Assembly (NCBI RefSeq): GCF_030817535.1
Contig: NZ_JAUSZL010000002.1
Location: 310,001 to 374,000, forward strand
DNA: 64,000 nucleotides
Direction: 5' to 3'
From: Streptomyces sp. V3I8
Lineage (GTDB): Bacteria > Actinomycetota > Actinomycetes > Streptomycetales > Streptomycetaceae
Under the pieces are notes generated by a model. The model did not search any database. It was not told the DNA's origin and saw only the letters and a list, made by a program, of their open reading frames with translations. Made by a program: the position numbers and the translations under genes. Shown piece after piece: positions 1 to 64,000 of this stretch (positions within the stretch are counted from its first letter, which is position 1; the number at the start of each line of letters is the position of its first letter).

Positions 1-30
1 GGTCGGCGCTCCCGTGGCCTCGTGCGTCAT
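1..30 (-). CDS. 5' end of a divergent gene, cut by the window edge
   Basis: An ATG on the minus strand (bases 30-28) has a purine-rich GAGGTGAAG just upstream and opens a frame reading MTHEATGAPT before the window ends. It diverges from the IclR gene, a common layout in which the regulator controls the neighbour. Ten codons are too few to name a product. Confidence 0.4.
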   Translation of the reverse strand, partial: MTHEATGAPT

Positions 31-51
31 CTTCACCTCGTGATCGGGCTT

Positions 52-68
52 GTTACGCTGTACGTAAC
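52..68. promoter_or_regulatory. Inverted repeat GTTACG-N5-CGTAAC, putative IclR operator
   Basis: A perfect 6-bp inverted repeat (52-57 and 63-68) is followed by a further TGTAACG at 72-78. It lies between the IclR start (140) and the divergent ATG (30). Known IclR regulators bind short palindromes in such positions; assignment to this regulator is inference. Confidence 0.45.
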
Positions 69-139
69 ATGTGTAACGTCTGAAGAAACATGCGTCACCG
101 TACGCCGCCGTGCCCCGATGCCACAAGGAGTGGTCGGAC

Positions 140-919
140 GTGACCGAAGCGCCCCGCACCGCGGTGGACAAGGCCCTGGACCTGGTGGAGGCCGTGGCCC
201 GGTCACCGCACCCGCCCCGCCTCACCGACCTCGCCGAGGAGGTCGGGCTGCACCGCGCGACCGCGTACCGCGTGCTCCTGGATCTCGTACGCCGCGGGTG
301 GGTGCTGCGGGCCGGGGACCGCTACCTGCCCGGCGCGGCGGTGCTCCGGCTGTCGTCGTCCGCGGCGGGCAACTCGCTGGCGGCCCTCGCCCGGCCGGTC
401 CTCGTGGAACTGTCCGCGCGCACCGGCATGATGGCCAACCTCCAGGTCCTGGAGGACGACCGCTCGCGGGTGATCGACGCCGTACGGCCCGAGCGGCTCG
501 CGATGATCACCGATCTGGTCGGTGAGGGGCTGCCCGTGCACCGGTTCGCGGGTCCCCTCGCCCTGGTCGCCGCGCTCGCTCCCGCCGCCCGTGCCCCCTA
601 CCTGCGTCCCGCCGAGGCGGCCGGGCACCCGCTGGAGGGCCCGGACGGGCTGCTGGCCGACCTCGAACGCGCCGGGCGCACCGGCTTCGCCGTCGAACAC
701 GGCCGCAACGAACAACCCGTCGCCTCGATCGGGCGCGCCGTCGTCCCGACGCCCGGCGCGCCCGTCTGCGCGGTGACGGTCGTCGGTCTGGACGCCGAGT
801 TCACGCCCGCCCGGCTGCCCGCACTGCGGGGGCACCTGAGCGAAGCCACCGACAGCCTGCAACGGTTGCTGACCGCCCCCGGCGCGCCCGCCTCGCCACG
901 GACGGACCGGCCGGTATGA
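140..919 (+). CDS. IclR-family transcriptional regulator
   Basis: This is a cytoplasmic DNA-binding regulator of about 259 residues, normal for the family. The N-terminal winged helix-turn-helix (about residues 7-70) contains LTDLAEEVGLHRATAYRVL, typical of IclR. The rest is the IclR effector-binding domain. The GTG at 140 is preferred because AAGGAG lies at 125-130 with nine bases of spacing; the earlier in-frame ATG at 110 would place that ribosome site inside the gene. The stop overlaps the next start (ATGA, 916-919), so the two are translationally coupled. An inverted repeat at 52-68 may be its operator. It probably controls the downstream enzyme, the divergent gene, or both; the effector cannot be read from sequence. 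Confidence 0.9.
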   Translation: MTEAPRTAVDKALDLVEAVARSPHPPRLTDLAEEVGLHRATAYRVLLDLVRRGWVLRAGDRYLPGAAVLRLSSSAAGNSLAALARPVLVELSARTGMMANLQVLEDDRSRVIDAVRPERLAMITDLVGEGLPVHRFAGPLALVAALAPAARAPYLRPAEAAGHPLEGPDGLLADLERAGRTGFAVEHGRNEQPVASIGRAVVPTPGAPVCAVTVVGLDAEFTPARLPALRGHLSEATDSLQRLLTAPGAPASPRTDRPV

Positions 920-1866
920 GCGACGTCCTCGTTCTCGACCGCGCCCGGACCCGTGCGGCGCTCGACCCGCACCGCGTGATGGCGGCCGTGGCCCGGGCGC
1001 TGATCGCCATCAGCCGGGGCGAGGCCTCCGCGCCGCCGCGCGTGGCCGCCCGCGCGCCGGGCGGGCTGCTGGGCGTCATGCCCGGTTACGTCCCCGGACT
1101 CGGGCTCGCCGCCAAGCTCGTCTCCGTGTTCGCCGACCCGGCCGACCCGGGCCGCGGCGCCCACCGCGGCATCGTCGCCCTGTTCGACCCGCAGGACGGG
1201 CGTCCCCTGGCCCTGCTCGACGCGGAATCCCTCACCGCGATCCGTACGGCGGCGTCCGCCACCCACAGCGCCCTCGCGCTGGCACCGCCCGGTCCGGGCC
1301 GTATCGCCGTCCTGGGTTCCGGCGCCCAGGCGCGGGCCCAGCTCTCACTGCTGGCCCTGCTCAAGCCTGCCGTACCCGTCACGGTGGCGGGCCGCGACCC
1401 GGGACGCGTACGCGAGGCGGCCGGTCTGCACCCGGCCGCCGTACCGGCCCCGCACGCCGAAGCGGCCGTGCGCGGCGCCGACGTGGTGTTCTGCTGCACC
1501 GGCGCGGCCCGTCCGGTGATCAGCCGGTCCTGGCTCGTCCCCGGCGCCCACGTCAGCTCGGTGGGCGGCTCCCACGGTCCCGAGGTGGACGCCGACACCG
1601 TCCGGGACGCCGCCCTCTTCACGGAATGGCCCGGCGCCTCGACCACCCGGCCGCCGTCCGGTGCGCACGAGTTGCAGAACCTGCCCGGGGAAAGGACCGT
1701 CACGCTGCTGGGCTCCGTGCTGTCCGGCCACCACCCCGGCCGCGGGAACGAGTCCGGGCCGACCCTGTTCAAGTCCACGGGCCACGCGGCGCTGGACGTC
1801 GCCGCGGCCCACGTCGCGTACACGGTCGCCGTGCGCGCGGGATGGGGGACGGTGGTCGACCTGTGA
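916..1866 (+). CDS. Ornithine cyclodeaminase / mu-crystallin family protein
   Basis: A 316-residue NAD(P)-dependent protein of the ornithine cyclodeaminase/mu-crystallin family. The Rossmann motif VLGSGAQARAQL is near residue 135, and the upstream TAIRTAASATHSAL segment is typical. Members include ornithine cyclodeaminases, alanine dehydrogenases and ketimine reductases, many making amino acids for secondary metabolism or degrading opines. The substrate cannot be decided here. It overlaps the IclR gene by four bases and is probably co-transcribed with and controlled by it. The gene is complete, with length normal for the family. Confidence 0.85.
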   Translation: MSDVLVLDRARTRAALDPHRVMAAVARALIAISRGEASAPPRVAARAPGGLLGVMPGYVPGLGLAAKLVSVFADPADPGRGAHRGIVALFDPQDGRPLALLDAESLTAIRTAASATHSALALAPPGPGRIAVLGSGAQARAQLSLLALLKPAVPVTVAGRDPGRVREAAGLHPAAVPAPHAEAAVRGADVVFCCTGAARPVISRSWLVPGAHVSSVGGSHGPEVDADTVRDAALFTEWPGASTTRPPSGAHELQNLPGERTVTLLGSVLSGHHPGRGNESGPTLFKSTGHAALDVAAAHVAYTVAVRAGWGTVVDL

Positions 1867-1920
1867 GCGGTGGCCGGACCGCACACCGCGCAACGGCTCC
1901 CTGCAGCCGTGCGCCGTTCT

Positions 1921-4900
1921 TCAGAGCCGTAGGCCGTTCTTCTCCGCCTGCTCGACCCTGCGTGACAGTTCCACGCGGGAGCGCACGCCCAGTACGGCGA
2001 AGACCTTGCGCAGGTGGTAGTCGACCGTGCGGGTGCTGACGGCCAGGTGCAGGGCCACCTCCCTGTTCGTGGCGCCCTCCGCCACACAGCGGGCTATCCG
2101 CAGTTGCTGCGGCGTCAGGCCGTCCAGGGCGCCCGCGCCCGCCGCGGCCGGGGCCGCCCCGTTCGCCCGCAGCTCCGCGTGCGCCTGGTCCGCCCAGATG
2201 CGGGCGCCACAGCGTTCGAAGCCGACCAGCGCGTCGCGCAGGCGGGTGCGCGCCTCCCGGAGCCTGCGACGCCTGCGCAGCCACTTGCCGTACAGCAGTC
2301 CGGTGCGGGCCTGCTCGAAGTCGCCGCCCGCCCCGGCGTGCAGGGTGAGCGCGTCCTCGTACAGTGCGTCGGCCCGGTCGGCGTCGGCCACCAGCGCCCG
2401 GCAGCGGGCGAGTTGGGCGGGTGCCTGCGCGTCGGCGCCGAAGCGGGCCCACAGGGCGAACTCGTCGACGACGGCGCGTGCGTCGTCGAGGAGTTCCCGC
2501 TGCCCGGCGAGGGCCGCGGCCTCCACGTAGCACGGCATGACCAGCATGCGTACGGCGAAATGGCCGTCGTCCGGACCCGGGCGGACCAGCGGCCCGAGCC
2601 GGGCGGCCGCCTCGAAGGGGCGTCCGCGCCCCAGTTCGGCGCGGCCCGACGCCCACTCGGCGAGTGTCGCGGCCTGCCGGAGCCCGTGGCGCCGCGCGGT
2701 CCCCAGCGCGGCCTCCGCGTGGTGCGCGACCTGCGCCGGCTCGTCCGCGATCGACGCCACCAGGGCCAGCACGGCGTGGTGGTGGGCGGCCACGTTGCCC
2801 TGCCCGTACAGGTGCGCGGTACGCAGTCCCTCCTCGGCGTGCGCCCGGGCGAGCGCGTGCTGCCCGGTCCGCAACTCCGCGTACGCCAGCAGTTCCAGGG
2901 CCCGTGGTACGGATGCCTCCGGCCCACGGGAGCGGGCCGCCGCGAGCGTCCGGGCGCCGATCCGGCAGGCGGCGGGGACGTCCCCCAGGAGGAGGGCCGC
3001 CGCGCCCGACCACAGCAACCGCTCCGGACCGTCCTCGTCCCAGGCCCGCGCGACCACGCGCCGCAGGCACGGGACCGCCCGGCCGGGGTCGCGTTCCAGC
3101 ATCGCCCGCATGCCGTTCAGGTAGTCGCGCGCCGGGCCGGACACGGGGACGGACGCCGGGCCGGACACGGGGACGGACGCCGGGCCGGACACCGGGCCGG
3201 GGGCTTCCGGGCGCGGGTCCGTGGTGGCGGGCGCGGGGGTCATGGCGGTCACGGCCGTTACGGGGGCACGGTCCGCCGCGTTCAACGCACGCAGGCAGCC
3301 GACACTGTCGCCCGTGGCCCAGGCGGCCTCCGCGGCGGCGAGCCCCGCGAGCAGGGCGCGTTCGGGGTCGTCGGCAGCGAGCAGCGACCGGGCGAGCAGC
3401 AGGGTCTCGGCGGCGTCGGCAGCGGGCCCGTCGCGCAGGGTCAGGATCCCCCGCACCCAGGCGGCGCGGCCCCGGACGACGGGGGGCAGGGCGCTGTCGC
3501 CGGTGAGGCCGGTCAGCCGGTGGGCCGCCCGTGCCCGGCCCGCGAGCAGTGCCTGTTCGGCCGCCGCGGTGAGCCGCTGCACCCGCTCGCGCCCGTCCGC
3601 CGTCAGCTCCGCGGCGCGGGCGTACGCCGCCGAACGCTGTCTTCGGGAAGCGGTGGCACCCGGGTCGCCCGCGGCGGCGGACAACCGGTCCGCCAAGGGC
3701 GGGTCGTGCCCGGCGACCGACCAGGCGCGGTGGAGCAGCGCGACGAGCCCGTACCCCTGTCCCTCCAGGACGGCGGCGAGCGCCCGGTGGGCGGCCCGCC
3801 GCCGCTCGGGCGGAGCACAGAGGTGCACGGCTCTGCGCAGCACGGGACTGGTGAACCGGAACCGGCCGTCGGACAGTACGAGCATGTCCGGGATCCGGCC
3901 CGGGATCTGGTCCGGGGTGTGCTTCGGGATGCGGTCCGGGGTGCGGTTCGCGGCCTCGTCCGCTCCGTGGGCCGGAGCCCGGTCCGAGGTGGGCACGTCC
4001 GGCTTGTCGCCGAGTCGTACGGCCGCCCCGCGGACCAACTCGGCGTCGGCACCGTCGGGATCGTGTTCGTGCGCGGCCGCCACCAGCAGGAGCAGGTCAC
4101 CCGCGTCCGCGGACAGTCCCGCCAGGTGCGTGCCGGCCACACCTCTCAGCGTCTCGGCGTCCACCAGCGGCCGGGGCAGCCGGTGCTCGCCGGACAGTTC
4201 GGCGGGCGACAGCCGGGCCACCAGCGCACGCAGCAGCGCAGGGTTTCCCTGGGCCTCCTCCAGCAGCTCCCCGCGTACGGCCGGGTCGACGGGAGCGCGG
4301 ACCGTGTCGTCGAGGAGCGCGCCCGCGGCGGACGGACTCAGCGGCGCGAGGGTGCGCACGGGCAGCGCGGCGAGGTCGGGGTCGGCCGCGTGATGCCTGG
4401 CGACCGTGAGGAGCAGACGCACCGGGCCGGCCGGGTGCAGCCGGCGGGCGGCGAAGCCCAGGGCGGCCCGCGAGGGAGCGTCCCACAGGTGTACGTCGTC
4501 GACGCACACCAGCAGGGGCGAGCCCGCGGCGGCGGTGGTCAGCAGCTGGAGCAGCCGCAACGGGGCCGCGTCGGTGTCTGAGACGCCGACGGCCTGTCCT
4601 CCCGGCAGGCCGGCCACGGCGCACCGCAGAGCGTGCGCTCCACCGAGGGCGACACCGGATTCCGCACGGCTGGCCCGCACCCGCAGCACCGGCCCGGCTT
4701 CGAAGGAGCGGGCCGCGTGTTCCATCAGCGCGGTACGGCCGAGCCCCGGATCGCCGCTCAGTACGAGCACCGGGCCACCGTCCGCACCGGGCCGGTCCGA
4801 CACGGCCGTCAGCGCCGCGAGTTCGGCGCCGCGGCCGTGCAGTGCGGGAAGTCCGTCGTGTGGGGGAAGTCCGTCGTGTGAGGGGGAGCCATGGTGTGGG

Positions 4901-4971
4901 GGCGGGCCCTGTGGTGCGGAGGGGCCGTGCCGCTGTGGGGGAGACTGGCGCACGTTCGTCCGTCCGGTCAT
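1921..4971 (-). CDS. LAL-type LuxR-family regulator with a variant Walker A
   Basis: A large ATP-binding LuxR-type regulator of about 1016 residues. After a proline/histidine-rich N-terminus comes an AAA-like ATPase with a P-loop near residues 73-80 that reads GDPGLGRT, so arginine replaces the usual Walker lysine. Walker B is LLVCVDDVHLWD. A long helical TPR-like region follows, then a C-terminal LuxR helix-turn-helix (LTPQQLRIARCVAEGATNRE). The ATG at 4971 is preferred to an in-frame TTG at 4998, which lacks a ribosome site. Low-complexity repeats fall in linkers: a 24-bp repeat near 3136-3196 (VSGPASVP) and IPD/TPD-rich codons near 3890-3950. LALs often activate secondary metabolism; the target here is unknown, possibly the hydrolase just upstream. 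Confidence 0.88.
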   Translation of the reverse strand: MTGRTNVRQSPPQRHGPSAPQGPPPHHGSPSHDGLPPHDGLPALHGRGAELAALTAVSDRPGADGGPVLVLSGDPGLGRTALMEHAARSFEAGPVLRVRASRAESGVALGGAHALRCAVAGLPGGQAVGVSDTDAAPLRLLQLLTTAAAGSPLLVCVDDVHLWDAPSRAALGFAARRLHPAGPVRLLLTVARHHAADPDLAALPVRTLAPLSPSAAGALLDDTVRAPVDPAVRGELLEEAQGNPALLRALVARLSPAELSGEHRLPRPLVDAETLRGVAGTHLAGLSADAGDLLLLVAAAHEHDPDGADAELVRGAAVRLGDKPDVPTSDRAPAHGADEAANRTPDRIPKHTPDQIPGRIPDMLVLSDGRFRFTSPVLRRAVHLCAPPERRRAAHRALAAVLEGQGYGLVALLHRAWSVAGHDPPLADRLSAAAGDPGATASRRQRSAAYARAAELTADGRERVQRLTAAAEQALLAGRARAAHRLTGLTGDSALPPVVRGRAAWVRGILTLRDGPAADAAETLLLARSLLAADDPERALLAGLAAAEAAWATGDSVGCLRALNAADRAPVTAVTAMTPAPATTDPRPEAPGPVSGPASVPVSGPASVPVSGPARDYLNGMRAMLERDPGRAVPCLRRVVARAWDEDGPERLLWSGAAALLLGDVPAACRIGARTLAAARSRGPEASVPRALELLAYAELRTGQHALARAHAEEGLRTAHLYGQGNVAAHHHAVLALVASIADEPAQVAHHAEAALGTARRHGLRQAATLAEWASGRAELGRGRPFEAAARLGPLVRPGPDDGHFAVRMLVMPCYVEAAALAGQRELLDDARAVVDEFALWARFGADAQAPAQLARCRALVADADRADALYEDALTLHAGAGGDFEQARTGLLYGKWLRRRRRLREARTRLRDALVGFERCGARIWADQAHAELRANGAAPAAAGAGALDGLTPQQLRIARCVAEGATNREVALHLAVSTRTVDYHLRKVFAVLGVRSRVELSRRVEQAEKNGLRL

Positions 4972-5131
4972 CCCTGTGACGTTACTGGCGAGTGACAAGG
5001 AGCGGAAGCAGTCCGTCCGTCGCCTCAGGTCATCCGGAGCACCCTTCCCACCTGCGACGACGCCCTGGCACCGGGCGTCAGCGTGTGAGCCCGCCCAGCG
5101 ACGCCGCCGCAGTTCTGTGCGACCGCACAGC

Positions 5132-5172
5132 GCCGGTGGGCGGGCGCGTTCCCCACACGCCCGCCCACCGGC
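5132..5172 (-). terminator. Perfect 15-bp hairpin downstream of the polyester hydrolase
   Basis: Arms 5132-5146 and 5158-5172 are perfect inverted complements with an 11-base loop. The hairpin begins 34 bases past the hydrolase stop on the minus strand. There is no T-tract, which is usual for Streptomyces terminators. Confidence 0.75.
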
Positions 5173-5205
5173 TGCTCTTCGCCGTGCCTATGTGCCGTGC
5201 CTGTC

Positions 5206-6165
5206 TCAGGAGGTGTGCGGGCAGTTGCCCCGGTACTCCTCGATGGTCAGGCTCGGCCGCGGCAGCGGGCAGAGGAACTGCTCGTAGCGGGTGTCGTTGT
5301 CCACGAACCGCTTGAGCCACGAAATGCTGTACTTCGCGATCGTCGTGTTGGACGAGTTAGGTGTGAAGTGCGTCGCGCCGTTGAGCTCCAGGTAGGCCTT
5401 GTCGGTGGACGACGGCAGGCTTCCGTAGAACGGCTCCGCGTGCGAGGCGACGGGCGCGATCGTGTCGCCGTCGGCTCCGAAGATCAGGGTGGGTGTGCTG
5501 ACCTCGGGCCAGGTCTTGTCGGTGTTCCAGGGTGTCAGCGGGATCGCCGCCTGGAGGGACGGGCGGGACTTGGCGGCCTCGAGGCTGCCGCCGCCTCCCA
5601 TCGAGTGCCCCGCCACCGAGAGCCGGCTGCTGTCGATCCGGGTGCGGACGCTGCTGCGCTGGGTGAGGTAGTCCAGCGCGGCGAGCAGCTGCCGGCCGCG
5701 CGAGTCGGGCTGGTCCAGGGTCGTCAGGGTGTCGATGGTGAAGACGACGAAGCCCTGGGAGGCCAGCCGCGGGCCCAGCCAGGAGATCGAGGACTGGGTG
5801 CCGGTGTACCCGGGTGAGATCGCCACGGCACCGAACGTCCCGTCGCTGGTGCTCGTGGGGTAGTAGACGGTGCCGCCGCCGAAGCCGGTGACCGACAGCG
5901 ACGAGACGGTCGTCTGGGACACGCTGTACGAACCGCGGGCCGCCTCGATGCTCGACGTGGTGGGGGCCGGGCCGCGCTCGTAGGGGTTCTCCGCGGCGTG
6001 CGCCCCAGGGCTCACCAGGGAGCTGAGCCCCACGACGGCGGTGAGCGCCGCGAGGGCGCCGGTGAACCGCTGTGCGGCCCGCCCGCGGTGCCGTGTGCGG
6101 TCGGTGGTGGCTCCGGGCGGGACCGTTCCGGGGGCGGGCGAGCTGTTCTGCGAGTACTGCTGCAC
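5206..6165 (-). CDS. Secreted polyester hydrolase (cutinase / type I PETase family)
   Basis: A secreted serine hydrolase of the actinobacterial cutinase family (Thermobifida cutinases, Streptomyces exfoliatus lipase), many of which cut aliphatic polyesters and some PET. The GTG at 6165 follows a GAGAGGA ribosome site and gives 319 residues. A Sec signal peptide (about 30-57) ends at AHA before the family-typical ENPYERGP. Visible: the catalytic triad Ser188 (GHSMGG), Asp234 (GADGDTIAP) and His266 (GATHF), oxyanion Tyr120 (GYTG) and Met189, Trp213 (TPW) in the binding cleft, and C-terminal Cys299/Cys314, the conserved disulfide. It stands alone with its own terminator. Activity on PET itself is inference; an esterase on lipids or cutin is equally possible. 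Confidence 0.93.
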
Positions 6166-6411
6166 GACGGGGTCGTCCTCTCGGTCGTGTCGAACCGCCG
6201 GACCGGACGTGGCACACGGAGGACCCGTGCGGCACGTCCGGCAGCTCTGCCGACGGCGCCGACCAGTGGCCGGCCGTGCCACTGTCGGTCCCGGCACGGG
6301 GTGCCGCCATCAGCAGAATCACCGGTCTTCAACGAACGCCGGTGCGCCATCCGGGCGCCCGGTCGGCAGAACCGGCATATATCCGCGCTCGGCGTGGGCA
6401 CCTGCCAGAGC

Positions 6412-6870
6412 ATGAACGAACTGAACGACGGGCCCGACCTCGACCATCAGCGCCCCCGGGGCGTCAGTGACAAGACCGTGGAGGCGCTCGGTGCGCTGTC
6501 CAAGGCGCTGGAGACCACCGAACGGGCCAGGGGGCACCTGTACTCGTTCCACCAGCTGACCGGAACGGCCGACCTGGAACTGGACCGCGCCGTCGAACTC
6601 CTGCGCGAGGCCGGCCACTTCTCGTACGCCGACCGGGTACAGAAGGAGGTCTTGGGCCGCAACGTCATCCCCGGCCACTGGACGTTCCAGATCGTCGAGG
6701 CCTACAACGAGACCTACTACGAGGCGTTCAGGGACCTCGAACGAAGTGCCCTGCGCGACCTCGCGGACGGCCGCGACCACCTCTACGAGGCCGAGATGAA
6801 GGAGGACCGCCGCACCCGGGGCCACCCCGACCACTCCGCCCGCCCCGACAGCCCGGACACTCCGTCCTAG
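6412..6870 (+). CDS. Conserved hypothetical protein, highly charged, helical
   Basis: A predicted 152-residue soluble protein beginning at ATG 6412; the longer open frame to the left runs through the hydrolase promoter and is not coding. It is rich in Asp, Glu, Arg and His, mostly helical by composition, with a compact core (residues 20-125) containing GTADLELDRAVELLREAGHF and a disordered His/Asp/Pro tail. It has no signal peptide, membrane segment or catalytic motif I recognise. It is divergent from the polyester hydrolase gene with about 245 bases between. Such proteins recur in Streptomyces without known function; I assign none. Confidence 0.7.
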   Translation: MNELNDGPDLDHQRPRGVSDKTVEALGALSKALETTERARGHLYSFHQLTGTADLELDRAVELLREAGHFSYADRVQKEVLGRNVIPGHWTFQIVEAYNETYYEAFRDLERSALRDLADGRDHLYEAEMKEDRRTRGHPDHSARPDSPDTPS

Positions 6871-6986
6871 CCGGATGTGCCCTCGGGCGCGCTTACGGGT
6901 GCGCTGGACCGAGCGGGAGGACGCTCGTGCGGGAGGACGCTCGTGCGGGACGACGCTTGTGCGGGACGAGTCGTGAACCGGCTCCG

Positions 6987-7619
6987 TCACCGCTGGACGA
7001 AGTCGGTGACTCCCTGGTACTCCCCCACCGCCGCCTGCCCTGTCGTCTCGTACTCGAGGAGCAGCAGGCCGTTCGGGGTCGCTTCGTGGTGGATCAGCCG
7101 GAGGCCGGACGGGCCGCCCGGGCCGGCCAGGAGGCGGCGGCCGGTACGGAGCACCGTGGGCGCCACCACCAGGCGCAGCGTGTCGACCAGGCCTGCCGAC
7201 AGGAGCGCTTCACCGAGACGGGCGCTGCCGTGGATCTGCAGCTCCCGTCCCGGTCGCGATTTCAGCTCGGCGACCGTCCGCAGCGGGTCGCCTTTGAGCA
7301 CGGTCGTGGGGTGCCAGGTGCCCTCGGTGAGGGTGTTCGACACGACGTACTTCGGGAGCGAGTTCATCCGCCCGGTGAACGGGTCGTCCGGGTCGGTGAT
7401 CTTCGGCCAGTCGCGTGCGAACGCCTCGTAGGTGCGCCGGCCCAGCAGCAGGCCGTCGGCGAGGTCGAGCCAGTCCGAGGCCCGCTGGACGAATGTCCCG
7501 TCGATGTGCGGGACGAGCCAGCCGCCGCGGGTGAACCCGTCGCCGGTGTCCTCGTCCGGTGAGCCGGGCCCCTGGCTGACACCGTCGAGCGTGACGAACT
7601 CGATGAGAGCGATCTTCAT
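6987..7619 (-). CDS. Dihydrofolate reductase / RibD C-terminal family protein
   Basis: A 210-residue NADPH-type reductase of the RibD C-terminal/DHFR-like superfamily. It starts MKIALIEFVTLDGV and shows the LLLGRRTYEAFARDWP block and a C-terminal RLVVAPTVL-G-GRRL segment typical of the YyaP/YwjB-like branch. True folate reduction is unlikely; most such stand-alone proteins are uncharacterised. ATG 7619 overlaps the stop of the upstream AHSA1-like gene by four bases, making it the third gene of an ArsR-headed operon. The same gene trio (ArsR, SRPBCC, DHFR-like) recurs in actinomycetes and likely responds to a small toxic molecule, which is inference. Confidence 0.85.
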   Translation of the reverse strand: MKIALIEFVTLDGVSQGPGSPDEDTGDGFTRGGWLVPHIDGTFVQRASDWLDLADGLLLGRRTYEAFARDWPKITDPDDPFTGRMNSLPKYVVSNTLTEGTWHPTTVLKGDPLRTVAELKSRPGRELQIHGSARLGEALLSAGLVDTLRLVVAPTVLRTGRRLLAGPGGPSGLRLIHHEATPNGLLLLEYETTGQAAVGEYQGVTDFVQR

Positions 7620-8092
7620 CGTGCGGCCGTCCCTTCGGCGAACGCGGCCAGCTGGCCGGCGACCGTGCCCCAGCCGTCGGCGAAGCCGAGCTTGTCGTGC
7701 AGGTCGCGGGCTGCCGGGTCGCCGTGCCTGACGACCATCCGGTAGTCCGTGCCGTCCGGGTGGTCGAGCAGTGTGATCGTGGCGGTCATCGCGGCCGGGG
7801 CGGGCTGCGCGGGTCGCCAGGTGCTGTCGATGGCGTTGGTGAACACGATGCGCTCCAGCTCGTCGACCGCCAGGAAGCAGGCGTCGAGGTGCGGCACGAA
7901 CTCGGTTCCGTCGTCGCTCAGCCGCGTCACGAACGCGCCGCCGGGCCGCAGTTCCAGGTGGTCCACCCGGCAGCGGGTCGGAGCGGGGACCCACCAGCGC
8001 TCGAGCCGGGACGGGTCGGTCCAGGCGCTCCACACGGTCGCGCGCGGGGCACGGATGATCCGCTCCAGGCCGAGGTCGAGGTCGGGATTCAC
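7616..8092 (-). CDS. SRPBCC (AHSA1-like) domain protein
   Basis: A 158-residue START-like (SRPBCC/AHSA1) domain protein. The opening LERIIRAPRATVWSAWTDP and the following RLERWW are classic for the family, as is the WGTVAGQLAAF C-terminal helix. These form a hydrophobic ligand cavity. The gene overlaps its ArsR neighbour upstream and the DHFR-like gene downstream by four bases each, so all three are translationally coupled. In such pairs the SRPBCC protein is usually controlled by the ArsR repressor. Ligand unknown. Confidence 0.87.
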   Translation of the reverse strand: MNPDLDLGLERIIRAPRATVWSAWTDPSRLERWWVPAPTRCRVDHLELRPGGAFVTRLSDDGTEFVPHLDACFLAVDELERIVFTNAIDSTWRPAQPAPAAMTATITLLDHPDGTDYRMVVRHGDPAARDLHDKLGFADGWGTVAGQLAAFAEGTAAR

Positions 8093-8427
8093 TGCGTCTT
8101 CTCCTCCGGGTCGGTGACGAACTGCTCGAGGCGGTCGGTGCGCTCCTCCCAGGTGCGACGCTGCTCGGAGAGCCAGTCGTCGACAAGGGTGAGCCGCTCG
8201 CGGTTGAGCACGCAGGTGCGCACCCGGCCGGACTTGACGGTCCGGATCAGCCCGTTCGATTCGAGCGTCCGCACGTGCTTCATGAACGACGGCAGGGTCA
8301 TCGGGAACTCACGGGCGAGGTCGCCGACGCTCGTGGGCCCACGGCCGAGACGCCGGACGACAGCGCGCCGGGTCGGGTCCGACAGGGCGACGAACACACC
8401 GTCCAGCTGTGCCGAATACTGTGCCAT
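8089..8427 (-). CDS. ArsR-family repressor
   Basis: A 112-residue winged-helix repressor: ALSDPTRRAVVRRLGRGPTS then a recognition helix around LPSFMKHVRTLESNGLIRT. It lacks the ELCVC metal-binding motif of ArsR/SmtB metal sensors; this subfamily usually accompanies SRPBCC proteins. It heads a three-gene operon and lies six bases downstream of a palindrome (8433-8457) that should be its operator, so autoregulation is likely. Confidence 0.88.
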   Translation of the reverse strand: MAQYSAQLDGVFVALSDPTRRAVVRRLGRGPTSVGDLAREFPMTLPSFMKHVRTLESNGLIRTVKSGRVRTCVLNRERLTLVDDWLSEQRRTWEERTDRLEQFVTDPEEKTQ

Positions 8428-8432
8428 ACGGC

Positions 8433-8457
8433 TAACTATCGGGGACGCGGATAGTTA
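8433..8457. promoter_or_regulatory. Palindromic operator of the ArsR operon
   Basis: TAACTATC (8433-8440) and GATAGTTA (8450-8457) form a perfect 8-bp inverted repeat with a 9-base spacer. It is AT-rich against its surroundings and immediately upstream of the ArsR start codon (8427). A dimeric repressor bound here would block transcription of its own operon. Confidence 0.7.
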
Positions 8458-8668
8458 ACGCAAGGGCTAAGTGTTACGGAGCAGGTCGCGCGCTCCGGTT
8501 TCCTCGGTGGCGGCGACGGCGGTGGCGGTGACGGTGACAGCAGTGATGGCAGTGGCGGCCCGGGGGCAGGAGCCGTAGGGCGTCGTGGTCGGGGGTCAGG
8601 GAGTGCTGTTCGCCGACGGCGGCTCCGCCGTCCAGCCGCACACCGAACGCGCCGGCTCCGCCGTCCGC

Positions 8669-9628
8669 TCACCGCGGCTCGGCCGGTTCCTCCTTCTTGC
8701 TCAGGGCGTTCAGCTCGGCGGTGAACTGCGCTCCCGCGAGCAGCGCGAGGTTGGACAGCCACAGCCAGATGAGGAAGACCACCGCACCCGCGAGAGACCC
8801 GTACAGCTTGCTGTAGGTACCGAGCGCGGAGGCGTACAGGGCGAAGCCCGCGGAGACGGTGAGCCACAGACCGGCCGCCAGCAGCCCGCCGGGCAGGCTG
8901 TGTCTGCGGCGCTTGGCCGGCGCGGGTCCGGTGTGGAACACGATGATCACCAGCAGCAGCACCAGGCACATCAGGACCGGCCAGCGCAGCAGGTTCCAGA
9001 CCCGGGCGGCCACCGCGTCGAGGCCGAGGAGGTGGCCGAAGGTCTCGGCGAGCGGCCCGGTCAGCAGCAGGACGAGGGCGCTGACGAGGAGCAGGCCCAG
9101 GAGGGCGAGGGCGGTCAGCAGAATGCGGTGGGCCGTGTGCCACGGGGAGCGGTGGTCCGGCACGTGGTGCATACGGTGCAGGGCGCGGCGGAAGACGGCG
9201 AGATAGCTGGAGGCGGACCACAGCGCGCTCACGGTGCCGCCGCACAGCAACGTCCAGGCGGCCGAACCGTCCTGGAGCATCCGTGACAGCACGTCGTGCA
9301 GCTGGGTGCCCGACTGGTCGGGGGCGTAGGCGGTCACGTGCGCGATGAAGTTCTCGGCCGTGTCCGGGCTGATGAGGCTGAAGGCGATGACGGTGACGAG
9401 CAGGGAGGGCAGGACCGCCAGGATGGAGTAGTAGGTGAGCGCGGCCGCGTAGTCGGAGACGTCGTCCCGCCACATCGACACAGGTGTACGCCGCAGGGCG
9501 ATTCCCCAGGCCGCGGGGACTCGATTGCCCCGTGGACTCGGACGCAGGACGTGCGAACCGGGCCCGGTGACGGCGGGACCTGTGACGGCGGCGGGGGCCG
9601 TGACGGCCGGACGCGGTTCAGCGGACAT
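8669..9628 (-). CDS. YihY/BrkB-family inner-membrane protein
   Basis: A 319-residue integral membrane protein of the YihY/virulence factor BrkB family. It has an N-terminal cytoplasmic stretch, then the conserved DYAAALTYYSILAVLPSLL block, about six membrane helices (for example the LLVSALVLLLTGPL and LVLLLVIIVFHTG helices), and the family motif LYGSLAGAVVFLIWLWLSN near the C-terminus. The charged tail ends KKEEPAEPR. ATG 9628 overlaps the end of the upstream AmaP-like gene by 11 bases, so it is probably the last gene of the Asp23 operon. The molecular function of the family is not settled. Confidence 0.88.
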   Translation of the reverse strand: MSAEPRPAVTAPAAVTGPAVTGPGSHVLRPSPRGNRVPAAWGIALRRTPVSMWRDDVSDYAAALTYYSILAVLPSLLVTVIAFSLISPDTAENFIAHVTAYAPDQSGTQLHDVLSRMLQDGSAAWTLLCGGTVSALWSASSYLAVFRRALHRMHHVPDHRSPWHTAHRILLTALALLGLLLVSALVLLLTGPLAETFGHLLGLDAVAARVWNLLRWPVLMCLVLLLVIIVFHTGPAPAKRRRHSLPGGLLAAGLWLTVSAGFALYASALGTYSKLYGSLAGAVVFLIWLWLSNLALLAGAQFTAELNALSKKEEPAEPR

Positions 9629-10199
9629 GTCGCCTACTGTGCGGGCGCGTGGAGAAGCGGACGCGGGTGCCCACCTCGTACGGAGTGAGGGCGGCCTCCG
9701 TCTGGGCGGCGAGCCGGACGAGGGCAGGCAGCACGGCGGCCGGGGTGACGTCCGGCTGAAGCCGGACATGCAGGCGTACGCCCAGCCGCTTCTTCCGGGC
9801 GAGGGCCCGTGTCCGGCAGCGGGCGACACCCTCGATCGCAAGGGCCTGCCGGGTCACCGCATCCTCCAGGGCCCGGGTCCGCAGGGTGCTGCCGGGTGCG
9901 GGCAGCGGGACCGACGGACGCACTCCGCTGCGCAGCTGACGGGCGGACCACACGCCGAACAGTGCGGTCGCGGCGATCGCCCCTGCCAGGACCGAGGGTG
10001 TCCACCAGTCCGTCGTGCGCAGTTCCGCGAGCCCCTGCCGGTCGACCAGCGCGGTGCGCGGGCCGGGGTCGGGCCACCAGGCCGGAAGCCCCGTGGCCCA
10101 GGACGCCTGGGTGACGGCCAGCCAGGCACCGCCGAGCAGGAACACCAGGCCGACCGTGGCGAGAGTCATCCGATTGAGGACCGTGCGAGATCGTTCCAT
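9618..10199 (-). CDS. Membrane protein of an Asp23 operon (AmaP-like)
   Basis: A 193-residue protein with two hydrophobic helices (about residues 12-30 and 65-85) and a cytosolic C-terminal domain RLGVRLHVRLQPDVTPAAVL. This layout matches the alkaline-shock membrane anchor (AmaP-like) proteins that tether Asp23 at the membrane in Gram-positives. It lies between two Asp23-type genes and the BrkB-like gene; its ATG (10199) touches the stop of the upstream gene. Assignment rests on topology and context. Confidence 0.7.
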   Translation of the reverse strand: MERSRTVLNRMTLATVGLVFLLGGAWLAVTQASWATGLPAWWPDPGPRTALVDRQGLAELRTTDWWTPSVLAGAIAATALFGVWSARQLRSGVRPSVPLPAPGSTLRTRALEDAVTRQALAIEGVARCRTRALARKKRLGVRLHVRLQPDVTPAAVLPALVRLAAQTEAALTPYEVGTRVRFSTRPHSRRHVR

Positions 10200-11296
10200 T
10201 AATGGTTCGCCCCCTCGGGACCCGACGGGGTCGTGGTGTCGGCACTGGTCGGGAACGGTTCCTGTCCCCCGCTCTCCTCGGTCGTCGTCACTCCGGGATC
10301 CCAGGCGGGATCCGGCCGGACCTTGACGCGCAGCCGCGGTACCCGACGCAGCTCGCAGCCCGCCAGGGCCCGATGGGCCGCACGCCGCACCTCGTCGTGC
10401 GCGAGGGACCGGTCACCGAAGGCCAGGCCGGCGCGGACGGTGACGCGGTGGCGACCCACCCGCACCTTCACCGGGCCGATCCCCCGCGTCGCCCCCACGC
10501 TGTCCCTGATCAGGGAGGCCACCGCCGTGCGGTCCAGGGCGGTCCGCAGGCGGGGATCGGGAGCGGTGACGGTGAGAAGCCCGCGGTGGCCCGGGGCGAG
10601 GGCCAGGACGATCAGCAGCAGACCGAGGACGGCCACCGCCGCTACGCAGGCCATGACGGTCGGATCGCCGGGGCCTCGCTGCGAGAGCCAGTCCAGCGTC
10701 CCCGTACGCCAGGTGGCGGGCGAGCGGTGCGCGGCATGCACCAGGAGCAGGTCGACCGCCAGCGCACCGCAGACCACGGTGGCCGCCAGGGTCACCAGCA
10801 TCGTCGGCAGCCGTCGTTGCGACCACCACCGCCGGGGCGTACGCACTGCGCCGGGCGACCGGATGTTGCCGTCCACGGACGGCTCGTCCGCGAACACCTG
10901 GGACCTGGACAGCCTGTCCAGGGACACCTTGTCCAAAGGCACGGTCGCGTTGTCCAAAGGCACGGTCGCGTTGTCCAAGGGCACGGTCGCGGCCATGGCA
11001 GGCACCGGCACCAGGGCGGTGACACCGACGCGCGCCGTACTGATGTCGAGACCGGTCAACTGGTGGGTACGAGCGGTGACATGCTGCTGGAGTCGGCGCA
11101 CCGCCTCCGGCAGCGGGGCGGGGTAGGGCAGGGTCACGTCGACACTCACGTCCGCCCGGCGACCGTTCACGCCGGCCGACCCCTTCACGGCTCCGGTCCC
11201 CGGGCTCGCGGCCGCCTCGGTGGCCGCCCGCTCGGCGATCTTGCGGACGGCCTTGTCCGAGACGGTCAACGTGCCGCGCAGGCCCGCCCCGGTCAT
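10199..11296 (-). CDS. Asp23-like / DUF6286-type membrane protein
   Basis: A 365-residue protein that seems built from an N-terminal Asp23-like domain (GTLTVSDKAVRKIAERAA, then VSVDVTLPYPAPLPEAVRRL), a variable linker, two membrane helices (near 165-185 and 215-235) and a C-terminal DUF6286-like domain (VKVRVGRHRVTVRAGLAFGD). The linker carries three tandem seven-residue units (ATVPLDN type) from a 21-bp DNA repeat. It overlaps the small gene at 11293 by four bases and abuts the next gene. Together these form an envelope-stress operon; the exact role is unknown. Confidence 0.75.
   Translation of the reverse strand: MTGAGLRGTLTVSDKAVRKIAERAATEAAASPGTGAVKGSAGVNGRRADVSVDVTLPYPAPLPEAVRRLQQHVTARTHQLTGLDISTARVGVTALVPVPAMAATVPLDNATVPLDNATVPLDKVSLDRLSRSQVFADEPSVDGNIRSPGAVRTPRRWWSQRRLPTMLVTLAATVVCGALAVDLLLVHAAHRSPATWRTGTLDWLSQRGPGDPTVMACVAAVAVLGLLLIVLALAPGHRGLLTVTAPDPRLRTALDRTAVASLIRDSVGATRGIGPVKVRVGRHRVTVRAGLAFGDRSLAHDEVRRAAHRALAGCELRRVPRLRVKVRPDPAWDPGVTTTEESGGQEPFPTSADTTTPSGPEGANH
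10929..10991. repeat. Three tandem copies of a 21-bp unit inside a coding region
   Basis: Units at 10929-10949, 10950-10970 and 10971-10991; the first two are identical and the third differs at one base. The length keeps the frame and adds seven residues per copy to the linker of the Asp23/DUF6286 protein. Confidence 0.9.
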
Positions 11297-11484
11297 CGAC
11301 GGCTCCGCTCGAAGCCGTCACGCAGATCCTGGATCCGGCCCCCGCCGTCGAACCAACGGCCCGCAGCCCACCCCAGGCCGCCCAGGGCGGCCACGAGCAG
11401 GAACGCTCCGAAGCCTCCGAAGAAACCGGCGAAGGCCAGCGCCATCCCGGCGATCATCCCGACGAAACCTCTGGTCACGTCCAC
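11293..11484 (-). CDS. Small glycine-rich membrane protein (DUF2273-like)
   Basis: A 63-residue protein, mostly two hydrophobic glycine-rich segments (FVGMIAGMALAFAGFFGGF and AFLLVAALGGLGWAAG) followed by a charged tail RIQDLRDGFERSRR. Small DUF2273-type membrane proteins sit next to Asp23 genes in many Gram-positives, and this one lies between Asp23 (11534) and the Asp23/DUF6286 gene, overlapping the latter by ATGA. Function unknown, probably a membrane partner. Confidence 0.72.
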   Translation of the reverse strand: MDVTRGFVGMIAGMALAFAGFFGGFGAFLLVAALGGLGWAAGRWFDGGGRIQDLRDGFERSRR

Positions 11485-11533
11485 TCCCTGTCCTGTTCCA
11501 CCGGTCTCGAGCCCCTCGGCGTGCGACAGCCCG

Positions 11534-12034
11534 TCACTCCACGCGGGAGTCCGTCACCTGTCCCTCGCCGTCCTCCTCGGGCAGATGGACGTCATTCACC
11601 GTGACGTTCACCTCCACCACGTCCAGGCCGGTGATGCGCTCCACCGCGGAGATCACGTTCTCACGGACGTCGCGCGCCACGTCCGTGATCGGGACGCCGT
11701 ACTCCACGACCAGGTCCAGGTCGATGGCCGTCTGCCGCTCGCCGACCTCGACCTTCACTCCACGCCCGACGTTCGGCCGACCGCCCGGCACCCGGTCGCG
11801 AACGGCGCCGATGGTGCGCGACAGGCCGCCGCCCATGTCGTACACCCCCGGGATCTCCCGGGCCGCGATGCCCGCCACCTTCACCACGACGACATCCGCG
11901 ATGGACGTCCTGCCGCGGTCCGGAGCGGGCTGGCCGACCCCGGTGACACCGCCGGACAACGCCGTCGTCTGCGCTCCCGGGCTGCCCTGCGCGACCGATA
12001 CGTCCTTGCTGGTCGGTGCGGTCTGCGTGGTCAT
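11534..12034 (-). CDS. Asp23/Gls24-family envelope stress protein
   Basis: A 166-residue Asp23/Gls24 protein. The family core is clear: VVVKVAGIAAREIPGVYDM, GRGVKVEVGERQTAIDLDLVVEYG, and VRENVISAVERITGLDVVEVNV. A Thr/Ser-rich N-terminus precedes it. The ATG at 12034 has AAGGAC upstream; a longer open frame begins at 12148 but lacks a ribosome site. It heads a minus-strand operon running to the BrkB-like gene and diverges from the ECF sigma factor, which may control it. Asp23 is an abundant membrane-associated protein induced by cell-wall or alkaline stress. Confidence 0.92.
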   Translation of the reverse strand: MTTQTAPTSKDVSVAQGSPGAQTTALSGGVTGVGQPAPDRGRTSIADVVVVKVAGIAAREIPGVYDMGGGLSRTIGAVRDRVPGGRPNVGRGVKVEVGERQTAIDLDLVVEYGVPITDVARDVRENVISAVERITGLDVVEVNVTVNDVHLPEEDGEGQVTDSRVE

Positions 12035-12342
12035 GGCTTGTCCTTCTTCCTGTGGCCGGCGAATTGCTCTCACTGCGATAGACCCGCCGCGGCCGCGTCT
12101 GTGACGCGGATACCCGCAAAATCTCCGCTCAGCTGCCGCCGGCCGCACCCGCGGAGGCTCCGCGGGCGTTCAAGGAGCGGTTGGGGAGCGGTTGGGGGCG
12201 CTCGGGGAGGAGAGTCCGCTGTGCGGCATCCGTACCGGGTGCGCATCTCGAAGTGGCGCGTAGTGCTGCGTAACGGGAGGCGGCGCCGATGTGTCCAACC
12301 CTCGGAACCGAACGCTCGGAACCGGACGAGAGGAGCCACCCA

Positions 12343-12927
12343 GTGGCGGGGGCCTGCAGTCAGAATGCACCACCGGACGTCCAGGGCGAGGTCGAAGACG
12401 CCCTGCTGACGGTACGGGCCGCGGAAGGCGACGAGGACGCCTTCGCCGTGCTCGTGCAGTGTCACGCCCCCGCGCTGATACGGCTCGCCACCCGCCTGCT
12501 CGGCAACCGGGCGGAGGCCGAGGACGCCGTGCAGGACGCGTTCATCAATGCCTGGCGGCGCCTCCCGGAGTTCCACAACCGGTCGTCCTTCGGCACGTGG
12601 ATGTACCGGATCACCACCAACCGCTGTCTCAATGTGCTGCGTGCCCGCAAGCCGGTGGCGACTCTGGAGGCCGCCAGAGACGTACCGGCACCGGAGCACT
12701 CGGCTTCCCCGGCCCGGATCGCGGAGGCCCGTGACGCGGTGCGGGAGCTGCGCGAAGCCCTCGACCTGCTCTCGGTCGAACAGCGCGCCTGCTGGGTGCT
12801 GCGAGAATTGGACGGTCAGTCCTACGAATTCATCGCGGAGGCGGTCGGCATCAGCCAGGAGGCTGTGCGCGCCCGCGTCTTCCGTGCACGACGCTGCCTG
12901 ACACAAGCAATGGGGGCCTGGCGATGA
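12343..12927 (+). CDS. ECF sigma factor of the Asp23 module
   Basis: A 194-residue extracytoplasmic-function sigma factor. Region 2 is clear (LATRLLGNRAEAEDAVQDAF, then FGTWMYRITTNRCLN), as is region 4 (LSVEQRACWVLRELDGQSYE with AVGISQEAVRARVFRARR). GTG 12343 is chosen because GAGAGGAG lies at 12328-12335 with seven bases of spacing; an in-frame ATG at 12289 has none. Its stop overlaps the next start (ATGA, 12924). The neighbour carries a zinc-binding anti-sigma motif, so the pair probably forms a sigma/anti-sigma switch for this envelope-stress module. Confidence 0.92.
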   Translation: MAGACSQNAPPDVQGEVEDALLTVRAAEGDEDAFAVLVQCHAPALIRLATRLLGNRAEAEDAVQDAFINAWRRLPEFHNRSSFGTWMYRITTNRCLNVLRARKPVATLEAARDVPAPEHSASPARIAEARDAVRELREALDLLSVEQRACWVLRELDGQSYEFIAEAVGISQEAVRARVFRARRCLTQAMGAWR

Positions 12928-13613
12928 CCGCTCACACCGACCCGCCCGCCGCGCACTCCGGCGGCACGCACACCGGCGACAGCCAGGCCGACGGCGCGTA
13001 CGCCCAGGGTGCGCACGACGACGAGCGGCTGCCGTGCGGCAGGTTGCTGTCCCAGGTCTGGGACGACTGGGAGCGCGGGCCCGGCGACACCACCGACCCG
13101 CACCTGCGGACCTGCCCGCACTGCCGGCAGTCCGTCCACGGCCTCGACGAGCTGGAGTCCGCGGTCCGCGACCTGCGTGACGAGACGACGGACGTCTCCG
13201 CGTACGACACGACGCCTCTGACCCGGCGCGTCATGGACGTCGTGCGGCTCGAACTGCATCCTGGCCGACCCCTGCCTCTGGGTGAACCGGCCGAGGACCT
13301 GTGGATCATGGAGTCGGTGGCCGCACGTACCCTGCGTGCGGCTGCCGAGTCCGTGTCCGGGGTGCGGGCCGGCTCCTGCCGTCTGCTTCCGCTGCACATC
13401 TCCGACAGCACCGTCGCCGGGCCGGCGGTCGAGGTCAGCCTCGCTCTGCACGCCCCGGCCCAGGTACCGCTGCCGGAGCTCGCCGAACAGGTGCGCGGCC
13501 GGGTGCGGGAGGCCGCGGACCGGGAGTTGGGCCTGGCCATAGCGGCGGTGGACATCCGCGTCACCGACCTGATCGACACCGTGTCCGACAGCCAGGAAGG
13601 GGGTACGCGATGA
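12924..13613 (+). CDS. Putative anti-sigma factor: zinc motif fused to an Asp23-like domain
   Basis: A 229-residue protein with two parts. Residues 36-70 carry Cys38, His60, Cys64 and Cys67 (the HLRTCPHC stretch), matching the H-x3-C-x2-C pattern of zinc anti-sigma (ZAS) domains. Residues 120-222 look like a diverged Asp23 domain (MESVAARTLRAAAESVSGV, then VEVSLALHAPAQVPLPELAEQ and a DIRVTDL strand). There is no membrane helix. It overlaps the sigma factor by four bases and the next gene by four bases. I infer that it holds the sigma factor and senses through Asp23 contacts. Confidence 0.75.
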   Translation: MTAHTDPPAAHSGGTHTGDSQADGAYAQGAHDDERLPCGRLLSQVWDDWERGPGDTTDPHLRTCPHCRQSVHGLDELESAVRDLRDETTDVSAYDTTPLTRRVMDVVRLELHPGRPLPLGEPAEDLWIMESVAARTLRAAAESVSGVRAGSCRLLPLHISDSTVAGPAVEVSLALHAPAQVPLPELAEQVRGRVREAADRELGLAIAAVDIRVTDLIDTVSDSQEGGTR

Positions 13614-13969
13614 CCGCCGACGCCGCGCCCGGCGCCCTGACCGAGGAGATCGCCCGAACGGTGGAGGCCGTGCCGGGTGTGGCCTTCCTCAGGCCCGGAC
13701 TGGCCGGACGTCTGCGCTCCACCCTGCCCAGACCTCAGGAGGGCAGGGACCGGACGCCGACAGCCGGCGTACGGTTGAGCCGGACGGGCAGTGCCGGACG
13801 TTGGCACGTCGAGATCCATCTCGTCGCGCTCAGAGGGGCACGGGCACTGGACGTCGCCCGCGCCGCCCGGCGCAGCGTCGAGGCGTACCTGCTGTCCGTG
13901 CTGTCGGCGGAAGCAGCTCCCACAGCCGCTCCCGCGCACGTCACGGTGACTGTCACCGGGCGGGTTTGA
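13610..13969 (+). CDS. Small Asp23-associated protein
   Basis: A 119-residue protein coupled by ATGA overlap to the zinc-motif/Asp23 gene. It resembles a minimal Asp23-like fold: an N-terminal helix (TEEIARTVEAVPGVAFLRPG), a strand region (WHVEIHLVALRGARALDV), a helix ending SVEAYL, and a final strand HVTVTVTGRV. No membrane segment. It is the last gene of the plus-strand arm of the stress module. The family call rests on this pattern and on context. Confidence 0.65.
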   Translation: MTADAAPGALTEEIARTVEAVPGVAFLRPGLAGRLRSTLPRPQEGRDRTPTAGVRLSRTGSAGRWHVEIHLVALRGARALDVARAARRSVEAYLLSVLSAEAAPTAAPAHVTVTVTGRV

Positions 13970-14147
13970 GGTTGTGCGTCAGGATATGGCCGTCGGGACG
14001 TTCACGTCGTGAGGTCGGCGTCATGAACTCTGCGTCGTGATGGTGCATGCGTACGCGCGTGCCGCGGTTGGTTCGGGCTCTGCCGTTGCCGACCGGTGCG
14101 CGGCGGTCGATCCCTGCGAGCGCGAAATCCGTCGGACAAGGAGCAGG

Positions 14148-14828
14148 ATGACAGTGCACGACGCGGCGTCCACAGCCGGATCGACAGGCTCGTACGCTCC
14201 CGCGCTGGTGACGCGACACATACCTCGCTCGGCCCGTGCCGCCGTGCTGTTCCTGCACGGCGGGACGGCCGACAGCCGTGCGCCGTCCCGGTCCTGGCAC
14301 CTCGCCGCCCTGCGCATGAAGCCCTTCGTACGGGCCGTCGCTCGTGCGGTACCGGACGACGTCCTCCTGGCGGAAGTGCGCTACCGCGTACGGGGATGGA
14401 ACGGGAAGGACGCCGACTCGCTCCTGGACGCGCGACGGGCGCTCGATGAACTCAGCGGCCTCGTCGGAGACGTTCCGGTCGTCCTGGTCGGTCACTCGAT
14501 GGGCGGCCGGGCGGCTCTGCGTGCCGCGAGTGCGCCGCGGGTCCGCGGCGTCGTGGCGCTGGCTCCTTGGTGCCCCGCCGGCGAGCCGGTGGCGCACTTG
14601 CGGGACAAGGAGGTCGCCGTGCTGCATGGAGACCGTGACCGGGTCACCGACCCTCGTTCGTCCCTGGCCTTCGTGCAGCGCGCCCGTGCCGCGGGAGCCC
14701 GGGCAACGTTCGTCGGTATGGCGGACGGTGACCACGCGATGCTGCGCCACAGCGGCGACTGGCACCGCGCCGTGGGCACCAGCACCCTCGCGATACTGTC
14801 GCGCCGACGCTGGCGCCTCACCGACTGA
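14148..14828 (+). CDS. Alpha/beta hydrolase
   Basis: A 226-residue cytosolic alpha/beta hydrolase. The nucleophile elbow is GHSMGG (Ser near residue 116), with the oxyanion strand VLFLHGG, the acid loop VLHGDRDRVTDP and the catalytic His in ADGDHAML. AAGGAGCAGG just before ATG 14148 decides the start; the frame is open further upstream but without a ribosome site. Related Streptomyces proteins are annotated as dienelactone-hydrolase-like or lysophospholipase-like; the substrate is unknown. It stands alone after the Asp23 module. Confidence 0.88.
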   Translation: MTVHDAASTAGSTGSYAPALVTRHIPRSARAAVLFLHGGTADSRAPSRSWHLAALRMKPFVRAVARAVPDDVLLAEVRYRVRGWNGKDADSLLDARRALDELSGLVGDVPVVLVGHSMGGRAALRAASAPRVRGVVALAPWCPAGEPVAHLRDKEVAVLHGDRDRVTDPRSSLAFVQRARAAGARATFVGMADGDHAMLRHSGDWHRAVGTSTLAILSRRRWRLTD

Positions 14829-14911
14829 GACCCGCTGCGTTCTTGCGTACAAGGGCTTACGCGCAGGGACTTGCGTGTAAGCACTTGCGTGTAGGAATCC
14901 GGGGGGGGGCG

Positions 14912-15658
14912 TTACCGAGGTGTCAGGACAGAGAACTCGTTGCCGTCGGGATCGGCCATCAGCAGTCGGTCCGCCTCGTCGTGGCCCGTGTCGACACGTG
15001 TCGCGCCGAGGGAGAGCAGACGGTCGATCTCCGCCTGTCGCGCATCCTTCGGGTCGCCGTCGGCAGAGGGCGCGAGGTCGAAGGTCAGTCGGTCCTTGCC
15101 CGTCCTCGGCATCAGCGGCGGACCGCCCCACGTGATCTTCGGACCACCGTGCGGCGAGCGGATCGCGGTCTCCTGGTCCTGGTCCCAGACCAGCGGGAAG
15201 CCGAGCGCCTTGCTCCAGAAATATCCGACCTCCTGCGAGCCGTCGCAGGCCAGCGCTCCGACGAAGCCGCAGTCGGCGAGGAAGTTGTTGCCCGGCCCGA
15301 TGACGCAGAACTCGTTGCCCTCGGGGTCGGCCAGCACCACATGGCCCTCTTCCGGGAGCTGACCGATGTCGATGTGCCGTGCGCCCAGTTCCAGTGCCCG
15401 GTCCACCGTACGCCGCTGGTCCTCGAGCGAGGTGCTCGTCAGATCGAAGTGCATCCGGTTCTGGTCGACCTTCCGCTCCTGGGTCGCCGTGAAACGGAGT
15501 CGGAACCCGGTGTCGTCACCGGGCAGGAGCACCAGACCGTCCCGCGAATCATCGGTCATCTCCCAACCCAGGAACCCTGACCAGAACCGCGCCAGACTCC
15601 GTGGCTGGTTCGCATGGAAGCAGAGCGCGAACAGTTGACAACCCATGACCTGGCCCAT
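14912..15658 (-). CDS. Two-domain VOC (glyoxalase-fold) protein
   Basis: A 248-residue protein made of two vicinal-oxygen-chelate modules (about 5-122 and 130-248). Each ends with the family signature: VVLADPEGNEFCVI in the first and LLMADPDGNEFSVL in the second. Internal motifs such as FWSGFLGWEMTDDSRDG and FWSKALGFPLVWDQDQ repeat the same pattern. Such proteins serve as antibiotic-binding resistance proteins, glyoxalases or dioxygenases; nothing here selects one. Two starts are possible, ATG 15658 or ATG 15646. Confidence 0.85.
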   Translation of the reverse strand: MGQVMGCQLFALCFHANQPRSLARFWSGFLGWEMTDDSRDGLVLLPGDDTGFRLRFTATQERKVDQNRMHFDLTSTSLEDQRRTVDRALELGARHIDIGQLPEEGHVVLADPEGNEFCVIGPGNNFLADCGFVGALACDGSQEVGYFWSKALGFPLVWDQDQETAIRSPHGGPKITWGGPPLMPRTGKDRLTFDLAPSADGDPKDARQAEIDRLLSLGATRVDTGHDEADRLLMADPDGNEFSVLTPR

Positions 15659-16462
15659 CTCCGATCCACCGGCTGACCACTATCGACTTTCGGCCGGACA
15701 CCGACGTCAGCCCTCGCGCCGGAGCATAGGGGTGCACGGCCGTCACCCGCACCCGAGTTTCCGTCGGCAGCCGGGGCCGCGCGGCGTGGACCACGTCCTC
15801 CGGAAGGGCGCCGACGACGTGCAGACGCAGTTTCCTGCCGTGCGAGGTGATGGTGAGCAGGTCGCCCGCGCGGGCCCCGGTGGCCAGGACCCGGAGGTCC
15901 CCGCTGTCCCCCGCCATTGCGGTGAGTCCGGCGGTGTCGAGCGCACGCGCCGCGGACGGGTCCGGCGCCGCCGCACGCAGCCGGGCGCCGTCACCGTCGC
16001 CGTCGACGCCGACACCGACGGGGCTCGCGATGCCGTACCGGTCGCCGGTGGTCGCGCTCGTCGGGTCGACGCGCAACTGCCGTACGCCGACGGTTCCGCG
16101 CACGCCGGGCACCCGGGTCGGCCGCTCGGCGATGTGGGGGGCGCGGCCCGCGCCGAGGTAGGAGTCGTCGGCGCCGACCTGCCCTCGACGGCCTCCTCGG
16201 TGAGCGCCGCGAGCGCGGCCAGGACGGTGGCGGCGAGCAGCACGTCGAGTCCGGCGGCACCCGGCACCAGTCCATGGTGCGCGGTCCCGCGTACTGCGGT
16301 GGGCGCGCGTCTCCCGCTCGACTCGCCGGCCTCCTCCCCCCGTACGGCCCGCGCCGTATGGGGGCGTCCGTTCGCGTCCCGTAATCTTCCGGAACGGCCT
16401 GGCGCGACGAGGCCGGTGCCCGCAGGGCCGCTCGCCGGAGCTGCTCGGGAGTTGTTCGAGGA
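15659..16462 (-). pseudogene. Possible frameshifted gene relic in an 800-bp gap
   Basis: No intact gene spans this gap. On the minus strand two stretches look coding but lie in different frames. About 16270-16180 reads GLDVLLAATVLAALAALTEE, like a membrane helix, in one frame. About 16170-15700 reads on in another, with AVTAVHPYAP-like and VRQLRVDPTSATTGDRYG segments. A membrane helix followed by an extracytoplasmic domain would fit a decayed transporter or permease, but I cannot name it. It could also be chance openness of GC-rich DNA. Confidence 0.35.
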
Positions 16463-17011
16463 CTACTCGGGAGGTTCGAGCATGGGCTCGCCGCAGGACT
16501 GGCATTCGGCGTACACGTCGAGGTCGTTGAGTATCTCGGCGTACTCGGGGTGGCCCTTGAGGGCGGCCACGGCGGCGAGCAGGTAGCCTGTCGTGCTCTG
16601 GTCGTGCTCACCGGCGGCCAGTGTTTCCGCCAGGAGGGCCAGGGCCTCGGGAAGGGCTCGGCGGTAGGCGTCCGCGATGTCGTCGGGCAGGTCGGCGGGG
16701 ACCTCTCCGAGTTCGCCGGAGCAGATGGCCACGAGGCCGACGACGTAGAGGTGGTCGTCGCGCTCCGACCGGGCCGGGGGAAGGCCGCGCGCGATGGCTA
16801 CGAGGTGGGGTACGGCGGCGTAGGCGGCGGGCCAGGCGGTGCCCTCGGAGCACAGGTACGGCCACAGGTCGGTGAAGCGCTCGCCGTCCGTGGGGTCGGC
16901 GGTCAGGTGGCGCAGCTCGTCCGGGATGAAGGGGGCGTCCGGCGCGCCCTGCCCTCCCGACCAGCCGCGGTGGTCGAGGGCGGGCCAGCGGGGGTCGTCC
17001 AAAGAGATCAT
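16463..17011 (-). CDS. Hypothetical protein with helical-repeat character
   Basis: A 182-residue acidic soluble protein. It is mostly helical, with an Ala/Leu-rich pattern (AAYAAVPHLVAIARGLP, then ALPEALALLAETLAAGEH) that suggests HEAT-like repeats, and it ends with a CxxC pair in AECQSCGEPM that could bind zinc. Similar Streptomyces proteins have no assigned function; some HEAT-like proteins of this size act as toxin-immunity partners, but no toxin lies nearby. It diverges from the DGPF/ECF42-like pair. Confidence 0.65.
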   Translation of the reverse strand: MISLDDPRWPALDHRGWSGGQGAPDAPFIPDELRHLTADPTDGERFTDLWPYLCSEGTAWPAAYAAVPHLVAIARGLPPARSERDDHLYVVGLVAICSGELGEVPADLPDDIADAYRRALPEALALLAETLAAGEHDQSTTGYLLAAVAALKGHPEYAEILNDLDVYAECQSCGEPMLEPPE

Positions 17012-17078
17012 GGGCGAGAGTCTGACGGGCCCGTCGGACCGGTGTCCGAAGGTTCGGGAGAAAAAGTTCCTGCCGTGA

Positions 17079-17105
17079 TGTCGAGAACGCGTGGCCGGCT
17101 CCGTC
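17079..17105 (+). promoter_or_regulatory. Putative ECF42-type promoter (TGTCGA-N17-CGTC)
   Basis: TGTCGA at 17079-17084 and CGTC at 17102-17105 are separated by 17 bases, about 50 bases upstream of the DGPF start. Published ECF42 work in Streptomyces venezuelae described TGTCGA at -35 and CG[A/T]C at -10, as I recall it. The match suggests that the sigma factor downstream drives its own operon. Confidence 0.6.
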
Positions 17106-17157
17106 CCCGTGGTGAAGGCGGCCAGAATGGGTCGTCCCGGTACCGAGGAGAATGACG

Positions 17158-17565
17158 ATGGCCAAGTACTTGCTGCTCAAGCACTATCGCGGCGCCCCCA
17201 GCCCGGTCAACGACGTGCCCATGGAGAAGTGGACGCCGGAGGAGATCTCGGCCCATGTGCAGTACATGAACGACTTCGCGAGCCGGCTCGAGGGGACCGG
17301 GGAGTTCGTCGACAGTCAGGCGCTCGCTCCGCAGGGCACGTTCGTCCGGTACGACGGCGAGGGGCGCCCGCCGGTCACCGACGGCCCGTTCGCCGAGACC
17401 AAGGACGTCATCGCGGGCTGGATGGTGATCGACGTCGACAGCTACGAGCGGGCGCTGGAACTCGCCGGTGAGCTGTCGGCCGCCCCGGGGGCGGGCGGGA
17501 AACCGATCCACGAGTGGCTCGAACTGCGTCCGTTCTACGGTGTGTCGCCCACCGTCACGGAGTGA
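17158..17565 (+). CDS. DGPF-domain (YCII-related) protein
   Basis: A 135-residue protein of the YCII-related DGPF family, showing the eponymous TDGPFAETKDVIAGWMVIDV block. ATG 17158 is chosen because GAGGAG lies at 17145-17150 with seven bases of spacing; ATG 17152 is too close. DGPF proteins form a dimeric alpha-beta barrel, and in actinobacteria they are the usual neighbours and targets of ECF42 sigma factors. The sigma gene follows nearly without a gap. Enzymatic function unknown. Confidence 0.92.
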   Translation: MAKYLLLKHYRGAPSPVNDVPMEKWTPEEISAHVQYMNDFASRLEGTGEFVDSQALAPQGTFVRYDGEGRPPVTDGPFAETKDVIAGWMVIDVDSYERALELAGELSAAPGAGGKPIHEWLELRPFYGVSPTVTE

Positions 17566-17573
17566 CCCCGCCG

Positions 17574-18719
17574 ATGAACGAGGCACTGCTCCGGAGCCTC
17601 ACGCCGGGCGTGCTGGGGATCCTCGTCCGCCGCGGAGCCGACTTCGCGGCGGCCGAGGACGCCGTGCAGGACGCGCTGGTGGAGGCGGTCCGCGTCTGGC
17701 CGGCCGACCCGCCGCGGGACATGAAGGGCTGGCTGGTCACCGTGGCCTGGCGGCGGTTCCTCGACGCGACCCGGTCGGACACCGCCCGCCGCCGTCGTGA
17801 GGACCTCGCCGACGAGGAGCCGGCGGCGGGTCCCGTGCCCGCAACCGACGACACGCTCCAGCTGTACTTCCTGTGCGCGCACCCGTCGCTGACCCCGTCG
17901 TCGGCGGTCGCGCTCACGCTGCGCGCGGTCGGCGGGCTGACCACCCGCCAGATCGCGCAGGCGTACCTGGTGCCGGAGGCGACGATGGCACAGCGCATCA
18001 GCCGGGCCAAGCGCACCGTCTCCGGCGTGCGGTTCGACCGGCCGGGCGATGTCGCGACAGTGCTGCGCGTCCTCTACCTGGTCTTCAACGAGGGCTACTC
18101 CGGTGACGTCGACCTGGCCGCCGAGGCCGTCCGCCTCACCCGGCAGCTGGCGGCAGCGATCGACCACCCGGAGGTGGCGGGGCTGCTCGCCCTCATGCTG
18201 CTGCACCACGCCCGCCGGGCCGCGCGGACCGCGCCCGACGGCAGCCTGGTGCCGCTCGCGGAGCAGGACCGTGCCCGGTGGGACACCGAGGTGATCGCCG
18301 AGGGTGTCGAGATCCTGCAGGCGGCCCTGGCCCGCGACCGGCTGGGCGAGTTCCAGGCGCAGGCCGCCATCGCGGCCCTGCACGCCGACGCGCCCACGGC
18401 CGGGGAGACCGACTGGGTGCAGATCGTGGAGTGGTACGACGAGTTGGCGGGCCTGACCGACAACCCGGTCGTCCGCCTCAACCGCGCGGTGGCCGTGGGC
18501 GAGGCGGACGGTCCACGAGCGGGCCTGGCGGCGCTGGCGCCCCTGGACGACTCCTTGCCCCGCCACACCGCGGTGGCCGCCTACCTCCACGAGCGGGACG
18601 GCGACCTGCCGAAGGCGGCCCGCCTGTACACGGAGGCGGCCCACAAGGCCCCCAACCTCGCCGAACGCAACCACCTGACCCGCCAGGCGGCCCGGTTGAA
18701 CGCGCGGCGGGACGGCTGA
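17574..18719 (+). CDS. ECF42-type sigma factor with C-terminal TPR-like extension
   Basis: About 381 residues, twice the size of a simple ECF sigma. Sigma region 2 is at the start (LRSLTPGVLGILVRRGADFA, EDAVQDALVEAVRVWP, then WLVTVAWRRFLD). Region 4 reads LTTRQIAQAYLVPEATMAQR with SRAKRTV. A long C-terminal part follows (VLYLVFNEGY, VRLNRAVAVGEADGPRAGL, ending in TPR-like RLYTEAAHKAPNLAERNHL). ECF42 factors pair with DGPF genes and need this extension for activity. No classical anti-sigma factor is present. GTG 17562, overlapping the DGPF stop, is the alternative start. A matching promoter lies at 17079-17105. Confidence 0.9.
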   Translation: MNEALLRSLTPGVLGILVRRGADFAAAEDAVQDALVEAVRVWPADPPRDMKGWLVTVAWRRFLDATRSDTARRRREDLADEEPAAGPVPATDDTLQLYFLCAHPSLTPSSAVALTLRAVGGLTTRQIAQAYLVPEATMAQRISRAKRTVSGVRFDRPGDVATVLRVLYLVFNEGYSGDVDLAAEAVRLTRQLAAAIDHPEVAGLLALMLLHHARRAARTAPDGSLVPLAEQDRARWDTEVIAEGVEILQAALARDRLGEFQAQAAIAALHADAPTAGETDWVQIVEWYDELAGLTDNPVVRLNRAVAVGEADGPRAGLAALAPLDDSLPRHTAVAAYLHERDGDLPKAARLYTEAAHKAPNLAERNHLTRQAARLNARRDG

Positions 18720-18893
18720 GCGCGCGGCGGGGCGGTTGGCCGACCCTGATGTCGTACTCGCCGAACTCGCCCAGAGGCTGCGCCCGATGACGCAAGTCAT
18801 CGACCGGTTCGACGCGCAAGGCCTTCCGGCTGTCGGTCCCGGTGGGCGACCCCGCCCGTACCAAGATCTCTTGGCTGCCGAGGTGTTGCACCG

Positions 18894-19580
18894 TCAGTGG
18901 CGGGTCGCGTTCCGGACGATGCCGGTGACGATCATCGCGGCCCGTTCCGGGTGTTTCTCCAGCCAGGTGCCGAGGTGTTCCTGGACGGCCTCCGCCACGC
19001 AGGCGCGTACCGTGTCGCCGCCCAGTCTGCCGCGTGTGGACCCGTGGAACTCGGAGCGGTCCAGGTTCACCGAGACGACCGCCGTCAGGCCCGTACCCGA
19101 CCGGTCGGCAGCGAGGTCGGGAACGGCCGCCGTCAGCGGCGAGCGTCTGCGCGCGTACGCGGTGACCGATGACGGCCGACAGAGAGGACGCCTCCAGCCG
19201 GCCGTCGAGGAGAGGGACGGAATCCCCTGTACCGCCCGGGAATCGAGCACGCTCCGACTGAAGCCCTGCTGTGGGGCGCTCGTCCGTCAGCGTGATCTCC
19301 GGGGTCCTGTTCAGGAAAGCCGACTCCCTGAAAACGTTCCGCCAGCACGGCGAACGAGCACTCCACCGTCTTGAAGACGCCGGGGTCGGGCCAGAAGGCG
19401 ATCGCGATCGCGGTCCCGCTCCCGCTTCCGGTCGCCGGCCCCACCACCGCGGCGGGGCGAGCGCGACACCTTGGACGTACTCCTGGACCCGCCGGACCCC
19501 CTCGCGGCGCACCTCGGCCTGCGGACGGCTCGACAGGGCGTTGGTGACGTGCGCCGCAACCAGGTGCGGCTCCCCGCGCG
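18894..19580 (-). pseudogene. Relic of a gyrB/parE-type topoisomerase gene
   Basis: Fragments of a type II topoisomerase B subunit occur in order in three minus-strand frames. About 19580-19440 reads VTNALSSRPQAEVRREG. About 19435-19335 reads FWPDPGVFKTVECSF then LAERF. About 19330-19270 reads ESAFLNRTPEITLTDERP. About 19115-18894 reads GLTAVVSVNLDRSEFHGSTR and EHLGTWLEKHPERAA. These correspond to the ATPase-to-transducer region of GyrB/ParE. At least three frameshifts and the loss of both ends make it non-functional. It may be left from a transferred resistant gyrase or a duplicate parE. The 170 bases before it (18720-18890) hold nothing I can name. Confidence 0.75.
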
Positions 19581-19726
19581 CGGCCGTCGCAGGCCGTGCG
19601 TCTGCCAGCGGACAAGGTGGTGAGGCGGCGCGGTCACATCTTTCACGGACGATGCACAACCGTTCCCCCGTCCCGCATGTCACACCATGCGGGAGCGACC
19701 AACTCCCATGACCACAAGGGGGAAAC

Positions 19727-20176
19727 ATGAGATTCACCCGTTCCGTCCTGACCACCACCGCATTCGCCGCCTTGGCCCTGGGAGCCACGACCGCGCTGGC
19801 GGCGCCCGCCTTGGCCGCGCCCAACACCACGCCGCAGAAGGTCTGCGGAAGCTCCTACAAGACCGTGAACTCGGCCTCCGTCGGCTCGCTGGGCACCGTC
19901 TACCTGACGTACAACGCGGCGAACGGCGAGAACTGCGTCGCGACCATCCGCAACACCCCGGGTACGGCCGTGGACATGGCCCTGTGGATCGAAGTCCCCG
20001 AAACCTCGGAGCGTGGCGAGGACTACGGCCGGTACACGTCGTACGCGGGCCCGGCCTACGTGTACGGCAAGGGCCACTGCGTCGACTGGGGCGGAGGCAT
20101 CAGCAACGTGCACGTGCAGGTGTACAACTCCAACTGCGACGCGCGCAAGGAGCACCGGGTCACCGAGGTCCGCTGA
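19727..20176 (+). CDS. SapA-like secreted spore-associated protein
   Basis: A 149-residue secreted protein with a clear Sec signal peptide (MRFTRSVLTTTAFAALALGA, cut after ALAAP or ALAA). The mature part holds four cysteines (Cys40, then in GENCVATI, KGHCVDWGG and SNCDAR), likely two disulfides, and the pattern GTVYLTYNAANGENCV, characteristic of Streptomyces spore-associated protein A (SapA). SapA is found on the spore surface; its role is not known. The start has AAGGGGGAA upstream. It is monocistronic and flanked by relic DNA on both sides. Confidence 0.82.
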   Translation: MRFTRSVLTTTAFAALALGATTALAAPALAAPNTTPQKVCGSSYKTVNSASVGSLGTVYLTYNAANGENCVATIRNTPGTAVDMALWIEVPETSERGEDYGRYTSYAGPAYVYGKGHCVDWGGGISNVHVQVYNSNCDARKEHRVTEVR

Positions 20177-20439
20177 CCCGAGATCCTCCTGACCGCGACG
20201 TTCCGTGCCGCCGTGCGGTCGTCGGGGTGGGACGTACGGCCCGACGACCGCACAGGAACCGCCGGTGGTCCGGCTCGCCCCGGCAGACTCGCCGAGTCCT
20301 GCCGGGGCGAGGGCGCGTCCGGCCTCCTGTCTCGGGTGTACGGCCGTCCGGTCGGCGCTTCGCCGCACCCGCCCCGGGAAAGCCCGGGGATGTGCGACAT
20401 CTCGTGGCTTTTCCGCCGGGGCGGGCGGGGGTGAGCTGG

Positions 20440-20665
20440 TGGTGCAGGGCAGAGATCTCGGAGCCTGGATCACCGCGCAGAAGGCGGGCTGGGATCGGCC
20501 GATGCCCGCGCAGCAGTACCGGCTGGAGAACCTCGGCATCGAGGCGCCCGCGGACGACGTAACGGTGCCGGTGCCGGTGCGCCGGTCGCAGGACGAACGC
20601 TGGAACACCAACCTCGCGGCCGCCTGCCAGTTCCATGCCCGCGAAGGTCACCTGCGCCCCGTCTC
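20440..20665 (+). pseudogene. Fragment of a helicase-associated-domain protein
   Basis: In a gap between 20177 and 20851 one plus-strand stretch is clearly coding in style: GRDLGAWITAQKAGWDRPM, AQQYRLENLGIE, WNTNLAAACQFHAREGHL. This is the helicase-associated (HA) repeat pattern of large Streptomyces helicases, often found on plasmids and chromosome arms. Both ends of the protein are missing, so it is a relic. The rest of the gap shows no gene. Confidence 0.6.
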
Positions 20666-20851
20666 CAGCCCGCCCGCCGTCTTTACCGGCCGGTTCGAGA
20701 CCGGAGTGGATCCCGCCCACCCCGGGCGGCCCGCGCACCACTCGTTTCCATCAGGACCGGCGTCCCCCGCGCACGCAAGCGGCCGTGGGGGTGCCCAACG
20801 CCTTCGGACCATGCAAAAAGCACCGCGCCGACAGGAGTCTGTCGTCGCCTT

Positions 20852-23236
20852 TCAGTGCCGGTCGGGCTCCGCCGCCCGTGCGTTCCCCCGCCGCTGCGCC
20901 GGCGCCGTGGCGCCGAGGGGTCCGTCCTGCTCGTCCGGGCGCAGGCACTCGATCAGATAGTCGCCGGTGCCGGGGGCACGGGTCACCCCGTGCGTCTCGC
21001 TGCCGAAGCCGGGGAAGTGACGGTCGAAGCACTCCAGGGCGCCGAGGTAGCGGAGCAGGGGGCCGTCTTCCTTTCCGACGCTCTCGCCCGGCATGAGGAC
21101 CGGGATACCCGGCGGCGTCACCGTGACCATCGCCGCGGCGATCCGGCCCGGCGCGTCCGCCAGGGGGATACGGTCCGTGCCGCCGCGGATCAGGCGCTCG
21201 TAGCACAGCTGGGGCGGGGTGACCGGCTCCGGGAGTTGTTGGAAGGCCGTGTCGAGCAGTTCGACCAGGCGGGCGTCGCGCAAGTGGGCGTGCATCTCCT
21301 GGCACAGGTCGCGCAGGCTCCGCCCTGCGTAGCGTCGCGGGTACTCGGCAACCAGAGCCGGCAGCATCCGCTCCAGCGGGACATCACCGTCGTAAAGGTC
21401 CTTGAAGTCCATCAAGGCGTCCAGCAGCGTGCCCCACTTGCCCTTGGTGATGCCCATGGAGAACAGCACCAGCGTGGTGTAGCTGTCAGTCTTCTCCACG
21501 ACGATGCCGCGCGTACTCAGATAGGCGGTGAGGATCCGTGCCGGGATGCCCCAGTCGGACATCACGCCGGTCGCGTCCACTCCCGGACAGGTCAAGGTGA
21601 CCTTGACCGGGTCGAGCATGCAGTAGCCATCGGCCAAGCCGGGGAAGCCGTGCCAGTCCGCGTTGGGTGCAAGGTGCCAGCAGGACGCCTCGGTCCGCAG
21701 CAACTTCGCCGGGGCCTCGTCGAACGGAAGCCGCGTCCCGTTCGCGGGGTCGGTCACCTCATCCGGCTGCCACACCCCGAAGAACCAGGGCGGCCGGTCC
21801 CCGGCGGCCTCGATCCGCCGCCCGATTCGCACCATCTCCTGGCGGAACCGGACTGCTTCCGTGACCGCCTCGTCGACCAGCCACTGCCCTTGCGGACCAT
21901 CCATCATCGCCGTGGCCACGTCCAGCGAGGCGATCATCGGATACGACGGCGATGTCGTGCCGTGCATCATCAAGGCCTCGTTGAACCGGTCGTGCTCCAC
22001 CGGCGCCCGCGGGGCAGGGCGGACGTGCACCATGGCTCCCTGCGACAGCGCCGCCAGCAACTTGTGCGTGGACTGGGTCGCGAAGACCGTCGGCCGATCG
22101 GGGCCGGGGAACGTCTCCTCGCCCACGGACATGCCGTAGCGCCCCGCGTAGAGCCGATGGAAGCGGGCGTACGCGAACCACGCCTCGTCGAAGTGCAGCC
22201 GGGGAGTGCTGGCCGCGAAGGCCCGGGCCGCCGCCGACGCGTCGTAACACAGACCGTCGTACGTGGAGTTGGTGAACACCGCGTACTGGGCACGCGACGA
22301 CACCGCGCCCGCCGAGAGAGGGCTTCTCGCAATCCTCGCCGCAACCGAGTCCGCCGCGATCTCGGCTGGCGGCAGCGGTCCGGCGAGCCCATAGCCGTTG
22401 CGGGTCGGGACCAGGTACACCGGCCGGGCGCCGGAGACGACCAGGCCGTGCAGGACCGACTTGTGACAGTTACGGTCCACCAGGGCGATCTCGTCACGCG
22501 TCACACTGAAGTGGCCGACCAGACGATTGCAGGTGGAATCGCCGTGCAGGACGAAGTACGTACGGTCGGAGCCGAAGACCCGCGCGGCGTTGCGTTCGGC
22601 CTCACCGATCGGACCGGTGTGCTCGAACAGGGAGCCGAGCTCCCCCACCGAGATCGACAGGTCACTGCGCAGCAGCCGCTCCCCGAAGTAGTCGTGGAAG
22701 GCCCGACCCACGGGCGACTTGAGAAAGGCGACGCCGCCGGAGTGTGCCGGGGTGTGCCATGAGTACTCGTGCGCGTCGTCGAAACGCCGCAACGCTTTGA
22801 AGAACGGCGGGAGCAGGGCGTCCTGGTAGGCACGCGCGGCGGTGGTGATCCGCCCCGCGATGAACGTAGGCGTGTCCTCCAGCGGCCACACGTAGCCCAC
22901 CACCGACTGCGACACCCACAGCGGCAGCTCGCCCAGCCCCTCGTCCGCCATGACCAGGAACACCGGCAGATTCCGGAACCGGCGTCCGATCATGTGCAGG
23001 ACGGTCGCGCCACCTGGCCCATCCTCGGTCCCGGGCAGAAGATCCCAGGCCACCACCGCGGCGGCCAGACCGGCCTCCGTCCTGAGCACCGCCTCGGCGT
23101 CCGAGACGCTCACCACCCACCGGACCTGAAGGCCGCTCGCCCGAATCCCCTCGGCGATGCGAGTCAACTGCCCAGCAGTAACGCACCTGTCTTCCGGATG
23201 TTCCGTCACCGCCACCAGAACCGTGCCCTCAGCCAT
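20852..23236 (-). CDS. PLP-dependent Orn/Lys/Arg decarboxylase-family enzyme
   Basis: A 794-residue group III (fold type I) amino-acid decarboxylase. ATG 23236 follows AGGGGGGAGG, an excellent ribosome site. Residues 1-130 form a receiver-like wing domain. The PLP core shows HTPAHSGG, FVLHGDSTCNRL, LVDRNCHKSVLHGL, LHFDEAWFAYARFH and the Schiff-base lysine Lys392 in QSTHKLLAALSQGAMVHV. The C-terminal domain includes VTPPGIPVLMPGESVG. Bacterial relatives are arginine, lysine or ornithine decarboxylases used in acid resistance or polyamine synthesis; substrate choice is not visible. No antiporter is adjacent, so an acid-resistance role is not supported. Apparently monocistronic. Confidence 0.9.
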   Translation of the reverse strand: MAEGTVLVAVTEHPEDRCVTAGQLTRIAEGIRASGLQVRWVVSVSDAEAVLRTEAGLAAAVVAWDLLPGTEDGPGGATVLHMIGRRFRNLPVFLVMADEGLGELPLWVSQSVVGYVWPLEDTPTFIAGRITTAARAYQDALLPPFFKALRRFDDAHEYSWHTPAHSGGVAFLKSPVGRAFHDYFGERLLRSDLSISVGELGSLFEHTGPIGEAERNAARVFGSDRTYFVLHGDSTCNRLVGHFSVTRDEIALVDRNCHKSVLHGLVVSGARPVYLVPTRNGYGLAGPLPPAEIAADSVAARIARSPLSAGAVSSRAQYAVFTNSTYDGLCYDASAAARAFAASTPRLHFDEAWFAYARFHRLYAGRYGMSVGEETFPGPDRPTVFATQSTHKLLAALSQGAMVHVRPAPRAPVEHDRFNEALMMHGTTSPSYPMIASLDVATAMMDGPQGQWLVDEAVTEAVRFRQEMVRIGRRIEAAGDRPPWFFGVWQPDEVTDPANGTRLPFDEAPAKLLRTEASCWHLAPNADWHGFPGLADGYCMLDPVKVTLTCPGVDATGVMSDWGIPARILTAYLSTRGIVVEKTDSYTTLVLFSMGITKGKWGTLLDALMDFKDLYDGDVPLERMLPALVAEYPRRYAGRSLRDLCQEMHAHLRDARLVELLDTAFQQLPEPVTPPQLCYERLIRGGTDRIPLADAPGRIAAAMVTVTPPGIPVLMPGESVGKEDGPLLRYLGALECFDRHFPGFGSETHGVTRAPGTGDYLIECLRPDEQDGPLGATAPAQRRGNARAAEPDRH

Positions 23237-24579
23237 GCCGCCTCCCCCCTGCCCGGTGGCCCCGCGCCACCTGCCCCCAGTGTTCGCGGCCTGCGTGCGC
23301 ATGATCGGACAATGGCCGACCAAACGACCTCAAGGGATGGCAACGCGACCCGCCCGTTGACGGGTCACCATGGTGGGTCCGGTATCCCGGTGAAGTGGCG
23401 TCCCGGGGGCGTACCTGGTCAGCAGCCTTGTCAATCACTCGAAGTCGCGAGGCGGCCGCCCGCGTCGTGGAGCGCGCTGACTCGGGGGCGGCTTCCGGCC
23501 GTGCGACGAACGACGTGGACACGCGTCCTGACCCACTGGCCACAGGCACTTCCCAGGGCCGACTCATCACGACCACGGATGGCCGATGTCCCGTTCACCG
23601 CACCGGACGACGCGAACCGCACGGGCCGCGTTCCCGCACGGCGCTCGACAGGGCGTCGCCTTCGGATCTCCCGTCTCACAGCCCTTGAGCCGTAGCCAGG
23701 ACATGCGGGAGCACCCGAGGCCTCCGTGGATGTGCCAAAGGGGGATTCACCCTCTGGTGTGGAAATGGTCGGGAAGGACGTCCGCCGCCACGCCCGTCCA
23801 CCACTCCGAGTCGCACGAACGGCGCCGTCCCCGGAGCAGGTGTGCGGCGTGCGGCGTGCGGCGTGCGGCGTGCCGGGACCGTATACCTGGCGCTGCTGGT
23901 CGTGGGCACCGTAGGAGCTCTTCTGGCTGCCCTGCGCATGGAAGTCCCGGCGTCCGTACTTACGGCGCTGCTGCCGACCTGGGCCGGTGCCCATCTTGCC
24001 TGGAGCGCCCATCTTGCCTGGAGCGCCCATCTTGTCCGGAGCGACTATCGGGCTGATCGGGCCGCACCGCAAACGCCCGGACGGCCCCTGCCGAAAGGCG
24101 AGGAAGAGGACAACGCGCAGCACCGTAAGGTCCGCACCCGCGTCGAGCGCATCTTGATCGGCTGCACCACGGCAAGGGGCACGATCCTCGCCGCATGAGC
24201 GCACACGCCCAGACACCGCTTCAGCCTGCGTGATCACGGCCTTCTGCAACACCCTTCAGCTCGCGGGAACCGCCATCCGTCCGCCGGCGCGGGAAGCTCC
24301 TCGCGACCCTGTCGGCCCGCGTACCGCCGGGCACCGGCTGCCCCCGAGTCGCGACTGCCCCGGGTGGATCGGCATGTCCGCGGCCTGGCGATGACCTCAG
24401 GGATGTGCGCTGCCGGCCGAAGTCCCGTGGCCGAGTCGTCAACGGCGCGTCCCGTCCCCGATCTCATAAGTGCCACACCGGCTCCCGGCCTGCCGGGAGA
24501 AGGACGAGCCCCTCGGGAGCCCTTCGCTCTCCTTGGGACGGCTCCGTCGGCACCTTGTGCGAAGCGCCTCGGCGCGGGA
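23237..24579. other. 1.3-kb gene-poor, decayed stretch
   Basis: No convincing gene. Near 23875-24195 the plus strand reads like a lost membrane protein (TVYLALLVVGTVGALLAALR) followed by charged, transposase-tail-like HRKVRTRVERIL, without start or support. Simple repeats occur: about four to five copies of a 7-bp GTGCGGC unit near 23842-23872, and three near-copies of an 18-bp unit (cttgcctggagcgcccat) near 23990-24045. Confidence 0.5.
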
Positions 24580-24621
24580 CGCATGCCGGCTCCGCCGCTC
24601 GAGCGGCGGAGCCGGCATGCG
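24580..24621. terminator. Perfect 42-bp palindrome, probable strong bidirectional terminator
   Basis: Bases 24580-24600 and 24601-24621 are exact inverted complements, 21 bp per arm, centred on CTCGAG. In RNA it would fold into a very stable stem on either strand. It begins 45 bases beyond the stop of the glycine-rich gene (minus strand), so termination is the simplest role; protein binding or a recombination role is possible. Confidence 0.75.
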
Positions 24622-24665
24622 GAGACGTCATCGACCTTCTACCGGGTTCTCGTCCGGAGGCCCGT

Positions 24666-25286
24666 TCAGCAGGGGAGAGTGGAGTTGCCCGCAGCCCCGG
24701 TGGCGCCGGTGGTGCCGTCCGCACCGAACGTCGCGGCGGTGCCGTCGCCGCCGGGCTCGCCGGGACACACCGGGCTGGCAGCGCCGCCAGCCCCTCCTGT
24801 GCCTCCCTCGTGCCCGCCTCCGGCCGTGGAGGCGCCACCGCTTCCGCCCTTGCCGCCGTCAACGCCGGTACCGGCATTGCCCACACCGCCCACACCGCCT
24901 TTGCCGCCGATGCCGCCGAGAGTGGCGGCGCCGCCTGCTCCGCCACCGCCGCCGTTGCCGTTGGCGCCTCCCGCGCCTCCCGCACCGCCTGCGCCACCGG
25001 TGCTTCCGCTGCCGTCGGCGTTGCCGCCCGTGCCACCGGTGCCGCCGTCGCCGTTGGCGCCCGCCGCGCCGCCGGTGCCACCGAGCCCACCGAGTCCGCC
25101 ACTGGTCCCCACGCCGTTGGCACCGTTGGCGCCGGGGAGGCCGAGGGCGCCGACGGTGGTCCAGGCTCGTTCAGCGCCGGCCCGGCCCGACGCGGAGGCG
25201 AGGGCGGGGGTGGCGGTGAGGCCGACCACGGCGATGGCGGCGACTGCGACGATCCACGGAGCGGTGGTTGTGCGCGTGAAGCGCAT
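24666..25286 (-). CDS. Secreted glycine-rich (PGRS/collagen-like) protein
   Basis: A 206-residue protein with a signal peptide (MRFTRTTTAPWIVAVAAIAV... ending ATPALASA). The mature part is dominated by GG-X triplets such as GGTGGAAGANGDGGTGGTGG, like mycobacterial PE_PGRS tails. Two cysteines lie near the C-terminus (SPVCPGEPGG and the final Cys). ATG 25286 has AAAGG upstream. A proline-rich frame on the other strand is an antisense shadow. Such proteins are surface or matrix material; no function can be assigned. A 42-bp palindrome follows the gene. Confidence 0.75.
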   Translation of the reverse strand: MRFTRTTTAPWIVAVAAIAVVGLTATPALASASGRAGAERAWTTVGALGLPGANGANGVGTSGGLGGLGGTGGAAGANGDGGTGGTGGNADGSGSTGGAGGAGGAGGANGNGGGGGAGGAATLGGIGGKGGVGGVGNAGTGVDGGKGGSGGASTAGGGHEGGTGGAGGAASPVCPGEPGGDGTAATFGADGTTGATGAAGNSTLPC

Positions 25287-25933
25287 GAGGTATGCCTTTC
25301 AATTTGCGCAGTCGAAGAAATTCTCCGACCGCCAGGCCGGCAGCGTATGCCGTAATAGGGCGACCCTCAACCGGTAGGGACACTCGACGTTCCGGAATGG
25401 CAGGTTCGATCAAAGTTTGGCCGCAAAGTCATGCATCCATTGAATATCCCGTGAAATTCTCACGTTTCCAGCCTTCTTTCGGGGAAACGTCGCAGCCCTG
25501 AATCATTGCTCTCGCTCTTCACGCGATAGGCAGCCCCGCGCCTGGATTCCCCTCCACGAAGAAGACGGCGGCGAAAGTCCGGGAGTTCGCCGGGCGTGGT
25601 GACCAGGGGCGACGCGAGCGCTCCACCGGAAGATCGACCTGCAGGGAGCGGCCTGTTCGGTACCGCACACCGCCCTCCGGGGAATCGGCGCACCCGCCGC
25701 GCCGACATCGACATGCGCGACGACGGGAGAAAATGCGGCCTTTCGGATGGCTGGAATACCGACTGCCGCTGGTCGGATCGCGCCACATCGCAGAATTCGC
25801 GTCCATCGCCTCGATCGCCGGTTTTTCTGCAGTATCGTGAGCACCGGCTGCCAGTCGGCCGCCGGTGACCGTTCCTGCGGAAATTCCCTGGCTCGCGACC
25901 GGGTTTTCACCGGCTACTCGGTAAGAGGTCTTC
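25287..25933. other. 650-bp intergenic region between two secreted-protein genes
   Basis: No gene, RNA or relic recognised. The part near 25287-25500 is less GC-rich than its surroundings and probably holds the divergent promoters of the glycine-rich protein and the beta-helix protein. No clear -35/-10 pair stands out. Confidence 0.5.
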
Positions 25934-26779
25934 ATGCGTAATACCCGCACCCCCTCCCTGATCTCTGCGGCAGTTTTTCTGGCCGCGGGCTCAGGCATGC
26001 TCCTGCCCACCGGCGCGCAGGCGAGTGCCGATGCGGTGGCCTGCACCGAAAGCGCACTCGTCACTGCGGTCACCACCACCGACAACGCCGGCGGCGGTGT
26101 CATCACCCTGGCCGGGGGCTGCACCTACACCCTGACCTCGGCGCACGCGAGCGACCTCGCCAACGGGGCCGACGGCCTGCCGCACATCACCACCGCGATC
26201 ACCTTCGAGGGCGACAACAACGTCATCACCCGTTCGGGAACCGCTGCCTTCCGCATCCTCCGGGTCTCAGCCACCGGCAGCGCCACCCTCAAGGGCGTAA
26301 CCGTGAACAACGGCTCCGCCCAGGGGCTCCTGGGCCTGCTTCCCGCCAACGGAGGCGGCATCCTCAACTTCGGCGCGCTGACGCTCACCAACAGCGCCGT
26401 GACGAACAGCAAGGCCACCGGCACCGGCGGCGGCGTCCACAACAGTGGCAGTGGCGCGGCGGCGACCTTCACGGGCAGCACCTTGTCCGGCAACACCGCG
26501 GTCGGCAACGGCGGCGCCCTGTACAACGCCGCCACCGCCACACTCACCAGCAGTTTCGTCAACGGCGGCAACAAGGCCGGCCACGGTGGGGGCATCGCCT
26601 CGGCCAACGGCATCCTCTCCGTCACCAGCACCCCGGTCACGGCGAACGCCGCGACCGTGAACGCGGGCGGCGTCTACCGTCAGTCCGGGACCATGACGGT
26701 CACCACCTCACCCATCTCGGCCAATACGCCCAACAACTGCACCACCAGCGTCCCCGCCGTACCCGGGTGCGTCGGCTGA
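25934..26779 (+). CDS. Secreted right-handed beta-helix protein
   Basis: A 281-residue secreted protein. The signal peptide is MRNTRTPSLISAAVFLAAGS with cleavage after AQA. The mature part has the repeating Asn/Gly/Thr-rich pattern of parallel beta-helices and polymorphic outer-membrane-type repeats: GGGILNFGALTLTNSAVTN, GGGVHNSGSGAAATFTGSTL, GGALYNAATATLTSSFVN and GGGIASANG. Such proteins are common in Streptomyces as surface or adhesin-like proteins; pectate-lyase catalytic residues are not visible. The start has AGAGG upstream. An IS element lies just downstream. Confidence 0.8.
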   Translation: MRNTRTPSLISAAVFLAAGSGMLLPTGAQASADAVACTESALVTAVTTTDNAGGGVITLAGGCTYTLTSAHASDLANGADGLPHITTAITFEGDNNVITRSGTAAFRILRVSATGSATLKGVTVNNGSAQGLLGLLPANGGGILNFGALTLTNSAVTNSKATGTGGGVHNSGSGAAATFTGSTLSGNTAVGNGGALYNAATATLTSSFVNGGNKAGHGGGIASANGILSVTSTPVTANAATVNAGGVYRQSGTMTVTTSPISANTPNNCTTSVPAVPGCVG

Positions 26780-26927
26780 TCGGCACCACCTCCGCACACA
26801 GCACCGGCACCGGGCACAGACCGAGGCGGTGGGGCCGGCGGCGAGCGGGCTACTCGACGCCCCCCCCCCGATCAGGGGGCTGTCGTTCGTCGTGCGACCC
26901 CTGCCGGGGGTTACGGGACAGCCCTTA

Positions 26928-26960
26928 CGAGCTCGTGCACGACAAGCGGTGAGACGTCGG
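26928..26960 (+). repeat. Left terminal inverted repeat of the IS5-family element
   Basis: 33 bases, exactly complementary to 27943-27975. The outer end reads CGAGCTCGTGCACGAC and contains nested short palindromes (GAGCTC, GTGCAC). Confidence 0.93.
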
Positions 26961-26967
26961 GCCCGTG

Positions 26968-27921
26968 ATGGTTGATCATGGTCGGGTGGTGGAGAACAGG
27001 GCTCGCGCAGTGATCACCAGCAACCGTCGCATCACGGGTCTGACAGGCGATGTGATCGCTGAACTCGTAGTCGAGGTAGGCCCGTTGTGGCATGAGCGTC
27101 ACCAGGCCAAGCTGACCTCCCGGCCGCGGAAGCGGGCCGTGGGCGGGGGACCGAAACACCGCCTGGTGTTCGTCGACCGCTTGCTGGCCACCCTCGTCCA
27201 TCTTCGTCACGGAGCCACTCACGACGTACTGGCCTGCTGGTTCGGCGTTGACCGCTCGACCATCACACGAGCCGTCAACGAGGTGCGGCCCCTGCTCGCC
27301 GAGCGGGGCTGCACGATCAGCCCCGACGTGCGGCTGCGAACCCTGGCCGAGGTCGTCGACCACCTCGGCTCGAGCGGGACGACCGGCATCATCGACGGCA
27401 CCGAGATCCGCGTCCGGCGACCCGCCGCAGGGCGCAAGGACCGGGACAGGTTCATCTCCGGCAAGAACAAGCAGAATGCCGTCAAGTCCATGGTGGTGAC
27501 GGACGGCGAAGGCCGCGTGCTGTGGTGCAGCCCCACTCGTCCCGCGAGCTGTGCGGACATCACCCACGCCCGCCAGTTGGGGCTGGTCACGCTCCTGGCC
27601 GACGCGCCCGCGCTTGAGATCCTCGCCGACGCCGGCTACCAGGGCCTGGGCGCGCAGACCGGCGGCCGGGTGGTGACGCCCCCGCATCGCAAGTTCAAGA
27701 AGAACGCCCCCGACTGGTACGAGGAGATGTACGAGCGCCAGCGCAAGGCGCACTCCTCGCGCCGTATCCGGGTCGAGCACGGCATCGCCCATCTGAAGAA
27801 CTGGCGGGCCCTGGCCCGCCACCTCGGCCGCCGCGAGCACATGAGCGACACCGTCCAGGCCGTTGCCGGCCTGCTCTCTCACCAGCAGACCGCAGGCCTG
27901 CACTCGACACGGCAAACGTGA
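26968..27921 (+). CDS. IS5-family DDE transposase
   Basis: About 317 residues, full length. The N-terminal helix-turn-helix domain reads LVFVDRLLATLVHLRHGATH and WFGVDRSTITRAVNEVRPLL. The DDE_Tnp_4 catalytic core has the first Asp in GIIDGTEIRV, the second in LADAGYQGLG and the Glu in RIRVEHGIAHLKNW. A GTG at 26965 precedes ATG 26968; no strong ribosome site is seen, as is common for transposases. The gene fills the element between the inverted repeats with no frameshift or stop, so it is probably functional. Confidence 0.92.
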   Translation: MVDHGRVVENRARAVITSNRRITGLTGDVIAELVVEVGPLWHERHQAKLTSRPRKRAVGGGPKHRLVFVDRLLATLVHLRHGATHDVLACWFGVDRSTITRAVNEVRPLLAERGCTISPDVRLRTLAEVVDHLGSSGTTGIIDGTEIRVRRPAAGRKDRDRFISGKNKQNAVKSMVVTDGEGRVLWCSPTRPASCADITHARQLGLVTLLADAPALEILADAGYQGLGAQTGGRVVTPPHRKFKKNAPDWYEEMYERQRKAHSSRRIRVEHGIAHLKNWRALARHLGRREHMSDTVQAVAGLLSHQQTAGLHSTRQT

Positions 27922-27942
27922 ACACAGGCCCCACCGAGGCTT

Positions 27943-27975
27943 CCGACGTCTCACCGCTTGTCGTGCACGAGCTCG
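27943..27975 (-). repeat. Right terminal inverted repeat of the IS5-family element
   Basis: 33 bases, exact complement of the left end, followed by the TTA target duplication at 27976-27978. Confidence 0.93.
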
Positions 27976-28245
27976 TTACGTACTCGCCGAGCAGGACATG
28001 GCCCTGTCCCGCCCCGGTGAGGAGACGGTACGTGGCGTCTCACCGTGCCGGCCGCCTTGTGCCAGTGAAGTGCTCATGCTTCATGATGCCGCGGGCCCCG
28101 GGTGGCGATGGGGCGGGCGACAGTTCGACAGCGTCGGCCGACCCCGTGCTGTCCGTGTACGTACACGGACTTTCGCCCAGTGGAGGTGGAAACCCCTGCT
28201 TCCCGCTGGCCTTCGTTCTTGTTTCCTCTTTCCCCCGTCATGGGT

Positions 28246-28455
28246 TCAGCTGTCAATGCGATGGCGCGAGCCTTCTTGAGGTCCGGCGTCGGCAGAGACA
28301 TCCATGACCCGGTCGAGCAACGCGGCGTCGGTCGAGCCCGGTGGCGCGGAGTAGGCGAGGATGTTGACGGTCGGCTCCGGGGACCGCAGGACATCGCAGT
28401 CGAGGAGCAGCTCACCGAGTTGCGGGTGGAGCACCCGCTTGCGCTCCGCGACTCA
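28246..28455 (-). pseudogene. C-terminal relic of an XRE/MmyB-type regulator
   Basis: The minus strand reads AERKRVLHPQLGELLLDCDV, then NILAYSAPPGSTDAALLDRV. This matches the C-terminal end of MmyB-like helix-turn-helix regulators; the intact regulator at 37717-38559 ends with the equivalent HHRLVGELTLDCDVL and ITVYTAAAGSPDAERLE. The DNA-binding half is missing: the frame meets a stop just upstream and runs into the truncated hydrolase on the opposite strand. The 270 bases between the IS element and this relic hold nothing recognisable. Confidence 0.7.
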
Positions 28456-28498
28456 CCGCGAACCCTGGCTCTAGATATGGGGCCCCAGCGGCAACACC

Positions 28499-29143
28499 GT
28501 GGAAGTCGACTTCGTCCGCGACTACCGGATCCTCCACGACGCCGGTTACAACGTGCTGGCCTACGACCTGCGCAACCACGGCCTGTCCGGAGCAGCGCAC
28601 GGGGGCATCATCGGCAGCGGATGGCTGGAGGCCCGCGACGTGCTGGGCTCGCTGAACTATGCGCGTGAGCGGGCGGACACCCGCGCGATGACGGTCGAGC
28701 TCTTCAGCCGCTGCCTCGGAGCCAACTCGACGTTCGCGGCGATGACCCGACAGCCGCGCGCTTTCGACAGTGTCCGCTGCCTGGTCGCTCCGCAGCCGGT
28801 CACCACCAGCATCATCCTGCAGCACCAACTGGAGCTCGCCGGCGTCTCCCGCGCCCATATAGGCGCCCTCGACGAACGTATCGTCCTGCGCACCGGGATA
28901 TCGCTGGCCGAGCGTGACAACCGTGAATGGGCCAAAGCTGTCACCACGCCCACGTTCCTTTACCAGGTGCACGACGACGTCCTCACCGAACCGGAGGACG
29001 TGCAGACGATGTTCGACAACATCCCCGTCGCCGACAAGAAGCTGCACTGGGTGGAAGGGACCACGGTGCGCTGGGACGGCTATCTCGAATTCCAGCGCCG
29101 CCCGGAGCCGATGCTGGCCTGGTTCCAGGAGCACATGAACTGA
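28499..29143 (+). CDS. 5'-truncated alpha/beta hydrolase with a possible Cys nucleophile
   Basis: A 214-residue open frame covering the middle and end of an alpha/beta hydrolase: YNVLAYDLRNHGLSGAAHGG, the elbow ELFSRCLGANSTF, TPTFLYQVHDDVL for the acid, and a C-terminal VEGTTVRWDGYLEF. The usual first strands and oxyanion loop are missing, and an in-frame stop lies just upstream of GTG 28499, so the 5' end was lost. The elbow has Cys where Ser is usual, as in dienelactone hydrolase. The junction with the XRE relic marks a deletion. Probably non-functional, or a short variant. Confidence 0.65.
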   Translation: MEVDFVRDYRILHDAGYNVLAYDLRNHGLSGAAHGGIIGSGWLEARDVLGSLNYARERADTRAMTVELFSRCLGANSTFAAMTRQPRAFDSVRCLVAPQPVTTSIILQHQLELAGVSRAHIGALDERIVLRTGISLAERDNREWAKAVTTPTFLYQVHDDVLTEPEDVQTMFDNIPVADKKLHWVEGTTVRWDGYLEFQRRPEPMLAWFQEHMN

Positions 29144-29490
29144 CGGGCACTTCTACGGCTTCCCCTTGGGCCGTGTTACTTCGCCGGTGGCTACTCGTGT
29201 CGCACTCCCATGACGTGGGCTCCAGGAGTTCCCCAGGCCTGAGCTGCTGCGGGGCTGTGTCGAGTGGTGCCGACGGTTGCCAGCGGCGGCGTGTTGCGGC
29301 TTGATCGGTAGGCGTGCGGCCTAGTACTCCAGCCGTAGTTCGTGATCTTCATTCCTGAGTGGCTTGTCGTCGGTAGTGACTGGCTTGGGATCGGGCCCGG
29401 TGACTGCCCCGGGCCGACCCCGGGTCCAGCCCGCCCACGTGCTGGGCGACATCCGTAGCCAGTGCCGTCTGCGTCCGCGAACCAGACCGT

Positions 29491-29637
29491 TTAGTCACCG
29501 AGCTCGGCTGGGGCGACGAAACGGATGTGCGGGCTGTTGCGCAGCGCGTCGGCGATACGGACGACGTCGTGGTCGGTTTCGAGCAGCGGGCTCTTGTCGG
29601 GGTCGATGGGCGTGAGCCGAAGCTCAGGAGTTTTCAC
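29491..29637 (-). pseudogene. C-terminal fragment of an unidentified protein
   Basis: A 48-codon stretch with natural protein character ends at TAA 29491: VKTPELRLTPIDPDKSPLLE, then HDVVRIADALRNSPHIRFVA and PAELGD. The upstream part is absent. I do not recognise the family. The surrounding 29144-29894 contains no other gene, only the dispersed repeat at 29681-29760. Confidence 0.45.
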
Positions 29638-29680
29638 CAGCGGAGTCGTATGAGCGGACAAATGGGTTTGCTCGAAACAG

Positions 29681-29760
29681 TCCGGTTGTCACAGACGAGG
29701 CATCCGACTTGTCACACACGCTCATTCAGCAGTCCTTCTGCTACCACAAGCGAAGATCGA
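29681..29760 (+). repeat. Dispersed 80-bp non-coding repeat, copy A
   Basis: Ungapped alignment with 35206-35285 gives 66 identities in 80 bases. Both copies have the same orientation and lie 134 and 125 bases upstream of a start codon. Differences are not biased to one codon position, which argues against a coding origin. The last ten bases (CGAAGATCGA) are identical. A shared promoter or leader element is possible. Confidence 0.75.
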
Positions 29761-29894
29761 GATTTCGTAGCTCTTCATGATGGTTCTGTGGGTCATGGCC
29801 GCTACACGCGCCGGGCTGGGCGTGTGTCCCAACCCGGTTAGGTAGAGGCACTCATCGGGCAGGCCCGGAATCGTCGGGCCGCAGAAGACAGGTG

Positions 29895-30434
29895 ATGGAA
29901 ATGCGAACTGAGGCCGCCAAGCGGGTCGAACTGGTCTTCTCCCTATTCGACGCCAATGGCAACGGAGTCATCGACTCCGAAGACTTCGACCTGATGACGG
30001 GCCGTGTTCTGGAGGCGGCGGCCGCGTCGGACGACGGCGCCAAGGCCGCCATCCGGGCTGCGTTCCGCCGCTACTGGACGACGTTGGCCACTGAACTGGA
30101 CACCAACGGCGACGGGGTGATCACCCTGGATGAGTTCCGTCCGTTCGTGCTCGACCCCGAGCGTTTCGGTCCCACGATCACTGAGTTCGCCGAGGCGCTC
30201 GCCGCACTCGGCGATCCCGACGGGGACGGCCTGATCGAGCGCGCTCTCTTCGTGTCGCTGATGACGGCGATCGGCTTTGAGGAGGCGAACATCCACGCCC
30301 TCTTCGACGCCTTCGGGCCGGACGCCGAGGACCGCATCACCGTGGCTTCGTGGGCCGTGGGCATCGAGGACTACTACGCGCCGGACATGGCCGGGATCCC
30401 GGGCGACCAGCTCGTGGCTGCCCGGGCCCTCTGA
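29895..30434 (+). CDS. EF-hand calcium-binding protein
   Basis: A 179-residue calerythrin-like protein with three recognisable EF-hand loops, DANGNGVIDSED, DTNGDGVITLDE and DPDGDGLIERAL, and a degenerate fourth near DAFGPDAEDRIT. No signal peptide, so it is cytosolic and probably buffers or senses calcium. The start is ATG 29895 (ACAGG upstream; GTG 29892 and ATG 29901 are alternatives). A second EF-hand gene lies at 40510. The 80-bp dispersed repeat upstream may be part of its control region. It converges with the methyltransferase gene. Confidence 0.9.
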   Translation: MEMRTEAAKRVELVFSLFDANGNGVIDSEDFDLMTGRVLEAAAASDDGAKAAIRAAFRRYWTTLATELDTNGDGVITLDEFRPFVLDPERFGPTITEFAEALAALGDPDGDGLIERALFVSLMTAIGFEEANIHALFDAFGPDAEDRITVASWAVGIEDYYAPDMAGIPGDQLVAARAL

Positions 30435-30604
30435 CACCGCCCGTCAGCGGCATAGCCGGGCGGGAGCGGTAGCCGGGCGGGAGCGGTAACTGCTGCGACG
30501 CAACCGCGCTGCCGCCTCCATTCGGGACGCGTCCCATCGAGCGGGGCCTGCGGCAGGCCCCGCTCTCGGCTCCTGTGCAGACGTCACAGTGAGCGCTGCG
30601 GCGG

Positions 30605-31585
30605 TCATGGCCGGGGCTTGTGCGCGAACACCCACCGGTTTCCCTCCAGCGCGTCGTTCGGCTCGGGAAGGGGGCCATGTCCGTGCCGACGGGTGAAGTC
30701 GAAAGGCGTGTACATCGAGGTGGACCAGCCCTTGGCTCTCAGGGCGCCTGCGGAGTCGGGTCGTGGCCCCTTGTCGAAGAGGTGGAGCAGGTCGATGCCG
30801 ATCTGTTCTCGCGTCGCCGTGTAGATCGGGCTGTCGTGGTACGCCAGCAGGTCCTTTTCCAGCTTGGCCTCGAAGGCCAGAGCGCTGCCTTTGGCGGTCA
30901 GCTTGTCCACCGTGTCGATGACGTGCGTCTCGGCAGGGCCCGGCAGGTAGAAGAGGAGTCCCTCGGCCAGCCAGACGCTCGGTGCGGCCAGGTCGAAGCC
31001 GGCGCCGGTCAACGCGCTGACCCAGTCCGTGCGCAGGTCGGCCGGTACGGCGACACGCTTCGCTTTCGGGATGGCCGCCAGGTCGGTGAGCACCCGGTGC
31101 TTGAACTCCAACACACCCGCCCGGTCGATCTCGAAGACGGTGCAGCCGGATGGCCAGTTCAGCCGGAGGGCGCGGGTGTCCAGCCCCGCCCCCAGCAGGA
31201 CAACCTGCCGGGGGCCCGTCCGGACCGAGCGGAGCAGGAAGTCGTCGAGGACCCTGGTACGCAGGCCGAAGTAGCGGGCGAACCGCCCCCACAGCGGGTC
31301 GCCGTCCCCGTCCGGGACCTGCTCGATGCGCACCGGCCAGTCCGCGCACGCCGGGGCGGCGCGGACGAAGTGTTCCGCGTAGGCGTCCCGGGCCAGGCTG
31401 TCGTCGCGGTGGGTCTCGATCGTCCGTGCCGCGGCGACCAGGAGGGCGGTCAAACCCACGCCGCCGTCCACGCCTTCCACATCCGTATGTTGCGGCGCCG
31501 TGCCGGTCATGCTGCCTCCGTTGCGGGGGGGGAGTTGTCCAGATGCCGGACGAGATGAGTTCTCGGTGCCGCGTGCCTCGTTCAC
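30605..31585 (-). CDS. SAM-dependent methyltransferase (LCMT/TIGR00027-type)
   Basis: A class I methyltransferase of the leucine-carboxyl-methyltransferase-like family common in actinobacteria. SAM motif I is VVLLGAGLDTRALRLN, followed by FEIDRAGVLEFKHRVL, LAEGLLFYLPG and a final RWVFAHKP. GTG 31585 overlaps the alcohol dehydrogenase stop (GTGA) and has GAGAGGAC upstream, giving 326 residues. ATG 31510, with GGAGG four bases before it, is an alternative giving 301 residues, closer to the conserved domain. As last gene of the furan operon it may methylate a carboxylate or hydroxyl of the pathway product (inference). Confidence 0.85.
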   Translation of the reverse strand: MNEARGTENSSRPASGQLPPRNGGSMTGTAPQHTDVEGVDGGVGLTALLVAAARTIETHRDDSLARDAYAEHFVRAAPACADWPVRIEQVPDGDGDPLWGRFARYFGLRTRVLDDFLLRSVRTGPRQVVLLGAGLDTRALRLNWPSGCTVFEIDRAGVLEFKHRVLTDLAAIPKAKRVAVPADLRTDWVSALTGAGFDLAAPSVWLAEGLLFYLPGPAETHVIDTVDKLTAKGSALAFEAKLEKDLLAYHDSPIYTATREQIGIDLLHLFDKGPRPDSAGALRAKGWSTSMYTPFDFTRRHGHGPLPEPNDALEGNRWVFAHKPRP

Positions 31586-32688
31586 CGGCTTGTCCTCTCC
31601 GGGAGCAGGACGGGTTTGACTACGCGGCCGGCGTCGCAGTCGCGTTCGGCCTCGTTGATGTCGGTCAGCGGGTAGGTGCGGATGAGCTGGTCGAAGGGGA
31701 AGCGTCCGGCCTGCCAGAGCCGGGTGAGCAGCGGTACGAGCAGTCCGGGGACGGCGTCCCCTTCGCAGATGTGGCGGATGCTGCGGCCCCGGTCGAGTGT
31801 GCCCGGTTCGAGCGGCAGCGCGGTGTGGAGCCGTGCCACCAGGCCGAGGCTGCCGGTCGGGCGCAGTGCCCGGAGCGCGTCGTTGATGAGCGGTGCGGAG
31901 GCCGTGGTGTCGAGCGCGTACTGTGCGCCGCCGCCGGTGAGCCGCCGGATCCGTTCGGCCCGTCCGGCCGTTTTGGCGTGCAGCGGGATCGCGCCGAACC
32001 GTTCGGCCAGGGCCAGCCGCCGGGGATGCCGGTCGACAGCCACGGTCAGCGCACCTGCGGCGGTGGCCGCCATCACTGCGGCGAGCCCCACGGCTCCCGC
32101 GCCGAAAACGACGAGGGTGTCACCCGGGCTGGCGGCGAAGGTGTTCAGCACGGCTCCGGCGCCGGTGAGGAAGCCGCAGCCGAGGGGCCCGAGCAGTTCG
32201 ACGGGCAGTGCGGGGTCGACCCGGACGGCGTTGCGAGCCGGAACGAGCGCGTACTCGGCGAAGGAGGACTGGCCGAACCACCGGGGGGCCAGCGCTCCCC
32301 CGGTCGCGTCGGTGAGCTGCCGCGTGTCCTCCTTGCGTCCCCCGAAGAGGTTGAGGGAGGCGAAGGAGTCGCAGTAGGCGGGGGCCGCGCCACGACAGTT
32401 GCGACAATGGCCGCAGGAGTCGAAGCTCAGTACGACGTGGTCGCCGACGCCGATCGTGGCGTCCGGGCCGTCGCCCGTCCGCACCACGACCCCCGACCCT
32501 TCGTGGCCGAGCACTGCCGGCAGCGGGCTGTTGCCGGCCGATCGCCGGACCGCGAGATCGGTCCGGCACATCCCGCAGCCGGCGATCTCGACCAGGATCT
32601 CGCCGACGGCGGGTTCCGTTCGCAGGGCCACCTCCTCGACCGTGAACGGATCCTCGTAGGAGCGCAGTACGGCCGCCTGGAACCTCAC
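31582..32688 (-). CDS. Zinc-dependent (aryl-)alcohol dehydrogenase
   Basis: A 368-residue medium-chain dehydrogenase. Catalytic-zinc ligands are in CGMCRTDLAV and VLGHEGSGVV; the structural-zinc lobe has four Cys in CGHCRNCRGAAPAYC. The NAD-binding motif is VVFGAGAVGLAAVMAA, followed by AVDRHPRRLALAERFGA. The IASLNLFGG-like loop (SFASLNLFGG) is typical of aryl-alcohol (benzyl-alcohol) dehydrogenases. GTG 32688 has GAGGGAGAGGG upstream and overlaps the ALDH stop (GTGA). With the aldehyde dehydrogenase and the furan synthase it could interconvert a hydroxymethylfuran and its aldehyde. Confidence 0.9.
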   Translation of the reverse strand: MRFQAAVLRSYEDPFTVEEVALRTEPAVGEILVEIAGCGMCRTDLAVRRSAGNSPLPAVLGHEGSGVVVRTGDGPDATIGVGDHVVLSFDSCGHCRNCRGAAPAYCDSFASLNLFGGRKEDTRQLTDATGGALAPRWFGQSSFAEYALVPARNAVRVDPALPVELLGPLGCGFLTGAGAVLNTFAASPGDTLVVFGAGAVGLAAVMAATAAGALTVAVDRHPRRLALAERFGAIPLHAKTAGRAERIRRLTGGGAQYALDTTASAPLINDALRALRPTGSLGLVARLHTALPLEPGTLDRGRSIRHICEGDAVPGLLVPLLTRLWQAGRFPFDQLIRTYPLTDINEAERDCDAGRVVKPVLLPERTSR

Positions 32689-34100
32689 CGTGATCCCTCT
32701 CCCTCCTCCGGGCGGTGGACGACGAATGGCCGCAGGTTGCCGTACAGCCCCCATGGTCCGCCCGCCACGCCGACGCCGCTGTCCTTGACGCCCGCGAAGG
32801 GCTGGGCGAGGGACAGTTCGGCGTGGTGGTTGATCCAGGCCGTGCCGCATTCGAGCCGGTCGGCCACCGCCTCGGCCCGGTCGGGGTCGGTGCCCCACAC
32901 GGAGCCGCCCAGTCCGAAGCCGGTGCCGTTGGCGGCGTCGACGGCTTCGCCGAGGCTCCGGTACGGCAGCACCGGCAGGACCGGCCCGAACTGCTCCTCG
33001 GTCACCACCGGGCTGTCGGGCGGGACGTCGGTGAGGATCGTGGGGGCGAAGAAGTAGCCCCGCCCGGCCAGCCGGTGACCGCCGGCCGCCGCCCGGGCGC
33101 CGTCCGCCAGGGCTCGCTGCGTGATCTGCTCGACCCGGGCCAGCTGTGGGGCGTTATTGACCGGTCCCAGCCGAGTGTCCGGGTCGAGGCCGTGCCCGAC
33201 GGCGACGGTCCTGGCGCGCTCGGCGAGGGCTTCGACGACTTGGGCGTGGAGGCGGGCCGGGACGTAGACGCGTTTGACTGCCATGCAGACCTGCCCGCAG
33301 TTGCGGAAGGCGGCCCAGAACAGCCGGTCCGCGATCCGCTCCACCTCGACGTCGTCCAGCAGAACAGCGGCGTCGTTGCCGCCCAGTTCCAGGGTGACTC
33401 GGGCGAGCGAGGCCGCCGCCGCTTCGGCGACGGCCCGCCCGGTGGGCACCGAGCCCGTGAAGGTGACGTGGCGGATGCCGGGGTGGGAGGCGAGGCGGGC
33501 GCCGAGCGGTTCGCGGCCGGTGACGACGGTCAGCACGTCCTCGGGCAGGACGGTGGCGAGGACGGAGCCGAGCAGCCGGGTGGCGAGCGGGGTGAAGGGA
33601 GACGGTTTGAGGATCACGGTGTTGCCCGCCGCGAGGGCGGGCGCGAACTTCGCCGCCGCGAGCTGGAGGGGGAAGTTCCACGGCACGATCGCGGCGACGG
33701 GTCCGAGGGGGCGCCAGCGGATCTCGCTGTGCACGGGACGACCGTCGGTGATGTGTCGGGTCCTGGGGGCCAGGTCGGCGAAGTAGCGCAGGCGGGCCGC
33801 CGTACGGGCGATCTCCGCGTGTGACTCGCCCAGGGGCTTGCCCTGTTCCCGGGTGAGCAGCCGGGCGAGGTCGTCGGCGGCCGCCTCCACGGCGTCGGCC
33901 GCCGCGCGCAGAGCAGTGGTGCGGGCGGCGGGATCGGCGCGCCAGCCGTGCCAGGCCCGGCGGGACCGGTCGACGACGGCGTCCAGTGCGTCCGGCTGCT
34001 GGTCGGGGATCTCGTCGAAGATCTCCTCGGTGGCCGGATCGACGACGGCCAGAGGCGAGGCCCGGTGCCCGGGGACGTGGTCGGGCTCGGAGGTCGGCAT
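32685..34100 (-). CDS. Aldehyde dehydrogenase
   Basis: A 471-residue NAD(P)-dependent aldehyde dehydrogenase. Landmarks: IVPWNFPLQLAAAKFAPALA (nucleotide pocket), LKPSPFTPLA, FTGSVPTGRAVA, the general base in VTLELGGNDAAVLL, the catalytic cysteine in FRNCGQVCMAVKRVYV, and EEQFGPVLPVLPY. The start is ATG 34100, eight bases after the furan-synthase stop. Length is slightly shorter than most ALDHs (about 480-500). Oxidation of a furan aldehyde to the acid is the attractive pathway role, but this is inference. Confidence 0.92.
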   Translation of the reverse strand: MPTSEPDHVPGHRASPLAVVDPATEEIFDEIPDQQPDALDAVVDRSRRAWHGWRADPAARTTALRAAADAVEAAADDLARLLTREQGKPLGESHAEIARTAARLRYFADLAPRTRHITDGRPVHSEIRWRPLGPVAAIVPWNFPLQLAAAKFAPALAAGNTVILKPSPFTPLATRLLGSVLATVLPEDVLTVVTGREPLGARLASHPGIRHVTFTGSVPTGRAVAEAAAASLARVTLELGGNDAAVLLDDVEVERIADRLFWAAFRNCGQVCMAVKRVYVPARLHAQVVEALAERARTVAVGHGLDPDTRLGPVNNAPQLARVEQITQRALADGARAAAGGHRLAGRGYFFAPTILTDVPPDSPVVTEEQFGPVLPVLPYRSLGEAVDAANGTGFGLGGSVWGTDPDRAEAVADRLECGTAWINHHAELSLAQPFAGVKDSGVGVAGGPWGLYGNLRPFVVHRPEEGEGSR

Positions 34101-34108
34101 GCCCGCGG

Positions 34109-34864
34109 TCAGCTCACGGCGGTGACGCCGACCGCGTGCTCCCGGGCCTGCCGGTCCATCTCCGTCCGGAAGGCGGCCACCAGGCGCGGTCGGATCCGTC
34201 CGGCATTGCGGTCGCCGCCCTCGCAGACCGCTCCGCGCACCCCGACGATGTCCGTGCCGATGCGGGTCAGCGGGCCGAGGTCGGCTTGCTTGACACTGCC
34301 CGCGAGGGCGGCAAGCAGGCCGGCGGCGTGGGCCAGGCGGACGAACTCGGCGCAGGCGTCCGGCGGAACGTGGTCGAACAACCGCGTCCCGTCCTTGATC
34401 GCGGTGTCGAGCATGGCGGCGTCGGCGCCGGAGCGGGCGGCGATGTCGGGCAGGGCGAGCGGGTTGACGCAGCCGATCCGGTGGGCGTCGGCGTAGCCGG
34501 AGGCGACGACGAGCGCGTCGGAGCGGTGGTCCTTCACCGCGCGGACGACCGCGCGCATGACCTCGATGCCCTGGTCGGGCGTCGTGCATCCGTAAAGGCC
34601 GACCTTGATGTACGTGGCGCCGGAAACGACCGCGCCGAGCGCGGCCTGCGCCACCGTGCCGGGCTTGTACGGGACATCCCCCACGGTCGCGGACACCGGC
34701 TTGTCCGCCGGCACCGCGTCGCGGATCTCCCGGATCACCCAGGGGAAGTTCGCACCGAGAGAGCCCTCGTCAGGCTTCTTGACGTCGACGATGTCGAGAT
34801 GCTCCGCCGCCTTCGCACAGTCGAGAGCCTCCTCCACACCGTCCGGGGAGATGAGAAGCAACAC
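34109..34864 (-). CDS. mfnB: MfnB-like (5-formylfuran-3-yl)methyl phosphate synthase
   Basis: A 251-residue TIM-barrel enzyme of the MfnB (DUF556) family, which in methanogens condenses two glyceraldehyde-3-phosphates into 4-(hydroxymethyl)-2-furancarboxaldehyde phosphate for methanofuran. GTG 34864 follows AAGGAG by six bases and gives the family-typical start [15 protein letters not shown]. Conserved: Asp27 and Lys29 ([20 protein letters not shown]), Lys87 (YIKVGLYG), Asp153 and Lys157 ([15 protein letters not shown]). A longer open frame to 34957 lacks a ribosome site. It heads an operon with ALDH, alcohol dehydrogenase and methyltransferase. Streptomyces does not make methanofuran, so a furan secondary metabolite or cofactor is likely. 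Confidence 0.9.
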
Positions 34865-34947
34865 CGTGAACTCCTTCCGCCGCCAGTCCGCCCGGCCAAG
34901 GGACAGGGGACCGCGGATTATCTGGTTCATGGGCGGTGTGCTCATCA

Positions 34948-34966
34948 TTCCCGTCACCCACGGGAA
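34948..34966. promoter_or_regulatory. Inverted repeat TTCCCGT-N5-ACGGGAA upstream of the furan operon
   Basis: Perfect 7-bp arms (34948-34954, 34960-34966) lie 84-102 bases upstream of the furan-synthase start. Size and position fit a dimeric-repressor operator or a leader hairpin. Confidence 0.5.
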
Positions 34967-34984
34967 CTGGTAGGGCGCGCAGAG

Positions 34985-35110
34985 TGTCTATCGGCGCTCA
35001 TACCCACATACAATGCGCCGTATATAAGGCAGCAAAACATGCACAATGGCAATATTTTATTAATCTAATGAACTTATTGTAATACTAGATATAACTAGTA
35101 TGCCTTTCTG
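34985..35110. promoter_or_regulatory. Strikingly AT-rich island upstream of the furan operon
   Basis: Bases 35041-35100 contain only 14 G/C of 60 (23%) in DNA that is otherwise about 70% GC. It includes ATACTAG-N6-CTAGTAT (35082-35101), a perfect 7-bp inverted repeat. The island lies between the furan operon and a plus-strand membrane-protein gene. It is probably a control region, perhaps silenced by Lsr2-like proteins; horizontal origin is possible. From 35111 to 35205 nothing is recognised apart from two ACCGGT palindromes near 35178-35197. Confidence 0.6.
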
Positions 35111-35205
35111 GCAAATATTCTGCTTCGGCTCGGCAGGCGAGTCGACGCATGAAGGGTGTCACCAAGGGAGCCAGAAGAACCGGTGTACAGGACCGGTCGA
35201 AGCGA

Positions 35206-35285
35206 TCTGGTTGTCACATACGAGGCATGCGGCTTGTCGCACATGTTCATTCGGCAGCCCTTCTGTCGCCAGGAGCGAAGATCGA
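35206..35285 (+). repeat. Dispersed 80-bp non-coding repeat, copy B
   Basis: The partner of 29681-29760 (66 of 80 bases identical, no gaps), 125 bases upstream of the membrane-protein gene at 35411. It contains two TTGTC boxes, as copy A does. Confidence 0.75.
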
Positions 35286-35410
35286 CAGCTTCTGGCTCCC
35301 GGAGGCGATTGCGTGCGGCGGCACTTCACCACAACCGCGTCCTGCTCCTGTGCGTCCTACTACTGAGCGCCGGCACGAGTCGGCTACCTCGAGGGATCGG
35401 GGCGCGAGTC

Positions 35411-35872
35411 ATGCAGAAGTACGCGATCGTCCAGCACATCGCACGGTTCCTCTGGCCCCCGCCTGATGAGAGGCGACAGCCGCCCACGTCCGTCCGGCGC
35501 CTGGTGGGGTTCTGGCTGTTCGTGCTTGCCTTCGGGGCCGGGTTCACCGCGCTCGGTTGGGATGATTTCGACGGCAGCTTCCTCATGGCGCTGCTGCTCT
35601 TCTTCTATATCGTCGACGACATCAGCGAGGGGGTACCGCACCGCTGGCCGGCCGCACTGGCCGCGGTAGCAGTCCTGTGGGGCGCCAGCCGGCTCACCAG
35701 CGCCGTCCTGCCCGCCTCCCTCGACGATGCCTGGGCGCAGAGCGTCGCCGCCGCTGTCGGTGTCACGCTCGGGTCGGCAGTGAGTGCCACGATCACACGG
35801 CTTCCGGAGCGCCGACCACATCGGCCCGTCGAGGGGTACGACTCCGGGGTCGGCGGACAAGACCCTCGGTAG
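35411..35872 (+). CDS. Small membrane protein of unknown function
   Basis: A 153-residue protein with about four hydrophobic segments: LVGFWLFVLAFGAGFTALGW, FLMALLLFFYIVDD, WPAALAAVAVLWGAS and SVAAAVGVTLGSAVSA. The ends are charged and hydrophilic. No family recognised. ATG 35411 has only a weak GGGGCG-type site upstream, so the start is uncertain. Copy B of the 80-bp repeat precedes it. It is divergent from the furan operon, but a transporter role cannot be claimed. Confidence 0.6.
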   Translation: MQKYAIVQHIARFLWPPPDERRQPPTSVRRLVGFWLFVLAFGAGFTALGWDDFDGSFLMALLLFFYIVDDISEGVPHRWPAALAAVAVLWGASRLTSAVLPASLDDAWAQSVAAAVGVTLGSAVSATITRLPERRPHRPVEGYDSGVGGQDPR

Positions 35873-36102
35873 AGGACATAGCCGCCGACCTCGGTGACAA
35901 CAAATCTGCCTTTGTGACACTTATCGCGCTTCGGCTCGACAGGGGATTGTGACTGAGCGCTTCAGCCGACCCGCAAGCAGGACATCTGCACCTGAGCACC
36001 GACCCGCGGACAGCAGGCGCGGGATGGAGCGGACGCGGGAAGGCACGGCTGCCCATGGCCGGCAGTGGAAAGAGATGCCCCGCGGCCCACAGCTGAGCGG
36101 CG

Positions 36103-36430
36103 TCAGTGCTTTTCCAGGGCCTGGTCCACGGTGGGACAGCAGGCGATGACCGCATGGAGACCGACCAGCTACATCACGCGCCGTACGGGCGCCTGCGCGC
36201 CAGCCACGCGGACCCAGCCGTCGGTGACGGTGGCAGCCTTACAGGCGGCGATGAGCATGTTGACGCCGCTGGAGTCCATGAAGGTCACGCCCGTGAGGTC
36301 GGCCACCGTCCAGGACGGCCCGTCAACGGCCGGCGGAACCAGGACCGTCCCCATGTGGGCGCGCACCGTCGTCCAGCTCGTCGGCCAGGGTCACGACGTA
36401 CACGCCGTCCGCCGTGCTGCAGCCGGCCGA
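36103..36430 (-). pseudogene. Broken STAS-domain anti-sigma factor antagonist
   Basis: The minus strand encodes a STAS protein in pieces: TADGVYVVTLADELDD in one frame, then after a frameshift near 36360 WTVADLTGVTFMDSSGVNML with AACKAATVTDGWVRVAG, VRRVM, an in-frame TAG at 36169, and LVGLHAVIACCPTVDQALEK up to TGA 36103. The MDSSG phosphorylation motif is intact. One frameshift plus one nonsense codon (probably from CAG) inactivate it. A 17-bp tandem duplication lies at 36446-36479. The intact RsbW-like gene at 36656 may have been its partner. Confidence 0.75.
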
Positions 36431-36655
36431 CAAAAAGCCGGACTGTTCTGGATGAGGCTCGGTTCTGGACGAGGCTCGGTCACCGTGTCCTCGACTGCGT
36501 TCGCCGATGCGGCTCGGGCCCGAGCACGTACGAAAGCATGCCCCGAAAACGCCGGAGGGCATGCCCGAAAAATCGGACCCATCGGATAAGAATCACATGA
36601 GCCCCACCGCACCGGGTACCCGAGCAGGCAAGCAAGTACGGAGGTGGACAAAACT

Positions 36656-37096
36656 GTGGAGTTTGACGGCCGTGCCGGTGCAGGCAGGCCGGATGCTCCT
36701 GCCCTGTCGACCGCGATGCCGCTGAGTGGTGACAGCTCCTGCATCGGCCGGGCACGTCACCACGCAGCCGACTTCCTCACCCGCGCCCGCACCCGGGGCG
36801 TGGCCGTGTCCGCACGCGCGCTGGACCTCACCCAGCTGGTGGTCAGCGAACTGGTCACCAATGCCGTCAAGCATGCCCCCGGCCCCCTGAGGCTGGAACT
36901 GCGCATCGGCGCGGACGCCACGGTGGAGGTCAGTGTGCAGGACAGCATCCGGGCGCAGCCTGCCTCCCACCCGGTCGACCCTGAGCGGGTAGGTCAGCAC
37001 GGCCTGGAGATCGTCAAAGCGGTCGCCAAGGCATTCCAAGTCCGTCTCGAGCCCTGCGGCAAACGCGTCACCGCCCACATCGCCCTGACCGACTGA
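36656..37096 (+). CDS. RsbW-like ATP-binding protein (HATPase_c)
   Basis: About 146 residues, the size of single-domain serine kinases / anti-sigma factors of the RsbW/SpoIIAB class abundant in Streptomyces. The N-box is LVVSELVTNAVKHAPGPLRL; the G1-like region is reduced to VQDSIRAQPASHPVDPE, and the G2 region reads VGQHGLEIVKAVAKAFQV. The canonical DxGxG is not clear, so ATPase activity may be weak. GGAGG at 36639-36643 allows GTG 36656 (12-base gap) or GTG 36644 (no gap). It diverges from the STAS relic. Confidence 0.8.
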   Translation: MEFDGRAGAGRPDAPALSTAMPLSGDSSCIGRARHHAADFLTRARTRGVAVSARALDLTQLVVSELVTNAVKHAPGPLRLELRIGADATVEVSVQDSIRAQPASHPVDPERVGQHGLEIVKAVAKAFQVRLEPCGKRVTAHIALTD

Positions 37097-37716
37097 CATC
37101 CGACGCAGCGCCTACCAGCTCCCGCCCCACGTGGCGCAGGCGGACAGCAGGGCCGGGCCCGGTACACACCGGCAGATCCCGGGGCAGCAGATCACACACG
37201 CGGACAGGCACCCCATCGGTGGCGCCGATGAGCTCGTCCTCAGCGGTCACGCTCTGGAACATGCGGCCTGCAGCGATGTCACGACAACGGTTTCCTCACC
37301 GCTCGCGGTGCCGTGCGCCGACGCCGGCCGGGCTCGTCTTGTGTTGTCGCTCGTCGTGAACATCGAACATGCCGCGGTGCGGGCGCCTTCCGACATGCTG
37401 GACGAGTACGGCCGGAGGCAGGTGAACAAAGCCGGCCGGGACAGCACCGACTGCCCGAGCGGACGCGGGAGATCGAACATCTCGCGAGCAGTGGAGCAGT
37501 GGAGCAGCGAGGCGAATGCACAGGCCCGTGGCCTGTTACGGATGGGAGAAGCCACCGGCCCAGGGCGCGGAAGGAGTACGGCGGGGGCGGGGGCAGAGCT
37601 GGAAACCTCTTTGCGGAGCTGGAAACCTCTTTCACAACGCCGTTGTTGAGAGTCAGAGTGTTCATGCATCCAGGCGCGACGCCGCTCACGCGGACGGCAC
37701 CGACGAGTGCCGGACG
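37097..37716. other. 620-bp region without a convincing gene
   Basis: Open frames exist on both strands but none shows a ribosome site, a family motif or balanced composition. A 17-base sequence (gagctggaaacctcttt) is repeated at 37596-37612 and 37616-37632. GAGCAGTG-type simple repeats occur near 37490-37510. Confidence 0.5.
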
Positions 37717-38559
37717 TCATGGGGTGACCGTGTGGACGGCGCTGACCCGCAGGAACTCCAGGCGTTCGGCGTCGGGGCTGCCTGCCGCGGCGGTATACAC
37801 GGTGATCTTCAAGTCGGAGCCGGGAACGGTCAGGACGTCGCAGTCCAGGGTGAGTTCACCGACGAGTCGGTGGTGCATCACCTTGCGAGAGGTGACGTGC
37901 CGCCCTGCTGCTCCTGAATTCCACAGGTCGCGAAACCGCGGGCTGGCGTCGCCGACCTCCGCGATGAGGGAGCGAAGGTTCTCGTCCTCCGGATAGGCGG
38001 TCACGGCCTGGCGCAGGTCGGCGACGAGGGCGCGCTCGTTGCCCTCGTCGGTGCCATGCATGGTCGCCCATGCCGGTGCCTGGCAGAAGGTGGCCCGGAT
38101 CACGTTGAGGTCGGTCGCCGGCCGTCCCGCCGGGTCGCCGTTCAGGGCGCTCCAGAGCGCATTCCACGTGATGAGGGTCCAGTCCGCCGCGAAGACGGCC
38201 ACCGGGTAGTCGACCATGCGGGTGACGAGGCGCTGGACACCAGGGGGAACATGCAACGGTACGGCGCGGCCGGACGGCACGGGGAGCCCGGCAGCCTGGT
38301 GGAGGACGGCGGTTTCCTGCTCGTCGAGTTGCAGGGCTCTGGCCAGCGCGGCCGTGACCGCCGGACTGGGACGCCGGGACCGGCCCTGCTCCAGGCGTAC
38401 GAGATAGTCGGCGCTGACCCCGGCCAGGCCCGCCAGTTCCTCACGACGCAGTCCACGGGCCCGTCGCCTGCCGTGTGCGGTCAGGCCGACGTCGGTGGGT
38501 GAGCACCGGTCACGCCAGGCACGCAGCAGGCCACCCAGATCATTCTCCGCAGACGACAT
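37717..38559 (-). CDS. XRE-family (MmyB-like) transcriptional regulator
   Basis: A 280-residue regulator. The N-terminal Cro/C1 helix-turn-helix reads RRARGLRREELAGLAGVSAD then YLVRLEQGR. The C-terminal MmyB-like ligand-binding domain shows DWTLITWNALWSALNGDP, ALVADLRQAVTAYPEDENLR and LVGELTLDCDVLTVPGSD. These regulators are almost always divergent from a short-chain dehydrogenase that they control, as here (SDR at 38662). The 102-bp gap holds short TACC/GGTA palindromes. A relic of a paralogue lies at 28246. Confidence 0.9.
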   Translation of the reverse strand: MSSAENDLGGLLRAWRDRCSPTDVGLTAHGRRRARGLRREELAGLAGVSADYLVRLEQGRSRRPSPAVTAALARALQLDEQETAVLHQAAGLPVPSGRAVPLHVPPGVQRLVTRMVDYPVAVFAADWTLITWNALWSALNGDPAGRPATDLNVIRATFCQAPAWATMHGTDEGNERALVADLRQAVTAYPEDENLRSLIAEVGDASPRFRDLWNSGAAGRHVTSRKVMHHRLVGELTLDCDVLTVPGSDLKITVYTAAAGSPDAERLEFLRVSAVHTVTP

Positions 38560-38588
38560 GCATCCATGATGGGCGCGGCACCGCCGGT

Positions 38589-38632
38589 TTACCTGGTAAC
38601 GCCATTCCTACGGTATCGGCGGGTACTGGCTA
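38589..38632. promoter_or_regulatory. TACC/GGTA palindromes in the XRE-SDR gap
   Basis: TTACC-T-GGTAA (38589-38599) is a perfect odd palindrome, and GGTA-CTGGC-TACC follows about 25 bases on. The pair lies midway between the divergent starts 38559 and 38662, where an XRE operator is expected. Confidence 0.5.
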
Positions 38633-38661
38633 CCCTGCTCCGGCCTGACGAACCTTGTCGT

Positions 38662-39546
38662 ATGACGAACCCTCTTGCCGGCCACACCGCCGTCATCACC
38701 GGATCCAACAGCGGAATCGGCCGTGCCACCGCCCGCTCCCTCGCCGAGCAGGGTGTCCGCGTCATCCTCGCGGTCCGCGACCTCGACAAGGGCCGCGCCG
38801 CCGCAGCGCAGATGCACGGCCCGACCGAGGTGCGCCGACTCGACCTCGCCGACCTGTCCTCGGTGCGAGACTTCGCCGAAACATTCACCGCTCCTGTCGA
38901 CCTGCTGATCAACAACGCGGGCGTCATGATGCAGCCGCTGGGGCGTACGGCCGACGGCTTCGAACTCCATTTCGGTATCAACCACCTGGGGCACTTCGCG
39001 CTCACCAACCTGCTCCTGCCACAGATCAGGGGGCGAGTCGTCACCGTCGCAGCCGGCGGCCACCGGGCCGGAACGCTGGACCTGGACGACCCCAACTGGG
39101 AGCACCGGCCGTACAAGCCGTTCGCCGGCTATGCGCAATCAAAGCTAGCCAACATGCTCTTCACCGCCGAACTCCAGCGCCGCCTCACCGCGGCCGACTC
39201 CGATGTCATCGCCACCGTCGCCAACCCCGGCCTGGCCGCCACGAACCTGATCAGCCACGCCAGCAGCACACGTATCCGCATCATGAACGCCCTTCTGCGT
39301 CCCCTGTCGCAGGACGAGGACGGCGGCGCACAGACCACGCTCCACGCGGCCACCGCCGACATCCCGGGCAACAGCTACATCTCCCCGAGCGGCTTCCTGG
39401 AGGCCCGCGGCCTCCCCGAGACCGCCGGCCGCTCCAAGGCCGCCCAGGACCCCGAACTCGCCCGCCGCCTCTGGACCCTCTCCGAAGAATTGACCCGCAC
39501 CGCATTTCCCCTGACCATGCCGGAACACCCCCGCGGACAGAGGTGA
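38662..39546 (+). CDS. Short-chain dehydrogenase/reductase with altered catalytic Ser
   Basis: A 294-residue classical-type SDR. Cofactor motif: AVITGSNSGIGRATARSLAE. NNAG motif: LLINNAGVMM. Active site: YAQSKLANML with Tyr and Lys. The catalytic serine, normally VSSxAHR in this retinol-dehydrogenase-like branch, is replaced: here it reads VVTVAAGGHRAG. Activity may therefore be reduced or altered. ATG 38662 fits the family start (NPLAGHTAVITG). It is divergent from the XRE regulator that probably represses it. Substrate unknown. Confidence 0.88.
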   Translation: MTNPLAGHTAVITGSNSGIGRATARSLAEQGVRVILAVRDLDKGRAAAAQMHGPTEVRRLDLADLSSVRDFAETFTAPVDLLINNAGVMMQPLGRTADGFELHFGINHLGHFALTNLLLPQIRGRVVTVAAGGHRAGTLDLDDPNWEHRPYKPFAGYAQSKLANMLFTAELQRRLTAADSDVIATVANPGLAATNLISHASSTRIRIMNALLRPLSQDEDGGAQTTLHAATADIPGNSYISPSGFLEARGLPETAGRSKAAQDPELARRLWTLSEELTRTAFPLTMPEHPRGQR

Positions 39547-40509
39547 TCACACGACAACGCATCAGCCTCGGGACCTGGCAAGCGCTGTGTGTGCATCGCG
39601 TCGCTGGTCACCACAGTTCCGGCCGGGCGGCGACGGCGTTCAACAGGCCTGGGACCTCCTGCGATGCGACCTCGGGATGCTCCCGGAGCTGGTCAAGGGC
39701 AGGCGGGATCAGCGAAGACGCGTCGGCAGGCACGGTCTTCCACTCGGATCACGGGACGTAGAGAACTCCATGATCTTGGAAGCCCGTGCCTGGACTGCTT
39801 CCAGCCCTCATCAAGCCGGCAGGCCACCACGAACGGGGCGTCACGCGACTACGCCGAAGCCCCGCACCTTCACCACCGGTGACCCTCCCCGCTGGGACGC
39901 GAAGAAATCACGGGCCGCCCGCCGTACGGGGGCGCAGCGTCTCGCGGGAACGCCAGAGACGCCAGGTGGCCGGGATATCCCGTTTCGGCTGGAGTACATC
40001 ACCACGGGTGAAGACCTGGTACCTCCGGCTCTCTTTGCTGCTCGTCAGCCGTCGCTTGGATGACGGCTGAGCAGATCGCCCGACTGGCAGCCCAGCACGG
40101 CTGTGCCGGATTTCCCCTGTGGTGAGCTGACCCCGTTCATGCACGGGAAGTGCCGATATCACCCGCATTGGTGATCATTGAGCCACTTGCTGGCGTGTTG
40201 TGTCCCCGGGGTGTGACGGTGCACGTGCCGGTTCGTGGTGCGGCGGGCGTCTGTCTCCGCATCTCGGCACCCCGCGCCCCAAGACGCGGGACAACCGTGA
40301 GGAGCGCGAGGTGCAGCGTGAGCGTTGGCGACGTGTCAACACCATTGGTGACGCTCATAGGCTCCGCCCGGGGGGCCCGGACTCGCCCGCGCTCGCTACC
40401 GCTTTCGCCTCTTGGAATCACGTGACAGCTCAGGATCCTTCAGGGTTCCACAGACGCTGGGGCATCCGGAGCCAGTAGCACCAAGTATCCGCGAAGAAGG
40501 AGGAACCGT
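39547..40509. other. 960-bp region with only relic-like fragments
   Basis: No intact gene. On the minus strand 39745-39608 reads EWKTVPADASSLIPPALDQL, then REHPEVASQEVPGLLNAVAA and RPELW before a TGA, with protein-like character and no start; it could be the end of a lost gene. A 21-codon plus-strand frame at 40062 (MTAEQIARLAAQHGCAGFPL) is too short to assess. The rest is featureless. Confidence 0.4.
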
Positions 40510-41061
40510 ATGCCCGACGTCCTGGACCGCAAATTGAAGAAGGCTTTCACCCTTTTCCAGGGGGAAGACAAGTCCACTCCGATCGGCCGGAGTTACTTCG
40601 CCGGCCTCGCCCACCATCAGGCGGGCACTTTCCCGGGCGCTCCCGCCTCGAAAATCGAGGATCTGGAGGATTCGTTCACCACGTTCTGGGATCGCTATCT
40701 CGCGCAGCGGTCGGCCGCTGACGGAACGCTCACCGGCGAGGGGTTCTCGTCCGCGATCGCCTCCGCCCTCGATACTGACCGGGAGGCGTTCCTGGCCGAC
40801 ATCGGCAACGTCTCCCGGTGCTGGTACGCCATGGCCGACACCAACGGCGATCACGTCATCCAGCGGGACGAGTACACCAAGATGTACGGATCGCTGTTCC
40901 CTCTTCTCACTGCGGAGGAACTCGCCACCGGTTTCGCGAAGATGGACCGCGACGGAAACGGTGTGATCAGCCATGAGGAGATCCGCGCCGCGTCGCTCGA
41001 ATACTGGACGAGCAACGATCCTGAGGCCCGTGGCAACTGGCTGTTCGGTCCCTTCGAGTGA
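40510..41061 (+). CDS. EF-hand calcium-binding protein, second copy type
   Basis: A 183-residue calerythrin-like protein. Two strong EF-hand loops are visible, DTNGDHVIQRDE and DRDGNGVISHEE, with degenerate hands in the N-terminal half (around LFQGEDKSTPIGRSYF). AAGGAGGA lies seven or eight bases before ATG 40510, a strong ribosome site. It is only distantly similar to the EF-hand protein at 29895. The terpene-cluster P450 starts 184 bases downstream, so co-transcription is possible. Cytosolic; calcium-sensing role inferred. Confidence 0.9.
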   Translation: MPDVLDRKLKKAFTLFQGEDKSTPIGRSYFAGLAHHQAGTFPGAPASKIEDLEDSFTTFWDRYLAQRSAADGTLTGEGFSSAIASALDTDREAFLADIGNVSRCWYAMADTNGDHVIQRDEYTKMYGSLFPLLTAEELATGFAKMDRDGNGVISHEEIRAASLEYWTSNDPEARGNWLFGPFE

Positions 41062-41244
41062 GCTGGTGTCTCTGAGGTTCGGGCAGGGTGGGCGTCGGGC
41101 CGCCGTGCGGTTCCGGCACGCGCTGCCACCGCAGTGCATGACGGTGCCGGCGGCAGTGCGGAAACAAACAGCGGAAACCGCATTCCGCCGGAAGCCTAGG
41201 TGGCCGGCGGCAGTCGTCCATGCCGAGTACCCGAGGTGACGCAG

Positions 41245-42504
41245 ATGACCGGCCCCGACATCCTCTCCGCGAAGTACGCGGCTGATCCCTATCCGCACTA
41301 CCGGCAGATGCTCACCTCCTTCCCTCTCTACCGTCATCCGGAGACCGGGTTCTACCTGGTCAGCCGTCATGCCGAGGTGACCCGGGTCTTACAGAAGGCG
41401 CCGTTCACCAACGAGATCTACACCTGGCAGCTCGAACCGGTGGCAGGCGGGCAGACCATCGTGCAGATGGACGGGGAGGAACACGCCTACTATCGGCGGC
41501 TGATGAGCGCGCCACTGCGCGGATCGAACTTCCGTGAGTGGATCGTCCCCGAGATCGAGCGCATGTCGGCCGGGCTCATCGAGGCGTTCCGGGAGCGTGG
41601 CTGGGCAGACCTGCGTGCGGACTATACGGACTTGCTGCCCTGTGACGTGGTGTCCACTCTGCTCGGCCTGCCCGCGGAGGACCGATCGACGTTCCGGCGC
41701 TGGTTCATCAACATCAACGCGTTCATGTCCAACTTCGGGAAGGACCCCGCCGTTACCGCAGCCGGGCTGGCCGCCAGGACGGAGATGACCGAGTACCTGC
41801 GCCCCCTCGTCAAGGACCGGCGGGCACGTCCCCGCGACGACCTCCTGTCGGCCTTCTGCCATGCGGAGATCGACGGCATCCCCCTCAACGAGGAGCAGAT
41901 CCAGGCGCACTGTTCGACCCTCATCGCGGCGAACGGGGACGGGACGAGCGCCACGATCATCTACACGCTGAAAGAGCTGCTCCTGCATCCTGAGCACCTC
42001 CAGGCCGCACTGCACGACAGAAGCCTGATCGATCGGATGCACCTGGAGGCGACCCGGCTGAATCCGCCGGTCCACATGCTTCTGCGGTTCGCCGCCCAGG
42101 ACGTGGACCTGCCCGGTGGGCACATCCCCGCCGGGGCGACCGTCGCCTGTGTCGTGGCTGCTGCCCAACGGGACCCCGCCCGGTTCCACGAGCCCGACGT
42201 CTTCAACCCCTACCGTGCGGAGATCGATCCGGTCCGGGACTTCACGCCGGGCGGCTCCATCGTGCACTTCGGCAAGGGGCGGCATTACTGCCTGGGCGCA
42301 CACATCGCCCGGATCACCGTCTCCACCGCCGTCACCCAACTGCTCGACGCGCTCGCTGACCTCCGTCTCGCCGAAGGCGCCGTCCTGGACGAGAAGGGCA
42401 TCTTCACCCGCAATCTCACGAGGCTCCCGATCGCCTTCACACCCGCACCGCCCGATGCGGGCACGGCCGTCCGCCAAAGGACCGCTTCGGCCGGCCTCGC
42501 GTGA
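41245..42504 (+). CDS. Cytochrome P450 with a bldA-type TTA codon
   Basis: A 419-residue soluble bacterial P450. Heme loop: FGKGRHYCLGAHIAR with Cys349. I-helix: LIAANGDGTSATI, with Asn-Gly-Asp in place of the common Gly-x-Glu/Asp-Thr, so the acid/alcohol pair is somewhat unusual. The ExxR motif is LEATRLNPP. ATG 41245 has GAGGTGACG upstream. Codon 49 (41389-41391) is TTA, the rare leucine codon read only by bldA tRNA, the usual mark of developmentally controlled secondary metabolism. It lies 96 bases upstream of the pentalenene-type synthase and probably oxidises its product. Confidence 0.9.
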   Translation: MTGPDILSAKYAADPYPHYRQMLTSFPLYRHPETGFYLVSRHAEVTRVLQKAPFTNEIYTWQLEPVAGGQTIVQMDGEEHAYYRRLMSAPLRGSNFREWIVPEIERMSAGLIEAFRERGWADLRADYTDLLPCDVVSTLLGLPAEDRSTFRRWFININAFMSNFGKDPAVTAAGLAARTEMTEYLRPLVKDRRARPRDDLLSAFCHAEIDGIPLNEEQIQAHCSTLIAANGDGTSATIIYTLKELLLHPEHLQAALHDRSLIDRMHLEATRLNPPVHMLLRFAAQDVDLPGGHIPAGATVACVVAAAQRDPARFHEPDVFNPYRAEIDPVRDFTPGGSIVHFGKGRHYCLGAHIARITVSTAVTQLLDALADLRLAEGAVLDEKGIFTRNLTRLPIAFTPAPPDAGTAVRQRTASAGLA

Positions 42505-42600
42505 TCGACCCGGCACGACTGTGCTGGACCGCACTCACCTCGGGCCATGGCCCGAGCGACGGGCACATGCCGTCGGACCCATCCAGGAAGGGAGCAAGGC

Positions 42601-43605
42601 GTGCCTCAAGACATCGAGTTCTTCATGCCGATCCCGTCCCGCCGCAGCCGGGATTACGAACGAACCCAAGCTCACCACCTGTCCTGGCCCCGGACGCTTG
42701 GCCTCATCAACTCCGAAGCTGCCGAGCAACGTCACCTCCAGGCCGACTACGCCGACCTGGCTGCCCGCTTCTACCCATCCGCCACCGGACCGGACGCGGA
42801 TCTGGGCGTTGACCTGATGACGTTCTTCTTCCTGTTCGACGACCTGTTCGACGGCCCGCGCGGTGAAGATCCCACGGCAGCACGCGCCCTCACCGACGCC
42901 GTGGCCGCCGCACTCGACGGGCCACTGCCCGCCGAGGCCCCGGCCATCGCGCACGGATTCTCCGACGTCTGGAGGCGGACCCGCCAGGGAATGTCACCGG
43001 CGTGGTGTGCGAGGGCCGCCCTGACGTGGCACGGATACCTTGCGGGCTACGTGGACGAAGCCGCAAGCCGCCACCGCCATGCGCCCTGTGCCTCGATGGC
43101 CGAATACCTGGCCGTGCGCCGCCACACCATCGGGGCGCAGCCGACCGTCGACCTCGCCGAACGAGTAGGCCATTACGAAGTGCACCAGGGCCTCTTCGAC
43201 AGCGCCGTCATCGCCGCGATGCTGCGGATCGCCATCGACACCAACCTGATCGACAACGACATCGCCTCGCTGGAGAAGGAAGAGGCCCGTGGGGAGCGGA
43301 ACAACATCGTCCTGGTCGTCCAGCGAGAGAGAGGCTGGCCCGTTTCGCGCTGCATCGCCCACCTGCAGGACGAGGTGCGCACCCGCCTCGAACAGTTCTT
43401 GATGCTGGAGGACTGCCTGCCGAAGGTCTACGACTCCTACGGCCTGCCCGCCGCCGAACGCGTCATTGCGGACACATATCTCAACGACGGGATCCGCGCG
43501 CTCATCCGCGGAGCCTACGACTGGCACCGGCGCTCCGGACGCTACTCGTCCGAGTACGCGATTGCGGCCGGACGCCTCGGCTACCTGGAGGAACTGGGCG
43601 CATGA
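42601..43605 (+). CDS. ptlA: Pentalenene synthase-type sesquiterpene cyclase
   Basis: A 334-residue class I terpene cyclase that closely follows pentalenene synthase. GTG 42601 has GAAGGGAG upstream and gives the family-typical MPQDIEFFMPIPSR. Active-site residues fall at the numbers known for the S. exfoliatus enzyme: Phe76, Phe77, Asp80, Asp81, Asp84 (FFFLFDDLFDG), the NSE triad Asn219, Ser223, Glu227 (NDIASLEKEEARGE), and Trp308/His309 before the Arg-Tyr pair (YDWHRRSGRY). It should cyclise farnesyl diphosphate to pentalenene or a close relative. The stop overlaps the next P450 start (ATGA). The standard pentalenolactone genes are not nearby. Confidence 0.93.
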   Translation: MPQDIEFFMPIPSRRSRDYERTQAHHLSWPRTLGLINSEAAEQRHLQADYADLAARFYPSATGPDADLGVDLMTFFFLFDDLFDGPRGEDPTAARALTDAVAAALDGPLPAEAPAIAHGFSDVWRRTRQGMSPAWCARAALTWHGYLAGYVDEAASRHRHAPCASMAEYLAVRRHTIGAQPTVDLAERVGHYEVHQGLFDSAVIAAMLRIAIDTNLIDNDIASLEKEEARGERNNIVLVVQRERGWPVSRCIAHLQDEVRTRLEQFLMLEDCLPKVYDSYGLPAAERVIADTYLNDGIRALIRGAYDWHRRSGRYSSEYAIAAGRLGYLEELGA

Positions 43606-44957
43606 TCCCCCTGGCACCCGGAGCGCTGCCCCTGGCAGGCCACGCCCACTCCATCATCCGTAACCCCCTCGGTTTCCTCCGCACCCTGGCACCGTACGGA
43701 GACATCGTCAGGGTCCGGCTCGGACCGATCACGGCCCTGGTGCTCTGCGACCCCGCGCTGGTCCGGCAGGTCCTGCTCAACGACCGGCTGTTCGACAAGG
43801 GCGGGCCCACCTACGAGCGGGCGCGCGAGTTCCTGGGCGACAGCCTCTCGACCTGCCCGCACAGCCGGCACCGCCAGCAGCGTCGACGTCTGCAGCCCGC
43901 GTTCCATGCCACGAAACTCCCGCAGTACACGCGGACGATGACCGATCAGATCGGTGTGGTCACCCGCACCTGGCGCGACGGCCAGAGCATCGACGTCATG
44001 GCGGAGACCAAGAAGATCACGGTCCGGGTCCTGACCAGGTCGATCTTCGGGACCGACCTGTCCGATCGGGAGATCGAGCAGATCAGCCACGGCATCGACG
44101 ACCTCACCGCGGGCATGCATGCCCGCATGTTCCTGCCGGCTCCGCTGGACAAGCTGCCCACACCCCGCAACGTCCGATACCACCGGGCTAACTCCACCAT
44201 CCGGGAAATCGTCCAACGGCTCATCGACGAGGACCGCAGCCGGCCCACCGGCGCCTCCGGCTCCGAGACCCTGCTCGGCATCCTGACAGCCGACGACTGG
44301 GCCGACGGGCCCCTGTCCGACGCCGACATCCTCGACCAGGCGACATCGTTCCTTCTGGCCGGTATGGAGACGACGGCCGAAGCCATGGCCTGGGCGCTGT
44401 GCCTGGCAGTACAGCACCCCGAGGTCATGGCACGGCTGCGCGCCGAGACTGCCGAAGTCCTCGCCGGGGCGCCGGCGCAGTGGGAACACCTGCCGGATCT
44501 GAAACTGACCACCTCGATCATCAGCGAGACCCTGCGCATGTATCCCGGGCTGTGGGTCACCACCCGGGTCGCCACCGCGGACACGAAACTGGGCGAACAC
44601 CTCATCCCGAGCGGGTCCCACCTGCTCATCAGCCCCTACCTGCTGCAGCACCGTCCCGAGATCTATCCGGATCCCGACCGCTTCGACCCCGGCCGGTGGA
44701 CCGACCCCGATCCCAGCAGACCGCTGGATGCCTTCATCCCGTTCATGGCGGGCGCCCGCAAATGCATGGCCGCCGACTTCGCCGTCACCGAAGCAGTCCT
44801 CACCCTGGCTACCCTCACCGACGCCTGGGACTTCACTGCTCCAGCACAACGCCCCCAAGCAGCAGCCGCCGCCACCCTGCGTCCCAAAGACCTATCCATG
44901 CGCGTCACGAGGAGAGACCGACGCCCAAGTTTTCAGCAATCAGACCCGGTCCTTTGA
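43602..44957 (+). CDS. Cytochrome P450, pentalenene oxygenase-like position
   Basis: A 451-residue P450 coupled by ATGA overlap to the terpene synthase, like ptlI next to ptlA in pentalenolactone clusters. The N-terminus PLAPGALPLAGHAHSIIRNP is proline-rich. I-helix: FLLAGMETTAEAMAWAL. ExxR: SETLRMYPGLW. Heme loop: FMAGARKCMAADFAVTEA with Cys388; the usual Gly two residues after the Cys is Ala here. The most likely job is hydroxylation or stepwise oxidation of the sesquiterpene. PtlI identity is by context, not proven. Confidence 0.88.
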   Translation: MIPLAPGALPLAGHAHSIIRNPLGFLRTLAPYGDIVRVRLGPITALVLCDPALVRQVLLNDRLFDKGGPTYERAREFLGDSLSTCPHSRHRQQRRRLQPAFHATKLPQYTRTMTDQIGVVTRTWRDGQSIDVMAETKKITVRVLTRSIFGTDLSDREIEQISHGIDDLTAGMHARMFLPAPLDKLPTPRNVRYHRANSTIREIVQRLIDEDRSRPTGASGSETLLGILTADDWADGPLSDADILDQATSFLLAGMETTAEAMAWALCLAVQHPEVMARLRAETAEVLAGAPAQWEHLPDLKLTTSIISETLRMYPGLWVTTRVATADTKLGEHLIPSGSHLLISPYLLQHRPEIYPDPDRFDPGRWTDPDPSRPLDAFIPFMAGARKCMAADFAVTEAVLTLATLTDAWDFTAPAQRPQAAAAATLRPKDLSMRVTRRDRRPSFQQSDPVL

Positions 44958-45006
44958 GCTGCGGCTGAGCACACTGAGGTTCAACCTCGGGAGTGGACAC
45001 CGGGTC

Positions 45007-45138
45007 TCATGCGACAAGTGACAACTTACGGGACGAGATCAGTTGTCGTTCGAACTCAACTGGTGTGAGGTGGCCGGGGGCGGAGTGCCGGCAACGCCGG
45101 TTGCGGTAGGCCAGCCAGCGGAACACCTCCAGACGTGT
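45007..45138 (-). pseudogene. C-terminal fragment of an IS3-type transposase
   Basis: Reads TRLEVFRWLAYRNRRCRHSA, PGHLTPVEFERQL and SSRKLSLVA before TGA 45007, the standard C-terminus of IS3/IS481-like integrases. The frame is fused at about 45138 to an unrelated transposase fragment. Non-functional. Confidence 0.75.
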
Positions 45139-45434
45139 CCCATACTGCGGCGGATGCTGTGGGCTTCCAGGAGCGGGCGGACGTCTTTCGCTGCGCGGCT
45201 GATGGTCATGCCGGTGGTGTTGAAGAGCTGGCCCAGGAGGTCCATGGTCGCGAGTTTCCGCAGGTGGAGCACGGTAACCAGGACCCGGTCGGCTGAGGTG
45301 AGCTTGGCTTTGGCTCCTGCACCAGGGGTCACCGGGCGTTCGTGGCCTCGACACGTGCGGAGCACTTCCTCGCGTTGGACCTCCATCGCTGGAGGCAACG
45401 AGTCGATGAGTTCGCTGAGCTGCCGACGGGTCAT
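45139..45434 (-). pseudogene. N-terminal fragment of an IS5-like transposase
   Basis: Reads MTRRQLSELIDSLPP, AKLTSADRVLVTVLHLRKLA and NTTGMTISRAAKDVRPLLEA, the N-terminal helix-turn-helix domain of transposases like the one at 26968 (which has the equivalent VNEVRPLL). The catalytic core is missing; the sequence stops at the IS3 fragment junction. Confidence 0.7.
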
Positions 45435-45960
45435 CCCGGTCGGTTCCGGGTCCTGGAGCGAACGCCGCGTGAAGCGAGAGTCAGTCGATCCGCCAGGGCC
45501 TCATCCGGTGTGCTGCCGGCGGTCGCGGCGATGGTCTGGAACATGACTTCATGGCTGGTCAGGGGTCCGCCGCGCCAGTTCATGGTGATGTGGGAGAACA
45601 GTCTGTGATCGCCTTCCCGGCCCGGCCGGGGAAGTCGTGGGTCTCGACCCTCACAGGTTGCCCTGCGGGCCGCCATTCGTGCCCGGCGTTCTTGCAGTCG
45701 CCGATCAGCTCCTTCTTCTCGCTGTCCACGCTGATCACCGGGTCACCGGGTCACCGGCATCCCTGTGGTCGCGTGCCTGTTCGTTGAGGTAGCGGAACTG
45801 GGTGTCCCGGTCCGGGTGCTGAGCACCCTCGATGGTCTTGGCGTTGGCCTGGAGACTGAAGCCTTCCTCCCGCAGCAGGCCGGCGACCGTGTCGGCGCAG
45901 CCCCGGATCGAGGCCCACTCCGGTCTCCCCGTACCAGACCAACGAGCCCGACAACTGGAA
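45435..45960 (-). pseudogene. Relic of an ISAzo13-type transposase
   Basis: Pieces in order on the minus strand: GFSLQANAKTIEGAQHPDRD with QFRYLNEQARDH (about 45880-45750), ISVDSEKKELIGDCKNAGHE and VRVETHDFPG (about 45740-45600), then after a shift HITMNWRGGPLTSHEVMFQT (about 45600-45520). These are hallmark segments of ISAzo13 transposases. Frameshifts and missing ends show it is dead. The DNA up to 46125 shows no further gene. Confidence 0.75.
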
Positions 45961-46125
45961 GCCACGACTCGTTTTCCGGCAAGCCCTTGCGTAGCAGAGT
46001 CGTTCGTTTGACGGATTCACCTGCGGATGCGTCGGCTCCACTTCTTCATGAGCACTCGGTTCCCGCTGTGTGAGCAGATGATGACGGCGGGCAGCAGGCG
46101 GCGTCCGAGCTGCTCTGCTGGACGC

Positions 46126-46965
46126 ATGAACAACAACCACAGGTCCGCTTTCCCCCACCGGCAGATGTTCTGCCGGCCCTCCCGCTATGCCCTGCCGACG
46201 CTGGCCGGCGTCACACTCTGTGCCGCTCTGGCCGGATGCGCTGATCAGGGCACCGGCACGCGGGCGGAGGGAACGAGCGGGACGACGAACGAGGTGCGGA
46301 GCACCGGTACGAAGGTGCTGTGGATCGGCGACTCCATCGCAGGAGCGGAGGCCCCTGCTGTGAATGCAGCCCTCGAAGCGGGTGGCGTGGAGTTCGAGGA
46401 CGCATCGTCCGACGGCGGGGGCACGGTCGTCGCCGGCAGCGAGAAGATCACGAAGATGATCGCTGCCGACACCTGGAAGCGACTGGCCAAGGGCGTCGGG
46501 TCGTTGCGGCCCACTGTCGTCGCTTACCAGATCACGACGTACGACTGGGGAAGCCGGGACCAACAGCGCATGGCTTACGAAAAGCTTGTCAGGACCGCCC
46601 AGAAAGTCGGGGCCAGGGCGGTGTTCGTTCCGGCCCCGCCCGTCAAGGTGGACGACTTCTACAAGCAGCACACGCCGCAGATGCGTACCGCTCCACGGGT
46701 CGCCAGGGAGGTCGCCGAGAACAGTGGCGGTGCAGCGGTGTTTCTCGACGCCTCACGGCTGTGGGGCACCGATGCCGCGGCGCAGAAGGCTCAGCGTGCT
46801 GGCGACGGAATCCACAACTGCCAGCAGGGGGCAGCCGCCTTTGCTGCCTGGTTCAGCAAGGAACTCGGCGAGAAGGAGGACTTCACGCCCGCGGCCGTCG
46901 ACATCTGGGCCAAAGGCTCGTGGACCAGTGACGAGCGGTACGCCAACCTCAAGTGCGACAGCTGA
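46126..46965 (+). CDS. SGNH-hydrolase-like lipoprotein
   Basis: A 279-residue probable lipoprotein: basic N-terminus, hydrophobic segment and lipobox LAGC near residue 38. The mature part is an SGNH/GDSL-like fold: catalytic Ser block VLWIGDSIAGAEAP, TVVAYQITTYDWGSR (where Asn of block III would lie), and GDGIHNCQQGAAAFA near the C-terminal Asp-x-x-His block. It lies 16 bases before an acyltransferase-3 gene. In many bacteria SGNH is fused to that acyltransferase; here the two are separate genes. Probably de-/O-acetylates an envelope glycan. ATG 46168 is an alternative start. Confidence 0.82.
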   Translation: MNNNHRSAFPHRQMFCRPSRYALPTLAGVTLCAALAGCADQGTGTRAEGTSGTTNEVRSTGTKVLWIGDSIAGAEAPAVNAALEAGGVEFEDASSDGGGTVVAGSEKITKMIAADTWKRLAKGVGSLRPTVVAYQITTYDWGSRDQQRMAYEKLVRTAQKVGARAVFVPAPPVKVDDFYKQHTPQMRTAPRVAREVAENSGGAAVFLDASRLWGTDAAAQKAQRAGDGIHNCQQGAAAFAAWFSKELGEKEDFTPAAVDIWAKGSWTSDERYANLKCDS

Positions 46966-46981
46966 GGGAGCGGTACGTCTC

Positions 46982-48160
46982 ATGACTGGGCGTCGTGTGC
47001 ATATCGCCGCGCTCGATGGACTGCGTGGACTCGCGGTCGCTGCCGTGCTCCTTTATCACGCTGGGCAGCTACGCGGCGGATTCCTCGGTGTCGACCTGTT
47101 CTTCGTGCTGTCCGGGTTCCTGATCACCGGGCTGTTGCTCGGCGAGGCGGTGGAACGCGGCCGTATCGGCCTGGCTTCCTTCTGGCGCCGCCGGGCCCGT
47201 CGTCTGCTGCCCGCGCTGACTTGTGTCGTGGTCGTGAGCACGGCGGCGACATGGGCCTGGGGCACGCCTGCCCAACTGCGGTTCGCGCTCGACGACATGC
47301 CATGGGTCGGGGCCCAGGCGGTCAACTGGCATTACATCGCCGGACAGATCGGATACTGGAACGCCTCCGACACCCGGGTCTTCGCCCACCTGTGGAGCAT
47401 CGGCGTGGAGTGGCAGTTCTATCTGGCCTGGCCGTTGGTGGTGGCCGTGACAGCTCCTGGTCGCCACGGCGAGCGGATCGTGGCCCTGCTCGCCGGTTCG
47501 GGTGCTCTGCTCTCCCTCGCCCTGACCGTTGCGTTCGGTGCTGCGGTGGACACCACCCGCGCCTACGAGGGCACCGACACCCGCGCGACCGCACTGCTGC
47601 TCGGAGCGCTCGCGGCCACCATGCCCGTACGCCGTCTGGCGCGCCGGCTCCCGCGCGGTGCGGCCGACCCGGTGTGTCTCCTGCTGGCGGGCGGGCTCGC
47701 GGTGGCCTGGGCCGTGACCGAGGGCGAGAGAGCGCCGCTGCTTTTCGAGGGCGGTCTCTTCCTGCACTCCCTGGCTGCGGCAGCACTGGTCGTCCTGTTG
47801 GCCGAGGTGCCGGACACCCGCGCGGCCCGGATCACCGGAACCCGCCTGCCACGGCGTCTGGGTGACGTCTCCTACAGCCTGTATCTGTGGCACTGGCCGG
47901 TGTATCTGCTGCTGTTGCCTCGGCTCACCGGGCTCGGTGACCGGGGCGGCGCCGCCGTCGCCATCGGGGTGTCGCTGGTGGCCGCTGCGGTGACGAAGCG
48001 GCTGGTCGAGGACCCCGTACGATTCCGTTCGGGTTGGGCGCGCGGCCGACGCGGCCCGGTCGCGGTGGCGGCACTGGCCCTTACCGGGGTCACGCTGTGC
48101 GTAACGGTCCCCGCGCCTGTGCCGGGTGCGGGGACCGTCGACATCAGCCAGTTGCGGTGA
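46982..48160 (+). CDS. Acyltransferase-3 (OafA/YrhL-like) membrane protein
   Basis: A 392-residue integral membrane O-acyltransferase. N-terminal signature: IAALDGLRGLAVAAVLLYHA then GGFLGVDLFFVLSGFLITGL. The RRRARRLLPAL and LWSIGVEWQFYLAWPLVV motifs and the late DVSYSLYLWHWPVYLLLLP are all typical, with about ten membrane helices. The protein ends with VPAPVPGAGTVDISQ outside the last helix, where fused relatives carry an SGNH domain. It works with the lipoprotein upstream, presumably acetylating a cell-wall polymer, glycan or secreted metabolite. Confidence 0.92.
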   Translation: MTGRRVHIAALDGLRGLAVAAVLLYHAGQLRGGFLGVDLFFVLSGFLITGLLLGEAVERGRIGLASFWRRRARRLLPALTCVVVVSTAATWAWGTPAQLRFALDDMPWVGAQAVNWHYIAGQIGYWNASDTRVFAHLWSIGVEWQFYLAWPLVVAVTAPGRHGERIVALLAGSGALLSLALTVAFGAAVDTTRAYEGTDTRATALLLGALAATMPVRRLARRLPRGAADPVCLLLAGGLAVAWAVTEGERAPLLFEGGLFLHSLAAAALVVLLAEVPDTRAARITGTRLPRRLGDVSYSLYLWHWPVYLLLLPRLTGLGDRGGAAVAIGVSLVAAAVTKRLVEDPVRFRSGWARGRRGPVAVAALALTGVTLCVTVPAPVPGAGTVDISQLR

Positions 48161-48241
48161 GCCACGCACCGGACGGCCGCGTGGCCGTCCGGTGCCTGAT
48201 ACTTCACGAAACCTGCATCCTCCGCCGAAGGGACCCTGTTC

Positions 48242-48940
48242 ATGCCTCGCGTCCTGCTGATCGAGGACGATCCGGCCGTGCGCCGCGGTGTCGTCCTGGG
48301 CCTGTCCCGCAACGGACACGAGACCGAAGCGGTCGGTACCGGTGAGGACGGTCTGGAGGCACTGGCCGCCGGCAAACCCGACCTCGTACTCCTCGATCTG
48401 ATGTTGCCGGGCATGAGCGGCCTGGAGGTGTGCCGCCGCATCCGTGAGACCAGTCGCCTGCCGATCGTGATTCTGTCCGCGCGCGGTGACGACATCGACG
48501 TCGTGATCGGTCTGGAGACGGGCGCCGACGACTACGTCGTCAAGCCCGCGAGCGCCGCGCTCATCGAGGCCCGTATGCGTGCGGTGCTGCGCCGCGTCGC
48601 ACCCGCCCAGGCCGACACCGGCACGGATACCGGGCCCATCACTGTGGGCGATCTGGAGATCGACCGCAGCGCGCTCATCGTCCGCAGGCGTGGCGATGAA
48701 CTGCAACTCGCCCCTTCCGAGTTGAAGCTGCTGCTGTTTCTCAGTGCCGCACCGGAACGGACCTTCGCCCGCCAGCAGTTGCTCGAGGACGTCTGGGAGC
48801 ACAGCTACTACGGGGACGCCCGTCTGGTGGACGCCTGCGTGATGCGGCTGCGCGCCAAGATCGAGGAGGACCCGCGCCGCCCGGTGTACGTCCAGACCGT
48901 ACGCGGCTTCGGTTACCGCTTCGGCCCGCTGCCGGCATGA
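48242..48940 (+). CDS. OmpR-family response regulator
   Basis: A 232-residue response regulator: receiver domain with acidic pocket LIEDDP, phospho-acceptor Asp in LVLLDLMLPGMSG, Thr/Ser switch in VILSARGDD and Lys in DYVVKPAS. The C-terminal winged helix shows LAPSELKLLLFLSAAPERTF and VYVQTVRGFGYRFGPLP. Sequence style is close to AfsQ1/CseB-type Streptomyces regulators. Its stop overlaps the histidine kinase start (ATGA, 48937-48940). Confidence 0.92.
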   Translation: MPRVLLIEDDPAVRRGVVLGLSRNGHETEAVGTGEDGLEALAAGKPDLVLLDLMLPGMSGLEVCRRIRETSRLPIVILSARGDDIDVVIGLETGADDYVVKPASAALIEARMRAVLRRVAPAQADTGTDTGPITVGDLEIDRSALIVRRRGDELQLAPSELKLLLFLSAAPERTFARQQLLEDVWEHSYYGDARLVDACVMRLRAKIEEDPRRPVYVQTVRGFGYRFGPLPA

Positions 48941-50388
48941 GCCACGTGTTCCCCCGCGGCCTGCGCCCGCGCCTGGTCGTCGTCTTCCTCCTCGTCGCCG
49001 CGCTCAGCGCGCTCATCACCGCCGCGCTCACCTTCCGCCAAGCTCGAGGCGCGATCCTGGCCCGTACCCAGCACAGCGCCGTCGACGATCTGCGTCTACA
49101 GGTCGACTCGCTCGTCCCCGACTTGCCGCCCGATCCCATGGCCACGGATCTGCGCGTCTTCGCGCGCCAACTGGACCGTGCCTCGGGCTCGCGCGACTGG
49201 CGCACAGCCGTCTCCCACGACGGCGGCCCCCTCATCGGCACCGCGCGCATCGGCAGCAGCGCCCTGCGCAGCGCGGCAAAGAGTGGCGACACCACCTTCT
49301 ACGAGCGCGTGGAGCACACCGGTGGACCCCAACTGCTCATCGGCATGCCGGTCAACTACACGGGCCGCGGTGAAGACGCGGGGAAGCCATCAGGGCTCGT
49401 CGTCTACGCGGTTCTCTCGCTGGACGGTGAACGGGCCGACATCTCCGCGCTGATCACCGCGGCCTGGGCAGGCGCCGTCCCCGCACTTGTCCTCGGCGTC
49501 GTTCCCGCCCTGTTCGCGGCCCGCCGAGTCCTGCGTCCGGTGCGGCAGTTGCGTACGGCGGCCGAGAAGATCACGTCGGGTGCCCTGGACACACGCCTGG
49601 CCGTCGTCGGCAGGGACGAACTGGCTGCGCTGAGCGGCACGTTCAACACCATGGCAGCCGCGTTGGAGCGGGACGCCGCCGAACTGCGACGTATGGAGGC
49701 GAACGCCCGCCGGTTCGCCGCCGATGTCTCACACGAGTTGCGCACCCCGCTCGCCGCGATGGTCGCCGTCACCGATGCCCTCGACGAGGACGCCCGCTCC
49801 GGCACGCTGCCTCCGGACACCGCCGACGCGGTCCTTCTCATCAGCGACGAGACCCGCAAGCTGGCGGGCATGGTGGAGGACCTGATGGAGATCTCCCGCT
49901 TCGATGCGGGCGCGGTGGTCCTGCACCTGGACGACGTGAGCCTGCGCACCGTCATCCGCAAGACGCTCCAGTTGCGCGGCTGGCGGGAACCGGACGAGGT
50001 GATCACCGAGCTGCCCGAGGACGATGCGCGCATCCGAGTCGACGCACGCCGCATCGACGTCGTCCTCGCCAACCTGATCGGCAACGCGCTGCGGCACGGC
50101 ACCCCGCCCGTCACCGTCCGGGCAACTGCCACGAAGGGGGCCGTCGTGATCAGGGTCGCCGACTGCGGCCCCGGCATCCCGGACGACGTCCTGCCACATG
50201 TCTTCGACCGCTTCTACAAGGCGGACGCCTCGCGGGCCCGCTCCGCAGGCAGCGGCCTCGGACTCGCCATCGCGATGGAGAACGTACGTCTGCACCACGG
50301 CACCCTCACTGCCACCAACCTTCCCGGCGAGGGAGCGGTGTTCACCGTGACCCTCTCGTACCGGCCCTCAAAGGAAGATCCGTCATGA
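48937..50388 (+). CDS. Sensor histidine kinase
   Basis: A 483-residue membrane kinase. TM1 is about residues 10-32 (LVVVFLLVAALSALITAALT) and TM2 about 170-190 (AAWAGAVPALVLGVVPALFA), enclosing a roughly 140-residue extracellular sensor. HAMP follows (RRVLRPVRQLRTAAEKITSG). H-box: FAADVSHELRTPLAAMVAV. N-box: LANLIGNALRHGTPPV. G-boxes: VADCGPGIPDDVLPHVFDRF and AGSGLGLAIAMENVRLHHG. It overlaps the regulator before it and the lipoprotein after it by four bases each. Probably senses envelope stress. Confidence 0.93.
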   Translation: MSHVFPRGLRPRLVVVFLLVAALSALITAALTFRQARGAILARTQHSAVDDLRLQVDSLVPDLPPDPMATDLRVFARQLDRASGSRDWRTAVSHDGGPLIGTARIGSSALRSAAKSGDTTFYERVEHTGGPQLLIGMPVNYTGRGEDAGKPSGLVVYAVLSLDGERADISALITAAWAGAVPALVLGVVPALFAARRVLRPVRQLRTAAEKITSGALDTRLAVVGRDELAALSGTFNTMAAALERDAAELRRMEANARRFAADVSHELRTPLAAMVAVTDALDEDARSGTLPPDTADAVLLISDETRKLAGMVEDLMEISRFDAGAVVLHLDDVSLRTVIRKTLQLRGWREPDEVITELPEDDARIRVDARRIDVVLANLIGNALRHGTPPVTVRATATKGAVVIRVADCGPGIPDDVLPHVFDRFYKADASRARSAGSGLGLAIAMENVRLHHGTLTATNLPGEGAVFTVTLSYRPSKEDPS

Positions 50389-50915
50389 AGCGTCGAATCA
50401 TCCTGATCGCGGCTCTGTCGGCGGTTCTGCCGACGGGCTGTGGGGTCGGTTCCACCGGCCCGGTCCCGGCCGGCGCCCCGGCCTCCGGACTGCAGGCGGA
50501 CTCCGGAGCTCACTACGCCCACCTGTACTTCGTCGGCCCGTACGGTGTCCAGGCCGTGTCCCGCGAACGGGACGCCCCCGTGACCCCGCAGCAGGCACTC
50601 GACCTCCTCCGCAAAGGCCCCGACAAGGCCGAACGGGCCCGTGGGCTGATCACCGAGGTGCCTCCGCTCCAAGGACGGCTGACGGCGCGCGCCACCGACG
50701 GCGCCGTGGACGTGTACCTCCCGGTGCCTGTGGCGAACATGACCGGCGGCGGCCTCGGCCTCAGCCAGATCATCTGCACGGCGGCCAACGCCGAAGTACC
50801 CGGCGCCGAGCAGCCCTCCGCCGTGGACGTACGGGTGCATGAGACGGGCTACGCGACGGAATGGACCGTGCGGTGCAACACGGCGGGCACAGTCGTTCCC
50901 CTGCCGGGCCGTTGA
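50385..50915 (+). CDS. GerMN-domain lipoprotein
   Basis: A 176-residue lipoprotein with the signal MKRRIILIAALSAVLPTGCG and lipobox Cys19. The mature part resembles a GerMN domain: HLYFVGPYGVQAVSRERDAP, TPQQALDLLRKGPDKAERA, ITEVPPLQGRLTARATDGAV and LSQIICTAANAEVPG. GerMN lipoproteins next to two-component systems (as LpqB by MtrAB) modulate the kinase. The ATGA overlap with the kinase supports a three-protein unit: regulator, sensor and external modulator. Confidence 0.85.
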   Translation: MKRRIILIAALSAVLPTGCGVGSTGPVPAGAPASGLQADSGAHYAHLYFVGPYGVQAVSRERDAPVTPQQALDLLRKGPDKAERARGLITEVPPLQGRLTARATDGAVDVYLPVPVANMTGGGLGLSQIICTAANAEVPGAEQPSAVDVRVHETGYATEWTVRCNTAGTVVPLPGR

Positions 50916-50935
50916 TACGGGAGCAGGTGCGCACT

Positions 50936-51310
50936 TCCCAGGTGAAGCTATCCGCAGCCCCGCCCCCGTGGCGGAGACCGCGAGCCGTCCACGACCCCGG
51001 CAGGATGCTCGTGGACCTGGCACCGGCGGTCGCACTCGGCGGCGACTGCCTGGCCGACGTCGCCATACTGCGGGCCGAGCCAGGTGTGTTCGGCCCGGTC
51101 GCCTCGGATCCGGCGGTCTCCCGTTCGATCGGCACCCTCGCCGCCTCCGGCGAGAAGGCGCTGCCCGCGATCCGCGCCGTACGTTCTGACGTCCGCAAAA
51201 GAGTATGGGAGTTGGCCGGCGGGCGGGCCCCGGATGCCGCCGGGCAGGCGACCGCGGACCTGGACGGGGTCCTGGTCGGGGTCCTGGTCGTCGCGCACTC
51301 GGACAAGGTG
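50936..51310 (+). pseudogene. N-terminal fragment of an IS1380-type transposase
   Basis: Reads VHDPGRMLVDLAPAVALGGD, CLADVAILRAEPGVFGPVAS and LPAIRAVRSDVRKRVWELAG, then LVVAHSDKVETV. These match the conserved N-terminal third of IS1380 transposases (the usual RHDPGRVLxDLA and GGDCLAD motifs). The catalytic remainder is absent. Confidence 0.75.
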
Positions 51311-51950
51311 GAAACGGTCTGCTTCGCGCAGATGGCGCGAGGGTCCAGTCGGCCCGTCGACGGGTGCGTTGATCGGCGGATACGCCTTGGGTTGCAACGA
51401 CCGCTGGAGCCCAGACGGCCGGGGCGACCACAGCCCCCGCCGGTGTGATCACTCACAGCCCCAGCCGGTGTGATCACTTCCCGGCCGGGTCCGCTTCAGG
51501 CGCCGGGGGTCCGGCGCTATCGCGCAGGGCGTGGGCGGTCCGCTCGCAGGCGCGGGCGATGCACTCGAGGAAAGGGGGACCCGGGGGTTGGTCTGTGCTT
51601 CCCGCTACAGCGCAGCCAGTGCCTCGATCCGCTCCTCCGCGCCCTCGGGCAGCGTGCAGGGCCGACCGCCCAACCGCCGCGCAGGACGCGGCACCGCCGG
51701 GCTCACGGCCGGGACGTGGCGGATCACGGTCCGCTCCACCACCTCGCGCACCGGCTCCGCACTACGACCGCCCTCAGCAACCAACCGCTCCGCACGCGTC
51801 TGCGCCCGGCGCAGCTTCGATGCCCGACGCCGGTGCAAGGACCGGCCGACGAAGTGCTCGCGGCCCTGTGCCGCCAGGTCGTGCCGGAGCACCGGGATCG
51901 AGCTGCTACCGCAAGAGCGCAAGGTCACGTACGTCAGAAGGCCGGCCTCC
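51311..51950. other. 640-bp stretch without a recognised gene
   Basis: A 25-bp direct repeat (cacagccccNgccggtgtga core) occurs twice at 51429-51478. A minus-strand open frame at 51605-51928 contains a helical stretch (ASKLRRAQTRAERLVAEGG) but has no ribosome site or family, so I do not call it a gene. Probably the body of the IS graveyard. Confidence 0.45.
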
Positions 51951-52316
51951 TCAGTTCAGGCAGAGACAGAAAGGGTGACCTGCCGGGTCCAGGAAGACTC
52001 GGTAGGACGTACCGGGCTGCTCCTGGTGTTTGGTCGCACCAAGATCAGTTACTGCCGCCTCGGCGGCATCAAGGTCATCGACGATCACATCGAGGTGCAT
52101 CTGCTGGGGCCGGTCCTGACCGGGCCACGTCGGCGGGGTGTAACCAGCCACCTTATGAAAGGAAATACACCGGCCGTCTCCAGCACAGGCCGCAGCCCGG
52201 TCGGTAGAGACGTCGATCTTCCAGTCCAGCATCGCGCCGTAGAACCTGGCGAGTGTGCCAGGGTCCGGACAGTCGATGACGACGAGGGGTAAGCGAGCGA
52301 TAGCCATGCCGGCCAC
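51951..52316 (-). CDS. VOC (glyoxalase-fold) protein
   Basis: A 121-residue single-module vicinal-oxygen-chelate protein: RLPLVVIDCPDPGTLARFYG, LDVIVDDLDAAEAAVTDLGA and YRVFLDPAGHPFCLCLN, the standard beginning, middle and end of the family. ATG 52316 or ATG 52307 could start it; neither has a strong ribosome site. It is flanked by transposase relics but intact. Role unknown: glyoxalase-like enzyme or antibiotic-binding protein. Confidence 0.8.
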   Translation of the reverse strand: MAGMAIARLPLVVIDCPDPGTLARFYGAMLDWKIDVSTDRAAACAGDGRCISFHKVAGYTPPTWPGQDRPQQMHLDVIVDDLDAAEAAVTDLGATKHQEQPGTSYRVFLDPAGHPFCLCLN

Positions 52317-52395
52317 GTTACTGATCTCGGCTCGTCAGGGTGATGTCTGCTGAACTTGCCGATGCGGGTGCGGTGTTGTCGGTAGTCCATGGCGT

Positions 52396-52800
52396 GTGAG
52401 ATACGCGGATGGGGGCGGGGTGACGCCTGCAGCACGGCGGCGTCGGGAAGCGGTGCGGATACAGGGGGCGGAGCTGTTCGCGCAGCAGGTCAAACCGCCC
52501 GAGGTGGCCCGGCAGCTGCGCGTGAGTCTGAAGTCGGCTCACTCGTGGCAGCAGTTGTGGCGCCAAGGCGGTACCGACGAGCTGCTTTCGCGAGGACCGA
52601 GCGGGGGCCGGTGTCGCCTGTCTCCTGTCTCCTGTCTCCTGTCGCCACGCTGTGGGGAAAAGCTCGCCAGGCATCTTGAGCAGGGTCCGGCCGCGCACGG
52701 CTGGACGGAGGACCAGGTGTGGACCGCGGCGAGGGTGGCCACGCTGATCGGCAGGAAGTTTCACGTCTCTCACAGCGTCTCGGGTCTTACAGCGTCTCGG
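52396..52800 (+). pseudogene. N-terminal fragment of an IS630-type transposase with a slipped repeat
   Basis: Reads MRYADGGGVTPAARRRREAV, PPEVARQLRVSLKSAHSWQQ, then GWTEDQVWTAARVATLIGRK. This is the helix-turn-helix half of an IS630-family transposase. A CTCCTGT heptamer is repeated three times at about 52618-52640, inserting seven residues into the normal RCRLSPRCxEKL segment. After about 52770 the frame is lost. Dead element. Confidence 0.75.
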
Positions 52801-52831
52801 GCGCGACGAGGCCGAGCACCGGCTCGGCTTC

Positions 52832-52939
52832 AGCCCTCCCGCAGCCGCTCAGGGTACGGGCCGTACGCGCCGATCGGCAGGTACGGTCCGATGAACTCCT
52901 GCTCCTCGTCCGTCAGTTGCACGCGTGTCACGCAAGGAC
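52832..52939 (-). pseudogene. N-terminal fragment of a DUF4096/IS5-type transposase
   Basis: The minus strand reads VQLTDEEQEFIGPYLPIGAY then GPYPERLREG and a stop. This is the conserved opening of IS5-type transposases (usually LTDEQWExIxPLLPIGxYGPYPERLR). Only about 34 codons remain. The rest of 52940-53080 shows nothing. Confidence 0.7.
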
Positions 52940-53080
52940 ATCTACCGGTCCGGGCCAGCCGGGAGGGCGACCCGCGCAGATTGATCACGATGTGATCTGC
53001 GCCCTGGAGCCACTCCGAAACACTGCAACGACTTCATGGGTTCCTCGGCACCTGAAATGGCTGATCCGGTACGGCCGGTG

Positions 53081-53779
53081 TCAGGACCAGGCGATCTCGC
53101 CATGGCGGGAGACGAAGCGTCCGGTGCCGGCACCGGGTTCCTCGGTGGCGAGGGCGATGATCGCGTCCGTGCCCTCGGTGACGGTCTGGAAGCCGCTGTG
53201 AGCGTTGAAGTCGGTCGCGGTGTAGCCGGGGTCGGCCGCGTTGACGCGGATGTCCTTGAGCCCCTTGGCGTACTGCGTGGTCAGCATCGTCAGCGCCGCC
53301 TTCGAGGACGTGTACAGCGGCGCCAAGGCGTGCGACTCGGGCCGGTCGGGGTCGTGGGTGAGAGCGAGGGAGCCCATGCCGCTGCTGACGTTGACGATGA
53401 CGGGGTCAGCCGAGCGGCGCAGCAGCGGCAGGAACGCGGTGATGGTGCGGACGACACCGATGACGTTGACGTCGAGGACGGCCAAGGCGTCGGCGCCGGT
53501 GAGGTCGCTGGGATCGCCGAGCGGACCGGGCACCCCGGCGTTGTTGATCAGGACGTCGATCCTGCCTTCGTGTTCGGCGACGTTCGCAGCCGCGGCGGCC
53601 ACGGACGCGTCGTCGGTCACGTCGATGGGGACGTAGCGGGCGCCGAGCGCGGCGGCGGCCTCCTCGCCCTGCTCGCGGTTGCGGGCTCCGACGAGCACGG
53701 TGTGGCCCTGCTCGATCAGGCGGCGGGCGGTCTCGCGGCCGAGACCCTTGTTTGCTCCGGTGATGAAAGTGATCGTCAT
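53081..53779 (-). CDS. Short-chain dehydrogenase/reductase
   Basis: A 232-residue classical SDR: TFITGANKGLGRETARRLIE (cofactor motif), VLINNAGVPG, Ser in IVNVSSGMGSL and the YTSSKAALTML Tyr-Lys pair, plus VNAADPGYTATDFN near the C-terminus. All catalytic residues are present, unlike the SDR at 38662. ATG 53779 is the family-typical start (TITFITGA). It lies at the end of a minus-strand series with a broken RidA gene, a carboxylesterase and a metallo-hydrolase. Substrate unknown. Confidence 0.9.
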   Translation of the reverse strand: MTITFITGANKGLGRETARRLIEQGHTVLVGARNREQGEEAAAALGARYVPIDVTDDASVAAAAANVAEHEGRIDVLINNAGVPGPLGDPSDLTGADALAVLDVNVIGVVRTITAFLPLLRRSADPVIVNVSSGMGSLALTHDPDRPESHALAPLYTSSKAALTMLTTQYAKGLKDIRVNAADPGYTATDFNAHSGFQTVTEGTDAIIALATEEPGAGTGRFVSRHGEIAWS

Positions 53780-53909
53780 GCGTTCGATACTGCCCCCGCC
53801 GACGGAGGCGGGCCAGGGACGCTTGGACGGTAGGAAGACCAGTACCACCCTCGCGCCCGCACACACGATCCGGGGATGCCGGAGGAGGGAGATCGTGTCG
53901 GCGACCCCC

Positions 53910-54180
53910 GGAATCGCGGCTCGTCGCGGACGGTCGCTGTGTACGCCTCGTTCATCTCGGCCAGGTGTGCGGGATCGGTGAGGTGGACGCGCAGCATCAC
54001 GACGTCCTCCGGCCCCGCGCCGCCCGCCTTGAGCACGGCTGTGACGTTGCGCAGGGTCTGTGCGATCTGCTCGGCGAGCGGGAGCCGCCCGGAGACCTGC
54101 AGGACGGGGTCCTTGCGGATGCCCCGGGACGGCGGAGCCGGCAGGGCGGGTGCGTTCTCGGTGGTGACAACGGTTCTGGT
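53910..54180 (-). pseudogene. Broken RidA (YjgF)-family gene
   Basis: The minus strand reads RTVVTTENAPALPAPPSRGI, DPVLQVSGRLPLAEQIAQTL, then AVLKAGGAGPEDVVMLRVHL and MNEAYTATVRDEP, which is RidA (enamine/imine deaminase). The segment between LQVSG and AEQI is shortened by about 20 residues, no start codon is present at the proper place, and the C-terminal strand with the catalytic Arg and Glu is lost after about 53915. It is a relic between two intact enzymes. Confidence 0.7.
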
Positions 54181-54218
54181 CGCAGTGTGTCCTTGAGGGA
54201 GGTCCGAAGGGGTGGTAG

Positions 54219-55712
54219 TCAGGTCCAGGCCTGTCGTTCCTGGCTGCGCGGGTCGTTGACCTGGTTCCACTCGGCGTCGACGCGCATCGTGGCCCGGTGC
54301 TCGGTGTCGTACGGGTCCCAGCCGGGGTTGCCGGTCGTGGCGAAGCGGATCCAGGTCTCGTGCATGCGGGAGGCGAGTTCCGCGGGGGGCTTGTCGGGGC
54401 CTAGCAGGGCGTCCGCACCCCGCAACCGGGGCAGTTGCGCGAGATCAAAGACGAACGGGAGCTCCACCGTGTGGGTGGCGCCGAGCTGTCCGTTCAGGGC
54501 CTGGGAGCGCCAGGCGAACTCGTAGGCGTAGGTGGCGGATTCGGGGTGGGCGGCGTGTGCGCCGACCAGGGCCCGGCTGCCCGCGCCGAACAGCGCGTCG
54601 CCCATGATGGCGGACCGCAGCTCGCCGTAGGACGCCTCGGGGCGCGCCTTGCGGTACGTCTCGACGAGCCGCGCCGGGTCCGGGTGCGAGCGCGCGGCCG
54701 TGTCGTCGACGTCCTCGGCGGTCGAGGTGTCGTACTTGTCCACGGGCACCAGGTAGAGGTTTCCCTCCTCGGTGTTGGTCCCGACGAGCAGGTCGACGTC
54801 GGCGCCGAGTCCGGCGCCAACGGCCTCGGCGGGCTGGGTGTCGAGGACCAGGCTGAAGGGACTGAGACCGATCAGCGGGTCGTGGTGGGTGGCGGTCTGC
54901 AGGTCGAGCCCGGCGAGACGGGAGGCGGCCTCGACCAGACGCTCGTCGGAGACGTCCGCGAACGCGTCCGCGTGCGGCTCGACGCCCAGGTTCGCGGCCG
55001 CCGCCTCGGTGACGCGGGCGGCCTGCTCGGTGGTGAACGCACCCAGGCCGCTGCCGCTCTGCACGATCGTCCGGCGGAAGAGACCCGCGGCGTCGGAGGT
55101 GGCGAGGACGCCGCCGACGATGGTCGCCCCGGCCGACTGGCCGAAGAGGGTGACGTTGGCGGGGTCGCCCCCGAAGGCGGCGACGTTCTCCCGCACCCAG
55201 CGCAGCGCGGCGACGACGTCGAGCAGGCCGCGGTTGGCGGGTGCCCCGGGGATGTCGAGGAACCCGGTGATGCCCAGCCGGTAGTTGAGGGTGACCAGGA
55301 CGACACCGTCGCGGGCGAAGGCGGAGCCGTCGTACAGCGCGGAGCGCGTCGAGCCGGCGACGAATCCGCCGCCGTGGACGAACACCATGACGGGCAGGTC
55401 GCCGCTCGCGCCTGCGGGCGTCCACACGTTGACGGTGAGGTAGTCGGCCCCGCGGCTCCAACCGGCGCCGAAGTAGGGGGACATGTCCACGCTGCCGAGC
55501 TTGCGCTCGGACTGCGGCGCGTTGGGTCCGGGCGCGCTGGCGTCCCGTACACCGTCCCAGGGCTGGTGCGGCTGCGGCGGGGCGAATCGGCCGGCGGCGC
55601 GGGGCGGGGCGGCGTAGGGGATGTTCAGGTAAGCGGCGGTGCCGTCGTCCTGGCGCAGGCCGCGGACGGCTCCCTGCGCGGTGGTCACGACGGGGTCGGG
55701 ATGGTGGTTCAC
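54219..55712 (-). CDS. Type B carboxylesterase
   Basis: A 497-residue carboxylesterase of the type B (cholinesterase-like) family: oxyanion hole FVHGGGFVAGS, nucleophile elbow VTLFGQSAGATIVGG, YLNIPYAAPP near the start and the Glu/His region in TNTEEGNLYLVPVDK and LGATHTVELPFVF. No signal peptide, so probably cytosolic. ATG 55712 lies 21 bases after the metallo-hydrolase stop, so the two are likely an operon (metallo-hydrolase first). It could detoxify or process an ester or lactone. Substrate unknown. Confidence 0.92.
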   Translation of the reverse strand: MNHHPDPVVTTAQGAVRGLRQDDGTAAYLNIPYAAPPRAAGRFAPPQPHQPWDGVRDASAPGPNAPQSERKLGSVDMSPYFGAGWSRGADYLTVNVWTPAGASGDLPVMVFVHGGGFVAGSTRSALYDGSAFARDGVVLVTLNYRLGITGFLDIPGAPANRGLLDVVAALRWVRENVAAFGGDPANVTLFGQSAGATIVGGVLATSDAAGLFRRTIVQSGSGLGAFTTEQAARVTEAAAANLGVEPHADAFADVSDERLVEAASRLAGLDLQTATHHDPLIGLSPFSLVLDTQPAEAVGAGLGADVDLLVGTNTEEGNLYLVPVDKYDTSTAEDVDDTAARSHPDPARLVETYRKARPEASYGELRSAIMGDALFGAGSRALVGAHAAHPESATYAYEFAWRSQALNGQLGATHTVELPFVFDLAQLPRLRGADALLGPDKPPAELASRMHETWIRFATTGNPGWDPYDTEHRATMRVDAEWNQVNDPRSQERQAWT

Positions 55713-55733
55713 GGTGATGCCTTTCCGCGGGAC

Positions 55734-56648
55734 TCAGGCCTGCTCGGTGTACGGGTCGAAGGGCGCCCAGCCCTTGATGGCGAACTTGCTTCCGGCACGC
55801 TCGATCTCGGCGGCGCCGTGGCCGCCCAGGTGCGCGGGGATGACGAGGGCGTCGTTGTCGGCCGCCCAGCCCAGCACCTTGCGGCGGGTGGCGCGGGCGC
55901 CGGCGGGGTCCTCGCAGAAGCAGCTGTTGGCGTCCGGTTCAAGGATCTGCACCGGGTTGTGCAGCATGTCGCCGACGAACACCGCGCGGTCCGTTCCGGA
56001 GGCGAGGGTCAGCACGGAGGAGCCGGGGGTGTGTCCGGGAGCCGCGTCCAGGCGCAGGTCGCCGTCGATCCGGTGGCTGTTCTCCCACAGCAGTGTCTGG
56101 CCGGCCTGGTGCACCGGGGCCACACTGTCCTCGAACACGTTCTGGTTGCCGCGGCCGAGCAGCGGCTTGTGGCCGTTGGCCGGGTTCCAGAAGTCGAAGT
56201 CGTCCTTCGGCATCAGATAGGTGGCGTTGGGGAAGGTCGGCACCCACTGCCGCCCGTCCAGGTAGGTGTTCCAGCCGACATGGTCGACGTGGAGATGTGT
56301 GTTGATCACGATGTCCACGTCCTCGGGCTTGACGCCGGCCCGGGCGAGGTTGTCCAGGAAGCCGGTCTTGAGATGGCTCCAGACCGGTGCGTACGGGCGC
56401 TCCTTGTGATTGCCCACGCCCGTGTCGACGAGGATGGTCTTGCCCTCGCTGCGCAGCAGCCAGGTCTGGATCGCGGAATTCACGATATTGGTCTCGGAAT
56501 CCAGGAAATGCGGTGCCAGCCAGGGCGTGCCGTCTTCCCAGACCTTCTTCGGGCTTTCCGGGATAAAGGTTTCGGGCGTCATTTCGACGGAGCCATAGTA
56601 TTCCCAGACGCGGGTAATGGTGACATTGCCGAGCTTGATCTGTTCCAT
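55734..56648 (-). CDS. Metallo-beta-lactamase-fold hydrolase (lactonase-like)
   Basis: A 304-residue MBL-fold hydrolase. Metal ligands: His118, His120, Asp122, His123 in INTHLHVDHVGWN, a further His in APGHTPGSSV and Asp in VFVGDMLHNP; the final His is in IPAHLGGHG. TILVDTGVGNHKERPYAPVW is typical of the branch that includes quorum-quenching lactonases and arylesterases. GAGGAATTCAC precedes ATG 56648. It diverges from a LAL regulator across a 128-bp gap and leads into the carboxylesterase, so the regulator likely controls both. A lactone or ester substrate is inference. Confidence 0.9.
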   Translation of the reverse strand: MEQIKLGNVTITRVWEYYGSVEMTPETFIPESPKKVWEDGTPWLAPHFLDSETNIVNSAIQTWLLRSEGKTILVDTGVGNHKERPYAPVWSHLKTGFLDNLARAGVKPEDVDIVINTHLHVDHVGWNTYLDGRQWVPTFPNATYLMPKDDFDFWNPANGHKPLLGRGNQNVFEDSVAPVHQAGQTLLWENSHRIDGDLRLDAAPGHTPGSSVLTLASGTDRAVFVGDMLHNPVQILEPDANSCFCEDPAGARATRRKVLGWAADNDALVIPAHLGGHGAAEIERAGSKFAIKGWAPFDPYTEQA

Positions 56649-56697
56649 GTGAATTCCTCGAAATTCGGAGCTTTCCAGGAACGGTAAGAGCAGCCCC

Positions 56698-56721
56698 GAT
56701 ACGGCGGTATCCGTCACGTGA
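56698..56721. promoter_or_regulatory. Short palindromes in the divergent metallo-hydrolase/LAL gap
   Basis: GATAC-N4-GTATC (56698-56711) followed by CACGTG (56716-56721), 50 bases upstream of one start and 56 to 66 of the other. A position where the LAL regulator could bind both promoters. Confidence 0.4.
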
Positions 56722-56776
56722 CTGCACCTACGCGCACCCGCCGCACGCCGCGTCCCGCCGCTTGTAGCCTGACCTC

Positions 56777-59530
56777 ATGGAAGCGCACGAGAGAGAGCCG
56801 ATCGTCGGCCGGGACGCGGAACTGGCACGCCTTTTCCGTGCCGTGGATTCGGCGACGGCCGACCCGGTTCTGCTGCTTCTCGGCGACGTGGGCATGGGAA
56901 AGAGCGCGCTGCTCGACCGCGTGGTGCGGCGGGGCGAAGCGGGCGGCACCCGTGTCCTGCGTGCCGAGGGCAGCGAGTCGGAGTCGAGCCTGGCGTTCTC
57001 CGCCCTGCACCAGTTGCTGCGGCCGGTGTCGGCCGACGTGGACGATCTGCCGGAGCGGCAGCGTGCGGCGCTGCACGGCGCCTTCGGCGCGGGGCCGGTC
57101 CCGGCGGACGGCGACCTCATGCTGATGATCGGTGTCGCCGTCCTGAGCGTGCTCTCGGCCCTGGGGGAACGCGGGCCCGTGCTCGTGGTGCTCGACGACG
57201 CGCAGTGGATCGACCGCGCGTCCGTGGACGTCCTCTCCTTCGCCGCCAGACGCCTGGCAGGCGAACCGGTCACGATGCTGGTCGCAGCCCGCGTCGGCGA
57301 TCACCTGCCGGGCTTCGACCGACACGTGCCGACGCTCGCCCTGGGACCGCTCGACGACGCCGGGGCCGGGCGGCTGCTGGACCTGCAGCCCCACAGCCCC
57401 ACCGGCCGGACCAGGACGCAGATCCTCGACCAGGCCGAGGGCAACCCCCTCGCGCTGACCGAACTGGCGAGGGCGGCCGCCGCACCCGGGCCGGCCGCGA
57501 GGTCGCCGTCCGCGGGTCCGCTCCCGCTCACCGCCCACCTGGAGCGGATCTTCGCCGCCCGCCTGGACGACCTGCCGGCCTCCACCACGCGGGCCCTGCT
57601 GCTCCTGGCAGCCATGGACACCGTCGACTCCGCGATCGCCGTCCCCACCGCAGTGCCGAACGCCGAGAACGAGGCATGGCCGCCTGCCGAGCGGGCCGGG
57701 CTGATCCGGCGCACCGGCCGCGACCTGCGGTTCGGCCATCCTCTCGTCCGCTCCGCCGTGTACCACGCCGCGTCCCTCGACGCCCGGCGCGAGGCCCACC
57801 TGATGCTCGCCGAGCTGCTGCGGGACGAGCCCGACCGGCGTGCCTGGCACCTCGCCGCCGCGGCCACGCGCCCGGACGGGGACGTGTCGGCGGAGCTGGA
57901 GCGGACCGCCGACCGGGCCCGTCGCCGTGGCGGCCACGCGGCCGCGGCCCAGGCCCTGCAACGCGCCGCCGACCTCGCGCCGCGACCCGAGGACACCGCC
58001 CGGCTGCTCGTCGAAGCCGCCGCGGAGGCCGCGCTCACCGGTGATCTCGCCTGGGTCGAGGAACTGGCGACCGCGGTACGAGCGCGCACCGACGACGCGT
58101 CCCTCCTCGCCGAAGTCGCAGCCCAGGTCGGACGGCTGGCGGTACTGACCGTGCGCCACAGCGTGGTCTTCCCCCAGCTGGCGGACGTGGCCGAGGAGTT
58201 GGCGCCGGCCCGGCCGTCCACCGCGCTGGACGTCCTGGCCGGCGCCGCCGTGGTCCGCTACTACTGCGGACAGGACGCCCAGCAGTACCGCATCGAGGCC
58301 GCCCTGCGCGGCCTGCACGAGGACGCCTCACACACATGGCTGCGCACCTGGGTGCGGGCCGTGTCCGACCCCTTCGGCGACCGGGCCGAACTCCTCGCCC
58401 TGCTCCCACAGGTCGCCGCCGAGGCGCGACGCCGCCCCGACCGGCTCACCGCCTACGCGGTCATGGCCTGGCTGCTGGACGAGACCCCGCAGGCCGTCCG
58501 CGCCTTCGACGAGGCCTTCGACCGCTGGGGGTTGCGCGGAGCGCTGCCGGAGGGCCTGGGCGGCGCGGCCGCCTGGAGCTATGTGGAACGAGGCAGGTGG
58601 GGACGGGCCCGGGAGGCCTGCGCCCGCAGCAGCGCGGTCGGTTCGACGGCCGGCCTGGACCACGCGGTGGCGTGCGCGGCCGCGGTGGACGCCACCGTGC
58701 TGGCCTACCAGGGGGACCCGACGGCAGCCCGTGCCCGGGCCTACGAGGCACTTGCCCTGATCGATCCGCTGGAGAGCCGCTCGGTGTACGTCTTCGCCCG
58801 TCGCGCACTCGGCGCCGCGGCCCTCGCGGAGGGCGCCTACGAGACGGCGTACGGCCAACTCCGCACGGTCTTCACGGCAGATGGCGGCCCCGTGCACTAC
58901 CACGCCGCCTACCCGGCCCTCGCGGATCTGGCCGCCGCCGCGGTGCGCGCCGACCAGCACGCGGAGGCCGACGCGATCGTCGAACGTGCCGCACGCACCC
59001 TCGCCGACAACGCCTCACCCCGCCTGCGCGCACTGATCAACCGTGCCCGTGGCCTGCTGGCCGACCCCGAGGACGCCGAGCCGCACTTCCGGGCGGCCCT
59101 GGGCGACCCTGTGCTGGAACACTGGCCCTTCGAACGCGCCCAGACCCTGCTGGACCTCGCCGAGTGGCTACGGCGCCGTCGGCGCATCGCGGAGGCGCGA
59201 GTGCCGCTGACCGAGGCCCTGGAGACCTTCCGGCGCCTGGGCGCGCGCCCGTGGATCGAGCGGGCCCGGGCCGAATCGCGCGCCGCCGGCCTCGACGTCA
59301 CCGACGCCGCCCCCGACGCGCTCGCCGAACTCTCCCCGCAACAGCAGCAGATCATCGGGCTCGCCGCCCGCGGACTGACCAACCGAGAGATCGGCGAGAA
59401 GCTCTTCCTCTCGCCGCGCACGGTCGGCTCGCACCTCTACCGCAGCTTCCCCAAGCTCGGCGTCACCGCCCGCGCCCAACTGCGCGACCTCATCGAGGGC
59501 CCCCTGGCGACAGCCGACCACCGGGACTGA
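56777..59530 (+). CDS. LAL-type LuxR-family regulator, intact Walker A
   Basis: A 917-residue LAL regulator. The ATPase part has Walker A LLGDVGMGKSALLDRV (residues 36-43, with the normal Lys) and Walker B VLVVLDDAQWID. A long helical TPR-like middle follows (repeated Ala/Leu/Arg helices such as YETAYGQLRTVFTADGG). The C-terminal LuxR domain is LAELSPQQQQIIGLAARGLT, NREIGEKLFLSPRTVGSHLY, RSFPKLGV. It diverges from the metallo-hydrolase/carboxylesterase pair and is the likely activator of that pair. It may also influence the flavin monooxygenases downstream, but these have their own promoter. Confidence 0.92.
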   Translation: MEAHEREPIVGRDAELARLFRAVDSATADPVLLLLGDVGMGKSALLDRVVRRGEAGGTRVLRAEGSESESSLAFSALHQLLRPVSADVDDLPERQRAALHGAFGAGPVPADGDLMLMIGVAVLSVLSALGERGPVLVVLDDAQWIDRASVDVLSFAARRLAGEPVTMLVAARVGDHLPGFDRHVPTLALGPLDDAGAGRLLDLQPHSPTGRTRTQILDQAEGNPLALTELARAAAAPGPAARSPSAGPLPLTAHLERIFAARLDDLPASTTRALLLLAAMDTVDSAIAVPTAVPNAENEAWPPAERAGLIRRTGRDLRFGHPLVRSAVYHAASLDARREAHLMLAELLRDEPDRRAWHLAAAATRPDGDVSAELERTADRARRRGGHAAAAQALQRAADLAPRPEDTARLLVEAAAEAALTGDLAWVEELATAVRARTDDASLLAEVAAQVGRLAVLTVRHSVVFPQLADVAEELAPARPSTALDVLAGAAVVRYYCGQDAQQYRIEAALRGLHEDASHTWLRTWVRAVSDPFGDRAELLALLPQVAAEARRRPDRLTAYAVMAWLLDETPQAVRAFDEAFDRWGLRGALPEGLGGAAAWSYVERGRWGRAREACARSSAVGSTAGLDHAVACAAAVDATVLAYQGDPTAARARAYEALALIDPLESRSVYVFARRALGAAALAEGAYETAYGQLRTVFTADGGPVHYHAAYPALADLAAAAVRADQHAEADAIVERAARTLADNASPRLRALINRARGLLADPEDAEPHFRAALGDPVLEHWPFERAQTLLDLAEWLRRRRRIAEARVPLTEALETFRRLGARPWIERARAESRAAGLDVTDAAPDALAELSPQQQQIIGLAARGLTNREIGEKLFLSPRTVGSHLYRSFPKLGVTARAQLRDLIEGPLATADHRD

Positions 59531-59917
59531 CGGCACGCCCGGCCACGGATGCAGTCACCTGACGCATACCGACCGGCAGATCACCGAGCCGGACTGGCCA
59601 CGAGGCGAACGAGGCAGCAACCCCTCGCCTTCACACGGCCCCGCCTTCCTCCCGCACGGACGGGCACGGCCCACCGCGTCGAGGGAACGGACATCCATGG
59701 TGGCTGACACGACAGCGTTGCTCATGTGCGCCGGAAGACGAACGGCTGAGGGCGGCGGCACAGGTCGATGACCAGGCGTCGCACCAGCGGTTCGTGATTC
59801 ATGGGGCCCATTTCTACCGCAGCCACGGCTCTTCACCAAGAGCTGTCCCACTTCCTGGGACCGACTGCCCCCACGGGCGAGGCGGACCGCCGCCGCTCCC
59901 GCGTACGACGGATGTTC

Positions 59918-59946
59918 TTGACACCCTCTGGAGCCCACGGCATAAG
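59918..59946 (+). promoter_or_regulatory. Sigma-70-like promoter (TTGACA-N17-CATAAG)
   Basis: A perfect -35 TTGACA (59918-59923) and a moderate -10 CATAAG (59941-59946) with ideal 17-base spacing, about 58 bases upstream of the leader-peptide start. Such consensus -35 boxes are uncommon in this DNA. The remaining 59531-59917 holds no gene. Confidence 0.6.
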
Positions 59947-60003
59947 TTGACGCGACCGGTGGCGACGACTGGCAGCGACCGGTCCCGAACAGGTGGAGGC
60001 CGT

Positions 60004-60120
60004 GATGCGCGTACGTCGTACGGCCCTGCGCGGTGCCCCCACGGGGACGCGGCTGATCACCCGCCGGCATGTGGACTACTGCCGCACCGCCTCCGCCGTC
60101 TGTCCTTCCGCACGCCTCTG
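60004..60120 (+). CDS. Cys-containing leader peptide (38 residues)
   Basis: A short frame with a strong ribosome site (GGTGGAGG ending four bases before ATG 60004). The sequence carries LITRRHVDYCRTASAVCPSA, matching the RRHVDLxR-type consensus of actinobacterial putative leader peptides found ahead of sulfur-uptake and flavin-monooxygenase operons. It ends 51 bases before the first monooxygenase and after a consensus promoter. Cys codons in the second half suggest that ribosome stalling under cysteine starvation changes expression. That mechanism is inference; the family resemblance is from memory. Confidence 0.7.
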
Positions 60121-60171
60121 ACCCCTGTCGGCCCGTCGGCCGGCGGTCTCCTCGTGCCCGGAAGGAACACC

Positions 60172-61461
60172 ATGTCCGGCCCCGCCCTGCGGCTCGCCGT
60201 CGAACTGGACGGCGAAGGCGCTCACCCCGCGGCCTGGCGCCGTGCCGCCCACTCCCCCGACCACCTGCTGACTTCGCGCCGGGTGTCCCGCGTCGCCGCC
60301 GCCGCGGAGAACGCCGGATTCACCCTGATCACCCTGGAGGACAGCGCGCTGCCGCCCGGTGGTTCACCCGACAACCCGTCCGGGGTGGCGGGCCGTATCG
60401 GCGCGGTGGAGCGTGCGGCGTTCATCGCGGCGTCGACGAGCGTCATCGGCGTCGCGCCGGTCGTCCCGGTGACATATGCCGAACCCTTCCACGTGTCCAG
60501 CCAGTTGGCGTCCCTGGACCACGTGTCGACCGGGCGGGCAGGCTGGGTGGTGAGCGAGGAGACACGTCCCGCGGCGGCCCGCGCCTGGGACCGTCCGCTC
60601 GTCGACGGCGCCGCCGCCCGGGCCCGTGAGTCCCGCGACGGCGTCGAGGTGGTCCGTGCCCTGTGGGACTCCTGGGAGGACGACGCGGTCATCCGCTCGG
60701 TGGCCACCAGCCGCTACCTGGACCGGGACCGGCTGCACTACGTCGACTTCACGGGTGACACCTTCACGGTGAAGGGACCGGCGATCGTGCCGCGTCCGCC
60801 GCAGGGGCAGCTCGTCGTCCTCGGCAGCCCGGACCTCGTACCGGCCGGCCTGCTCGACGTGGGTCTCGTCGCCGGCCGCGGTCTCGCGGAAGTCGCGACG
60901 GCTGCGGCCGCCGCGGGGACGGCGCGGACGTTCGCCGAGATCGAGGTCGCCCTGGACACCTCGGACGCCAGCGCCGGGGAGCGCGTCGCGGATCTCGAAC
61001 GGCATGCGCCCTGGGCCGACCGCGGACGCCTGCGGCATGTCGGCTCCGCCACCGGACTCGCTGCGCTGCTGGGGCGGTTGAGGGGTGTCGTGGACGGTGT
61101 ACGGCTGCATCCGCTGGTCGTCGACGAGGACCTGGAGGTTCTGTCCCGGCTGGTCCTGCCGTATCTCTTCGAGCAGCGCCACGCCGTTCGCCCGCTGCCC
61201 GGCACGACTCTGCGGGGTCGGCTGGGTCTGGAACGGCCGGCCAATCGGTACGCGGCCGATGCCGGGACCGGGGTTGGGACCGATGTCAGGACCGGGGTCG
61301 GGACAGGGACCGGGCTCTCGGTCTCGGCCCAAGTCCAAATCCAAGCCCAGGGCCAGGGCCGAGCCCAGGGCCAAGTCCCGGCATCAGCATCAGCTTCCGG
61401 TTCTCGTTCCGGTTCCGGTTCCGGTTCCGGTTCTGCGTCGGACTCGGAGGAGACCCGATGA
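60172..61461 (+). CDS. LLM-class flavin-dependent oxidoreductase with low-complexity tail
   Basis: A 429-residue luciferase-like monooxygenase: VAAAAENAGFTLITLEDSAL, SVIGVAPVVPVTYAEPFHVS, QLASLDHVSTGRAGWVV and RDGVEVVRALWDSWEDDAVI are standard landmarks of the alkanesulfonate/nitrilotriacetate monooxygenase group. GGAAGGA precedes ATG 60172. The last 75 residues are unusual: Gly-Thr repeats, then Gln-Ala-Gln-Gly repeats, then Ser-Gly repeats made by 6-bp CCGGTT DNA units. The tail is not part of the fold. Its stop overlaps the second monooxygenase (ATGA). Sulfur or nitrogen scavenging is inferred from the leader peptide. Confidence 0.88.
   Translation: MSGPALRLAVELDGEGAHPAAWRRAAHSPDHLLTSRRVSRVAAAAENAGFTLITLEDSALPPGGSPDNPSGVAGRIGAVERAAFIAASTSVIGVAPVVPVTYAEPFHVSSQLASLDHVSTGRAGWVVSEETRPAAARAWDRPLVDGAAARARESRDGVEVVRALWDSWEDDAVIRSVATSRYLDRDRLHYVDFTGDTFTVKGPAIVPRPPQGQLVVLGSPDLVPAGLLDVGLVAGRGLAEVATAAAAAGTARTFAEIEVALDTSDASAGERVADLERHAPWADRGRLRHVGSATGLAALLGRLRGVVDGVRLHPLVVDEDLEVLSRLVLPYLFEQRHAVRPLPGTTLRGRLGLERPANRYAADAGTGVGTDVRTGVGTGTGLSVSAQVQIQAQGQGRAQGQVPASASASGSRSGSGSGSGSASDSEETR
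61270..61440. repeat. Low-complexity tandem repeats in the monooxygenase tail
   Basis: Successive short repeats: GGGACCGG-like units (61270-61315), CCAGGGCCA-like units (61335-61375) and four or more CCGGTT hexamers (61396-61435). In frame, they encode the disordered C-terminus. Confidence 0.8.
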
Positions 61462-62858
61462 CCCGTACCGATCCTTTCGACGTCCCCCGACCCGACGCAC
61501 AGCTCCACTTCGGAGTCTTCTTCCAGGGAGTCAACCACTGGACGATCTGGTCGGACCCGGCCAGTGCCAGCCAGATCGACCCCGCCGGCTACCGGCGTGT
61601 CGCCCAGACCGCCGAACGCGGCCTGTTCGACGCCTTCTTCCTGGGTGAGGGGCTGAGGCTGCGCGAGGTCGACGGCCGCATCCACGACCTGGACATCGCC
61701 GGACGCCCGGACGCCCTCACCCAGCTGGCCGCGCTGGCCGCCGTCACCGACAGGATCGGCCTGGTCAGCACGTCCAACACCACCTTCAACGAGCCCTCTG
61801 ATCTCGCCCGCCGCCTCTCCGGTCTCGACCTGCTCTCCGGGGGCCGCGCCGGCTGGAACGTGGTGACCACCGACAACGCCTGGACCGGTGCCAACTTCCG
61901 CCGTGGCGGGTACCTCGACCACGCCGACCGCTACCGGCGTGCCGAGGAGTTCCTCACCGTGGCCCGCGCCATCTGGGACGGCTGGAAGGACGGCGCGGTC
62001 TCCGGCTCCCCCGGCGCTCCGGCCTGGGCGGCACCCGGCGGCGTACGCCATGTCCGGCACCAGGGGGCGCAGTTCGACGTGGACCTCGCTCCCACGCTGC
62101 CGAGGAGCGCCCAGGGCCACCCGGTGATCTTCCAGGCCGGGGACTCCGGCGAGGGACGTGACTTCGCCGCACGCAACGCCGACGTCGTCTTCTCCGCGCA
62201 CGGCAACGACTTCGACGACGCACTCGCCTTCGCCGACGACCTCCGGCGCCGTCTGCGCGCCGTCGGCCGACCCGACGACGATCTGCGCATCCTGCCGGGT
62301 ACGGAGATCATCATCGGCGCCACCGAGGAGGAGGCGCTGGAGAAGAAGCGGTGGATCCGTCTCCAACAGGTCACTCCGGCCACCGCGTTGGGTATCGCCG
62401 GACTCCTGTGGGGCCTGGACCTGTCCGACCGTGACGCCGACGGGCCGCTGCCCGCGGAGGAGCCGGTCGTCGCGGAGAACGACGGCTCCTTCGGCTCCAG
62501 ACGGGTCAACGATCCGCGCGAGGTGGTCGCCGAGTGGCGTGGAAAGGCGGAGGCACATGGCTGGTCACTGCGGGAGACCGTCATCGCGCTCGGTCCGCAG
62601 CGCGGTCACGTCGGTACGCCGGCCGGTCTCGCCGACAAGTTCGCCCACTACGTCCGGCACGGTGCCGTCGACGGTTTCAACGTCACGCCGTACCTGATCC
62701 CCGACGGCCTGGACGACATCGTCGACCTGCTCGTCCCCGCCCTCCAGGAACGGGGCGTCTACCGCACCGAGTACACGGGAGCGACCCTGCGCGAGCACCT
62801 GGGTCTGAGAGAGCCCTTGACCCACCGCACCACGGCCGACCGACGACGGGCCGGCTGA
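61458..62858 (+). CDS. NtaA/DmoA-family FMN-dependent monooxygenase
   Basis: A 466-residue flavin monooxygenase of the NtaA/SnaA/DszA/DmoA group, which oxidise nitrilotriacetate, dibenzothiophene sulfone or dimethyl sulfide with reduced FMN. Landmarks: LHFGVFFQGVNHWTIWSDP, AERGLFDAFFLGEGLRLREV, SGGRAGWNVVTTDNAWTGAN, HPVIFQAGDSGEGRDFAARN and ADVVFSAHGNDFDDAL. It overlaps the upstream monooxygenase by four bases and shares its promoter and leader. No flavin reductase is adjacent, so FMNH2 must come from elsewhere. An organosulfur substrate is the best guess. Confidence 0.92.
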   Translation: MTRTDPFDVPRPDAQLHFGVFFQGVNHWTIWSDPASASQIDPAGYRRVAQTAERGLFDAFFLGEGLRLREVDGRIHDLDIAGRPDALTQLAALAAVTDRIGLVSTSNTTFNEPSDLARRLSGLDLLSGGRAGWNVVTTDNAWTGANFRRGGYLDHADRYRRAEEFLTVARAIWDGWKDGAVSGSPGAPAWAAPGGVRHVRHQGAQFDVDLAPTLPRSAQGHPVIFQAGDSGEGRDFAARNADVVFSAHGNDFDDALAFADDLRRRLRAVGRPDDDLRILPGTEIIIGATEEEALEKKRWIRLQQVTPATALGIAGLLWGLDLSDRDADGPLPAEEPVVAENDGSFGSRRVNDPREVVAEWRGKAEAHGWSLRETVIALGPQRGHVGTPAGLADKFAHYVRHGAVDGFNVTPYLIPDGLDDIVDLLVPALQERGVYRTEYTGATLREHLGLREPLTHRTTADRRRAG

Positions 62859-62990
62859 ACCGCGGCGGCTCCTGATCACCGCGATGGATCCGCAGGCACT
62901 GCGTGTCCCGGGCTCACATGTCCACTGTCAGTGGCCCATGAGAAGGTCACGGAAGCTGAGCATGGCAATGGGCATTGTGGGAGGAAACGC

Positions 62991-63473
62991 GTGAAGGCGC
63001 TGCGTGAGATCGTCGGTCGCGACGAGTTCGACGCCTTGGTCATCAGGACCGACTACGACAACGAGACCGCATGGCAGGCGGTGACGGCGGACCTGGCCCG
63101 ACCATGGGGGGACGAAGGCGAGTTCGAGTCGTCCGTCCACCTCGTCGACGATCCCGCCTGGGCCGGCTCGATGCCCGACGAGATCCTCGACGAGGTGCGA
63201 AGGGACGAGAACCTGTCCGTGGTGTTCCTCGCCGACCGGGTGACGATGCGATCAGCCCACCGCGCTCTGCTGGCTCTGGACATCTTCGAGGAGGAAGACC
63301 TCGACCCGGAGCACTACCAGGAACTCGTCGACCAGCCGTCGCCCCGCGAGTTCCGTACCCTCCCCATAGGTGTCCACGACATACACGCGAACCTGGCGAT
63401 CGCCAACATGGACTTCGCGGAGTTCGCGGAAGTCGCCGCCGCCGACCCCGAGCGCATCTACCGGTCCTTCTGA
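62991..63473 (+). CDS. DUF6924-like protein
   Basis: A 160-residue acidic soluble protein. It contains FDALVIRTDYDNETAWQAVT near the start, VVFLADRVTM then ALLALDIFEEEDLD in the middle, and GVHDIHANLAIANMDFAEFA near the end, the pattern of actinobacterial DUF6924 proteins, which accompany toxin-immunity or unknown loci. GGGAGGAAACGC precedes GTG 62991 and decides the start; an in-frame ATG at 62931 has none. Function unknown. A hairpin terminator at 63519-63554 follows. Confidence 0.78.
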   Translation: MKALREIVGRDEFDALVIRTDYDNETAWQAVTADLARPWGDEGEFESSVHLVDDPAWAGSMPDEILDEVRRDENLSVVFLADRVTMRSAHRALLALDIFEEEDLDPEHYQELVDQPSPREFRTLPIGVHDIHANLAIANMDFAEFAEVAAADPERIYRSF

Positions 63474-63518
63474 GCCGGCGGTCCTTCTGAACCGGCTGCG
63501 GGGCCGGCGTCATACGAG

Positions 63519-63554
63519 AACGCACCCGTCGCGTGAGGACACGACAGGTGCGTT
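63519..63554. terminator. Bidirectional hairpin between convergent genes
   Basis: Arms 63519-63531 and 63542-63554 are complementary over 12 of 13 pairs with a 10-base loop. It lies between the DUF6924-like stop (63473) and the stop of the convergent membrane protein (63577). Confidence 0.7.
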
Positions 63555-63576
63555 CGGGGGCGGTAGGTGCCGGGGT

Positions 63577-63870
63577 TCACGCGTTCACATGGCGGCGGAC
63601 CGGTGTCCTGCGCGGTGCGGCGTGGTGCGCCGGTGTGTTCGCGCCCGCGTTCTGCAGACGTCGCAGCCACAGGGACGTCACGGTCAGGAGACCGGCGAAG
63701 ACCAGCAGGAAGAGCGCGGACACCCACATCTGCCGGCTCCCGGGATGCTCGTACCCGATCCAGGCGGCCGATGCCGCCCACAGCAGCACGGCCGCCGTGT
63801 AGAAGGTGCGCATGCGGTGCAGCTGCCGTACGGCCCGCAGGGACGTGGTGTGGTCTTTTTTCGGTGCCAT
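63577..63870 (-). CDS. Small two-helix membrane protein
   Basis: A 97-residue protein starting at ATG 63870 (MAPKKDHTTS). Two hydrophobic helices are visible: FYTAAVLLWAASAAWIGYEH and MWVSALFLLVFAGLLTVTSL, with a basic N-terminus and a basic, disordered C-terminus (HHAAPRRTPVRRHV). A hairpin topology with both ends in the cytosol is likely. No family recognised. It is convergent with the DUF6924-like gene. Confidence 0.7.
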   Translation of the reverse strand: MAPKKDHTTSLRAVRQLHRMRTFYTAAVLLWAASAAWIGYEHPGSRQMWVSALFLLVFAGLLTVTSLWLRRLQNAGANTPAHHAAPRRTPVRRHVNA

Positions 63871-63915
63871 GCCGACCCGTGTACCCCTGATGACCGATGA
63901 TTCACAGGGCATTCA

Positions 63916-64000
63916 TCAGGCGTCGCGGCCCTCGAAATCCCGTCGCACCGCCGCGCCTTCGTCCTCGACCAGCCCGGACCGGTCCGGAAGGTGCAGCACG
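63916..64000 (-). CDS. 3' end of a gene running off the right edge
   Basis: The minus strand reads VLHLPDRSGLVEDEGAAVRR then DFEGRDA and TGA (63918-63916). The composition is protein-like, and the frame is open to the window end. Too short to name. It lies 45 bases upstream of the small membrane protein on the same strand, so it may be its operon partner. Confidence 0.45.
   Translation of the reverse strand, partial: VLHLPDRSGLVEDEGAAVRRDFEGRDA

Follow-up and report, generated by a model that had tools for sequence, protein, structure and literature searches.

A conserved Streptomycetaceae gene cassette headed by the furan synthase MfnB is a candidate route to a small furan ester

MfnB travels with a conserved set of enzymes in Streptomyces

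A four-gene set encoding MfnB, an aldehyde dehydrogenase (ALDH), an alcohol dehydrogenase (ADH) and a methyltransferase (MT) is real and is conserved over the genus Streptomyces far more than chance would allow. We estimate a probability of roughly 50% that this cassette is a dedicated small-molecule pathway, leading from sugar phosphates to a small furan acid methyl ester. More tentatively, and at less than even odds, Streptomycetaceae may have recruited the furan synthase of methanogens to make one or more methyl esters of furan-2,4-dicarboxylate, a biosynthesis that would be undescribed and patchy in its distribution. The product would possibly serve as a volatile signal, and a Ca2+-binding EF-hand protein would be the partner of carboxyl methyltransferases that also occur in other small-acid cassettes. 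If true, about a quarter of the sampled Streptomyces genomes (70/295) would harbour a short, so far unrecognised path linking central metabolism with a furan ester, MfnB would have a second biological role besides methanofuran, and there would be both a natural biosynthesis of 2,4-furandicarboxylate (2,4-FDCA) and a new candidate volatile or signal. All chemistry after MfnB, the product and any signalling role are what we infer from sequence.

The window, a 64,000-nucleotide stretch of the 9.3 Mb genome of Streptomyces sp. V3I8, contains the following features:

34933..34981, strand not assigned: conserved block of DNA ahead of the operon, probably its promoter/operator (148 distinct upstream regions aligned)
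34109..34864, minus strand: mfnB, (5-formylfuran-3-yl)methyl phosphate (4-HFC-P) synthase (NF002573, PF04476, MJ1099/4RC1, invariant catalytic residues)
32685..34100, minus strand: aldehyde dehydrogenase, ALDH (PF00171, 466.8 bits; nearest solved chain 8YEN; nucleophilic Cys in 153/153)
31582..32688, minus strand: zinc-dependent MDR alcohol dehydrogenase, ADH, benzyl-alcohol-dehydrogenase-like (PF08240, PF00107; 5TNX, 1F8F; zinc ligands in 162/162)
30605..31585, minus strand: LCM-family (leucine carboxyl methyltransferase-like) SAM-dependent methyltransferase, MT (PF04072, TIGR00027; SAM motif in 160/160)
29892..30434, plus strand: EF-hand protein of calerythrin-like type, its gene convergent with that of MT (PF00036/PF13499; three DxDGxG-type loops)

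The initial annotation had described a tightly packed four-gene set at 30605..34864. All four open reading frames were found there, on the minus strand, and coordinates and junction sequence bear out the packing, with 8 bp between mfnB and the ALDH gene and GTGA overlaps at both the ALDH/ADH and ADH/MT junctions. The start of MfnB is the GTG at 34864, preceded by GGAAGGAG; an in-frame upstream extension is broken by a stop or frame change in many relatives. Since MT in distant relatives starts later, lies at least 100 bases from ADH or is inverted, overlap of ADH and MT is not general to the cassette; inversion relative to MfnB was seen in 8/80 named, 4/69 genus and 6/15 family loci.

Co-occurrence was assessed in several genome samples. 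A named genome collection yielded 202 MfnB relatives, of which the best 80, hence the nearest ones, were kept; among these 80 the closest relatives are from Streptomyces, and ADH and MT lie beside MfnB in 80/80. A less biased sample consisted of 295 genomes drawn from the genus, where PF04476 hit 73 genomes; setting aside three weak partial hits left 70, the V3I8 genome included. ADH at ≥77% identity and MT at ≥69% identity were each found in 70 of these 295 genomes (two of the ADH matches, in G119 and G224, being partial), and the three genome sets are identical. The next-best copies are only 51% (ADH) and 66% (MT) identical. Because the genomes of a genus share ancestry, the Fisher value for this co-occurrence overstates the evidence; the identity gap is independent of that value. 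Mirror-tree distances within the cassette gave r of 0.55-0.74 over 80 loci, calculated without an unlinked control gene and not counted as evidence.

We read 69 loci from the genus sample, 16 from a family sample and 2 from a phylum sample. At 156 loci (78 named, 63 genus, 14 family and the window itself) the contig runs on for 4 kb or more after MfnB; these are not independent cases, as some species occur in both the named and the genus sample. ADH is present in 156/156, and MT passes the coverage rule in 155/156, the exception (L138) being cut at the stretch edge and complete in the genome-wide MT search. Nine short-contig loci were set aside; the whole set is visible in five of them, and in the other four it is cut by the contig end or lies beyond it. 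Further afield, MfnB was found in 20/101 family-sample genomes and in 6/396 phylum-sample genomes, of which one is weak and three are Streptomyces. No cassette was seen at three distant MfnB loci: L196 (53% identical), L198 (46%) and L197 (46%), the last on a contig that ends about 840 bases after MfnB and so offers less than a complete test.

Taken together, these data agree with the initial annotation in that the four proteins behave as one unit, travelling with MfnB across Streptomycetaceae. The neighbourhood analysis of MfnB homologues that it had proposed found the set conserved: far from never co-occurring with these enzymes, MfnB is accompanied by ADH and MT in 70/70 genomes. The EF-hand gene at 29892-30434 had been missed.

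MfnB retains the catalytic residues of the methanogen enzyme

MfnB scores 391.6 bits against the NCBIfam equivalog NF002573, above the cut-off of 341, and 266 bits against PF04476. In the PDB, MJ1099 (4RC1) alone is related to it at E≤0.001, with a full-length match, and the positions equivalent to MJ1099 D25, K27, D151 and K155 are invariant across 165/165 MfnB loci. We take Asp25 and Asp151 to be further catalytic positions of MJ1099, beside the two lysines. In the available text of the sources, Lys27 is the Schiff-base residue (PMC6604932) and Lys155 is also named (PMC11365854), and archaeal MfnB makes 4-HFC-P from two glyceraldehyde-3-phosphates (PMC6604932). The S. coelicolor gene SCO6440 is named mfnB in the portion available of PMC7581861, among the genes up-regulated in an AbrB1/B2 mutant.

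Methanofuran biosynthesis in methanogens and methylotrophs thus shares its first enzyme with this operon, as the full-length match and catalytic residues indicate, but leads on to an aminotransferase and a kinase, where the Streptomyces set has ALDH, ADH and a methyltransferase. A role in making a methanofuran-like coenzyme would accord with the characterised role of MfnB (PMC6604932, available text) and with a Burkholderiaceae region, seen in part of PMC9088363, that pairs MfnB with a formylmethanofuran dehydrogenase subunit in the classical context. However, the conserved set holds no aminotransferase or kinase, and neither FTR nor MCH was found: FTR (PF01913) is absent from 121/121 genus genomes, V3I8 included, with two methanogen controls positive, and MCH (PF02289) from the V3I8 genome, with three archaeal controls positive. 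We therefore consider this reading highly improbable, and use of a methanofuran-type coenzyme is rejected on the missing FTR (121 genus genomes) and MCH (own genome).

A different MfnB-like gene was observed in a family member outside the genus (L196:648-7696). Its product, 53% identical, reaches 270.6 bits with NF002573 (cut-off 341) and so falls short, and has Glu in place of Lys27; the gene adjoins UbiA, amino-acid-kinase, aminotransferase and AMP-binding/short-chain-dehydrogenase genes, the kinase exceeding the isopentenyl phosphate kinase cut-off. This locus is perhaps another furan or prenyl natural-product cluster.

ADH and ALDH suggest stepwise oxidation

The best PDB matches of ADH are 5TNX (300 bits) and benzyl alcohol dehydrogenase 1F8F (265 bits), followed by a match at 152 bits, and its three catalytic and four structural zinc-ligand positions are kept in 162/162 sequences. 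An Asp at the end of beta-2, which favours NAD and oxidation, is found in 161/162. The nearest solved relative of ALDH is 8YEN (398 bits; next 285), and the nucleophilic Cys is kept in 153/153 sequences. Both enzymes score far below every NCBIfam equivalog cut-off, which weakens any assignment of their substrates. A benzyl-alcohol-dehydrogenase-like ADH with an ALDH is the usual alcohol-to-acid pair, and the two fit stepwise oxidation from alcohol to aldehyde to acid. They resemble pairs of the XylB-XylC type, a benzyl alcohol dehydrogenase with an aldehyde dehydrogenase, in the proximity of ADH to 5TNX and 1F8F and in the ALDH alongside; unlike those, they follow a ring-forming enzyme in an operon that looks biosynthetic.

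ALDH coverage is at least 90% in 146/156 loci. In the other 10 it is missing or degraded while MfnB, ADH and MT remain (L032, L037, L070, L085, L112, L117, L126, L141, L166 and L191), so ALDH is dispensable or replaceable; the losses seem likely to be independent. Such loci lend some weight to a reductive route, in which ADH would turn the furan aldehyde by reduction into 2,4-bis(hydroxymethyl)furan, MT would make an ether or methylate another group, and ALDH would be a side branch. Bis(hydroxymethyl)furans and their acetates, of the 2,5 type, appear among Streptomyces products in the available text of PMC9966152. This route is nevertheless unlikely in our view, given the nearly invariant beta-2 Asp, the intact ALDH at most loci and the membership of MT in a carboxyl-methylating family.

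ADH/ALDH pairs also commonly detoxify aldehydes, and no export gene belongs to the conserved set, both of which would suit a clean-up of triose phosphates or furan aldehydes under stress, with no dedicated product. Yet MfnB would produce a reactive aldehyde rather than remove one, and the strict co-occurrence of MT with MfnB (70/70 genomes) is better explained by biosynthesis; we give the clean-up reading little chance of being correct. The oxidative, biosynthetic reading is the one developed below.

The methyltransferase belongs to a carboxyl-methylating family and is often paired with an EF-hand protein

MT scores 180.1 bits against PF04072 (cut-off 22.3) and 247.7 bits against TIGR00027, also over the cut-off, and its SAM-motif positions are kept in 160/160 sequences. 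Its nearest solved relatives, ML2640 and Rv0731c, are both annotated as 'putative' methyltransferases. It thereby resembles LCM-family enzymes (LCMT-type and the bacterial TIGR00027 proteins) and differs from them in lying in an operon with small-molecule enzymes. Known members of the LCM family methylate carboxyl groups, so a methyl ester appears likelier as the MT product than a C-methylated furan. The expectation in the initial annotation of small methylated furans is thus adjusted as to the probable site of methylation.

In the 295 genus genomes, 19 MT paralogue hits fell below 69% identity, and 17 of their loci were read. These are 53-66% identical, 15 in MfnB-negative genomes and two as second copies in MfnB-positive ones. 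An EF-hand gene lies in the same stretch in 15/17; the neighbours include an Iso_dh-like gene (9/17) and an isochorismatase-like gene (5/17), as judged by scanned representative. These are other small-acid enzymes, which supports the reading that MT acts on an acid. MT is thus part of a wider EF-hand/methyltransferase pairing that has been joined to different enzyme sets. Sets of EF-hand, Iso_dh-like, in some cases isochorismatase-like, and MT genes were observed in genomes without MfnB at L205:5302-8502 and also at L203, L204, L206, L208 and L215; this is apparently an undescribed small-acid cassette.

The EF-hand protein of the window matches PF00036 and PF13499, with canonical loops at residues 20, 70 and 108, and we liken it to the bacterial calerythrin group. 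The calerythrin-like proteins here share with that group a size of 177-180 aa and three canonical EF loops; unlike it, they are tied to a methyltransferase family, which is present (E≤1e-80) in 67 of the 70 genus genomes (out of 295) that have the EF protein (E≤1e-35). The gene lies near the cassette at 41/81 loci of the named set with the window, at 27/69 genus loci and at 1/15 family loci. Its orientation varies: convergent behind MT, upstream of MfnB and divergent from it, or same-strand. It is a frequent but not obligatory fifth partner: 17/70 cassette genomes have no EF hit, and 26 of the hits in cassette genomes lie away from the cassette, so the protein is not essential.

Two ideas about the EF-hand partner were discarded. 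Methylation of its C-terminal leucine by MT was suggested by the window protein, which ends in Leu, but relatives end in many different residues. A common metabolic context for cassette-distant EF genes was sought at 20 loci (17 from cassette genomes, three from genomes without the MT family) and gave a transporter neighbourhood in nine and nothing metabolic.

A proposed pathway to a 2,4-disubstituted furan ester

Judging from its family and active-site residues, MfnB would join two molecules of glyceraldehyde-3-phosphate into 4-(hydroxymethyl)-2-furancarboxaldehyde phosphate. A host phosphatase from outside the cassette would free the hydroxymethyl group, which ADH may oxidise to an aldehyde; ALDH would convert the aldehyde or aldehydes to carboxylate, giving 4-hydroxymethyl-2-furoate or furan-2,4-dicarboxylate, and MT would cap the carboxylate or carboxylates as methyl esters. 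The predicted product is a furan ester with 2,4 substitution, small enough to diffuse or evaporate; dimethyl furan-2,4-dicarboxylate is one example. Speculatively, Ca2+ may tune the MT step via the EF-hand protein.

Flanking genes vary between genomes: of 81 neighbourhoods, no more than 7 share any gene (clustered at ≥45% identity) other than those of the cassette and the EF-hand protein, which argues that the pathway consists of these enzymes. Counting against it, the 81 neighbourhoods have no recurrent phosphatase, transporter or regulator; dephosphorylation is therefore supplied elsewhere or absent. The sequence of dephosphorylation, oxidation or reduction, and methylation put forward in the initial annotation is thus plausible in its oxidative part, which ADH and ALDH fit, and lacks a linked enzyme for its first step.

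The same neighbourhoods bear on whether the cassette supplies a furan unit to some larger natural product, the remaining genes lying elsewhere in the genome. The cassette has no transporters or tailoring enzymes and its flanks differ, so that further steps would be unlinked; against this, the EF-hand gene is the only one to recur beside it, and methyl esterification caps a molecule instead of preparing it for coupling. We regard this reading as distinctly unlikely.

Dimethyl 2,4-furandicarboxylate is listed in a GC-MS table of a Streptomyces extract (S. malaysiensis 8ZJF-21), in the portion available of PMC9131080, and its 2,4 pattern is that of MfnB as opposed to the 2,5 pattern of 5-hydroxymethylfurfural. 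The listing agrees with the pathway as a weak hint, being a library match in a table that includes unlikely compounds, for a methyl ester that may come from the solvent. Other Streptomyces furans in the available texts are of the 2,5 type (PMC9966152, PMC12502620) or methyl 2-furoate (PMC9568536), and count against a 2,4 ester. In line with the initial annotation, which knew of no pathway with exactly this set, no described pathway or product for the operon was found in the literature searched, mostly outside subscription journals.

The methylenomycin furans of S. coelicolor (MmfL, MmfH, MmfP) are likewise small Streptomyces furans, with signalling reported in the available text of PMC6604932, where MmfL couples dihydroxyacetone phosphate to a beta-ketoacyl thioester. 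Here, in contrast, MfnB forms the ring, which is predicted to carry 2,4 substituents and no alkyl chain; none of the four operon proteins matches the MmfL-type ring-forming family at E≤0.001 (NCBIfam, Pfam).

Upstream DNA and a neighbouring cluster

Alignment of the 148 distinct upstream regions revealed a conserved block 69-117 bases before the MfnB start, probably part of a promoter or operator. The conserved ATGATGAGC had suggested a leader peptide ahead of mfnB, an idea that was rejected: indels shift the frame between species, and conserved promoter DNA is likelier. Upstream of the operon, positions 34985-35100 are A+T-rich in a window of 70% G+C; relatives' upstream regions average about 28% A+T, and this stretch is thus not a general cassette feature.

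Elsewhere in the window, an EF-hand gene distinct from the first (40510-41061) is followed by genes for a P450 (41236-42504) and a terpene synthase (42601-43605) and by a P450-looking open reading frame (43602-44957); 40510-44957 is a probable terpene cluster.
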